40,796 nucleotides of DNA, taken from the NCBI GenBank assembly GCA_903939515.1, contig CAJAHH010000073.1, positions 1-40,796 of the forward strand, written 5' to 3'. Each line of letters starts with the position of its first letter. Position 1 is the stretch's first letter. The position numbers and the translations under genes are program-made. This stretch comes from an uncultured Verrucomicrobiota bacterium (GTDB lineage: Bacteria; Verrucomicrobiota; Verrucomicrobiia; Limisphaerales; UBA9464). The notes beneath the pieces are model-generated. The model had not been told where the DNA came from. It searched no databases and saw only the letters and a list, made by a program, of their open reading frames with translations. This document shows, piece by piece, positions 1 to 40,796 of this stretch.

Positions 1-128
1 CGCATCAGAGATGCGAAGTGCTCCTTTTCGACATCGCCGAAGACGAGTTGTCGGTCCACCACGCGGGACATGCAGTGGTAGAAGCCGCTGGAGGCATCTG
101 GATGGGCTTTGAGGCGTCGAGTTCTCAT
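1..128 (-). CDS. REP-associated tyrosine transposase (RAYT), 5' end only
   Basis: The minus strand reads ATG at 128 and stays open to the window edge, giving 42 residues that begin MRTRRLKAHPDASSG. They continue with the FYHCMSRVVDRQLVFGD stretch and then EKEHFASLM. The Tyr-His-x-x-x-Arg segment followed by an Arg-Gln-Leu-Val-Phe-like strand is the N-terminal signature of the Y1/TnpA_REP family. These single-strand transposases act at repetitive extragenic palindromes (REPs). The HUH motif and catalytic Tyr would lie outside the window. A GAGG stands ten bases upstream of the ATG. The spacer to the divergent sugar isomerase holds an inverted pair of the dispersed AGGGACAGGCT repeat at 181-225, the arrangement expected for a RAYT beside its cognate REPs. 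The family call rests on a short N-terminal piece and recollection of verrucomicrobial homologues. Confidence 0.75.
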   Translation of the reverse strand, partial: MRTRRLKAHPDASSGFYHCMSRVVDRQLVFGDVEKEHFASLM

Positions 129-179
129 GAAGCGTCTGCCTCATGATTCGTTGCCTCTGGACGAGTTCTTTCGAAAAAA

Positions 180-225
180 GAGCCTGTCCCTTAAATGGTT
201 TTTGTTTTGACGGCAGGGACAGGCT
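180..225. repeat. Inverted pair of the dispersed GGGACAGGCT repeat beside the RAYT gene
   Basis: AGCCTGTCCCT at 181-191 (TTAAGGGACAGGCTC on the other strand, 180-194) faces AGGGACAGGCT at 215-225. The two are perfect 11-base inverted copies around a 23-base loop, so either strand could fold into a REP-like hairpin. The pair lies between the RAYT start at 128 and the isomerase start at 246. The same core recurs through the window. Confidence 0.8.
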
Positions 226-245
226 GTTTGTCTATGGGAGCACCG

Positions 246-1118
246 ATGAGACTTACGCGCCGATCCGCTATGACCACTGCAGCCTCTTTGGCTGCTGCCT
301 CCCTCTCTCAGCGTCTCGGGGCTGCTGACTCGGTCAGTGGCCTGCGGGGACGCATTCATCATTCCGTGTGCAAATGGTGCTATCCCAAGGTCTCTCTCGA
401 GGAGTTGGCCATTGCCGGCAAGGCCATGGGGCTCCAGTCCATCGAGTTGCTCGGCCCGGGTGAATGGGAGACGGTCAAAAAACACGGGCTGACCTGCGCA
501 ATCACCAGCAACCCGGTGAAGAATGGTCTTGGCGGTATCACCAAGGGTTTCAATCGGTTGGAGCATCACGATACCTTGGTGGCCGCCTACGAGGAATTGA
601 TCCCGCTGGCCGCCAAGGCAGGTCTGAAGAATGTGATTTGCTTCTCAGGCAATCGGGCTGGAATGGACGATGCATCTGGGCTCAAGAATTGTGCCACTGG
701 GTTGAAGCGGTTGATGGGGGTCTGTGAGCAAAATCAGGTGACGCTGGTAATGGAACTTTTGAACTCGCGCGTCGATCATGCGGACTACATGTGCGACAAG
801 TCCGCCTGGGGGGTGGCTCTTTGCAAGGAGATCGGCTCCGAGTCGTTCAAGCTCCTCTACGATATCTACCACATGCAGATCATGGAGGGGGATGTGATTG
901 CCACGATCCGCAAGCAAAACGCCTATTTTGCGCATTATCACACGGGTGGTGTTCCAGGGCGTCATGAGATCGATGAGACGCAGGAGCTGAATTATCCCGC
1001 TATCCTCAAGGCCATCGCTGACACGAGCTACAAGGGTTTTGTTGCCCAGGAATTTATACCGGCCCGTCCTGATGCACTGGGATCACTGAGGCAGGCGGTC
1101 CGTTTGTGTGATGTCTGA
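246..1118 (+). CDS. Exported sugar phosphate isomerase/epimerase (hydroxypyruvate-isomerase-like TIM barrel)
   Basis: This 290-residue protein belongs to the xylose-isomerase-like TIM-barrel family (AP_endonuc_2) and most resembles the hydroxypyruvate isomerase branch. The N-terminus MRLTRRSAMTTAASLAAAS resembles a twin-arginine-type export signal ending near LGAADS, so the enzyme is probably periplasmic. Family metal-ligand positions appear in order: Glu in VMELLNS, Asp in LLYDIYHMQ, His in AHYHTGG and Glu in VAQEFIP. The ATG at 246 is preferred over the in-frame ATGs at 195 and 234, because GGGAG at 236-240 sits five bases before it and the 195 start would run through the 215-225 repeat arm. 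Substrate cannot be read from the sequence; PVC bacteria carry many such paralogues for carbohydrate turnover. It stands alone on its strand. Confidence 0.85.
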   Translation: MRLTRRSAMTTAASLAAASLSQRLGAADSVSGLRGRIHHSVCKWCYPKVSLEELAIAGKAMGLQSIELLGPGEWETVKKHGLTCAITSNPVKNGLGGITKGFNRLEHHDTLVAAYEELIPLAAKAGLKNVICFSGNRAGMDDASGLKNCATGLKRLMGVCEQNQVTLVMELLNSRVDHADYMCDKSAWGVALCKEIGSESFKLLYDIYHMQIMEGDVIATIRKQNAYFAHYHTGGVPGRHEIDETQELNYPAILKAIADTSYKGFVAQEFIPARPDALGSLRQAVRLCDV

Positions 1119-1138
1119 GTCAGGCCAAGGCCTGATTC
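1117..1138 (+). terminator. Possible stem-loop at the end of the isomerase gene
   Basis: GAGTCAGGCC at 1117-1126 can pair with GGCCTGATTC at 1129-1138 (one G-T pair), starting inside the stop codon. There is no T run, so this may be an mRNA 3'-end hairpin rather than a classical terminator. Confidence 0.35.
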
Positions 1139-1215
1139 AAGAAATCGATGTTCTTTAGGTTTGAATCGAGGGTTGCCGGGGTTGGTTCAACGCCACCGGC
1201 ACAACCCGTGATCAA

Positions 1216-1308
1216 GATAAACTAGTTGGCAAGTCCGGGTTTTTAATTCTTGGGACGGCTAGTTTATCGCTAACACATCTGAAACCCGACGGTGGACGAC
1301 ACCGTTTT
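1216..1308 (+). other. Spacer with nested inverted repeats, possible structured RNA
   Basis: GATAAACTAG (1216-1225) is perfectly complementary to CTAGTTTATC (1259-1268). Inside this loop CGGGTTT (1236-1242) matches AAACCCG (1282-1288), giving a pseudoknot-like crossing arrangement. ACGGTG (1289-1294) and CACCGT (1300-1305) form a hairpin followed by TTT. The rest of 1139-1356 shows no gene. It could equally be the 3' region of ribBA on the other strand, or chance. Confidence 0.3.
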
Positions 1309-1356
1309 CCCGAATAGATGGATCAAAAATTTCCCACCTGACCGGAAGTAACCCGA

Positions 1357-2562
1357 TCAGAGCAGGTGGCCCATGCGGTCTCGTTTGGTTTTGAGGTAGC
1401 GCTCGTTGTCCGGATTGGGCACCACCCGAATGGGGAGTTGCTCGATGATCTCTAACCCATGCCCCTGCAAACCCACGACCTTCTTCGGATTGTTGGTCAA
1501 AAGGCGGATTTTCTTCACTCCCAGATCCGACAGCATTTGTGCCCCAAAGCCGTAATCTCTGAGGTCCATCGGGAAACCGAGCTGCAAATTGGCTTCGACG
1601 GTGTCCAAACCTTGCTCTTGTAGCTTGTAGGCTTTGATCTTGGCGCCAAGCCCTATGCCTCGCCCCTCCTGCCTCATGTAGAGAATTACCCCGCGACCTT
1701 CTTTCTCAATTCGCTCCATAGCCGCGTGCAACTGGGGGCCGCAGTCGCATCGGCGTGAACCAAAAACGTCTCCAGTCAGGCATTCGCTGTGCACCCGGAC
1801 CATAACCCCTTTTTTGCCGGATACTTCACCTTTCACCAGAGCCAAGTGCTCGGCTCCATCGACTTTGGACAAGTACAGGTGCAGCGTGAAATCACCGTAG
1901 TCGGTGGGCATGCGGATCGATTCAACTCGCTCGATGAGTCTTTCGGAATTCCGGCGGAATTGGATCAGCGATTCGATGGTGCAGATCTTGAGTTTGTGTT
2001 TCTTGGCGAAACGCAGCAGTTCTGGCAGACGGGCCATCGAGCCGTCATCATTCATGATTTCACAGATCACCCCTGCGGGTCGCAGGCCCGCCAGGGTGGC
2101 CAAATCAACGGCCGCCTCAGTATGTCCGGCTCGGCGCAGGACCCCTCCAGCCTTGGATCGCAAAGGGAAGATATGCCCGGGTTGGACGAGATCTGCGGGT
2201 GTGGCCGTTGGGTCCACCATGACTTGGATAGTCTTGGCTCGGTCGGCGGCGCTGATGCCGGTGCTGATGCCTTTGGCAGCATCGACGCTGACCTGGAAGT
2301 CGGTCTTATAAGCGTCGCGGTTCTGAACAACCATCTGTTCGATGCCCAGTTGCTTGAGTCGCTCTCCAACGGTCGGAACGCAGATCAGTCCTCGGCCATG
2401 TTTGGCCATGAAGTTGATCGCATCCGGGGTCACCTTTTCGGCAGCCAATACCAGATCACCCTCGTTTTCACGATCCTCGTCATCCACGACAACCACCATT
2501 TTGCCCAGGCGGATATCGCTGAGGACGGAGGGAATGTCGTGGAATGGGCCGGTCTTCTTCAT
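1357..2562 (-). CDS. ribBA: Bifunctional 3,4-dihydroxy-2-butanone-4-phosphate synthase / GTP cyclohydrolase II
   Basis: This 401-residue cytoplasmic enzyme supplies both precursors for riboflavin. RibB forms 3,4-dihydroxy-2-butanone 4-phosphate from ribulose 5-phosphate; RibA opens GTP. The N-terminal half carries the RibB acidic loop [13 protein letters not shown] and [11 protein letters not shown]. The C-terminal half carries the RibA zinc cysteines in [16 protein letters not shown] and the [13 protein letters not shown] loop, and the length is normal for the fusion. Both halves look catalytically intact, which is not always so for RibBA fusions. The ATG at 2562 gives the standard N-terminus. 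sufT ends 70 bases upstream on the same strand, so the two may be co-transcribed. I saw no FMN riboswitch upstream and no other rib genes in the window. Confidence 0.96.
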
Positions 2563-2632
2563 GTCAGGCGATTAGTCACGGATGGGGGCGTGGCTTTGCG
2601 TGGTAGGGGTCTTGAGAAACCTGAGATCAGAG

Positions 2633-3175
2633 TTACTCGAGTCCTAGCAAGCGACGTCCTTCGGCGGTGATCATGCTTTGATGCCAGGGTGGGTCCCAGA
2701 CGATCTCAACCGATGCGTCTTCAACACCAGGCAGGGTGAGGATCTTTTGCTGGGCGTCACCGGCGATGGTGGCTCCCATACCGCACCCAGGAGCTGTGAG
2801 GGTCATCTTCACGAAGATCTTTTTGGTGCCGCTGGGGAGAAGCTCGATCCCCATGTCATAGACCAGTCCCAGATCGACGATGTTGACCGGGATTTCGGGA
2901 TCATAACAGCTACGGAGGGCTTCCCAGACTGATTTTTCGTCCGTATCACCGGTGACGGGTGCGGTCGATACCTCGGCGGAGGGAGTGATTCCCAAAGCGT
3001 CTGCATCTTTGGGCCCGATGCGGAATAGGCCGCCCATGGCGTGGACGGTGTAGGACCCACCGAGGGTCTGGGTGATGTCTACCTCGGTTCCCGCTGGAAG
3101 GGTGACGACATTGCCCGCAGGTATTTGGATCGCGTCGCAATCGCGGGAGAGAACGACGGTACTAACGGAATTCAT
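2633..3175 (-). CDS. sufT: SufT-like Fe-S cluster assembly protein (MIP18/DUF59)
   Basis: This 180-residue protein has a short N-terminal beta-rich part (to about residue 75) joined to a DUF59/MIP18 domain. The domain begins near SVWEALRSCYDPEIPVNIVDLGL and contains the conserved Cys of the TLTAPGCGMGATIA segment. The two-part layout matches the SufT branch of the SUF iron-sulfur system, which helps mature Fe-S proteins; stand-alone paralogues such as PaaD lack the N-terminal part. It is normally found beside sufBCDS, but here its only same-strand neighbour is ribBA, 70 bases downstream. The start at 3175 is the first ATG, and no better start is seen. The exact role in cluster transfer is inferred from the family. 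Confidence 0.85.
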   Translation of the reverse strand: MNSVSTVVLSRDCDAIQIPAGNVVTLPAGTEVDITQTLGGSYTVHAMGGLFRIGPKDADALGITPSAEVSTAPVTGDTDEKSVWEALRSCYDPEIPVNIVDLGLVYDMGIELLPSGTKKIFVKMTLTAPGCGMGATIAGDAQQKILTLPGVEDASVEIVWDPPWHQSMITAEGRRLLGLE

Positions 3176-3224
3176 GGCGGGTGCAAACTAGCGCGGAGTC
3201 CGCGAAAGAGAAGTCAAAGGTCGA

Positions 3225-3238
3225 TAAGGGACAGGCTC
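3225..3238 (+). repeat. Dispersed repeat copy TAAGGGACAGGCTC
   Basis: Fourteen-base match to the dispersed repeat, same orientation as the next copy 128 bases downstream. It lies in the sufT upstream spacer. Confidence 0.75.
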
Positions 3239-3352
3239 CTATTCAGCGCCTTGCTGGGGTGATGAGGGGTGATGGGCCTATGTTGCCTGAGTTCAAGGCG
3301 TGTTGTTCTGCGGCGGTCAGAGATTTGTGCGCTCGAGGAATCTGTGGCTTGA

Positions 3353-3366
3353 TTAGGGACAGGCTC
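3353..3366 (+). repeat. Dispersed repeat copy TTAGGGACAGGCTC
   Basis: Exact copy of the 14-base form also seen at 7273 and 12922. It is followed by TTCTTTT. Confidence 0.8.
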
Positions 3367-3510
3367 TTCTTTTGGCCGGATGTTTGTTAAAAGATCATCG
3401 CCGGGGCTTTCAAGACTCGGATCCCCAATTCGGTTGCTGCTGCGGTTGAGTTTCGATGCTTTGGATTCGGGGGAGGGGCGATTCAAATGACGGTTCAAGA
3501 TAGAAAACTT

Positions 3511-3539
3511 TTGACAGATTGGGTCCCGCCGCGGATTAA
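3511..3539 (+). promoter_or_regulatory. Probable sigma-70-type promoter for the S-box operon
   Basis: TTGACA (3511-3516) is a perfect -35 box, with GATTAA (3534-3539) after a 17-base spacer as a weak -10 box. Transcription would start around 3546, about 20 bases before the riboswitch P1 stem, which is a sensible position. Confidence 0.5.
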
Positions 3540-3563
3540 CTAGCCCTGCTGCAGGTAACTGTA

Positions 3564-3690
3564 GCGCTCATCCAGAGTGGCAGAGGGTACGGCCCGATGA
3601 AGCCACGGCAACCGGTGGAGCTGACGTGCTCGACGGCCAGGTGCCAAATCCGGTCGGAACTACAAAGTTCCGGCGAAGATGAGAAGCGTC
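3564..3690 (+). promoter_or_regulatory. SAM-I (S-box) riboswitch
   Basis: The leader contains the S-box core in order. The P1 5' arm CTCATC (3567-3572) is followed by AGAGTGGCAGAGGG and then GGCCCGATGAAGCC with CGGCAACC (3591-3613). Next come GGTGCCAAATCC (3640-3651), a GGAACTACAAAGTTCC hairpin (3656-3671) and the P1 3' arm GATGAG (3678-3683). The kink-turn/J-region bases and the pseudoknot-forming loop are recognisable, so this is a SAM-I aptamer rather than SAM-II, III or IV. It is followed by an intrinsic terminator, the usual off-switch layout in which S-adenosylmethionine stops transcription. The regulated genes would be the threonine-synthase-like enzyme at 3800 and the sulfur carrier at 5104. 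Confidence 0.95.
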
Positions 3691-3704
3691 GGCTCCCTAG
3701 GAGA

Positions 3705-3733
3705 CCCCTTCTCGCTTTGCGGAAGGGGTTTTT
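3705..3733 (+). terminator. Riboswitch-controlled intrinsic terminator
   Basis: CCCCTTC (3705-3711) pairs with GAAGGGG (3722-3728), followed by five T (3729-3733). It sits just after the S-box aptamer and 67 bases before the first gene, as expected for the expression platform. Confidence 0.9.
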
Positions 3734-3799
3734 ATATGCCCCCACCGCGTCGGTTTCTTGGATGTGCGCTGATCGGTTGCCGCGGCGGTTATTTTTCTT

Positions 3800-5059
3800 A
3801 TGAGCCAGAGCAACGGATTCATGAAGGCACTGAAGTGCCGGGAGTGCGGACGAGAATACCCCCTGGGGGCCACACATGTTTGCGAGTTCGATTTTGGACC
3901 GCTGGAAGTGGCTTATGACTACGAGCGCATCCGCCAGAGTCTCACCAGGGAAACGATTTGCTCGCGTCCCCAGAACATGTGGCGCTATCGGGAACTCCTC
4001 CCGATTGCCGGCGAACCGACGGTCGGAGCCAAGGTAGGCTACACCCCATTAATTAAGGCAGATCGTCTAGCAGCTCGGCTGGGGATCCGCGAATTGTGGA
4101 TTAAGAATGATGCGGTCAACTATCCGACGCTGTCCTTCAAGGACCGCGTGGTGAGCGTTGCTCTGAGTCGTTCCGTGGAACTTGGATTCAAGACCGTCGC
4201 CTGCGCGTCCACGGGCAATCTGGCTAATTCGGTGGCGGCCAATGCCGCGGCCGCGGGGCTCCAGTGCTACGTTTTCATTCCCTCGGACCTAGAGCAGGGC
4301 AAGGTTGTCAACTCTCTGGTCTACGGGGCGAATGTCGTCGCGATCCGGGGACATTATGACGAGGTGAACCGGTTGTGTGCGGAGATCGCCGGCAAGTATG
4401 GATGGGCGTTTGTGAACGTTAATATGAGGCCCTATTACGCGGAGGGATCCAAGAGCATGGGCTTCGAGATCCAAGAGCAGTTAGGGTGGCAGATTCCGGA
4501 ACACACGGTGGTCTGCATGGCTTCCGGTTCCTTGCTGACTAAAATCCATAAGAGCTATCAGGAGTTTTCCAAGCTGGGATTGGTCCAGAGTCATGGGTGG
4601 AAAATCCACGGAGCCCAAGCCACGGGTTGCTCTCCGATCACAACTGCACAGAAAGCTGGGTTGGATTTCTTCAAGCCGGTGAAGCCCAATACCATTGCCA
4701 AGTCGTTGGCGATTGGGACTCCCGCCGACGGCTTCTATGCACTGAAGGTTATGAAAGAGACTGGCGGCCACAGTGACGATGTCTCGGATGACGAAATTCG
4801 TGAGGGCATTCGGATGCTCGCAGAAACAGAGGGAATCTTCGCAGAGACTGCCGGCGGTGTTACCGTGGGTGTGGCCAAGAAGCTCATCGCCCAAGGCAAG
4901 ATCCCGGCCGATTCCAGCGCAGTGTTGTGCATTACTGGCAACGGCCTCAAGACGTTGGAAGCCATGCTTGGGCATTGCGGTGAGTCCCGGGTTATCAAGC
5001 CGAGCCTCCGGGAATTTGAGGCGCTGTTGGCCTCAGATCAGGCTGAGGTGGCGGGTTAA
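3800..5059 (+). CDS. thrC: Threonine-synthase-like PLP enzyme under SAM riboswitch control
   Basis: This 419-residue fold-type II PLP enzyme has the PLP lysine at K114 in PTLSFKDRVV and the phosphate-binding loop ASTGNLANSV near 136-145. An N-terminal zinc-ribbon-like segment has C13, C16 and C28, but the expected fourth cysteine is replaced (HVCEFDFGP). It belongs to the long threonine-synthase branch starting 'CRECGREYPLG', annotated as converting O-phosphohomoserine to threonine. Two context facts argue for a different or extra role: a SAM-I riboswitch and terminator sit upstream, and a ThiS/MoaD-type carrier ending in Gly-Gly follows 44 bases later. I infer that it may use O-phosphohomoserine with a carrier thiocarboxylate to make homocysteine. 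Plain threonine synthase remains the conservative call. An alternative start is the ATG at 3821. Confidence 0.88.
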   Translation: MSQSNGFMKALKCRECGREYPLGATHVCEFDFGPLEVAYDYERIRQSLTRETICSRPQNMWRYRELLPIAGEPTVGAKVGYTPLIKADRLAARLGIRELWIKNDAVNYPTLSFKDRVVSVALSRSVELGFKTVACASTGNLANSVAANAAAAGLQCYVFIPSDLEQGKVVNSLVYGANVVAIRGHYDEVNRLCAEIAGKYGWAFVNVNMRPYYAEGSKSMGFEIQEQLGWQIPEHTVVCMASGSLLTKIHKSYQEFSKLGLVQSHGWKIHGAQATGCSPITTAQKAGLDFFKPVKPNTIAKSLAIGTPADGFYALKVMKETGGHSDDVSDDEIREGIRMLAETEGIFAETAGGVTVGVAKKLIAQGKIPADSSAVLCITGNGLKTLEAMLGHCGESRVIKPSLREFEALLASDQAEVAG

Positions 5060-5103
5060 CGCTAATCGGGCTTCAATTGAGTTTTTTTTGATGATCCAAG
5101 GCC

Positions 5104-5376
5104 ATGGTTGAAGTTTTGATCCCGCCTCAACTCCGTCGACTGTGTGATGGTGAAGAGGCGGTCGAAGTCGGGCCCGGAACCCTTGGGGAGGTGCTCCTGC
5201 AATTGCAGCAGCGCTTCAATGGGATTTATGACCGACTGTGCCAGCCCGACGGTAGGGTCCGTGGTTCCGTTCTGGTTCTCGTTAATGACGAGGATGTCCG
5301 GTTTCTTCGGGAGCTTCAGACGCCCGTGTGCTCCGGAGATTCGGTGCGTCTGATACCCGCCTTTGCAGGCGGTTAA
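5104..5376 (+). CDS. ThiS/MoaD-family sulfur carrier protein
   Basis: This 90-residue beta-grasp protein ends in RLIPAFAGG. The exposed C-terminal Gly-Gly is the site that E1-like enzymes (MoeB/ThiF type) adenylate and convert to a thiocarboxylate. The hydrophobic pattern, with VEVGPGTLGEVLLQL, LVLVNDEDV and SGDSVRLIP, matches MoaD/ThiS/CysO. It follows the threonine-synthase-like gene by 44 bases with no terminator between, so it should share the S-box leader. Known relatives feed molybdopterin (MoaD), thiamine (ThiS), cysteine (CysO) or homocysteine (HcyS) synthesis. The partner here favours an amino-acid role, but no activating enzyme or Mec-type peptidase is in the window. The ATG at 5104 has AAGG a few bases upstream. 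Confidence 0.85.
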   Translation: MVEVLIPPQLRRLCDGEEAVEVGPGTLGEVLLQLQQRFNGIYDRLCQPDGRVRGSVLVLVNDEDVRFLRELQTPVCSGDSVRLIPAFAGG

Positions 5377-5459
5377 GGCTCGTGGGTCCTGTTCAGAGAT
5401 CGGCCGTAGGTTCGCCCGAAATTCACCAAGACTCGCTGTCTGATCTTTCGCTGCCTGAC

Positions 5460-6050
5460 CTACATGTCTTGAAGATACAGGTGGCGGTTTCGCCAAAGGT
5501 AAGTGGCGCCGCTGTAAAGGGTGAGGGTCACGGCAACCCATTGAGTGGCTTGTGCAAACGTGACAATCCAGGGCCTACCCAACACGGGCCAAGCGAAGAG
5601 TGCTTCGCCGACGGATCCCCATTGCGGGTAGCTCATGACCAAGAGGGTGGCCAAGATGGTGGTGATTTGGGATACCGTCTTGTGTTTGCCGAGTCGCTCG
5701 GCGGCCAAAACAACATTCTTGGAGGCCGCCAGCAGGCGCAGTCCGGTGATAGCCAGTTCTCGGCCAACAATCACCGCGACCATCCAGGCTTCGATTTGTC
5801 TGAGTTCGATGAAGGCGATGAAGGCAGAACAGGTGAGAATCTTGTCCGCCAACGGGTCCATGAGCGTTCCGAAGGCAGTGATCAACTTGCGCTCACGGGC
5901 AATTTTTCCATCCAGGAAGTCGGTGAGACTTGCCAGGCCGAAGAGAACCAAAGCCCAAGAGCGATTTCCTGGAAACGGTGCAAATGCTGCCACCCAAAAC
6001 AATCCCGTCAGCGCGAAACGGGAGACAGTCAATTGGTTGGGGAGATTCAT
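5460..6050 (-). CDS. pgsA: CDP-diacylglycerol--glycerol-3-phosphate 3-phosphatidyltransferase
   Basis: This 196-residue inner-membrane enzyme makes phosphatidylglycerol phosphate from CDP-diacylglycerol and glycerol 3-phosphate. The CDP-alcohol phosphotransferase signature is complete: D44, D47-G48, A51-R52, G61, D65 and D69 in SLTDFLDGKIAR...GTLMDPLAD, with the expected spacing. Several hydrophobic segments (about residues 10-30, 33-47, 70-100 and 140-180) fit the multi-pass fold, and the length is typical. It follows hisC by 34 bases on the same strand and may be translated from the same transcript, although the two pathways are unrelated. Its end faces the sulfur-carrier gene across an 83-base convergent spacer. 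Confidence 0.93.
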   Translation of the reverse strand: MNLPNQLTVSRFALTGLFWVAAFAPFPGNRSWALVLFGLASLTDFLDGKIARERKLITAFGTLMDPLADKILTCSAFIAFIELRQIEAWMVAVIVGRELAITGLRLLAASKNVVLAAERLGKHKTVSQITTILATLLVMSYPQWGSVGEALFAWPVLGRPWIVTFAQATQWVAVTLTLYSGATYLWRNRHLYLQDM

Positions 6051-6084
6051 CGGCGGGTTTAGTGCGTCGTGAGGTTCTATAACC

Positions 6085-7233
6085 TCAGTGAGTGGTCTTC
6101 AATACTGACAAGCTGCGGATGGTTTTCAGAAGGGTGTCTATTTCCGAATTGGACCCGATTGTGATCCGCAGAAATAATTCCAGATCGGGAGAGGCGAACC
6201 ACCGGACCAGGATTTTTTTCCGGCGCAGGTCTTCCAGCCACTGGCGCGCCGGCGGTCCCGGTGGTCGAGCCAAAATGAAGTTTGTCTGAGAGGGCAGAAC
6301 ATTCCAACCCAAACCGGTCAATCCCTCTGCCAATCGACTCCGAGAGTCGGTGACACGCCGGAAGTTGCGCTGGTAATAAGAAAGGCTTTTCAGTGTGGCG
6401 GATGCCGCGATTTGGCCCAGACCGTTAACGTTGTAGCTATCTCGAATTCGGTGGAGCGCAGCGATCAATTCGGGATGGCCGACCCAGTAGCCGATCCGTT
6501 GGAAGCACAACGAATAAGCCTTTGAGAAGGTTCTAGAAATAATCACATGGGGATGCTTGAGACAGAGCTCCAAGGCGTTTTCGTTTGCGAAGTCCACGTA
6601 GGCTTCGTCCAAGACCACCACCCCTTTCATGGCGCTACACAGGGCATCCAGCTCGAGGGTAGAGTATCCGCGACCACTCGGTGCATTCGGGGTGGTGACG
6701 AAGGTCAGTGCAGCCTGAAAGTCCCAACGCTTGCCGCGACGCAGCTGGGGAACCGAGGGGATTCCAAAATCGCCCAATAGCGGGACGGAATGTGGGGTAG
6801 CTCCATGCGTTTCGGCCAGCACGGGGTATAGCGAATAGCTGGGCCAAAAATATTGGACCCGGCTTTTGGAAGACTCACTCGATGCGGAATCTCCGTTGGT
6901 AGCTGGCTCCACGAAGGCACGGACACCCAGGGCCAGCAATTCGTCCGAGCCGTTTCCGATGATGATCTGATCGGGTGAGCACTGGTGCAGGTCAGCCAGT
7001 TGTTCTCGGAGCAATTGAGCCGAGGGGTTGGGGTACAACCTCATTCGGCCGTCAATCGCCGCTCGCATGGCCGATAAAACCTTGGGTGACGGCGGGTAGG
7101 GGTTCTCGTTGGTATTGAGTTTGATCAACCCTTTCACCTTGGGTTGTTCACCCGGCACATAGGCATGCAACTCGCGAACCAAGGGGCGAACCAACTTGGC
7201 TGGCGATCCGTTGCGATAGGAATGTTTTGGCAC
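6085..7233 (-). CDS. hisC: Histidinol-phosphate aminotransferase
   Basis: This 382-residue class-II-like aminotransferase (fold type I, PLP) carries out the glutamate-dependent transamination of histidine synthesis. Visible features are the N-terminal LNTNENPYPPSP substrate loop, the GNGSDELL phosphate-binding turn near residue 95, the VLDEAYVDF strand near 208-215 and the PLP lysine K238 in ISRTFSKAYSL. The C-terminal LFLRITIGS is also typical. A short polar insertion (about 112-124, Ser-rich) is slightly unusual. No other his genes are nearby. The 346-base spacer upstream contains three copies of the dispersed repeat, the closest 40 bases from the ATG, so one of them may lie within the hisC leader or promoter. 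Confidence 0.93.
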   Translation of the reverse strand: MPKHSYRNGSPAKLVRPLVRELHAYVPGEQPKVKGLIKLNTNENPYPPSPKVLSAMRAAIDGRMRLYPNPSAQLLREQLADLHQCSPDQIIIGNGSDELLALGVRAFVEPATNGDSASSESSKSRVQYFWPSYSLYPVLAETHGATPHSVPLLGDFGIPSVPQLRRGKRWDFQAALTFVTTPNAPSGRGYSTLELDALCSAMKGVVVLDEAYVDFANENALELCLKHPHVIISRTFSKAYSLCFQRIGYWVGHPELIAALHRIRDSYNVNGLGQIAASATLKSLSYYQRNFRRVTDSRSRLAEGLTGLGWNVLPSQTNFILARPPGPPARQWLEDLRRKKILVRWFASPDLELFLRITIGSNSEIDTLLKTIRSLSVLKTTH

Positions 7234-7272
7234 AGCGATTTGGACCGGAACAGCTGAGCGGCAGCGACCGGC

Positions 7273-7286
7273 TTAGGGACAGGCTC
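7273..7286 (+). repeat. Dispersed repeat copy TTAGGGACAGGCTC
   Basis: Exact 14-base copy, 40 bases upstream of the hisC start codon. First of three direct copies. Confidence 0.8.
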
Positions 7287-7366
7287 TTAGCATTCGATCC
7301 CGTTCTGCCAAAGGACAATCTCTGAGGATCCGGCACGATGGGTCAGTTTGTATGGGGTACCACCGC

Positions 7367-7381
7367 TCAAGGGACAGGCTC
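7367..7381 (+). repeat. Dispersed repeat copy TCAAGGGACAGGCTC
   Basis: Second of three direct copies. It differs from the 15-base consensus only at the second base. Confidence 0.8.
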
Positions 7382-7468
7382 ATGAGACTGGCTATTGCGA
7401 CCGGAAAACGGTCCTGGAGGGGAATGTGATGGTACTCATTGCAAAGGGGAGCCAGACGGACTCCAGAG

Positions 7469-7483
7469 TTAAGGGACAGGCTC
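7469..7483 (+). repeat. Dispersed repeat copy TTAAGGGACAGGCTC
   Basis: Third direct copy, an exact match to the 15-base form at 180-194 (other strand). Confidence 0.8.
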
Positions 7484-7552
7484 GCGAGTTTTTCAGAAGG
7501 ATGGAGGCAAGGTCTCGCTTGCCTGGACGGGGGGCAGACGTAGCTTAGCGCT

Positions 7553-7568
7553 CCCCGCTCTGGCGGGG
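7553..7568 (+). promoter_or_regulatory. GC-rich hairpin immediately upstream of gcvP
   Basis: CCCCGC (7553-7558) pairs with GCGGGG (7563-7568) around a four-base loop, ending 11 bases before the gcvP ATG. The 3' arm GGGG is the only Shine-Dalgarno-like sequence there, so the hairpin could mask ribosome binding. It lacks a T run, so it is not a terminator. Confidence 0.35.
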
Positions 7569-7579
7569 TTCTCCAATCC

Positions 7580-10447
7580 ATGAGCCTTGTGTCACTGTCT
7601 CAGCATCCTGATTCGTTCGCCCACCGCCATATCGGCCCCCGTCCTGAGGAGTGGGATGCCATGGCTCAAGCCTGTGGTCATGCTTCGTTGGATGCGTTGG
7701 TGGGAGCCGCTGTCCCCGAACTGATTCGCCGGAATGATTCAATGAGTCTCCCTCAGCCTTTGGGGGAAACGGCTGCCCTGGGTCGGTTGCGGTCCATCGC
7801 CGCCAAAAACCAAGTTTACAAGTCCTACATTGGACTGGGCTACCACGACACGATCACGCCGGCGGTGATCCAGCGAAATATTTTTGAGAATCCGGGTTGG
7901 TACACGCAGTACACTCCCTACCAGGCGGAGATCTCACAGGGCCGTTTGGAGGGATTGCTGAACTTCCAGACCATGGTGTGTGATCTGACGGGTCTGGACA
8001 TCTCCAACGCCTCACTTCTGGACGAGGCCACAGCATGCGCGGAGGCGATGACCCTGTGCCGTCGTGTCAAAGAGGCGGATGCCGATCGCAACACGTTCTG
8101 GATCGCTTCGGACTGCCATCCGCAAAATATTGATTTGGTGCGGACACGGGCCGAGGCGTTGGGCTTGCAGGTCGTGGTGGGTGATTGGCGCCAAGCCTCG
8201 CTCGGGCCCGAGGTATTCGGTGTCCTGATTCAGTACCCAGGGAGCTCGGGCGAGGTGGGAGATTATTCTCAATTGGTCCGGGCAGCCCACGAGGCAGGGG
8301 CTTTGGTGGTATTCGCTGCAGACCTGCTCGCATTGACGCTGTTGAAAACTCCGGGCGAATGGGGCGCCGATGTTGCCGTTGGTAGCGCTCAGCGCTTTGG
8401 AGTCCCGCTGGGTTTTGGTGGTCCGCATGCGGCCTATTTTGCGACTCGGGACGCATTCAAACGATCCATGCCGGGGCGCTTGGTGGGTGTCTCTAAGGAT
8501 TCCCGCGGACGCCCCGCCTTGCGCTTGTCGCTCGGGACCCGTGAGCAACATATCCGACGCGAGAAGGCGACCTCGAATATTTGCACGGCTCAGGCACTCC
8601 TGGCCAACATGGCCATGGCCTACGCGGCTTACCATGGGCCCGAGGGACTGATGGCCATTGCCCGCCGGGTTCATGGCCTGACGGGGCTTCTGGCGGCGGG
8701 TCTCCAGCGGTTGGGGTTGCGACTGGCCGCAGACACCTTCTTTGACACGCTCACAGTGCTGGTGCCCGATGCGACGCTCGTGCACAAGGCCGCTGAGGCG
8801 CTCCACATCAACCTGCGACGTCTGGATTCGCAGCGCATTGGAGTCTCGTTGGATGAAACCACCGGTTTGGAGGAGGTGCTGCAAATTCTCAGGGCCTTTC
8901 ACCGGGGCGAGATGTTGCCCTTCGCATTAGAGGACTTGGTGGCATGCGCTCCGGTGCTCCCGCAACGGTCCAGCACCTTTCTGACCCATTCAGTCTTCCA
9001 GAAGCACCGCAGCGAGACCGAGATGCTCCGGTATCTTCGGCGCCTCGAATCCAAAGACCTATCGCTGTGTCACAGCATGATCCCTCTGGGGTCCTGCACC
9101 ATGAAGCTCAACGCGTCTGCGGAGATGTTTCCGGTCAGTTGGCCGGAGTTTGGTGCCATTCACCCGTTTGCACCGTTGTCGCAAACCCGCGGTTACCAGC
9201 AGTTGTTTGAAGAGCTGGAAGCGTGGCTCGCCTCGTGCACCGGATTTGCCGGAGTTTCGCTACAACCCAATTCCGGTTCTCAGGGCGAATATGCCGGACT
9301 GCTCATCATCCGTGCTTGGCACCGCAGTCGGGCAGAAGGGCACCGGAATGTGTGCATCATACCGACCAGCGCTCATGGAACTAATCCCGCTTCAGCGGTG
9401 ATGGCCGGAATGACGGTGGTTCCGGTGGCGTGCGATCTCGAGGGCAATATCGATGTCGCTGATCTCCGGCAGAAGATCGATCAGCATCGGGGCGAACTGG
9501 CCGCTCTGATGATTACCTACCCCAGCACTCATGGTGTGTTTGAGGTGGCGGTGAAGGATATATGTCAGTGGGTCCATGAGGCCGGTGGCCAAGTCTACAT
9601 GGATGGAGCGAACATGAATGCTCAGGTGGGTCTGACCTCTCCGGGAACGCTCGGGGCCGATGTGTGTCACCTGAACTTGCACAAGACATTTTGTATTCCG
9701 CACGGAGGAGGAGGTCCTGGCGTGGGACCGGTTTGTGTGGCCGCACATCTCGTGGATTTCTTGCCTGGCCATTCGGTGGTGAATTTGGGGGGCGAAGATC
9801 CGATTGGTGCGGTCAGTGCGGCCCCATGGGGCAGCGCATCGATTTGCGTCATTTCGTGGATGTACATCCAGATGATGGGTGACAAGGGGCTCACCGCAGC
9901 CACCCAGGTAGCCATCCTGAACGCAAATTACATCGCGCAGCGACTGGAGCCCTATTTCCCGACGTTGTACCGGGCCAATGGGTGCGTTGCCCATGAATGC
10001 ATCTTGGACTTGCGTCAGTTCAAGAAGGTGACCGCCGAGGACGTGGCTAAGCGATTAATGGACTACGGGTTCCATGCACCCACCCTGAGTTGGCCGGTGG
10101 CGGGAACGCTGATGGTCGAACCAACCGAGTCGGAACCGCGGGCCGAATTGGATCGGTTCTGCGAGGCGATGATCGCAGTCCACGCCGAAATCGTGGAGGT
10201 GGAATCGGGTCAGGTGGATGCCAAGAACAATTTGCTCAAGAATGCGCCCCATACGGCGGATCAGATTGCTGCCGAGGCTTGGGATCGTCCCTACACCCGG
10301 GAACGGGCGGCGTTCCCGGTGGATGGCCTGAAGGATTTCAAGTTCTGGCCCGCGTCGGGTCGGGTCGACAATGTGTTTGGTGACCGAAATCTCGTCTGCT
10401 CCTGCGTCGGGATGGAGGCCTACAGCACACCCGCTTCGGAGCGGTGA
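7580..10447 (+). CDS. gcvP: Glycine dehydrogenase (aminomethyl-transferring), P protein of the glycine cleavage system
   Basis: This 955-residue single-chain P protein decarboxylates glycine and passes the aminomethyl group to the lipoyl arm of GcvH. The length is standard for the fused alpha-beta type. The N-terminal half opens with [13 protein letters not shown] and contains the [20 protein letters not shown] segment. The C-terminal half holds the PLP lysine in [17 protein letters not shown]. Other family blocks are [13 protein letters not shown] and [13 protein letters not shown]. gcvT and gcvH are not adjacent, so the system is split in this genome. I saw no glycine riboswitch upstream. 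A strong terminator follows 40 bases after the stop. Confidence 0.97.
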
Positions 10448-10486
10448 GATTGAGTTCTCTGGTTTAACTCATCATCGGTTGATGGA

Positions 10487-10512
10487 AAAGACCGCCTTCG
10501 GGCGGTCTTTTT
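10487..10512 (+). terminator. Intrinsic terminator after gcvP
   Basis: AAAGACCGCC (10487-10496), loop TTCG and GGCGGTCTTT (10501-10510) form a perfect 10-bp stem with a TTCG tetraloop, ending in a short T run. It ends gcvP and, being A-rich on the 5' side, could also act on transcripts from the tRNA side. Confidence 0.92.
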
Positions 10513-10713
10513 GCGATGACACCAGGGCTTTTCGGGTAAACGGCAATCTCTGGACCCAATGCGTAGGTTCTAGAAACAAGCGGGAAGGGTTCGGATCGAT
10601 CGGAGAATCGGTCGTTCAGTGAACCGACGGATTTTACAAAAATCACCAGATCCCGAAGGGAAGGGGTAGAAATTAGAACCACGGAGACAAAAGAAACTCT
10701 GGGGGTCGAGAGA

Positions 10714-10788
10714 TGGTGCGCGATACAGGGTTCGAACCTGTGACCCCTACCGTGTCAAGGTAATGCTCTACCACTGAGCTAACCGCGC
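10714..10788 (-). tRNA. tRNA-Val (anticodon GAC)
   Basis: Read on the minus strand, the cloverleaf is complete. The acceptor GCGCGGT pairs with ATCGCGC, the D arm is AGCTCAGTGGTAGAGC, and the anticodon stem TTACC/GGTAG encloses the loop TTGACAC (anticodon GAC). The T arm is ACAGG-TTCGAAC-CCTGT, and CCA is encoded at 10716-10714. The spacers on both sides (10513-10713 and 10789-10991) show no genes. Confidence 0.95.
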
Positions 10789-10991
10789 AACGTCTGAAGC
10801 GCGGCGAAGTTAGTTTTCGTACAGTTTAGTGCAAGGTTTTTGTTGTCCCATTTGCCGGCACAGGGCGGGCGCTGGGTTGCTCTGACTGCGAAGGGATGGA
10901 TTCGCGGAGACGTTTGCGGATCCCTATTGATCGTCAACTGGCACCAGATTCCGTTTTCCCCAAGTGGTGAGGGCCTTTAGCCTTCCGCTGC

Positions 10992-11729
10992 ATGAGTGCC
11001 TATTCGACCCGGTATTACGAGGGACTGAAGGAGGATTCCGCAGTTTCGGCGCGGGAGGTTGTCCCGTTGCTGCTGGGACTGATCTCGGCCAAATCGGTGG
11101 TCGATGTGGGGTGCGGGTCCGGTACCTGGGCGCAGGCCTATGCCCAAGCGGGTTGCGAGGTTCTTGGTATCGACGGTGATATCGTGCAGGTCGACCAACT
11201 CCTGATTCCGGGCGATCGGTTCCTCAGGAAGGATCTCGCGCAGCCGCTGCGCTTGGATCGGCGCTTCGACCTCGTCAACTGTCTGGAAGTAGCCGAGCAC
11301 CTCGACGGATCGCGCGCGGACAGTTTTGTGGCGGATCTTTGTTCGCTGGGGGATGCGGTGGCCTTCAGTGCTGCGATCCCAGGGCAAGGGGGGACTCACC
11401 ATGTGAATGAGCAATTTCAAAGCTATTGGATCGAGCGGTTTCGTTCACAGGGTTTTGTTCCGTTGGACTGTTTACGTCATCAGATTTGGGGCAATGACCG
11501 AGTGGCCTGGTGGTATGTGCAGAACTTGTTTTTGTTTGTCCGCGAAAGCCGTCTGGCCGATTACCCGAAGGCTCATGACGCGTCGCGACCTTGGCCGCAG
11601 GATCTCGTTCACCCGAGGGCCTATGTGACCGCGACCGTCCCCTCCCAGATGTCCCCACGGATGCTCAAGGAGCTGTTTTTCGCGCTGCCTTATTTTCCAG
11701 GCAAGATTCTCCAACATCTGCGGAAGTAG
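10992..11729 (+). CDS. SAM-dependent class I methyltransferase, substrate unknown
   Basis: This 245-residue protein has a Rossmann methyltransferase core. Motif I is VVDVGCGSGTW (residues 37-46), followed by the acidic end of beta-2 in VLGIDGD, and then a FDLVNCLEVAEHL motif III region typical of UbiG/Methyltransf_23-like enzymes. The C-terminal part (WWYVQNLFLFVRES) is common in methyltransferases found with glycan or secondary-metabolite genes. No such cluster is present here: it stands alone between a tRNA and a convergent sialidase-like gene. The ATG at 10992 gives a compact N-terminus; no strong ribosome-binding site is seen. The substrate cannot be inferred. Confidence 0.85.
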   Translation: MSAYSTRYYEGLKEDSAVSAREVVPLLLGLISAKSVVDVGCGSGTWAQAYAQAGCEVLGIDGDIVQVDQLLIPGDRFLRKDLAQPLRLDRRFDLVNCLEVAEHLDGSRADSFVADLCSLGDAVAFSAAIPGQGGTHHVNEQFQSYWIERFRSQGFVPLDCLRHQIWGNDRVAWWYVQNLFLFVRESRLADYPKAHDASRPWPQDLVHPRAYVTATVPSQMSPRMLKELFFALPYFPGKILQHLRK

Positions 11730-11839
11730 GCGAATCTGGGTGCAGCGCCGGTTCCGGAGGGGGGCAAGATCGAGGCTCCCGCGGCTCTGGCCCACCCTCT
11801 TGAACGGCCCGAGGCAGAGACGTTTTTTGGATCAACCGC

Positions 11840-12988
11840 TCAGGGTTTCACAAAGAGCCTGCGGTCGATTTCCTTTAGTGTGAATCGCACCGAGATAATG
11901 TAGGGCGATTTGCCTGCATCCCAGTGACCGTAGGTGGTGGCCAACACGGTTCCATCGCCTAGCACCTCAACACCCGGGTAAGCGCAATCCCAGGCATGTT
12001 GGTTGTCACCGAGGCGGATCCGGTACTGGCCCTCTCGGCCACTGAGAAGGTCCGAGAACTGGCCCACCCAGGCGATCCAATCCCCGGCGGTGACGGATCC
12101 CTTGGCCGTATCCCGGAAAGAGATCACCAGTCGTCCATCGCGCGCATACTTAGCGGTGTGCCGGTCACCGGTGAGGCTTGCCGGCAACTCCTTCGGATCG
12201 CTCCAAGTCGCACCTTCGTCCGTCGAAACGATGAAGTGGGAATTTAGTTTTCGACGGTTTTCACGCAACAACAGCACCAAGGTGCGCCCGTCCGGAGAAC
12301 GAACCGCGCCGGGTTCGCAGAGGTGGATTGCCGAATCGGACCAGAGAACACGCGGTTGCGACCAGGTCAGGCCACCGTCTTCCGAGCGGACCTGATACAG
12401 TCGAAAAATAGCTAGATTGGCGGGCTGGGCACCCTTGGAGATGTATCGCCCATCGTCGTGGAACCACGCCAGATAGTGGCCCGGTTTGTTCCGGACTGCT
12501 TCCACCGAGCCCATCACCACGATGCCACCCCAATCGCCTGCGGCCTTCAGGGGCGACCAGGAGGATCCGTCGTCTTCCGAGACGGAGAGTCGAGCCGGCC
12601 ACAGTCCGGACCAGACGATCAAGCGACGGTGCCCTGCAGCATCGATCACCCGGTGGATGGTGGGCGTTTCGAGGGAAGTGGCCCAGTTCTCGGGCACCGG
12701 TTGTCTTGGGCTCCAGGTCAGGCCGCCGTCGGTGCTCCGTTTGAGTTGAATGGCCCCCTTGCCGTGACCCTTGGGATACACGCAGAGGACCGTGTGACCA
12801 TCTTCCAAAAGTACTGTGGTGGGGTGTCCGAGGTATTGTCCTTCTTCCCGGTCCACGAGGATTTGTCGCTTCGCGTCGGATGCCAGATCCACCAGAGAGA
12901 TCTCGCCGAGGACGCTGAGGCTTAGGGACAGGCTCCAAAGCAGAACGGACAGCACGGAGAAGCCATGTCGATGGAACCGAGGGATCAT
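11840..12988 (-). CDS. Exported sialidase-like BNR-repeat protein
   Basis: This 382-residue six-bladed beta-propeller protein resembles exo-alpha-sialidases. Asp-box motifs (S-x-D-x-G-x-x-W) are clear in STDGGLTWSP, SEDDGSSWSP, SEDGGLTWSQ and STDEGATWSD. The N-terminus from the ATG at 12988 (MIPRFHRHGFSVLSV...) is a Sec-type signal peptide. An upstream in-frame TTG at 13024 would lengthen it pointlessly. A copy of the dispersed repeat (12922-12935) lies inside the signal peptide and codes for its hydrophobic Ser-Leu run. Sialidase activity is not assured, because the catalytic Arg triad and Tyr/Glu pair cannot be confirmed by eye; many PVC proteins of this type have unknown glycan substrates. 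It faces the methyltransferase gene convergently. Confidence 0.85.
   Translation of the reverse strand: MIPRFHRHGFSVLSVLLWSLSLSLSVLGEISLVDLASDAKRQILVDREEGQYLGHPTTVLLEDGHTVLCVYPKGHGKGAIQLKRSTDGGLTWSPRQPVPENWATSLETPTIHRVIDAAGHRRLIVWSGLWPARLSVSEDDGSSWSPLKAAGDWGGIVVMGSVEAVRNKPGHYLAWFHDDGRYISKGAQPANLAIFRLYQVRSEDGGLTWSQPRVLWSDSAIHLCEPGAVRSPDGRTLVLLLRENRRKLNSHFIVSTDEGATWSDPKELPASLTGDRHTAKYARDGRLVISFRDTAKGSVTAGDWIAWVGQFSDLLSGREGQYRIRLGDNQHAWDCAYPGVEVLGDGTVLATTYGHWDAGKSPYIISVRFTLKEIDRRLFVKP
12922..12935 (+). repeat. Dispersed repeat copy within a signal-peptide coding sequence
   Basis: TTAGGGACAGGCTC lies inside the sialidase-like gene. On the coding strand it reads GAGCCTGTCCCTAA and supplies the Ser-Leu-Ser-Leu core of the signal peptide. 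It forms an inverted pair with the copy at 13050-13062. Confidence 0.75.
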
Positions 12989-13049
12989 AAGCGAAATCAA
13001 ATACCACCAGTCTTTCGTCGCCAAGATCCGTTCTCAGAGGGCGCAAGGC

Positions 13050-13062
13050 AGCCTGTCCCTAA
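13050..13062 (-). repeat. Dispersed repeat copy (inverted)
   Basis: AGCCTGTCCCTAA is the reverse complement of the 12922-12934 copy, 115 bases away, in the spacer upstream of the sialidase-like gene. Confidence 0.75.
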
Positions 13063-13107
13063 GTGCGTTCGACGATGGATTCGTTGAGGCTCAGAGCTCG
13101 GATTGGT

Positions 13108-13226
13108 TCACGCGGAGGCGCAGAGGCGCGGAGCGAGCGGAGATGTTTTTGGAATTCAGGTCCATTGACTCAACTGGAAATAAATTCGGTGCTTCTCCCT
13201 CCGCGTTCTCCGCGCCTTCGCGTGAG
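13108..13226. repeat. Imperfect inverted repeat with roughly 30-base arms (MITE-like or REP-like)
   Basis: The left arm (13108-13137) starts TCACGCGGAGGCGCAGAG. The right arm (13196-13225), read on the other strand, starts TCACGCGAAGGCGCGGAG. The arms match at about 26 of 31 positions with one gap and flank a 58-base centre. The CGCGGAG-type arms suggest a second dispersed repeat family. A degenerate GGGACAGG-type element (GTCCCTGTCCCCGG, from about 13232) lies just beyond the right arm. Confidence 0.7.
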
Positions 13227-13273
13227 TCTAGGTCCCTGTCCCCGGCAACTGGTTGAAATATAACATTTGAGCC

Positions 13274-16200
13274 TTACGGGCTGATCAGGCGGAAGAAACG
13301 ACTCTCTTCCGGCACCTCTAATGTGAGGGTGCTGAAGCCGTTGACATTGCGAATTGGGTCGCGGATGTCGGACCACGTGGAGAGGTTGGTCGAGCTTTGC
13401 AGCCGGTAGGTTTGTGTTCCCAAGGTGAAGCGCACGATGCGCAGGGCGGGTGCCAGGATCACTGCGCCATCCACTGCCTCGGTGGGACGAAGCGGATTAT
13501 AACCGAATTGGAGTTCCTGGCCATCGGGCAATCCGTCGCCATCGGTGTCGGCAGTTTCGGGTGAAGTGCCGATGAGCAATTCGTAGCGGTCGTCCAGGCC
13601 GTCGCCGTCGGTGTCGCGGGGTTGAAGGGCGGCCACGGTGTGGAATCCGCCGGCCGAGAACAGCAGGGCGCCATTGGCTGAATCGGGAATGAGCAGGGAT
13701 CCGGCAGAATCTCCACCCCACGAAACAAGTTCACCTGAGTCGCGGAGGGCCACCGTATGATTGTAGCCGGCCTGGATGGCGACCACCCGCTCGAGGCCTG
13801 CGGGAATTCGCAACTGACCGTCTCCGTTGCCGCCCCAGGCGACGACCGAGCCGTCGGCGCACAGGACCACCGTGTGGGAATCGCCAGCAGTGACCGCGAC
13901 GACGTTTTTCAAACCCGCCGGAACCACGCATTGACCGGCCCGGTTGTTGCCCCAGCAGACGACCGTGCCGCCATCGAGGAGGGCGATGGCATGACTCCAA
14001 CCAGCGGCGATGGCGCGCACGTTTTGAAGTCCGGACGGGATATTGAGCTGCCCGTTGTAGTTGGTGCCCCAGGCGGTGACCGTGCCGTCGGCCAGCAAGG
14101 CAAGGCTGTAGTCGCCGCCGGCCGCGATGGCTGTGACCGGGGCACTGAATACCGGTGCGGTGGCTTGCCCAGACGTATTGCGTCCCCACCCGGTGACATG
14201 TCCGTCGGCGTCGAGGGCCAGCGAATGGTTGCCGCCGGCCGCGACGGCGACGACGGATTGCAAGGTGTTGGGAACGGACAACTTGCCGTCGGTCGAATCA
14301 CCCCAGGCCACCACGGTGCCGTTGGTTTGCAAGGCCAGCGTGTGCCAGGTTCCGGCGCTGATTTGGCGGAGTGTGCCCAATGATTTCGGCACGGAAGTCT
14401 GCCCGAGACTAGAGTCGCCCCAGGCCAGGACGCTGCCCTTGATGAGGCCCTGGTCGGCATTGCTGCGGTCAGGCCCCTGGAGACGGTAGAAGGCCTGAGC
14501 AGGAAGGGTATTGGTGAAGCGGCGGGACCATCCATTGGTCTCGCGATGGAGTTCCTCTAAATCTCCCCAGACCACGCCGTCTTGGGATCCCTGAAGACGG
14601 TAGCCCTCTCCGCCAAGTGCGAAGCTCCTCAGGGCGATCGACGGTTCGAGGCCCAACCATCCATCGGGTCGCTCTGTGGCGATGGCCGGATCAAAACCGT
14701 TTTGCAGTTCAGTTCGGTCGCCCAGTCCGTCGCCATCGGTGTCTGCGAGGCTCGGGCTAGAGCCGAGTCGATTTTCGATACCATCCTCCAGACCGTCGTT
14801 GTCCGAGTCCGGGTCGGCAGGGTCGGATCCATTGGCCCGCTCCACCGAATCGGCCAACCCGTCGGTGTCTGCGTCAGGCAACCGTTGAAGGGCCACCAAG
14901 TGATGGGCTCCGCCGGCCAGTTGCTCGATGCGTTTCAACCCGGTGGGCACTCGCCAGGCGAGGGCATTGGTGTCACCCCAGACCGTCACCGATCCATCGG
15001 GTGTCACAGCCGCTCCGATGGAGGCTGTGGTGGCAATGTTCAGCGCCGGCGTGGCCTCGCGTGAGGGGTTTCCGGCTGAGCCTGGGGTGGCTGTTACCGC
15101 GCCGTTGCGGTGGAGCAGGAGGCCTTGGTCTTCTCGTGAGGCAAATCCGACGATGCCCGTGAGGTTGGTGAGTCCGGGGCGACCTACCGTACGGAATTGG
15201 CCGGAGGTACTCGTCCAGCCTGAGGCGGTGGCACCGGCTAGGATGCGCGTGCCCGTGCGTCCATTTAAATTGGTTTGACCTGCTGTGGCGTCACCCCAGG
15301 CCCAGATCTTGCCATTTCGGTCGAGAGCCAGGGTGTGCAGGTCGCCGGCGGCAATGGCCATGGCGTTGGTAAGCCCGGCTGGAACGGTAGCCTGTCCCCA
15401 AGTGTTATCGCCCCAGCAAATCACCTGACCCGCGGCGGTCAGGGCCACCGAATGAGCCGCCCCGGCGGCGATGGCCACCACGGAGCTCAGGTCGGTGGGA
15501 ATACGAGCCTGTCCCTGAGAATCTTGTCCCCAGGCGACCACGGTGCCGTTGGTGCGGAGCGCCAGGGAATGACCGAAACCCGCAGCCACCGCGGTGACGA
15601 GGCCGATGTTACCGGGCAGCGTCGTTTGGCCAAAGGTGTCGTCGCCCCAGGCTACTACGGTGCCCACGATGCGCTCGGGCGAGGGTGATCGCGGGAATCG
15701 CAGGACTTCGACCCGCAAATTTCGGCTGGTTTGGATCCGGGTGGTTGCATCGAGAGAGGCTTCCAGACGGTAGATTCCGCCTTCTTCAGGAAGGATGTCG
15801 TGCAGGACCAGGTTGGCGTTGGTCTGGCCTGCCAGGGCCTTGCCGTCGCGGAACCACTGGAATGAGGGAGCCTTAGCGGCTACGACGGGGGGTGTGGGAG
15901 GAGAATTTGTGATGCTACCGCCCGTACCCGTTCCCGGATCTGTGCCGGGGTCTGTGCCGGGGTCTGCATTCGGATCCACCGGCGGAGTCGGCGGTAGGAC
16001 GACGGGTGGTGGCACCACGGCGGCGGTTGCAGTGGCTGGTTTCAGGGCGACTGCGCGCAGGACTAGCCTGTCCCCGGCAAGGACTTGGCGATCGCGCTCG
16101 AGCAACGCAAAGACCGGATAACTTTCGTCCGAAGACGGATTGGTGCCCGCAGCCAGTTCCGCTCCGTCTGGGGAACCATCGGAGTCGCTGTCCGGGTCCA

Positions 16201-17905
16201 ACGGGTTGAGGCCAAGGCGCAGTTCTTCGGTGTCCGGAATGCCATCGCCATCGGAATCGCTGCTCTGAGTCAGTTCAGCCAAATCGGAGACGCCATCACC
16301 GTCGGAATCGGGAGAGAGCGGATTGAGGAACATGCGGAGTTCGATACCGTCCTCCAATCCGTCTTGGTCGGTGTCCGGGACGACGGAATTCAGGCCCAAC
16401 GCAACCTCGGTGGAATCGTCGACGCCATCTTGGTCGCCATCGATCCGTGCCCGGATTCCGGCCGCGGCCTGGAAGCCGGCGCTCAGGGTGAAGAGATTGG
16501 TCTGGGGAGTGGATTGGGCCGCCACGGCCGGGGTACCCCAGCCGACTGCATTGTCAGCGGCCGTCAGTGCCAACGAATAGCCCGCACCGGCGCTGATTGC
16601 CACGGCTGGCGGCATCCGGGGCGGCGCCGGGACTTGCTTCAAGGCCGTGTCACCCCAGGCCATAATGAATCCCTCCCGGGATAGGGCGAGGGTATGGTAG
16701 TCGCCGGCGGCAATCCGGGCGATGCGAGGAAGGTTGGCGGGAATTGCAGCCTGTCCTCGGTCGTTGGATCCCCAGCAGACCACGGTTCCATCGAATTTCA
16801 GGGCCACGGTATGGGCGGCGCCAGCGGCGATGGCCACCACTCCGGAAAGTCCGGCCGGCACTGCCGATTGCAGGCTGCTGTTGTCGCCCCAACAGACGAC
16901 AGTGCCGTCGGGGCGCAGGGCCACCGAGTGGAAATGTCCCGCGGCCACGGCGATGGCTTCCGTCAATTCTGGCGGAACGGCCGTTTGTCCGTAACGCGTG
17001 TCGCCCCAGGCTCGGACCATTCCATTGGTTAAAATAGCCAGGGTGTGGAAGGCCCCTGCGGAGACAGTCTGAACTGGAGGCAGGCTATTGGGGGTACTGA
17101 GCTGGCCGAGGGTGTTGGTTCCCCATCCCCAAAGTTTTCCATTAGAATCGAGGGCATAGCCGTGGACGAAGCCCCGGGCGACGGCGACGGCGGTGGTCAA
17201 TTTCGGGGGAGTGGAGCCGACTTCGCGTCCCCAAACCACGAGTTCACCGGACGGTCTCGGAAACTCCCTCAAAGGACGGACTCCCAAGACATCAATGCGG
17301 GTCCCTTTGGGTTCGCGCTGAAGGGTGCTCTCCAATTGAGCCTCCAGCGTGTAACGACCGGATTCTGGGCGTTCGACGCCGAAAAAAACCAGGTTCACAT
17401 TGGTTTGGCCGGTCAGGGACTTGCCGTCCCGGTACCACTGGTAGGTGGTGTAATTGGTGAGGATGGTGATGTTGGTGGTGTAGGTCGGGGCGCTTCCGTC
17501 CGGCGGGGGATCGTTGGTGACGATCGTGATGTTGGTCTTGAGCGAGAGGGGTTTGAGTGAAAGCGGGCGCAGTCGCAACAAATCGCCGCTGAGCAACTGT
17601 CGATCCCGGTCGACGGTCTGAAACAGGGGGATGCTGGTCTTGTCGCGGGGCAGCGTGTTGGCTGTGAATTCCGCGAGGTCGTTGGCTCCATCGCCATCGG
17701 TGTCGGCCACGAAGGGATCGCTGCCGAAGCGCAGTTCGAGGACATCGCTCAGCCCGTCCCCGTCAGAATCCGGTTCGGGGAATGCTTTGGCTCGGAACGA
17801 GTGCGTGGGGTTCGCACCTAAAAGTGCGAGGCTCACGCAGAATCCCCCAATGAGCGCCGGAAGCATTCTTATCGAAAGGTAAGGAAATAGTGGTAGCAAG
17901 CGCAT
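13274..17905 (-). CDS. Large exported RCC1 / type-3 calcium-repeat / Ig-like protein
   Basis: This 1543-residue modular protein has an N-terminal signal peptide (hydrophobic stretch ending near residue 32, before THSFRAKA). It alternates Asp-rich calcium-binding repeats of the DSDGDGLSD type with RCC1 beta-propeller blocks built from the motif V-x-A-W-G-D-x-x-x-G-Q-x-x-x-P. Each RCC1 block has six or seven blades. Roughly: Ca repeats 44-85, Ig-like segment 95-205, RCC1 215-480, Ca repeats 490-600, a Pro/Gly/Thr linker and second Ig-like segment 620-710, RCC1 720-970, Ca repeats, RCC1 and Ca repeats. A C-terminal beta domain ends TLEVPEESRFFRLISP, common in verrucomicrobial surface proteins. 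Probably an extracellular or surface protein stabilised by Ca2+. Its partner is unknown. The alternative start is M14 (17866). Confidence 0.88.
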   Translation of the reverse strand: MRLLPLFPYLSIRMLPALIGGFCVSLALLGANPTHSFRAKAFPEPDSDGDGLSDVLELRFGSDPFVADTDGDGANDLAEFTANTLPRDKTSIPLFQTVDRDRQLLSGDLLRLRPLSLKPLSLKTNITIVTNDPPPDGSAPTYTTNITILTNYTTYQWYRDGKSLTGQTNVNLVFFGVERPESGRYTLEAQLESTLQREPKGTRIDVLGVRPLREFPRPSGELVVWGREVGSTPPKLTTAVAVARGFVHGYALDSNGKLWGWGTNTLGQLSTPNSLPPVQTVSAGAFHTLAILTNGMVRAWGDTRYGQTAVPPELTEAIAVAAGHFHSVALRPDGTVVCWGDNSSLQSAVPAGLSGVVAIAAGAAHTVALKFDGTVVCWGSNDRGQAAIPANLPRIARIAAGDYHTLALSREGFIMAWGDTALKQVPAPPRMPPAVAISAGAGYSLALTAADNAVGWGTPAVAAQSTPQTNLFTLSAGFQAAAGIRARIDGDQDGVDDSTEVALGLNSVVPDTDQDGLEDGIELRMFLNPLSPDSDGDGVSDLAELTQSSDSDGDGIPDTEELRLGLNPLDPDSDSDGSPDGAELAAGTNPSSDESYPVFALLERDRQVLAGDRLVLRAVALKPATATAAVVPPPVVLPPTPPVDPNADPGTDPGTDPGTGTGGSITNSPPTPPVVAAKAPSFQWFRDGKALAGQTNANLVLHDILPEEGGIYRLEASLDATTRIQTSRNLRVEVLRFPRSPSPERIVGTVVAWGDDTFGQTTLPGNIGLVTAVAAGFGHSLALRTNGTVVAWGQDSQGQARIPTDLSSVVAIAAGAAHSVALTAAGQVICWGDNTWGQATVPAGLTNAMAIAAGDLHTLALDRNGKIWAWGDATAGQTNLNGRTGTRILAGATASGWTSTSGQFRTVGRPGLTNLTGIVGFASREDQGLLLHRNGAVTATPGSAGNPSREATPALNIATTASIGAAVTPDGSVTVWGDTNALAWRVPTGLKRIEQLAGGAHHLVALQRLPDADTDGLADSVERANGSDPADPDSDNDGLEDGIENRLGSSPSLADTDGDGLGDRTELQNGFDPAIATERPDGWLGLEPSIALRSFALGGEGYRLQGSQDGVVWGDLEELHRETNGWSRRFTNTLPAQAFYRLQGPDRSNADQGLIKGSVLAWGDSSLGQTSVPKSLGTLRQISAGTWHTLALQTNGTVVAWGDSTDGKLSVPNTLQSVVAVAAGGNHSLALDADGHVTGWGRNTSGQATAPVFSAPVTAIAAGGDYSLALLADGTVTAWGTNYNGQLNIPSGLQNVRAIAAGWSHAIALLDGGTVVCWGNNRAGQCVVPAGLKNVVAVTAGDSHTVVLCADGSVVAWGGNGDGQLRIPAGLERVVAIQAGYNHTVALRDSGELVSWGGDSAGSLLIPDSANGALLFSAGGFHTVAALQPRDTDGDGLDDRYELLIGTSPETADTDGDGLPDGQELQFGYNPLRPTEAVDGAVILAPALRIVRFTLGTQTYRLQSSTNLSTWSDIRDPIRNVNGFSTLTLEVPEESRFFRLISP

Positions 17906-18073
17906 GGGAATGGTTCGTAGTGCCGCTTTTTCCCCCTTTCAGTGGTGTAAGGGAGAGTAGCGATGTTCGAGGGATGGGTCTTAGCAGCACGATGAACGCC
18001 GAACTCCACCGCACAAAGAAACTTTTGGTGACGATTTTTGGTCGAATGCCGAAGTTGTTGAATGGGGATCTGC

Positions 18074-18496
18074 CTACTGGGTCACGTTCAGCACTTTGAC
18101 GCCCTCGGTGGATGAGGGATCAATGGCGTTCATTGCGTTGATCGCAGTGGTGGCGGTGCTCATGTCCGCATCTTGCATCAGGGCTTTGAGGTCCGGAAGC
18201 GCCGCCTTGGCCGCAGGTCCGATCTGGCAGAGTGCGTAGGCGGCCAGGCGGCGGATCACTGTGTCGTCTGATTTGAGTAACGGGATGATGTCCTTAACCG
18301 CAGAAGCGGAGTTTGGGCCTCCGGCGGCGAGTTCGCTCAGTGCATTGGCCTGAGCATCGGTGCCACCCTTGAGTTGAGCCACCTGAGCGGGCACATCGAC
18401 CGCCTTGGCGGCGTCCTCAGATTTTCCACAGCCGGCAGTGAGCAGAAGCAACGACACCGCAGCAATTGCGCCTTGGCAGGCCAAACGGGAGATCAT
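18074..18496 (-). CDS. Small HEAT-repeat lipoprotein
   Basis: This 140-residue protein has a lipoprotein signal: MISRLACQGAIAAVSLLLLTAGC, with the lipobox LTAGC and the lipidated Cys at residue 23. The mature part contains HEAT/PBS-type helical repeats (LKSDDTVIRRLAAYALCQIGPAAKAALPDL and a second unit after it), suggesting a protein-binding scaffold on the periplasmic face. It lies between the RCC1 protein and the CRTAC1 gene on the same strand, with gaps of 168 and 92 bases. The function is unknown, and so is whether it belongs with either neighbour. Confidence 0.8.
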   Translation of the reverse strand: MISRLACQGAIAAVSLLLLTAGCGKSEDAAKAVDVPAQVAQLKGGTDAQANALSELAAGGPNSASAVKDIIPLLKSDDTVIRRLAAYALCQIGPAAKAALPDLKALMQDADMSTATTAINAMNAIDPSSTEGVKVLNVTQ

Positions 18497-18588
18497 GACA
18501 AGCAGTGTATCGAGACCGATGAAGGGGTCAAATTCCGTCTTGGGCGTGTGCCGGAATCTGGCTTATCGCGATAGAGAAATTGAAAGAC

Positions 18589-20337
18589 TCACCAGGTGAA
18601 GGCTTTAGGCGCTGGGGTGCCGCGTCCGGCTTCGATGCGGTGACTGCGCTGGGAGTCCAGTACACCGAAGTCCTCGGCAGTCCCATCCGGCCACCGGACC
18701 CAGAGGTGTCCTTTCCGCGCCGCGCCCAGACCAAAGTGGACCCGAGGGTCGCCACTGGAGCAGTAGCCCTGGTTGGGTTGGTGACTCCGCCATTGGACTC
18801 CGGTCTCGGACTCGAGGCGTAGAATCGCGTTGCGCGGGTTCAAGCCGCGTCGTCCGTGCAATTCAATCTGGATCCAAGCCCGGTCGGTCGCGCTGATGTT
18901 GCGCAGCAAGTGCACTGGGCCATCTCGATTAATCACGACCAAATCTTGCAAGCCGTCGTTGTCAAGATCGCCTGCGGCCAGTCCGCGGCTGGTGGCTTCC
19001 AGCAATGGGGTTGTCCCTCCTTCGGGCAAGACTACGGCAAAACGCCCACCTCCCAGGCCTCGGTTCAAAGAATTGCCCTCCGCAAACGGGTCGCTGGATG
19101 CCGAGTGGGTTCCAGTTCCCAGTCGGACCCGTCCATTGGCGACGTAGAGGTCTAATTGGCCGTCATTGTCGAAATCGGTGACACTCACACCGAAACCGGT
19201 GTGAGGAAGGCTTCCTGCCATCGGTCCATCGTGAGTGACGGCGTCGACGAACAGACCGGCCTGATTGCGGAAGAATCCGTTGCCCTCTCCGACCAAGTGG
19301 GTCACGAAAAGATCAAGCCACCCCCGCTGTTCGAGATCCACGGCAACGACGCCCATTCCAGCTCGTGGAATCCCCATGGAATTGAGCGCGCATCCCCGCA
19401 GCGGGGCATCCTCCTCAAAGTGCCATTGGCCCCGGTTCAGCCAGAGTTGGTTGGGGGTGGCGTCATTGGCCACGAAGAGGTCGATCCGGCCGTCGTGATC
19501 GAAATCGCCCGTGGCGACACCGAGGCCATTGCCGTAGGCGCGATCCAGACCGGCGGCGGTGGTGAGGTCTTCAAACGTGCCGTCCCCTCGGTTGCGGAAG
19601 AGGACTGTTGGGGTCGCTGCGTTGTAATTGCGGGGCGAGCAGTAGTCCCGTCGGCCGCCGTCGGAGAAACACTCCATTTCGATATTCGGGGACCAGCGCA
19701 CGTAGTTGACCACCATGAGGTCGAGGTCGCCGTCTTGATCGACATCCACGAATGCCGCACTGGTGCTGAAGCGGTTAACGGCCACCCCGGCTCCAGCCGT
19801 GACGTCTTCGAAGGTTCCGTTGCCGCGATTCCGGTAAAGCCGGTTGGAGCCGACTTGGGTGACATAGAGGTCCTCTCGGCCGTCGCCATCGTAATCGCCG
19901 ACCGTGCAACCAATCCCGTAGCCGGAGGGACAGGCTAGGCCGGCTGCGGCAGTGACATCCTCAAAACGCCACTGGCCGAGGTTGCGGTAAAGCCGGTGAG
20001 CCGGGGCGGCGGGTCGATCCGGATCCAGCGATCCTCCATCGACGCAAAATACATCCAGAAGACCATCGCCATCGTAGTCGAGGAGTCCGACGCCCCCGCT
20101 TTCCATCTCTGGGAGCCAGAACCGGCCGGAGGCTCCAGAATGGTGAATGAACGAAAGACCGCTGCCGCTGACGATGTTGGTGAACCAAGGGTGGGCCGGG
20201 TTTCGGTGGGTGGACGCCAGTTCGCTGGTCTTTGTTAACGCCCGATCGGCGGGTTCACGAGAGCAACCGAACAACAGAGCGACCACAACAGCCAGGACTC
20301 CCCATCGCAGCCGACCGAGAAACTGGGAGGTATTCAT
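18589..20337 (-). CDS. CRTAC1-family lipoprotein with FG-GAP repeats and ASPIC/UnbV domain
   Basis: This 582-residue exported protein begins with a lipoprotein signal (VLAVVVALLFGCSREP). A seven-bladed propeller of FG-GAP/VCBS repeats follows; each repeat carries a Ca-binding loop such as DYDGDGLLDVFCVDGG, DYDGDGREDLYV, DVDQDGDLDLMV, DFDHDGRIDLFV, DFDNDGQLDLYV and DLDNDGLQDLVV. The C-terminal ASPIC/UnbV domain ends WVRWPDGTAEDFGVL. The start at 20337 is chosen because its ATG overlaps the stop of the TPR gene (ATGA), indicating translational coupling; the TTG/ATG-like extension upstream lies inside that gene. CRTAC1-type proteins are abundant in PVC and acidobacterial genomes and are often paired with TPR proteins. 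The partner and role are not known. Confidence 0.9.
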   Translation of the reverse strand: MNTSQFLGRLRWGVLAVVVALLFGCSREPADRALTKTSELASTHRNPAHPWFTNIVSGSGLSFIHHSGASGRFWLPEMESGGVGLLDYDGDGLLDVFCVDGGSLDPDRPAAPAHRLYRNLGQWRFEDVTAAAGLACPSGYGIGCTVGDYDGDGREDLYVTQVGSNRLYRNRGNGTFEDVTAGAGVAVNRFSTSAAFVDVDQDGDLDLMVVNYVRWSPNIEMECFSDGGRRDYCSPRNYNAATPTVLFRNRGDGTFEDLTTAAGLDRAYGNGLGVATGDFDHDGRIDLFVANDATPNQLWLNRGQWHFEEDAPLRGCALNSMGIPRAGMGVVAVDLEQRGWLDLFVTHLVGEGNGFFRNQAGLFVDAVTHDGPMAGSLPHTGFGVSVTDFDNDGQLDLYVANGRVRLGTGTHSASSDPFAEGNSLNRGLGGGRFAVVLPEGGTTPLLEATSRGLAAGDLDNDGLQDLVVINRDGPVHLLRNISATDRAWIQIELHGRRGLNPRNAILRLESETGVQWRSHQPNQGYCSSGDPRVHFGLGAARKGHLWVRWPDGTAEDFGVLDSQRSHRIEAGRGTPAPKAFTW

Positions 20338-21773
20338 GGCGTACGTTCTCCGCTTTGGGCGGCCAGCCATCGCAGCACATCCATCGAGCGCTGCGATCCC
20401 CTGGAGTCTCCGGTCGCGGCTTGGATTTCAGCCAGGAGACGCAAGGCGGGAACGAGTGCGGGTTGGATCTCCAGAGCCTTGTTCAACAAGGCCATGGCGG
20501 GCGCGCCTTCATGCAAATTACGCCACCGGATGGTGGCCGCCTCGAGCAGGATCTCGGCGTTGGCAGGATCGCAGCGTGAGGCCTCTTCGAGAGCCAAAAG
20601 CGCTTCGGAATCGTGTTCGGCGGCGAGGTGGGCGTTGGCTAGCGCCAGATGGGATTGGGCGAGACGCGGAGCCAGGTGAACCGCTTCACGTGCCTCTGAA
20701 AGTGCGGCTTCCTGGTTGCCCAGTTGGGCGTGGGCGTGAGAGCGGGTGATGCGCAGAGCCACTGCCTTGGGATCTGCAGTCGAGAGCGGGTCCAGCAAGG
20801 CGAGGGTTTTCTGAGGTTGGCCGGATCGGTTGAGAGCCACGCCCAGTTGATTGAGCAGTCCTGGGTGATTGGGATGAAAGGGTCGGATGCGCTCCAGCAA
20901 TGCCACCGCACCCTCCGGTCGTCCCAACGCCGACAGGGCCTCGGCTTGCTGGAAGACTCCCGGCAGCAAACGGACTTGCTCAGGTGCGGCCTCCGCCCAG
21001 GGGTCGGGCATGGGTTGTCGAGCTTCTCCGGTCCCTGCGGCTATGGCCAAACGCGCTTCGTTGGTCCGCCCGAGCGAGCGGAGAATTTGGCCGAGCAAGT
21101 AGAAGGCGGGTTTGGATCCCGGATCCAGACGGAGTGCCTGCTCCGCCAGCGGCAGGGCTTGCTTGGCTTCACCACGCCGGAAATGAATTTCCGCCAAACC
21201 GAGGGCCCCTCGGGATTCCTTGGGAGCCAGTCGCGTCAGGGTGGCAAAGGCGTGTTCAGCGGGTTGCAATTCACCGGCTCGAAGGCTGGATTCTCCGACC
21301 CGGTACCAGATGGGGGCAAAGCCCGGAAAGCGTTGGGCCAATTCTCGAAATTCCCGCAGAGATCCGGGGCCGTCCGAGAGCTCTTGTAGAGCGGCCGCAG
21401 CGTACATTGGGGCCAGGGGTTCATCCGGATCCAAAACAGCCGTTGCCTGGAAGGCCAATCTGGAGTCGTTCCATAGGCCGTTGGCGGCCAGGGCAATTCC
21501 GAGTTGGGCTCGAGCTGTGGCGTCGCGGGGTTGGGCCTTAGCGGCGGCAACCAAGGTCTGAACGTGGGCACGAACCGCCGGATCTAGGGCGGGGTCTGAG
21601 GCAGGATCACCGACGGCCGGTGGATCCGCTCGACGGCACGCACCCAGCAAAAACAAAACCGACACCACCAGGATCGTAAACCCTGGGCGAAACCCTGGGT
21701 TCAGACTTGGGCTGAGGGTGTCGGTGGGAGAACCCGGAATACGGTCTAAAGGTTGGCCGGAGATTGGATTCAT
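20334..21773 (-). CDS. TPR-repeat lipoprotein coupled to the CRTAC1 gene
   Basis: This 479-residue protein has a lipobox (LFLLGAC, Cys46) after an unusually long, roughly 30-residue, polar leader. About ten tetratricopeptide repeats follow, for example ARAQLGIALAANGLWNDSRLAF, PAFYLLGQILRSLGRTNEARLA and PGLLNQLGVALNRSGQPQKTLALL. Such repeats form a superhelical protein-binding scaffold. Its stop codon overlaps the CRTAC1 start by four bases (ATGA), so the two are almost certainly made together and may form a complex in the periplasm. The gene starts 72 bases after the prepilin-like gene on the same strand, so all three may be in one transcript. Confidence 0.87.
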   Translation of the reverse strand: MNPISGQPLDRIPGSPTDTLSPSLNPGFRPGFTILVVSVLFLLGACRRADPPAVGDPASDPALDPAVRAHVQTLVAAAKAQPRDATARAQLGIALAANGLWNDSRLAFQATAVLDPDEPLAPMYAAAALQELSDGPGSLREFRELAQRFPGFAPIWYRVGESSLRAGELQPAEHAFATLTRLAPKESRGALGLAEIHFRRGEAKQALPLAEQALRLDPGSKPAFYLLGQILRSLGRTNEARLAIAAGTGEARQPMPDPWAEAAPEQVRLLPGVFQQAEALSALGRPEGAVALLERIRPFHPNHPGLLNQLGVALNRSGQPQKTLALLDPLSTADPKAVALRITRSHAHAQLGNQEAALSEAREAVHLAPRLAQSHLALANAHLAAEHDSEALLALEEASRCDPANAEILLEAATIRWRNLHEGAPAMALLNKALEIQPALVPALRLLAEIQAATGDSRGSQRSMDVLRWLAAQSGERTP

Positions 21774-21845
21774 TCACCGGTGCCGGAGGCGGTGTGCGCC
21801 GCCGGCCCGGGGTTGAGGTTGCACGAGGGATTGTTCCCGGTGCAA

Positions 21846-22694
21846 TTAGCGGGTCGGATTGATCTCCTTCACGGAGCTGCGTTCCTGGAGCCAGGCCACA
21901 TCCAAATTGTTGGGAGACGCGATGCCAAGCGAGAGGGCTTGGCCGAAGCGCAGGATCGGGCGGGTGCGTCCGTCAACCCACTTGCGGATCTCGGAGTGAC
22001 CATCGATGAAGGAGAGGCCACCGGCGCCATTGTGGTAACTGGCCGGGAAATCGACGATAGTGAAGGCGGTCCGTTGTTCGGGATCGTACCCGGCCATATT
22101 CACGGCAAACCATCCGTCGTTGATGCTGTCTTCGCGTTCATCGAGGAAGACCCAAGTACCGGACGCTTTCTGGATCTGGGAGAGCTTCTTGAACTGGGTG
22201 TAGCCGCCGGTGAAAGGTCCGCCTCGTTCGCCCAAATAGCCATTCATGGAGATCGAACGGACCCGTTCATCCCCCGTCTTGCCCTTGGAGCGGCTGCGGT
22301 CAGCGGGGCACTTGTAAACCCCCGCCGCTCCGGCGTATTTGCCGAGCTGGGAGTTCATGAGCATGACGCGGTTGGTGTTGTCCGCGGTGTAGGCCGTGTT
22401 GTTCAGCCAACCCACGCACCAGGTGACGTTGGTTTGTGCCAAGGTGGTCCCGCCGTCGAGGTTGCCTGGGAGGACATCTCGGTTGTCTCCGCAGTAGAGC
22501 TGGTAGGCCAAGGCCATTTGCTTGCCATTGCTCATGCATTGAATGCCTTGAGCCTTGGATTTTGCTTTGGCCAGTGAGGGTAGAAGCATGCCGGCGAGGA
22601 TCGCGATGATCGCGATGACAACCAGCAGCTCGATGAGGGTAAATGCCGAAGAGCGCTTCTGGACAGCGCTTCTGGACGGATTGGTGTGACGCAT
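21846..22694 (-). CDS. Prepilin-like protein with N-terminal methylation motif and H-x9-DG domain
   Basis: This 282-residue protein is a type II secretion/pilin-like protein of the kind greatly expanded in PVC bacteria (DUF1559 relatives). The start at 22694 ([17 protein letters not shown]) places the [20 protein letters not shown] transmembrane helix immediately after the cleavage site. The residue before the cleaved Phe is Ala rather than the usual Gly, which may affect prepilin peptidase processing. Near the C-terminus H-x9-DG is present in [12 protein letters not shown], the family hallmark. The frame stays open further upstream but shows no coding character there. It precedes the TPR and CRTAC1 genes and may share their transcript. 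Its substrate or role, pilus or surface protein, is unknown. Confidence 0.9.
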
Positions 22695-23010
22695 CTGAAG
22701 ATTCTTTCGGGGTTCCCAATCTTTCTCTCCGGTTTCCCCATCGGACGCAAGTCCGAGTTTCTTGGGTTTACCGCTTCTTGTTGGTCGGTTCTCTCGCGGG
22801 GTGCCACAAAGGAGAGTCGGAGGCTTGTAACAGAGTGCCGGATCCGAGCGCTTTGTCAGATCGATGACCCCGTGAGAACTCTCCAAAACCGCCTCGAAAT
22901 ACCTCAAAGCAGTGAGTGCGATGGTCGGTTGTGAGCCGGCAATCGCACTCAGCGTGCGGACTGGGGTTGGACTGCTGCAGGGATCATCAATCCCGATCGG
23001 CGTGTCTGTC
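22695..23010. other. Spacer between purF end and the prepilin-like gene
   Basis: No gene, repeat or convincing terminator is seen. It must carry the prepilin promoter and leader (minus strand), but no clear boxes are visible. Confidence 0.4.
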
Positions 23011-24537
23011 TCAGAGCAACCGGGGCTGTCGCAGGGAGGCCTCCAGCTCGGAGGTGAGGGCGCCAGCTCGGGAACGACGACGTTCGATGATGTGTTTGTC
23101 GGTGGCCGGGTCGTAGTCGACAGGGTAGTTGCCGTCGTAGCAGGCCAAACAGAACGCGTTCTTGGGACGTCCCGTGGCTGCGACCATACCGTCGAGGCTC
23201 AGGTAGCCCAGGGAATCGGCATTCAGAAACCGGCGAATTTCGTCTTGCGTGTTGGTGGCCGCCATCAGCTTGCTGCGCTCCGGGAAGTCGATGCCGTACA
23301 CGCAAGGATTGATGTGGGGCGGGCAGCTCACGAGCACGTGAACTTCCTTGGCTCCAGCCTCTTTCAGGGAGGTGACCCGGGCCTTGCTGGTGGTGCCCCG
23401 GACAATGGAGTCATCCACGATCACCACGCTTTTCCCGCGCACCAAGTCGGCGATGAGGTTGAGTTTGACCCGGACGTTGAAGTCACGGATGAACTGCGAG
23501 GGTTGCAGGAAGCTTCGGCCGACGTAGTGATTCCTCACGAAGGCCATCTCGAAGGGGATACCACTTTCCAGCGAGTATCCCAGTGCAGCGCAGTTCCCTG
23601 AATCGGGCACCGGCACGATGACATCGGCCTTGATCTTGTGTTCGCGAGCCAGTTGGCGGCCCATCTCCACACGCACCTTGTAGACGTTGCGGTTGGCGAT
23701 GTTGGAATCGGGTCGGGCGAAATAGACGTACTCGAAGACGCAGAAGGCTTCGCGTCGGGGAGTCGGAAAGGCCTGGATGCTGTGAACGCCCTCGGAGTTG
23801 ATGATGACGATCTCACCCGGTTCGATGTCCCGGACGTACTTGGCTTGGATCAGGTCAAAAGCGCAGGTCTCTGAAGCCAACACGAAGGCTCCGTTGTCCA
23901 TACGACCGAGGGCCAGCGGGCGGAAGCCGTGGGGGTCGCGGGCTCCGATCAGTTCGTTTTCAGTGAGAATGACCAGCGAATAAGCACCTTCGATGCGGCG
24001 CATGGTCTCGATCAAGGCACTCTCGTGCCCATCGCGGGCGGGTTGGGCCAAGAGATGCAGGATGATCTCGCTGTCCACCGTGGTCTGGAAAATGGATCCG
24101 CTGGCCTCGAGTTCCTCGCGCAGTTGAGCCGCGTTGGTGAGGTTGCCGTTGTGGCCGATGGCGATGCGTCCCTTGGCGCAGTCCACGGTCAGGGGTTGGG
24201 CGTTGACGATGTTCGACGAACCGGTGGTCGAATAGCGCGTGTGCCCAATGCCGGTATGGCCTACCAGACGATGTAGAATATCGCTGGTGAAGACCTGTGG
24301 CACCAGGCCCATGCCTCGGTGGATATTGAAGGTCTTGCCGTCGGTGGTGACGATGCCCGCGCTCTCCTGCCCGCGGTGCTGAAGGGCGTAGAGGCCATAG
24401 TAGGTCAGTTCGGCGGCATTCGGATGCCCATGGATGCCAAAGACCCCGCAGTAATGCTTCGGATGGTGTTGCACGAGACGCTTGGAGAGTCCGGAAGCCG
24501 GCGTCGAAGGCAAAGGGCTTTTTTGCACCATCGTCAT
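23011..24537 (-). CDS. purF: Amidophosphoribosyltransferase
   Basis: This 508-residue enzyme performs the first committed step of purine synthesis, transferring glutamine amide nitrogen to PRPP. The N-terminal Ntn-hydrolase begins at Cys30 ([14 protein letters not shown]), so a 29-residue propeptide is probably removed. The PRPP-binding loop [13 protein letters not shown] is intact. The late cysteines (CPPHINPC and [10 protein letters not shown]) match the Fe-S-containing PurF subtype found in Bacillus. The start at 24537 is preferred over the long upstream frame, which runs into the kinase coding region without family similarity; an ATG at 24531 is also possible. It begins 23 bases after the kinase stop, so purF may lie at the end of the sigma/kinase operon. 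Confidence 0.95.
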
Positions 24538-24560
24538 CCGAGGGGCGTGAGGCGACGGGT

Positions 24561-27110
24561 CTAAGGATCCGTGTCTTTCGCGCTGAGGAGTTCGATGGCC
24601 AGGCTGTAGCTCTCCCCGAGGGCGTTGGTGACGGCGAAGAGGGTGCGCGGATGACCGTTGGTGACTAGCAGCGGGCCGTTTGCGGCCAGCGCCTCGAGCT
24701 GCTTCAGCGCGGGCGCGGTGTCGAAGAAGATGGGCTGGCCTTTGCGGATTGAGAGCCAGTGACAATTCATCGAGAAGGCGACGGACTCCTGGCCAACCTT
24801 GGGGAAGCATGAAACATGAGAGGACTTCACCTCGCTGCCTCCGGGCCGTAACTCGAGCGCGTATCCTGACGGAACGTTGGCTGTCCAGTCGGCACTCATC
24901 ATTCTCCCATCCCCGGAACTCTGGCGTGCCAACCGCACGGTAGCCACGGCCGGCTTGCGATCATCGGGCAATGTCCGGTGAAAGGTCAGACCGCCGTTCA
25001 GCCAAGATCCGTCGCGATTGGTCAGCCCGAACAAGGTCATCGGTTGACCTTCCGGGAGCCGGAGGGTGCGCCCTTCCAGTTTGGGCCGGAGTTCACCGAT
25101 CAGCGGTAGTTTGAATCCGATGAAGCTTTCGGGAAGATGGAACAACATCGACAGCTTCTGGCTTTGTCTCTCGCCCCACTGGTAGGTCCGAGGTTGTCGA
25201 TGCTTGGATTCACGTTGTCCATCGGATCGCTGCGTCCAGACCTCCACAGATTCCCCGGGCTGAAACCGTGTTTCGGTGTCGCAGGAGGGATCAATCGTGG
25301 TCGATTCGTTTATGAACTCTTTGAGGACAATTTCCTTGAAGCCCGTCGGTTGCGATCCTTCGACCCGAGGCATGGCCGGAAGGATTTGAAGCACCGGGGA
25401 TCTCGGGGACCATCGAGCCGGTACTGGCCCACTGGTCAGATCCAGCGCCACCGCTGGCCATGTGCCCGGCACGACGGGTTCCCGATGGACTGCCCGGGAG
25501 ATCCAGTGGATCAAGCTTTGGAGTCTTCCGCCACTGAGGCTGGCCGCCAACACCGCAGTCAGCAGGGCCACAGGGAGGGTGAAGTTGCTCGTCATTCGGC
25601 CCATCAGAGACTGGGACAGGCTCCGGTTGCTGGCTTGCCTGAGCAGGACCCAGGGGAATGCCGCCACGCCGAGGTGACCCAGTGCCAAACACTCTTGAAC
25701 CGACGGAGGATACCAGAAGACCGGGTATGACGCCACCCAGGGGACCCTCGCCAAAAGCGGAAAAGCCATCCAGACGGCTCCCGCCACGGTCGGGAAGAAC
25801 AGCGCAGCCTGTCGGTTCAGTGTCCGACGACCTCCCGTGTCGAGCGAGTCCAGCCACTGATCAGCCTTCCGGCGGGCTAGAGATCGCAGGAGGAAGATTC
25901 CCGTGATGAAGAAACCGGAGAGGAGACGTTTAAAGATCCAGGAAACGTACAGGGAATCCGTCGAGACCCATAAAAGCCTTTCGATTCCGGCCAACAAGAA
26001 CAGGCCACCGGTCCACCATTGGTAGGTCAGTGCCCAAGGCACCAGCGACCGGTAGAGTGCGGAAGTGTTTACCTGGATGGGCGGCGGTTGGATCGGGGCT
26101 GGCGTCGCCGGGGCGGTGAGCGCCTCGACGCGGGTGCGGAACTCGGTGGCGGTCGGGAAGCGGAGCTCAGGCGCCACGGCCAGTGCACGGAGGACCACCT
26201 CGTCGAGTCGGACATCGATCTGGATTTTTCGCGACGGGGCTTCGAGGGAGCTTTTCGGCGGTTCCCCGGTGAGCAGTTCGTACAGCACCACCCCCAGCGA
26301 GTAGATGTCGGCGCGATGGTCCACGGGCCCGCGGGCCCGCTGTTCCGGGGCCATGTACTGCGGCGTGCCTGCGGCCGAGGCCCCGAGGGTGTCCGGGCCG
26401 CCCGCGCCCGTAGGCGGCGCGTCTGCGGGCACCTTGTCCGCTGCGGCCGTGCCGGGGCCTCCCGCCGTCGCAGACCCGAGCAGCTTGGCGATGCCGAAAT
26501 CGGCCACCTTCACTCGGCCCTGCTGATCGAGCAGCAGGTTCTCCGGTTTAATGTCGCGGTGCACCACGCCGTGATCGTGCGCGTACTGGAGCGCCTCACA
26601 GACCGGCGGCACGATGGCCAGCGCCTGTTCCGGGGTGAACCGGCCGGCCGTCATCGCCTGGCGCAAGTTGACCCCGTCGACGTATTCCATCACCAGATGG
26701 TAGAATCCGCCCGACTCGCCGAAGTCGTGGATGGTGACGATGTTGGGGTGATTCAACGAGGCCAGCGTCCGGGCCTCGGCGGTGAACCGCTCGGCGAAGC
26801 CCGGGTCGGTGCTGCGTTCTGGGGCCAGGATCTTGAGCGCTACGAACCGGTTGAGAGCTTTCTGCCGGGCCTTGTACACCACGCCCATGCCGCCGCGGCC
26901 GAGGCACTCGAGGATTTCCAACTGGGGAAAGTGCGGGGCCAAGGCCGCCGGGCTGAGGGGTTCGGAAGGCGTTTGGGCTGCCCCACCCGGTTGCGTGGGA
27001 GCCATCGCCGCCGAGAAGAGGCATCGGGGGCAGGGGTTTTGCGAGGCAGCCGGGTCAAGGGCCGAGCCGCATCGCGGACAGTGGCTGGCCGAAGGAGTTG
27101 AGAGGCTCAT
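24561..27110 (-). CDS. Transmembrane Ser/Thr protein kinase (PknB-like)
   Basis: This 849-residue eukaryotic-type kinase starts with a zinc-ribbon (Cys 11, 14, 27, 30) and then a full kinase domain. Key sites are GRGGMGVV (71-78), ATP lysine K93, HRDIKPEN (184-191), DFG (204-206) and APE (254-256), so the kinase should be active. The activation segment holds an insertion of about 35 Ala/Gly/Pro residues (roughly 213-247). After residue 350 come several hydrophobic, probably membrane-spanning segments and a C-terminal sensor-like domain of about 300 residues with no recognised family. The start codon overlaps the sigma-factor stop (ATGA). Such ECF/kinase pairs are frequent in PVC bacteria, the kinase presumably phosphorylating or signalling to the sigma factor. 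Confidence 0.93.
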   Translation of the reverse strand: MSLSTPSASHCPRCGSALDPAASQNPCPRCLFSAAMAPTQPGGAAQTPSEPLSPAALAPHFPQLEILECLGRGGMGVVYKARQKALNRFVALKILAPERSTDPGFAERFTAEARTLASLNHPNIVTIHDFGESGGFYHLVMEYVDGVNLRQAMTAGRFTPEQALAIVPPVCEALQYAHDHGVVHRDIKPENLLLDQQGRVKVADFGIAKLLGSATAGGPGTAAADKVPADAPPTGAGGPDTLGASAAGTPQYMAPEQRARGPVDHRADIYSLGVVLYELLTGEPPKSSLEAPSRKIQIDVRLDEVVLRALAVAPELRFPTATEFRTRVEALTAPATPAPIQPPPIQVNTSALYRSLVPWALTYQWWTGGLFLLAGIERLLWVSTDSLYVSWIFKRLLSGFFITGIFLLRSLARRKADQWLDSLDTGGRRTLNRQAALFFPTVAGAVWMAFPLLARVPWVASYPVFWYPPSVQECLALGHLGVAAFPWVLLRQASNRSLSQSLMGRMTSNFTLPVALLTAVLAASLSGGRLQSLIHWISRAVHREPVVPGTWPAVALDLTSGPVPARWSPRSPVLQILPAMPRVEGSQPTGFKEIVLKEFINESTTIDPSCDTETRFQPGESVEVWTQRSDGQRESKHRQPRTYQWGERQSQKLSMLFHLPESFIGFKLPLIGELRPKLEGRTLRLPEGQPMTLFGLTNRDGSWLNGGLTFHRTLPDDRKPAVATVRLARQSSGDGRMMSADWTANVPSGYALELRPGGSEVKSSHVSCFPKVGQESVAFSMNCHWLSIRKGQPIFFDTAPALKQLEALAANGPLLVTNGHPRTLFAVTNALGESYSLAIELLSAKDTDP

Positions 27111-27883
27111 GCATCGGTTTCCTGACGGGCAAGCGCCGAATGGTTACCGGGATTCGTCGACTTTCTTTCCAGGGCCGCAAAGAGCGCCTGAAGCTCCGAT
27201 TCAATCCCCTCGGGATGCTCCAGAGTGGCGGCGATCTCGGCACGCAGCTGGTGACGGAATCGCCGCCGGAGTCGGTGGATCGCCACCTTGAGGGCCGTCT
27301 CGTTCATCCCGGTGCTTCGAGCCAGTGCATTTTGGTCTCCATGCTCGGCGTCCCCGGTGAGCCACGGTTTGGCGTGTTCAAACAAAAGGCCTTTGCCCTC
27401 TTCGATGCATTCTTGTCGCAGGGCTTCTAGGCTTCGTCGGAGCACGGTGAGGGCCCATTGCCGGTCGTAGGCCTCATCCGGCGACAGTTGGGCCGGGTCT
27501 GAGATCGAGCGGGATGGGCCGTCGTCGGTCTCATCCAACGGCGTGTGCGGCGCGCCTCCTCCGCGCTTGAGACGGCAGGCAGCCTCACGCTCATGGGCCA
27601 AGAAGTGCTTGAGGGCCGCGAGCAGGTAGGATCGAAAGCGGCCTCGTTCCTCGGTCGCCTGAGCGATGGTCCCGCCGGCCAGTAGCCGGGCGAAGAATGC
27701 GTGCGAAAGTTCCAGTGCCGCGTCCGGGTCCGATGCCGGCAGGGTGCGTCGCAAGAAGGCCGTGACGGGTTCGTAGTATGCGGCGCAGAGCTCCGACAGG
27801 GCTCGTTGACCCTCGGGCGAATCCAGTTTCGCCCGCCTGACCTGTGTCCAACGTGTCTCGCAGAATGTGGGGTCAAAAATCAT
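27107..27883 (-). CDS. ECF-like RNA polymerase sigma factor linked to a Ser/Thr kinase
   Basis: This 258-residue protein has the sigma-2 region in ERGRFRSYLLAALKHFLAHE and the sigma-4 helix-turn-helix in NALARSTGMNETALKVAIHRLRRRFR. It resembles the Verrucomicrobia/Planctomycetes ECF group found beside protein kinases. The region between sigma-2 and sigma-4 is long (about 80 residues), and a C-terminal tail follows the HTH. Its last codons overlap the kinase start by four bases (ATGA), so translation is coupled. The gene follows the cyclic-nucleotide-binding gene by 14 bases. No anti-sigma factor is seen; the kinase may replace it. Confidence 0.9.
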   Translation of the reverse strand: MIFDPTFCETRWTQVRRAKLDSPEGQRALSELCAAYYEPVTAFLRRTLPASDPDAALELSHAFFARLLAGGTIAQATEERGRFRSYLLAALKHFLAHEREAACRLKRGGGAPHTPLDETDDGPSRSISDPAQLSPDEAYDRQWALTVLRRSLEALRQECIEEGKGLLFEHAKPWLTGDAEHGDQNALARSTGMNETALKVAIHRLRRRFRHQLRAEIAATLEHPEGIESELQALFAALERKSTNPGNHSALARQETDA

Positions 27884-27897
27884 CTGCGAACACGGAT

Positions 27898-28389
27898 TCA
27901 GGCCAGGTGCTCCGCCAACTGGCCAGTGGTCTCTCGCAGACGATGGCTTAGGAGTCGCGCAATCCTCAGCAAAATTTTTGCCGCCACCTTCGGTTGGTTG
28001 TCGAGCAGTCGATCGAACTCGCTGCGTTGCAGGATGAGCAGCCGGACGTCGGTGTCGGCCACCACCGTTGCCGAGCGAGGTTCTCGGTTGAGGACTGACA
28101 TCTCGCCGAAGGATTTATCCTTACCTAGTCGACCGACGACAGAATCCGACCCATCCGAAGAGGTCTTTAGGACGGTCACCCCACCCTCGATGAGGATTCC
28201 CATGAAGGACTCATTGTCGCCCTCCTTGCACAGGAGGGTTCCTGGGCTGCCGGTGCAGGCTTTCATGAATTCCGCGAGAATCATCAGATCGGCTCGGTTG
28301 AAACCGAGTGACCAGGCCGATTGCTCCAACAAATCGGCCCGTTGCTGGTTGGTCCATGCGAGAATTTTAATGGTTTGCGTGGGTTGCAT
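27898..28389 (-). CDS. Cyclic-nucleotide-binding-domain protein without DNA-binding domain
   Basis: This 163-residue protein is a single CNB domain of the Crp/PKA type: GTLLCKEGDNESFMGILIEGGVTVL, KSFGEMSVLNREPRSATVVA and a C-terminal helix (KVAAKILLRIARLLSHRLRE). The FGEMSVLNREPRSATV segment is the phosphate-binding cassette, with Glu and Arg in place. There is no helix-turn-helix, so it is not a Crp-type transcription factor. It begins the run that continues with the sigma factor (14 bases) and kinase, which suggests it gates that pathway with cAMP or cGMP. The gene follows a very AT-rich leader (28390-28455). Confidence 0.88.
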   Translation of the reverse strand: MQPTQTIKILAWTNQQRADLLEQSAWSLGFNRADLMILAEFMKACTGSPGTLLCKEGDNESFMGILIEGGVTVLKTSSDGSDSVVGRLGKDKSFGEMSVLNREPRSATVVADTDVRLLILQRSEFDRLLDNQPKVAAKILLRIARLLSHRLRETTGQLAEHLA

Positions 28390-28856
28390 AAATTATTTAT
28401 TAATTATTTTAAATATTTAAAAGTAACAAAGTCAGTTTTTTAGGAGTTAAAATTACCTGTTATACCACTGTTGATGAGTTCGTTTGGGGACGTTGCAGGA
28501 TGACTGACGGTTATCGTCGTTACTGACGAACGCTGAAGTAAAGAATGCGGTAACGTGGGTAGAACCACGGCCTTCAGCCGAAAATTTCAAACCTGGTTGG
28601 TGACCTTGATGCCACCGATCGGATCGGTTCCAACCAGCTCCAGCGTCGAAGCGAGGAGCGAAGGACACCTCAGACGTACCCTCTCTATTCATCCCCAGCT
28701 CAGACTGCTAGGAACCTCAAGGAAGGCGCGCTTAAGGTCGCATGGTAATTCGGTGCCCGACGGTCGGTGCGGGTTCTGTTTTTTCTGTTGGGCAGCCGAC
28801 GGTCCTGCTGGCGAACGCGCGGGCCTTCGGGCATTCTTGGCCTGAATCACTTGACT
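28390..28856. other. Divergent spacer with AT-rich part
   Basis: 28390-28455 is strikingly AT-rich compared with the GC-rich surroundings and lies directly upstream of the cyclic-nucleotide-binding gene, so it may hold its promoter. The rest up to the dehydrogenase start shows no gene. CCGACGGTC occurs twice (28757-28765 and 28796-28804) as a direct repeat. Confidence 0.5.
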
Positions 28857-31514
28857 ATGAAGTCCCACTATCGCCTTGCCGTGCTCCTAGCCCTGGCTGG
28901 ACGGGCCCTCGCCGCCGAAACGGCCGTACCCACCGACCTACTGAAGGTGTCCGATCCTAACCTCGAGGTCACCGTCTGGGCCTCGACTCCAATGCTCAAG
29001 AACCCGACGAACCTCGACTTCGACCCTCAGGGGCGGATTTGGGTGGCCGAAGGGGTCAATTACCGCGGCCACTACAACCGTCAGCCCGCCGGTGATCGCA
29101 TCGTTATCCTGGAAGATTCAGACGGGGACGGCGTGGCCGACAAGCAGAGCGTTTTTGTTCAGGAACCGGCGCTTCGAGCCCCCATGGGTGTGGCCGTGAT
29201 CGGCAACAAGGTGGTCGTTTCGATGGCTCCGGACGTGATCGTTTACACCGACGTCAACGGCGACCGAAAGTTTGATCCCGCGGTCGATAAGCGCGAGGTG
29301 ATCCTCACTGGGTTCCACGGCAAGAGCCACGATCACACCATTCACAGCGTCACCGTGGGCCCCGATGGACAGTGGTACTGGAATGCCGGCAACTGCGGAG
29401 CGATGTTCACCGATCGTTCTGGGAAGACCTTCCGCATCGGCAGCGCCTACAGCCCCGGCAATGCGGAGTTGGGCTGGCACCCGACGCAAATTGCGGGACA
29501 AAGGAGCGACGACGGCCATGTGTGGATCGGGGGCTTCGCTGCCCGCATGAATCCCGATGGATCGGGCGTTCACATTATCGGCCACAATTTCCGTAACAGC
29601 TATGAGCAGACGGTCACCTCCTACGGCGATGTCTTCCAGAACGACAACGATGATCCTCCGGCGTGCCGCACGGCTTTCTTGATGGAGTATGGCAATGCGG
29701 GTTTCTGCTCGCTGGATGGCCAGCGCTCCTGGGGTGCTGATCGGCGTCCGGGCCAGAGCACGCCAGTGGCCGAGTGGCGTCAGGAAGATCCGGGCTCTAT
29801 GCCTTCGGGGGATGTCTACGGGGGCGGATCGCCCACGGGCATCGCCTTTTACGAGGAGGGTGCCTTGGGCCAGAAATACCGGGGCTTGCTGCTGAGCTGC
29901 GAACCCGGGCGCAATGTGGTCTTCGGCTACTTGCCCAAACCCGATGGAGCTAATTTCAAGCTCGAGCGCTTCAACTTCCTGACCAGCAATTCGGAGGAGG
30001 CTTTTTCTGGTACCGATTTCAAGGGCGGCAGCCGCGGCGAGCAGACCCTCAAGGTCATGTTCCGCCCGAGCGATGTCGCCGTCGGGCCCGATGGAGCCAT
30101 TTACGTGACCGACTGGTTCGATGCGCGTGTTGGCGGTCATGCCGACTGGGATGACACCACCTCCGGAACGATTTACCGCATCGCGCCGAAGGGGTTCCGT
30201 TCTAAGGTTCCGCCGGCTCAGTTCGACACGCTCGACGGGGCCTTGGCTGCCTTAAAGAGCCCGTCAGTCAACATCCGGGGCACGGCTCAAGAAGCCGTCC
30301 TCAAACACGGCGATAAGGCCATTAAACCGCTGGTGCGACTCCTGAAGGATGAGAACGCATTCGTTCGTGCCCGTGCCGTCTGGTTGCTGGCTCGCCTCGG
30401 AAAGTCGGGTCAGAAACCCGTCGAGGCCTTGCTCAAGGATTCTGATCCTCAGATGCGCATCGTGGCGTTCCGTGCCTTGCATCGGATCCGCAAGGCGCTG
30501 CCGGCCCAGGCTGAAACCTTGGCTAAGGATGCCTCTCCGGCGGTGCGTCGCGAGGTGGCGCTAGCCCTTCGGGACCTGCCCCTCGAACAAACCCAAGGTC
30601 TCTTCCTGACATTGGCCAAGGGTATTGATGGGACCGACCGTACCCTGCTCGAGGCTTGGGGTGCTGGTGCTGATGGACGCGAGTCGGCTCTGTACGATCA
30701 GGTCAAACCGGTGCTCAACAATCCCGATCCTCTGCGCTGGTCGCCCGCCTTCGCCGCCATCGCTTGGCGTCTGCATCCGCCGCAGTCCATCGGAGATTTC
30801 CGCACCCGTGCCCTGTCCACGAACCTGGATTTGGCCGCCCGCAAATCAGCGCTGACGGCCATCGGCTTCAACACCGTCCCAGCGGCCTCGGCTGCCATGT
30901 TGGATGTCGCAGCCCAGTCCGAGGGTGTGGTCAAGGCCGAGGCCATTTGGTGGCTCATGAATCGGAAAGACACTGTCTGGAAGGAGCACGGCTTGGCCGC
31001 CCCGCTCAAGGCCCGGGGTATTTATGATCCGGAGGGTGTAGAACTTATCTCGGCGACCATTCCCGCAGCCGAAAAGCCGGCCTATTCGGTGGCGGAGGTA
31101 GCGGCACTGAGTGGTTCGGCCGCGCGCGGGCAAGAACGCTTCAATGCGGTCTGCGCGAGTTGCCATCGGGTCGGAACTGTGGGTGTGGAATACGCTCCCA
31201 ATCTGACGGGTTGGGCCAAGCGGCAGACGGCGGAGGTGTTCTTTAACTCGGTCATCAATCCCAGCGCGGACATCGCCAGCGGCTTCAACGGCACCTTGCT
31301 CAAGACGAAGGACGGCACGGAGATTCATGGCGTCGTGATTAGCGAGGGAGACCCGGTGGTTATCCAAAGCGCGGCAGGTCTGGTGCAGTCGGTGCCCAAG
31401 AACCGGATCGCTGAACGCAAGGGGTTGGGCCGCTCCTTGATGATGAGTGCCGATCAGTTGGGGCTGAAGGCTCAGGATCTGGCCGATTTGCAGGCTTTCC
31501 TGAAGACCCAATAG
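28857..31514 (+). CDS. PVC-type membrane-bound dehydrogenase with HEAT repeats and cytochrome c domain
   Basis: This 885-residue exported protein begins at the ATG at 28857 (MKSHYRLAVLLALAGRALAAE, a Sec signal). The upstream in-frame extension to 28767 is rejected because it puts about 30 unrelated residues before the signal. The N-terminal 400 residues form a propeller related to soluble glucose/sorbosone dehydrogenases (NLDFDPQGRIWVAEG, DGAIYVTDWFD). About 470-640 are HEAT repeats (VNIRGTAQEAVLKHGDKAIKPL). Near residue 766 comes the heme-c site CASCH, followed by the C-terminal 'heme-binding domain' of PVC proteins. These very abundant proteins are thought to oxidise sugars or sulfated glycans at the cell surface, but the substrate is unknown. 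A strong terminator follows. Confidence 0.93.
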   Translation: MKSHYRLAVLLALAGRALAAETAVPTDLLKVSDPNLEVTVWASTPMLKNPTNLDFDPQGRIWVAEGVNYRGHYNRQPAGDRIVILEDSDGDGVADKQSVFVQEPALRAPMGVAVIGNKVVVSMAPDVIVYTDVNGDRKFDPAVDKREVILTGFHGKSHDHTIHSVTVGPDGQWYWNAGNCGAMFTDRSGKTFRIGSAYSPGNAELGWHPTQIAGQRSDDGHVWIGGFAARMNPDGSGVHIIGHNFRNSYEQTVTSYGDVFQNDNDDPPACRTAFLMEYGNAGFCSLDGQRSWGADRRPGQSTPVAEWRQEDPGSMPSGDVYGGGSPTGIAFYEEGALGQKYRGLLLSCEPGRNVVFGYLPKPDGANFKLERFNFLTSNSEEAFSGTDFKGGSRGEQTLKVMFRPSDVAVGPDGAIYVTDWFDARVGGHADWDDTTSGTIYRIAPKGFRSKVPPAQFDTLDGALAALKSPSVNIRGTAQEAVLKHGDKAIKPLVRLLKDENAFVRARAVWLLARLGKSGQKPVEALLKDSDPQMRIVAFRALHRIRKALPAQAETLAKDASPAVRREVALALRDLPLEQTQGLFLTLAKGIDGTDRTLLEAWGAGADGRESALYDQVKPVLNNPDPLRWSPAFAAIAWRLHPPQSIGDFRTRALSTNLDLAARKSALTAIGFNTVPAASAAMLDVAAQSEGVVKAEAIWWLMNRKDTVWKEHGLAAPLKARGIYDPEGVELISATIPAAEKPAYSVAEVAALSGSAARGQERFNAVCASCHRVGTVGVEYAPNLTGWAKRQTAEVFFNSVINPSADIASGFNGTLLKTKDGTEIHGVVISEGDPVVIQSAAGLVQSVPKNRIAERKGLGRSLMMSADQLGLKAQDLADLQAFLKTQ

Positions 31515-31530
31515 TCGTTTTTGGTTTCAG

Positions 31531-31572
31531 ACCGCCGTCGCCGGACTCCTCTGGCGACGGCGGTTCTCTTTT
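31531..31572 (+). terminator. Intrinsic terminator after the dehydrogenase
   Basis: ACCGCCGTCGCC (31531-31542) and GGCGACGGCGGT (31553-31564) form a perfect 12-bp stem with a 10-base loop, followed by TCTCTTTT. It lies 18 bases before the next ATG and decides that start: the longer reading frame beginning at 31521 would translate the hairpin. Confidence 0.95.
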
Positions 31573-31589
31573 CCGGCAGACTCTCCTCC

Positions 31590-32690
31590 ATGCATCTCAT
31601 CCTGAGTGCTCCTGAAAACCGACCCTTCCTTGAGCAGGAGTTGCTCCGTGCTCTACCGACGTCGGTCTTGGAGCCGTTGGGAGACTCGATGCTGGCACTG
31701 AAAGCGCCGGGGTCTTGGTCAGAGATCCGTGCCGCGGTGGGTCAGACCGTCTTCGCCCGCCAGTGGTTGCCCGAGGCTCGGTCGTTTCCCGTGCCATCCA
31801 TTCGAGCGGCCGCCGAGACGCTGGTGACTGAACTCATCGGATGCCTGCCCGAGGGAGCCCCGTGGCGTCTGCAAGTTGAACCTCGCTTCGGAGTCACCGA
31901 TGCGGGCCGGCACCGCTGCGAGTTGATCCGTGATTCGGTCATCGAACAGTTGCGCAAACGCCGACGCTCTCTGCTCAAAGGGTTGGATGCCGTACCTAAG
32001 GCGGCTTTGGGAGATCCCAACCGAGCCTGTCCCTTATTTCAGCCGGAGGAGTCGCTTGTTCAGTTGCTCTTGACCTCCCTGGAGGTGGGTTTTCTGTCCA
32101 TTTTGCCGGCTCCGGGTCCGTTTACCTCCATGGGCTGGGTGAGCCCGTTTCCGTTGGGAGAGGTTCCGGTGGCCGTGGACAAGGCCGCACCCAGTCGGGC
32201 TTTTGCTAAGCTGGCGGAGTCGGAACGGCGGATGGGCCGGGCCATTGTCGCCGGTGAGACATGCGTGGACCTGGGCGCGGCCCCCGGGAGCTGGACCTAT
32301 CAGCCGGTGCAGCGCGGCGCTCGGGTGATTGCTGTGGACCGATCGCCGCTGCGCGACGACCTCATGCGAAGCCCGCGAGTCACCTTCCACCAAGGCGATG
32401 CGTTCCGTTTTGTGCCCGAGACTCCGGTGGATTGGCTGCTGTGTGACGTCATCGCTGCGCCGGAGCGCAGCATCGGCCTAGTGCTGGAATGGGTGCGTGA
32501 GCGTCGCTGCCGGTACTTCGTGGTGACCATCAAGTTCAAAGGGCAGGAGGATTACGCTCAACTCGACGTTCTAAAGCGTGAGATGCCCCGTTGGGTCGAG
32601 TCCTTCCAATTGTTGCACCTCTGTGCCAATAAAAACGAAGCCTGCGTCTTCGGGACCGTGGGGGACGGTCCACTGAAGAACGCAGGCTGA
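31590..32690 (+). CDS. RlmM-like 23S rRNA 2'-O-methyltransferase (FtsJ fold)
   Basis: This 366-residue protein has a C-terminal FtsJ/RrmJ-type methyltransferase domain: VDLGAAPGSWTY (SAM motif I), VIAVDRSP, DWLLCDVIAAPE and VVTIKFKG. The catalytic Lys-Asp-Lys-Glu tetrad of 2'-O-methyltransferases is probably K in VAVDKAAPSR, D in CDVIA, K in TIKFKG and E in NKNEACVF. The roughly 200-residue N-terminal part resembles the THUMP-like region of RlmM, which methylates C2498 of E. coli 23S rRNA. A copy of the dispersed repeat (32023-32036) lies in the linker and encodes RACPL. The start at 31590 follows the terminator. The exact target nucleotide is inferred from the family. Confidence 0.82.
   Translation: MHLILSAPENRPFLEQELLRALPTSVLEPLGDSMLALKAPGSWSEIRAAVGQTVFARQWLPEARSFPVPSIRAAAETLVTELIGCLPEGAPWRLQVEPRFGVTDAGRHRCELIRDSVIEQLRKRRRSLLKGLDAVPKAALGDPNRACPLFQPEESLVQLLLTSLEVGFLSILPAPGPFTSMGWVSPFPLGEVPVAVDKAAPSRAFAKLAESERRMGRAIVAGETCVDLGAAPGSWTYQPVQRGARVIAVDRSPLRDDLMRSPRVTFHQGDAFRFVPETPVDWLLCDVIAAPERSIGLVLEWVRERRCRYFVVTIKFKGQEDYAQLDVLKREMPRWVESFQLLHLCANKNEACVFGTVGDGPLKNAG
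32023..32036 (-). repeat. Dispersed repeat copy inside the RlmM-like gene
   Basis: GAGCCTGTCCCTTA (TAAGGGACAGGCTC on the minus strand). It lies in frame in the coding sequence and encodes Ala-Cys-Pro-Leu. Confidence 0.7.
32639..32688. terminator. Long hairpin covering the end of the RlmM-like gene, possible convergent terminator
   Basis: AGCCTGCGT (32639-32647) pairs with ACGCAGGCT (32680-32688), CTTC with GAAG (32648-32651 and 32675-32678), and GGACCGT with ACGGTCC (32653-32659 and 32665-32671) around a loop of five G. The last base of the stem is also the first base of the stop codon. It could end both this gene and the convergent pyruvate carboxylase gene. Confidence 0.6.
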
Positions 32691-32734
32691 GGCGCGAGCA
32701 GTCTGTCCGGCTTTCTTTGAGTTTCTGGACAAAC

Positions 32735-35700
32735 TTAGGCCCGCAATCGGACGAGCAAATCTTTGCTTTCGACCGTTTCTCCGACCACGCAGAGGAGTTC
32801 GGCGATGACCCCATCGACGGGCGCTGTGACCGTAGTCTGCATCTTCATGGCCTCCATCATCATGAGGCGGTCTCCCCTGGACACTTTCTGGCCGACAGTG
32901 ACGGCAATGCTGGTTACCAGACCGGGGATGGGGGCGCCAATTTGCAGGGTATCGGCGAGGTCTGCTTTCGGCCGGGTCTTGGTCTGTGGGGTGATCTTCT
33001 TGTCGACAATAGAGGCCTCGCGGGTCATGCCGTTGAGTTCAAAGATGATGGTCCGGCGACCGTCCTTGTCGGGCTCGCTCACGTTGATCAGGCGGATCAC
33101 CAGAGATTTACCGGACTCGATTTCCACACTGATCTCTTCGCCGCGGCGCAATCCGTAGAAGAAGGCCGGCGTGGGCAGGACACTCACGTCGCTGTACTGC
33201 GTCAGATGCTTGGCGAACTCGGCAAAGACGGCCGGGTACATCAGGTGTGAGTACAAGTCGTCGTCGGTTGCCTCGCGGCGCAACTTGTCGGTGAGTTCCT
33301 TGCGTAGCTTATCGAGATGGACCGGTTCGGCGCGGTTGCCGACGCGTCCTGCTTTGAAGGCTGCCTGAGCTTCCTTGAAGCGCTTCTCGCCCAAGACGAC
33401 TTTTTGTACGACTTCAGGAAAACCATTTTGAGGCCAGCCAAGCCCGCCGCCGAGCATGTCGATGACACTCTCAGGGAAGGAGGTGGAATCAGGCTCCAAA
33501 TTCACGATGTCTGCTGGGCGGATGCCTTTGCTGAAGCAGAACAAAGCCATGTCACCGACCACCTTGCTCGAGGGCGTCACCTTTACGATGTCGCCGAAAA
33601 GTTCATTCACCTCGGCGTAGGTTCGGGCGATTTCTGGCCACCGATGCGAAACCCCCATGCTCGCGGCCTGCTCCTTCAGGTTGGTGTACTGGCCGCCGGG
33701 CATCTCATGGATATACACCTCGGCCGAGCCGGTCTTCGGTGCGGTGTCGAAGGGTGCATAGTACTCGCGGACCTTCTCCCAGTAGTCGGAGAACCCGTTG
33801 AGCGCCTCGAGATCCAGATGGGTGTCGCGAGGCGTGTTCTGCAGAGCGGCCACCACCGAGTTGAGGTTGGGCTGCGAGGTGCTGCCACTCATGGAAGCCA
33901 ATGCCAAGTCCACCACATCGACGCCGGCGTCGCTCGCTCGCAAGATACTGGCGGCATTAATGCCGCTGGTGTCGTGGGTGTGGAAATGGATGGGGATACT
34001 CACTTCACCCTTCAGCGCCTTGACCAGTTTCTGGGCGGCGTAAGGGCGGCAAAGACCAGCCATGTCCTTGATGGCCAAGATGTGTGCGCCCATGCGCTCT
34101 AATTCTTTGGCCAGCTTGATGTAGTACTTGAGGGAGAAGGTGTCGCGCCGGCTGTCAAGGATGTCGCCGGTGTAGCACAGGGCTCCCTCGCACAGGGCAT
34201 GAGTATCCTGCACGGCGTCCATGGCCACGCGCAGGTTGGGCAGGTAGTTGAGTGAGTCGAAGATGCGGAAGATATCCATGCCCGAGGCCGCCGCGTGCTT
34301 CACGAAGCCGGCGACCACATGGTCGGGGTAGTTGGAGTAACCCACGGCATTCGAACCTCGGAAGAGCATCTGGAAGCAGATGTTCGGGATCTTCTCTCGC
34401 AACTGCCGCAGGCGTTCCCAGGGGTCTTCGTTGAGGAAGCGCATGGCGGTGTCGAAGGTGGCGCCTCCCCACATTTCCAAAGAAAACAGACCGCTCTTGG
34501 CGTCACCCATACTGCGCGCCAAGGCATCGGAGCAGGCGAGCATATCGAAGCTCCGCACGCGTGTGGCCATGAGCGACTGGTGAGCGTCGCGGAAGGTCGT
34601 GTCGGTAATGAGCAGTCGCTTTTGCTTGAGAGTCCATTCGGCAAACTTCTTCGGGCCGAGTTCGAGGAGAAGGTCTCGGGTACCCTTGGGAAAGGGTGCG
34701 GCCAGATCAGTCTTGGGCAGCGGGGCTGGGTCGAAGGTCTTGGTCGGCCGGTACCCCTTGGAATGCGGGTTGCCGTTGACGATGACGTTGCCCAGGAAAT
34801 TAAGCAGTTTGGTGGCCCGGTCTTTGCGGCTGCGGAAGGCGAAGAGTTCGGGCGTGGTGTCGATCAGCGTCGTCGTGGCCTGTCCGCAGCGGAACTGCGG
34901 ATGGAGAATGACGTTTTCGAGGAAGGGAATATTGGTTTTGACCCCGCGGATCCGGAATTCCGAGAGAGCCCGATCCATGCGGTCCATGGTGATCTCGTAG
35001 GACTGCCCGGAGGCGATCACCTTGACCAACATTGAATCGTAGAACGGCGTGATGACCGAACCCGAATAGCCCATTCCACCATCGAGGCGGATGCCGAAGC
35101 CACCGGGCGAGCGGTAGGCGAGGATCTTGCCGTAATCGGGAGTAAACTTGTTCTCCGGATCCTCAGTGGTGACCCGGCACTGGATGGCGTAGCCATTGCG
35201 AGGAACCTGATTTTGCACCGGCATTCCAACCTCCTTGGAATGCAGCGCATGACCTTGGGCAATGAGGATCTGGGCCCGCACGAGGTCCAGGCCAGTGATG
35301 ACTTCGGTCACCGTGTGCTCGACCTGAATGCGGGGGTTCATCTCGATGAAGAACCACTCGTGGCGGTCGAGGTCGTAGAGGAACTCCACCGTGCCTGCAT
35401 TGTTGTAGCGGATTTCTCGAGCCAGTCGGGCTGCTGCATCGCAAAGTTCCTGGACGACATTCTCGGGTAGCCCAAAAGACGGGGCCACTTCGATCACCTT
35501 CTGGTGGCGGCGCTGCACGGAGCAGTCTCGTTCGAAGAGGTGGATGACGTTGCCGTGGCTGTCTCCGAGGATCTGAACCTCGATGTGTTTGGCCCTGGGG
35601 ATGTATTTTTCGAGGAATACGGCCGCGTTGCCGAAAGCGCGCTCGGCCTCGCCCTGGGCTTCATCGAGCAGACCGGACAGTTCCGACTCCTTCTTGACCA

Positions 35701-36256
35701 CCCGCATGCCTCGACCGCCGCCGCCGAAGGCCGCCTTGATGATGAGGGGGAAGCCGATCTTGCGTGCGGCCTTCATGGCCTCATCCCGATCGGAGATGGG
35801 CTCATCGGTGCCGGGCAGGGTGGGTACTCCAATGCGCTGAGCCACGGCCCGTGCGGCCGTCTTGTCACCCATCATGTCCAGAAGCTCTGGGCTCGGACCC
35901 ACAAAGGTGATGCCCGCCTTGGCGCAGGCGCGGGCGAAGGCCGGATTTTCGCTCAAAAATCCGTAGCCCGGATGGATGGCGTCGACCCCCTTGGCCTTGG
36001 CGGTGGCCACGATGCTCTCGATGTCCAGGTAGGCGGCGACCGGGCCCTTACCTTGACCGATCAGGTAGGACTCATCGGCCTTGAAGCGGTGAATGCAGAA
36101 CCGGTCCTCCTGCGCATAGACGGCCACAGTGCGCAAATTGAGTTCAGTCGCCGCCCGGAAGATGCGGACCGCGATTTCGGAACGGTTGGCCGCCAGGAGC
36201 TTCCGGAATGGACGAGCGGTCGGCGGGACGATATCGGGGTGATTTCGGGACGGCAT
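32735..36256 (-). CDS. pyc: Pyruvate carboxylase
   Basis: This single-chain biotin enzyme of 1173 residues is of the normal PYC length and makes oxaloacetate from pyruvate and bicarbonate using ATP. The biotin-carboxylase domain opens LLAANRSEIAVRIFRAA. It includes AAFGGGGRGMRVV, the ATP-grasp VQILGDSHGNVIHLFERDCSVQ and the FIEMNPRIQVEHTVTE active site. The carboxyltransferase domain starts LLITDTTFRDAHQSL and contains FHTHDTSG. The biotin-attachment site is MEAMKMQ near the C-terminus. The ATG at 36256 is chosen over a TTG at 36271. It is divergent from the AraC-family gene, which could regulate it. Anaplerotic or gluconeogenic use is inferred. Confidence 0.97.
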   Translation of the reverse strand: MPSRNHPDIVPPTARPFRKLLAANRSEIAVRIFRAATELNLRTVAVYAQEDRFCIHRFKADESYLIGQGKGPVAAYLDIESIVATAKAKGVDAIHPGYGFLSENPAFARACAKAGITFVGPSPELLDMMGDKTAARAVAQRIGVPTLPGTDEPISDRDEAMKAARKIGFPLIIKAAFGGGGRGMRVVKKESELSGLLDEAQGEAERAFGNAAVFLEKYIPRAKHIEVQILGDSHGNVIHLFERDCSVQRRHQKVIEVAPSFGLPENVVQELCDAAARLAREIRYNNAGTVEFLYDLDRHEWFFIEMNPRIQVEHTVTEVITGLDLVRAQILIAQGHALHSKEVGMPVQNQVPRNGYAIQCRVTTEDPENKFTPDYGKILAYRSPGGFGIRLDGGMGYSGSVITPFYDSMLVKVIASGQSYEITMDRMDRALSEFRIRGVKTNIPFLENVILHPQFRCGQATTTLIDTTPELFAFRSRKDRATKLLNFLGNVIVNGNPHSKGYRPTKTFDPAPLPKTDLAAPFPKGTRDLLLELGPKKFAEWTLKQKRLLITDTTFRDAHQSLMATRVRSFDMLACSDALARSMGDAKSGLFSLEMWGGATFDTAMRFLNEDPWERLRQLREKIPNICFQMLFRGSNAVGYSNYPDHVVAGFVKHAAASGMDIFRIFDSLNYLPNLRVAMDAVQDTHALCEGALCYTGDILDSRRDTFSLKYYIKLAKELERMGAHILAIKDMAGLCRPYAAQKLVKALKGEVSIPIHFHTHDTSGINAASILRASDAGVDVVDLALASMSGSTSQPNLNSVVAALQNTPRDTHLDLEALNGFSDYWEKVREYYAPFDTAPKTGSAEVYIHEMPGGQYTNLKEQAASMGVSHRWPEIARTYAEVNELFGDIVKVTPSSKVVGDMALFCFSKGIRPADIVNLEPDSTSFPESVIDMLGGGLGWPQNGFPEVVQKVVLGEKRFKEAQAAFKAGRVGNRAEPVHLDKLRKELTDKLRREATDDDLYSHLMYPAVFAEFAKHLTQYSDVSVLPTPAFFYGLRRGEEISVEIESGKSLVIRLINVSEPDKDGRRTIIFELNGMTREASIVDKKITPQTKTRPKADLADTLQIGAPIPGLVTSIAVTVGQKVSRGDRLMMMEAMKMQTTVTAPVDGVIAELLCVVGETVESKDLLVRLRA

Positions 36257-36434
36257 GGTTGGCTTCCCCAATGGTTACGTAAAACTAGGGCGACCTGACA
36301 AAGAAAACTCATGGCAGCTTTTGAGACTCAGGAACTCTGCAAGGTGGGTTTCCGCAGCCTAGAGATGGTTTTGAGGCCTGCGTGGTTTTCATTATTCAGT
36401 TTTGAAGACTGGTGCCGCAGGGTTGGGGTGGATT

Positions 36435-37379
36435 ATGCGCCACCCACCTCTGGTTGAAACGCACACACCGGGACCGGGCACCCAGGAGAGAATCCTGCGG
36501 GCGGCGGGTTGCCCGTCTCTGGTGCCGTATCAGATCGCCCACGTGGGCCTGGCCCAGGCGATCGAACCTTACACCATGGTGCGGACTGATCTGCCGGGGA
36601 GCTACTTTCTGGCGTGCTTTGGGGGTGAAGGGCGCATCTGGCTCGACGGTCGCTGGCAGCGTTGCCGCGCCGGTCAGGCGTGTCTCTCGCCGGCCCACGT
36701 GCTTTGCGCGTTTCACGCAGTTCCCGGACATCGGTGGGATTTTGTCTGGGTCCGATACGAGTCCTCGGCCGGTCGGGGGCCCCTTGGAGCCGCCAGTGCG
36801 CCGGTATTGGCCGGATTTCCTTCGGAGGTCTTCCGGCATGCGGTCGAGGGCCTTATGGCCGAACAGGCAGGCGATGGACGTCTGGCCGCGCTCCATCATT
36901 GGGTGGAACTCGTCCAAGGCTATATTTCGCGCTTTGCTCAGCCCTGGCACGTCGACGACCGATTAAGTCAATTGTGGGAAGCGGTGGCAGCGAAGCCCGC
37001 CCATGCGTGGACTCTCACCGAATTGGCGCGCCGTGCTCATTGCAGCGGTGAGCATCTGCGACGGTTGTGTCGCCGTCAGTTGGGGCGTTCTCCCATGCAG
37101 CAGGTAACCTACTTGCGTATCCGACATGGGGCCGGCCTGTTGGCCGAAACGGACCTGAAGCTCGAGGTCATTGCTGAGCGGGTGGGTTATGCCAACCCCT
37201 TTGTGTTCTCCAATACCTTCAAGCGTTGGACGGGTTGGCGGCCTAGCCTGTATCGGGACCGTCAGCGGGAGGTTAGGCCCAATCGGGAAGCGAGACCGAA
37301 TCGGGAATCGAGACCGAATTGGGAGGATGAACTTTATCGGGAAGGTGAACTCTATCCGGGGCCGGCCGGCGTGGGATAA
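36435..37379 (+). CDS. AraC-family transcriptional regulator
   Basis: This 314-residue regulator begins at the ATG at 36435 (MRHPPLVETHTPGPG), with GGGGTGG just upstream. The N-terminal ligand-binding half resembles the AraC cupin arm (SYFLACFGGEGRIWLDGRW). The C-terminal half has two helix-turn-helix units: WTLTELARRAHCSGEHLRRLCRRQLG, then LKLEVIAERVGYANPFVFSNTFKRWTGWRPS. The C-terminus beyond about residue 275 is an odd basic/acidic tail made of an 18-base tandem repeat (about 37273-37326) coding for RPNRE-like units. The gene is divergent from pyc across a 178-base spacer, but the effector and targets are unknown. Confidence 0.9.
   Translation: MRHPPLVETHTPGPGTQERILRAAGCPSLVPYQIAHVGLAQAIEPYTMVRTDLPGSYFLACFGGEGRIWLDGRWQRCRAGQACLSPAHVLCAFHAVPGHRWDFVWVRYESSAGRGPLGAASAPVLAGFPSEVFRHAVEGLMAEQAGDGRLAALHHWVELVQGYISRFAQPWHVDDRLSQLWEAVAAKPAHAWTLTELARRAHCSGEHLRRLCRRQLGRSPMQQVTYLRIRHGAGLLAETDLKLEVIAERVGYANPFVFSNTFKRWTGWRPSLYRDRQREVRPNREARPNRESRPNWEDELYREGELYPGPAGVG
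37273..37326 (+). repeat. 18-base tandem repeat in the AraC-family gene
   Basis: Three successive 18-base units are visible (37273-37290, 37291-37308, 37309-37326). The last two differ at three positions, and the first is more diverged. They encode repeated Arg-Pro-Asn-Arg/Trp-Glu units in the C-terminal tail. Confidence 0.8.
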
Positions 37380-37514
37380 CGTCGACCGGCCCCTTCGATC
37401 CGTCCACACGAACGGACCTAAATTGAGTTCGAGTGGGTTATCGGAAGAATGGCCCGGGCCTTGAGTGTTGCTATGTATTACCGGCGCCGGGACCTGTTGC
37501 CGACGTGAGACTTA

Positions 37515-38075
37515 CTAAGCGGGAGACGGCGCGTTTCGATGGGGCGAGTGGCGCAGCAATCGGAAACTATTGGTGATGTACTGAGCGGTCTCCTGCGGAC
37601 TACGAAAATCGACCCCCACGAGAATGTCGGCCTGCTGGTAGGCTGGTTTTCGTTGCTCTAATAACTCGGCGATGCGGGCCTGAGGGTCCGGTGTTTGCAG
37701 GAGGGGTCGATGACCTTGATAGCGGACGCGCTCGTAAATGACGGCCGGTGAAGCCCAAAGGCAGACGATCAGGGCGTGGGTCTGCAGCGAGGCGAGGTTT
37801 TCGGGCCGCACCACGAGTCCGCCACCGGTGGACAAAATGAGGCCCTGCTGAATTTCGTATTCCCGGATCAGGCCCGTTTCCAGATCCCGGAAGCGGGTTT
37901 CTCCTTCTTGGGAGAAGATCTCTGAAATTCGCCGGCCTTCCCGAGTCTCGATCACCCGGTCGGTGTCGATGAATTCGAAGTCGAGCATCCCGGCCAAGAT
38001 CTGTCCGACCGTGGACTTCCCAACGCCCATGAAACCAACGAGGGCGATGTTGTGATACGGGCGCGACGGCTGCAC
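37515..38075 (-). CDS. aroK: Shikimate kinase
   Basis: This 186-residue kinase phosphorylates shikimate in aromatic amino-acid synthesis. The P-loop is GFMGVGKST (14-22). The acidic pair D37/D39 in FIDTDR binds shikimate and Mg2+, R63 in RFRD binds substrate, and the GGG motif (84-86) follows. The lid region contains RYQGHRPLL. The length is within the normal range, and no fusion to aroB is present. It is divergent from the next methyltransferase gene and convergent with the AraC-family gene. The spacer 37380-37514 shows no clear terminator. Confidence 0.94.
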   Translation of the reverse strand: MQPSRPYHNIALVGFMGVGKSTVGQILAGMLDFEFIDTDRVIETREGRRISEIFSQEGETRFRDLETGLIREYEIQQGLILSTGGGLVVRPENLASLQTHALIVCLWASPAVIYERVRYQGHRPLLQTPDPQARIAELLEQRKPAYQQADILVGVDFRSPQETAQYITNSFRLLRHSPHRNAPSPA

Positions 38076-38215
38076 GGGGTGGAGTGAAGCGGTTTGTCGT
38101 CCCTGTTGAAATCCCGGAATGGTGCCCGCAAGTCTTAGGCAAGGGTCTTCAGCTCACAGACCTTCCGGACTTGTTGCCGGGGCCAAGAGCCCGCAGGCTG
38201 ACAATCACATCGCCT

Positions 38216-38953
38216 ATGCTGCCAAGAATTTTTCAGCGATTGCGTCACCGTCTCTTCGGCGGGGATACCAGCTACGACGCGGGGCTTGAAAACGAAGCCC
38301 TGTTCTGGCGAAAGGCCCTGGCGGATGGTGGCAAGCGGTGGAGTCCCGAAGCGTTCCGTCAACGGATGGATCCGGAGTTTGCCTTCCCCCCCCATTTACA
38401 GGAATTAGTAGCCGCTTCACCGGCCGCCAATCGGGATCCGATCCAGGTGCTGGATGTGGGGGCCGGTCCGCTGACCGCCGTGGGTTTCCACTGGCCGGGG
38501 CGGCAGGTAGACCTGAGCGCCGTGGACCCCTTGGCCGATGTCTTCGACTCCATCCTCGACGATCTCCAGTTGGCTCCTCCCACACGCACCCGCAAGGCGG
38601 CCGGTGAAGACCTCCTCTCGGTATTTCCTGCCGACAGTTTCGATATCGTCGTCTGTTCCAATGCGCTGGACCATAGCCGCGACCCCCTTCAATGCGTGCG
38701 TCAGATGTTTGCTGTGACGCGGCCCGGCGGGTGGGTCTTCCTGTGGCATTACCGCAACGAGGCCGAGGAGGAAGGCTATGCCGGGTTGCATCAGTGGAAT
38801 CTGGATGAATCGGCCGGCGACATGATCCTCTGGAATCGCAAGGCTCGACACTCCTGTAGGATGGAACTTGGGAGCCAGGCCGTGGTGGATACCCGACCCG
38901 ATTCGCAGGTGTCGCGGGCGATCGTGACCCGGATCCAAAAACAGGTGGTTTAG
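38216..38953 (+). CDS. SAM-dependent methyltransferase (Methyltransf_11 type)
   Basis: This 245-residue protein begins at 38216 (MLPRIFQRLRHRLFGG). An ATG at 38084 would add 44 residues with no family similarity that overlap the likely aroK promoter region. SAM motif I is IQVLDVGAGPLTAVG, the acidic residue of beta-2 lies in SAVDPLAD, and motif III/IV is FDIVVCSNALDHSRDP, as in Methyltransf_11 enzymes. WVFLWHYRNEAEEEGY follows. Its substrate is unknown. The phosphodiesterase-family gene starts 25 bases downstream, so the two may be co-transcribed. Confidence 0.83.
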   Translation: MLPRIFQRLRHRLFGGDTSYDAGLENEALFWRKALADGGKRWSPEAFRQRMDPEFAFPPHLQELVAASPAANRDPIQVLDVGAGPLTAVGFHWPGRQVDLSAVDPLADVFDSILDDLQLAPPTRTRKAAGEDLLSVFPADSFDIVVCSNALDHSRDPLQCVRQMFAVTRPGGWVFLWHYRNEAEEEGYAGLHQWNLDESAGDMILWNRKARHSCRMELGSQAVVDTRPDSQVSRAIVTRIQKQVV

Positions 38954-38978
38954 GTAGTTTTCAAGTCCCCTTCTTGCT

Positions 38979-40370
38979 GTGAATCGCATTGCTGTTCTCA
39001 ACGTGGTTGGTCTCAGCGACCGACACATCGGTCCCCACACGCCGCGATTGTTCGCGCTGCGCCAGAGGTGGCACCACGCCTCGATCGATCCAGCCATACC
39101 TGCGGTGACTTGTACCGCCCAGTCCGACTACCTCACCGGCCGACGCCCCTCGGAGCATGGAATCGTAGCCAATGGCTGGTACGACCGTTCGCTCTCGGAG
39201 GTTCAGTTTTGGAAGCAGTCTAATCACCTAGTCCAAGCCCCCAAGATCTGGGACGAGTTGAAGGCCCGGGACCCGCGTTTCACCTGCGCGAAGATGTTCT
39301 GGTGGTACAACATGTACTCGGGCGCGGACTGGTCGGTGACGCCCCGGCCGATGTACCCGGCCGATGGACGCAAGTTCTTCGATGTTTACACTTGGCCCTA
39401 CGATTTGCGCCCGGCCTTGAAGCAGGCCTTAGGCGACTTTCCGTTCGCAACCTTCTGGGGGCCCGCTGCCGGCGTGAAGTCTCCGCAGGGTGCTCCTGAT
39501 GCGGCTACTCGCTGGATCGCCGGGTCGGCCAAGTGGATTGAGAAGAAGCACTCTCCGACGCTGAACCTCGTCTATTTGCCGCACCTCGACTACAACCTTC
39601 AACGGTTGGGCCCGCAGCATCCTGCGGTGGCCGATGACCTGCGTCGTATCGATGCGATCGTGGGAGATCTCTTGGACTTCTTTGCAGCGCGAGGGGTCCA
39701 GCCCATTCTTCTCAGCGAGTACGGCATTACCCCAGTGTCTCGCCCGGTACACCTCAACCGAATTTTCCGGGAGCGTGGTTGGATCACCATCAAGGAGGAG
39801 TTAGGACTCGAGCTCCCCGATATCGGAAACTCCAAGGCTTTCGCCGTGGCCGACCATCAGGTGGCCCACATCGTGGTCAACGATCCTTCGATCGAAGACA
39901 AAGTCCGCGAGGTGGTTTTGGAAACCCCCGGGGTGGCGGAGGTCTATGGTCCGGCGGACAAGCGTATTCTAGGTTTAGATCACAGCCGCTCCGGTGACCT
40001 GATCGCTGTTGCCCAGGAGGATTCTTGGTTCACCTACTACCATTGGCTCGACGAGGCCAAGGCGCCGGATTTTGCACGCTGCGTGGATATCCACCGCAAG
40101 CCCGGGTACGATCCGGTGGAACTCTTCCTGGATCCGGCGATTCCCTCCGCGAAGCTAAAGATTTTGGGGCGACTGCTGCAGAAGAAACTCGGATTCCGCA
40201 TGCTCATGGATGTCATCCCCTTGGATGCCAGCTTGGTGAAGGGGTCTCACGGCGCGCGTCCGTCGTCGCCGTTGGATTGGCCAATAATTCTCTCCGAGCA
40301 GCGCCTGCCGGCAGACACGCTCCGATCGACCGATATTTACGGTATTCTGAAATCGGCCGTCCTGGGCTGA
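38979..40370 (+). CDS. Alkaline phosphatase / nucleotide pyrophosphatase superfamily protein
   Basis: This 463-residue protein belongs to the type I phosphodiesterase/nucleotide pyrophosphatase family. The probable nucleophile Thr lies in PAVTCTAQSDYLTGRRPSEHG. Downstream metal-site segments include VYLPHLDYNLQRLGP, ADDLRRIDAIVGDLL and LSEYGITPV. It starts with GTG at 38979; no ATG nearby gives a better N-terminus, and no signal peptide is seen, so it is probably cytoplasmic. It resembles the EboF-type phosphatase of ebo clusters, but no other ebo genes are visible here; that link is recollection only. It follows the methyltransferase by 25 bases. Its substrate is unknown. Confidence 0.82.
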   Translation: MNRIAVLNVVGLSDRHIGPHTPRLFALRQRWHHASIDPAIPAVTCTAQSDYLTGRRPSEHGIVANGWYDRSLSEVQFWKQSNHLVQAPKIWDELKARDPRFTCAKMFWWYNMYSGADWSVTPRPMYPADGRKFFDVYTWPYDLRPALKQALGDFPFATFWGPAAGVKSPQGAPDAATRWIAGSAKWIEKKHSPTLNLVYLPHLDYNLQRLGPQHPAVADDLRRIDAIVGDLLDFFAARGVQPILLSEYGITPVSRPVHLNRIFRERGWITIKEELGLELPDIGNSKAFAVADHQVAHIVVNDPSIEDKVREVVLETPGVAEVYGPADKRILGLDHSRSGDLIAVAQEDSWFTYYHWLDEAKAPDFARCVDIHRKPGYDPVELFLDPAIPSAKLKILGRLLQKKLGFRMLMDVIPLDASLVKGSHGARPSSPLDWPIILSEQRLPADTLRSTDIYGILKSAVLG

Positions 40371-40450
40371 CACCTCGGTTCAAAACAGTCTCTGCAAACA
40401 CCAAATTTCGATGAGTATCGCGAATTGGGGGAGCGTCTACTTGTGCATCC

Positions 40451-40796
40451 ATGAAGCCCTTAGGGAATCCTCGCCTCAAAGCGATACCGCTGATTTTGCT
40501 GAGCTGCCTGGGGGGCATGTTGCATGCGGGCGCCTCCGATGCAGCGGCAGCAGCGGTCGTTGGTGCGGGGCAACCTCCGGGCGCTGCATTCTTGGGGCCG
40601 TTCCACATGGTGGTGCTCCATCTCCCTATCGGTCTCTTTAGCTTCGCAGCCCTCCTGGAATTGGTGGCGTGGTTGCGGCCCTTTGAAGGGTTGCGTCGAG
40701 TCTTGGCGATCAACTTGGGATTGGGCGTGCTCATGGCCACCGTGACCGGGGTGCTAGGCCTGTATCGCTCCGCGGGAGGCGATTATTCGCAGGAAC
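40451..40796 (+). CDS. DUF2231-like membrane protein, 5' end only (possible cytochrome fusion)
   Basis: The frame from the ATG at 40451 stays open to the window edge (115 complete codons). After a leader-like hydrophobic N-terminus (LKAIPLILLSCLGGMLHAG) and an Ala/Gly-rich stretch come FHMVVLHLPIGLFSFAALLE and further hydrophobic segments (NLGLGVLMATVTGVLGLY). This His-Leu-Pro-Ile-Gly pattern is typical of DUF2231-like domains. In PVC bacteria such domains often precede a PSCyt1-type cytochrome c and further domains, which would be outside the window. The gene is 80 bases after the phosphodiesterase gene. Confidence 0.65.
   Translation, partial: MKPLGNPRLKAIPLILLSCLGGMLHAGASDAAAAAVVGAGQPPGAAFLGPFHMVVLHLPIGLFSFAALLELVAWLRPFEGLRRVLAINLGLGVLMATVTGVLGLYRSAGGDYSQE

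Follow-up and report, generated by a model that had tools for sequence, protein, structure and literature searches.

The window, i.e. the whole stretch of 40,796 nucleotides analysed here, comes from an uncultured Verrucomicrobiota bacterium whose draft genome (its "own genome" below) is 95.9% complete in 160 contigs. Four features follow one another on its plus strand: a SAM-I (S-box) riboswitch aptamer (3565-3685), an intrinsic terminator made of a hairpin and a U-run as expression platform (3700-3733), an open reading frame for a 419-aa threonine synthase homologue of the PALP/thrC family (3800-5059), and a gene for a 90-aa sulfur carrier of the ThiS/MoaD type (PF02597) with a C-terminal Gly-Gly, termed carrier A (5104-5376). 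The aptamer matches RF00162 at 73 bits (gathering score 44.4, E = 2.2e-15) and the hairpin has a predicted energy of -21.3 kcal/mol (z = -4.84; 0 of 200 shuffled sequences were as stable), so that both parts of a SAM-I riboswitch, an aptamer over the gathering score and a terminator, are present. On its 3' side, P1 (GAGAAGCG, about 3681-3688) is able to pair with the 5' arm of the terminator (about 3708-3715), the competing antiterminator duplex amounting to -20.7 kcal/mol (energy alone, without shuffle control); alternative pairing of P1 and terminator arm is the way in which S-box switches operate and is likewise predicted for this leader. In a genome-wide search with RF00162, which covers the SAM-I class only, the window aptamer was the single match. 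The initial annotation had described an S-box with terminator ahead of a threonine synthase-like PLP enzyme and a Gly-Gly carrier, and this description holds apart from its start, the aptamer proper beginning at 3565 and not at 3511.

The encoded enzyme scores 275 bits against TIGR00260 (cut-off 167), and its predicted fold matches threonine synthases best (Z 38), followed by the cysteate synthase 9k3c (Z 35.2, 19% identical); there is no CysK/CysM or CBS among the 50 fold matches listed, which is not evidence against these families. The Zn-ribbon-like N-terminus (C13, C16, C28, D31) lacks its fourth cysteine, as had been noticed initially, and carries Asp in its place; among the relatives having that column, Asp is found in 47 of 92 and Cys in 45. 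The enzyme has the fold and PLP lysine motif of threonine synthase and a likely common substrate, but the canonical motifs NSVNPxRxEGQK and GLKD, as in four solved ThrC proteins, are absent and are replaced by the substrate loop NxNxRP[YF]YAEGSK and by GLKT. R210, Y213 and T385 are each invariant in 93 of 93 aligned rows. In the enzyme tree, for which the program warned of long branches between the ThrC1 and CysK rows, the window enzyme falls within a clade of 28 rows (support 97/100) that includes cyanobacterial and actinomycete homologues of MetM, while ThrC1, Zn-type ThrC and CysK-type rows lie outside. MetM of Streptomyces albulus, described by Hasebe et al. (2024, Appl Environ Microbiol 90:e01247-24), forms homocysteine from O-phosphohomoserine according to PMC12172450 and is under a SAM riboswitch.

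The own genome contains a second thrC (L001), and the window enzyme is thus not its only threonine synthase homologue. ThrB (E = 2e-66), MetH (E = 7e-123), a ThiF-rhodanese protein (L017) and CysK (L002) are also encoded. A conventional methionine route was not found in searches that covered PF01053, MetX and HcyBio: no protein exceeded the cut-off of PF01053 (the MetB/C/Y/Z family), and neither MetX nor HcyBio/DUF39 (PF01837) was matched. The pair of a PF01053 O-acetylhomoserine sulfhydrylase and MetX, on which a HcyS/MetY system would depend, was therefore not detected, and the DUF39/NIL-ferredoxin route was rejected, HcyBio being found in 0 of the 12 Verrucomicrobiota genomes with the window's enzyme subtype.

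These 12 genomes (out of 288) were compared with subtype-negative ones, a hand-picked and non-random sample of 39 of 276. A full-type PF01053 protein occurs in 1 of 12 positives vs 39 of 39 negatives tested (Fisher 2.5e-10), and a MetX-type protein in 1 of 12 vs 23 of the 24 negatives included in that comparison (Fisher 2.3e-7). In 8 of the 11 positives scored as PF01053-free (the exceptions being G121, G265 and the own genome), the matches were partial (about 100 residues), barely exceeded the 27-bit cut-off and were left uncounted, as their span was judged to be that of other aminotransferase-fold proteins; three negatives (G045, G085 and G125), with PF01053 matches only from about position 67 in long frames, were scored as present. 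The TIGR01392 cut-off (500 bits) was reached in none of 36 genomes and 14 controls, and E-values up to 3e-30 were therefore used for MetX. All 12 positives have a further ThrC-like match and a carrier at the subtype locus, and 9 of 12 have an S-box there vs 0 of 5 other thrC loci (S-box counts are throughout matches over the RF00162 gathering score). The conserved association of enzyme subtype, carrier and S-box that had been suggested as a check is thus seen, and its recurrence in 12 Verrucomicrobiota genomes and in the named loci described below rules out an artefact of one draft assembly.

We propose, from sequence comparison, that the locus is very probably a SAM-I-riboswitch-controlled metM-type operon for making homocysteine via O-phosphohomoserine, the 419-aa protein being a predicted O-phosphohomoserine-dependent homocysteine synthase. 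The second thrC, the lack of a detected conventional methionine route and the presence of a separate MoaD support the riboswitch-controlled, carrier-based homocysteine route put forward in the initial annotation. At low SAM, judging from the S-box class and the predicted pairing, the riboswitch would permit read-through. The ThiF-rhodanese protein might adenylate a Gly-Gly carrier, whose C-terminus would be converted to a thiocarboxylate; the PLP enzyme would bind O-phosphohomoserine, the ThrB product, and eliminate phosphate as in threonine synthase; and the carrier sulfur, instead of water, would add to C4, as expected from homology to MetM. MetH would then methylate homocysteine to methionine, and threonine would be supplied by the other ThrC. 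The sulfur donor could be either carrier A or a second carrier, described next.

Carrier A belongs to the ThiS family, its closest solved relative being 3dwg_C, a "9.5 kDa culture filtrate antigen" (E = 5.2e-15) which we take to be CysO. The carrier partner of S. albulus MetM is reportedly MetO, and the gene next to the window enzyme is not of this ordinary type: carrier A sits in a side clade of the carrier tree (support 95/89) and appears to be a lineage-specific, divergent paralogue whose role as donor is uncertain. The ordinary type is found on a separate contig (C123, locus L012), where it adjoins a NIL-domain gene. This C123 carrier clusters with the metM-linked carriers of the ordinary type (85/86), and at the position of RGSV in carrier A it retains RRFV. 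(Counted by position, the carrier motif is present in 68 of 76 carriers; of the eight without it, L078 was missed through an artefact of counting.) The pathway with a Gly-Gly carrier remains supported, but its assignment to the local carrier may be wrong, and the C123 carrier may be the true sulfur donor. We give roughly even chances to a refined form of the proposal in which homocysteine is made from O-phosphohomoserine with sulfur from the C123 carrier or free sulfide, carrier A serving another thiolation or being lost. In two close relatives (L051 and L052) whose enzymes are intact, 97-98% identical to that of the window and preceded by an S-box, carrier A is broken by a frame change, with a stop codon as well in L052; as both sequences come from MAGs, the damage might be due to sequencing error, although its twofold occurrence makes this less likely. 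L053 and L054 have the two carriers one after the other downstream of the enzyme gene, with NIL next in line. Against loss, an intact carrier A accompanies the enzyme in the window, L050 and L053-L056, and the 20 silent and 4 replacement codons that separate the window from L050 indicate purifying selection on it in these two genomes. A carrier for molybdopterin only was rejected: a separate MoaD adjoins MoaE (L014) in the own genome, and carrier A is therefore not the sole molybdopterin candidate.

Three other functions for the enzyme fare much worse. A role as a further threonine synthase of the ordinary kind, with SAM control apportioning O-phosphohomoserine between threonine and methionine, would suit the TIGR00260 score and the best fold matches; this was rejected as very improbable in view of the separate ThrC-like match in all 12 positives, the ThrC shortly downstream of the subtype gene in Nitrospirota loci, the differing substrate loop, and the failure to find another homocysteine route by the PF01053, MetX and DUF39 searches. 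We consider equally slight the prospect of a threonine deaminase or dual synthase/deaminase for isoleucine synthesis, a function that has been proposed for the Microcystis homologue. No IlvA is present among the four strong PF00291 matches of the own genome, and the Microcystis ThrC, 51.6% identical to MetM, had threonine synthase and threonine deaminase activity in vitro and was judged not fully MetM-functional in vivo (PMC12172450), which also weighs against the MetM-type reading of the window enzyme; however, the S-box would cut isoleucine supply at high SAM, the recurrent carrier partner would be left unexplained, and Microcystis has its own IlvA. Least credible is a cysteine synthase of the CysO/CysM kind, which would use O-phosphoserine as substrate and depend on a carrier; the best solved relative of carrier A might point to it, but the enzyme is in the threonine synthase branch and not of the CysM type, a CysK is encoded elsewhere and control by SAM would not fit.

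The predicted homocysteine operon was also followed in named loci that are the best 80 of at least 589 relatives, a sample which therefore leans to close relatives and includes the culturable Mariprofundus and Methylacidimicrobium. Among these best 80 of at least 589, 74 have a carrier on the same strand no more than 1.6 kb downstream, 47 an S-box upstream (44 within 500 bp) and 56 NIL genes, six of them fused behind the Gly-Gly of the carrier. No S-box reaches the gathering score in the other 33, of which three are truncated near the gene; these 33 include 13 of 14 loci titled Nitrospira, Nitrospirota or Thermodesulfovibrionia and both cyanobacteria. Of 45 subtype-positive genomes to which these best 80 of at least 589 led, 17 have full-type PF01053, so that replacement is not strict. 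A JAB-type gene accompanies 13 of 32 carriers with a non-terminal Gly-Gly vs 1 of 41 others, in counts that ignore phylogeny. Neighbours in other phyla, defined as BLAST clusters with one representative each checked with Pfam, include ThiF, JAB, sulfite reductase-like, homoserine dehydrogenase and aspartokinase genes. An earlier survey describes carrier/ThiF/JAB/cysteine synthase and sulfite reductase operons and contains neither "threonine synthase" nor "NIL" (PMC1779556). We tentatively suggest, at somewhat less than even odds, that NIL is a third recurrent part of the non-actinomycete MetM route, perhaps a sulfur-transfer or methionine-sensing module shared with the unrelated DUF39 pathway; that the carrier is often made as a pro-carrier whose Gly-Gly, buried by a short tail or by fusion to NIL (L119 and L097 being examples of such carriers), has to be released by a JAB protease; that in Nitrospirota, Omnitrophota and others the genes form a carrier-based sulfur-to-homocysteine island with ThiF, sulfite reductase-like and aspartate-branch genes; and that the two carriers of the window genome either share the task or are at a stage where one is replacing the other. 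The NIL recurrence, the buried Gly-Gly and the decaying carrier A raise questions of carrier maturation and carrier choice.

Cysteate synthase is a threonine synthase-like enzyme that joins a sulfur nucleophile to other substrates; 9k3c resembles in this what is predicted for the window enzyme but is only 19% identical. In the CysO/CysM/Mec+ system of Mycobacterium, a Gly-Gly carrier and a CysM-family enzyme convert O-phosphoserine to cysteine. A Gly-Gly carrier is likewise present in the window, the ThiF-rhodanese protein is a candidate counterpart in the own genome, and a JAB gene is present in related loci. In the Wolinella HcyS/MetY system, a carrier thiocarboxylate is said to yield homocysteine through a PF01053 enzyme acting on acetylhomoserine; the proposed window route would likewise use a carrier thiocarboxylate, but no PF01053 enzyme was found in the own genome. 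The Wolinella route is that of Krishnamoorthy and Begley 2011, as cited in PMC5764234, where at least one homocysteine pathway was considered still undiscovered as of 2018, with Aquifex, Pyrolobus and Acidimicrobium as named cases. The present locus is a candidate answer to the homocysteine source of Verrucomicrobiota without PF01053 enzymes, and it suggests that, in many phyla, genes now annotated as threonine synthase encode homocysteine synthases. By its match to Streptomyces MetM, it would be a further case of a known pathway and not a new one. MetM and the window share the threonine synthase homologue, the upstream SAM riboswitch and cyanobacterial homologues (linked through the Microcystis ThrC), the conversion of O-phosphohomoserine to homocysteine being published for MetM and predicted for the window enzyme. 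The carrier lies directly downstream in the window, as in the actinomycete Nonomuraea (L132; enzyme 52.6% identical), where enzyme, carrier and S-box occur together and NIL was not seen; the gene pair that the initial annotation attributed to actinomycetes is thus borne out in one of them. The system of the own genome differs from that of MetM in its occurrence in Verrucomicrobiota, in a carrier that is duplicated and split over two contigs, and in the added NIL-domain gene.

The locus contains a SAM-I riboswitch (S-box) aptamer at 3565-3685 (RF00162, 73 bits), a terminator hairpin at 3700-3733 (-21.3 kcal/mol, z -4.84) whose 5' arm can base-pair with the 3' strand of aptamer P1 in folding computations, a gene encoding a PLP enzyme of 419 aa at 3800-5059 (TIGR00260 thrC, 275 bits), and a gene encoding a ThiS-family protein of 90 aa with C-terminal Gly-Gly (carrier A) at 5104-5376. 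The S-box with terminator and both ORFs are as the initial annotation had described them, and the fourth-cysteine position that it found vacant in the Zn-ribbon-like N-terminus is occupied by Asp, which is also found in 47/92 relatives (Cys in 45/92).

The genome to which the window belongs, as contig C73, measures 4.71 Mb and is 95.9% complete. PF00291 has five matches in this genome, i.e., a second ThrC (L001), CysK (L002), the window enzyme, TrpB (L004), and one under the cut-off; names were assigned from the sequences, and L001 and L002 were additionally placed by tree. A second ordinary thrC, which the initial annotation had proposed to look for, is thus present (L001), and the metB, metY or metZ genes that it also named gave no match above the cut-off of PF01053 (MetB, MetC, MetY, MetZ family) in the genome. 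Six sub-threshold PF01053 matches are partial and resemble other aminotransferase-fold enzymes, and 14/14 control genomes give matches. MetX (TIGR01392) and HcyBio had no match in this genome, ThrB and MetH were both found, and the window S-box is the single RF00162 match. None of the four strong matches in the PF00291 scan is IlvA (threonine deaminase); isoleucine may be made by another route.

Thirteen matches (at most one mismatch, 0.24 expected) to the short motif AGGGACAGGCTC are scattered over 180-32034 of the window, e.g., at 3227, 3355, 7275, 7370 and 7472 (+) and at 180, 15505 and 32023 (-); the copies have a preceding A or T in common and share little else outside the motif, and contig C59 (L005) carries 18 exact copies within 3.2 kb. 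A 1543-aa ORF at 13274-17905 (-) repeats WG/AAG-type units, contains DTDGDG stretches, and looks like an RCC1-type repeat protein.

The subtype (at least 63% identity to the window enzyme, all remaining matches being at most 41%) occurs in 12 of 288 Verrucomicrobiota genomes, own genome counted, each with a second ThrC-like match (a partial one in G121). Proteins of full PF01053 type (E below 1e-30) were detected in 1/12 subtype-positive genomes (G257) versus 39/39 subtype-negative Verrucomicrobiota tested (Fisher p 2.5e-10), and MetX-type matches (E up to 3e-30) in 1/12 (G257, partial) versus 23/24. HcyBio was found in none of the 12 and ThrB above cut-off in 11; the MetH activation domain is present in only 4/12, so either the last step varies among these genomes or MetH was missed. 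In 45 genomes reached through 45 of the 80 named loci described below, full-type PF01053 (E below 1e-50) is absent from 28 and present in 17; replacement beyond Verrucomicrobiota is therefore common, not strict.

The carrier gene lies directly downstream of the enzyme gene in 12/12 Verrucomicrobiota loci (with a tail after Gly-Gly in L025), and an S-box lies upstream in 9/12 versus 0/5 other thrC loci. Two 0.9-Mb single-contig Verrucomicrobiota genomes (L023, L026) keep enzyme and carrier, with no S-box above the gathering score. A search of genome contigs gave at least 589 relatives, the best 80 of which (the named loci) come, by record title, from Verrucomicrobiota, Mariprofundus, Nitrospirota, deltaproteobacterial groups, Omnitrophota, Nitrospinota, KSB1, Elusimicrobia, Margulisiibacteriota, Cyanobacteria and others. 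The conserved co-occurrence that the initial annotation had proposed to look for extends across these best 80: a carrier ORF follows within 1.6 kb on the same strand in 74/80 (the L051 copy is broken), and an S-box is present in 47/80, at most 500 bp upstream in 44. Outside the 74, the carrier is at 1.62 kb (L095) or interrupted in frame (L052, L126), the sequence stops less than 350 bases from the gene (L101, L111), or no carrier was detected near the enzyme (L105). The pair, which the initial annotation had mentioned for actinomycetes, is found in one of them, Nonomuraea gerenzanensis (L132): its enzyme (52.6% identity) is preceded by an S-box and followed by the carrier, as in the window, with an ORF judged by eye to be GroEL-like further on.

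A tree of 52 rows places the MetM group (28 of them, including the window, cyanobacterial and Nonomuraea enzymes) on one side of a branch with support 97/100, while the genome's own ThrC clusters with ThrC1 (88/93). Four residues do not vary among 93 sequences: K114 (the PLP lysine position, assigned by motif), R210, Y213 and T385. Four solved threonine synthases have NSVNPxRxEGQK and GLKD, whereas window-type enzymes have R210, Y213 and T385 instead. The loop that binds the substrate phosphate in Thermus ThrC is thus rebuilt in window-type enzymes, with Arg three positions earlier. The best fold matches of an AlphaFold model of the window enzyme (mean pLDDT 80) are threonine synthase of Arabidopsis (Z 38.0) and, after it, cysteate synthase (Z 35.2).

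Same-strand neighbours were surveyed at the best 80 of at least 589 loci plus L132, with family representatives checked; they include ThiF (27 loci), sulfite-reductase-like proteins (18), homoserine dehydrogenase (5), aspartokinase (5) and a phosphoglycerate-mutase-like protein (4). Nitrospirota loci have an ordinary ThrC a short way downstream of the enzyme, and eight such proteins grouped with the own ThrC by tree. Two fusions were seen at MetM loci, a sulfite reductase-TusA protein of 782 aa (L107:1629-3974) and a ThiS domain joined to a PALP-family enzyme (367 aa, L114:2653-3753). By phmmer (E up to 1e-3; three examples verified with Pfam), a NIL-like ORF is present in 56 of the best 80 of at least 589 loci and in 7/12 Verrucomicrobiota loci (short flanks), plus own contig C123; phmmer found none at L132. 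In six of the best 80, NIL is fused after the carrier Gly-Gly; the 76 carrier ORFs comprise these six, 44 with terminal Gly-Gly, and 26 with a tail of 1-22 residues. Of the loci with non-terminal Gly-Gly, 13/32 have a JAB-type gene no more than 3.5 kb away, versus 1/41 of those with terminal Gly-Gly (p 4e-5, phylogeny ignored).

The own genome encodes four ThiS-family proteins: carrier A, a MoaD adjoining MoaE (L014), a short protein (L015), and, on C123, a carrier of ordinary Gly-Gly type with 112 aa and a NIL-domain ORF behind it (L012, 1426-2159), where no S-box was found. A ThiF-rhodanese protein (L017) could be an activator of carriers. Carrier A forms a side clade (95/89) with the carriers of L050, L053 and L054 (first copies in the latter two), L055 and L056; these have RGSV at a site that reads RRF[VIL] in 68/76 carriers, and the C123 carrier groups with the ordinary type (85/86). 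L053 and L054 have both types in tandem and then NIL, so the operon probably ran, in its ancestral form, from S-box and enzyme through carrier A and carrier B to NIL, and its carrier B and NIL part, the missing half of the window operon, probably now resides on C123.

Hasebe and co-workers reportedly named a carrier, MetO, as the thiocarboxylate donor in 2024. Two loci have an S-box and an intact enzyme with 98% (L051) and 97% (L052) identity to that of the window, yet their carrier A is broken, by a frame change (L051 5192-5484) and by a stop codon plus a frame change (L052 4990-5260). This argues against carrier A as obligatory donor, and we give even chances to a sulfur donor other than carrier A. 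However, carrier A of the window differs from that of L050 by 20 silent and 4 replacement codons, so it is useful now or was until recently. New work would best go to the NIL partner, to the carriers with buried Gly-Gly, and to the carrier pair, which is split and partly decaying.

A passage of one paper spoke of one more homocysteine pathway still to be discovered (PMC5764234). According to PMC12172450, Hasebe et al. 2024 found MetM in Streptomyces albulus, a homocysteine synthase using O-phosphohomoserine, with a SAM riboswitch and with homologues in cyanobacteria; for the homologue from Microcystis (51.6% to MetM), the same source describes activity as threonine synthase and as deaminase in vitro, and it considers this enzyme not fully functional as MetM in vivo. 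The thiocarboxylate homocysteine pathway first put forward for the window corresponds to this route of 2024 and, as a prediction, is well supported by comparison; the locus is new as a putative Verrucomicrobiota member of the MetM route.
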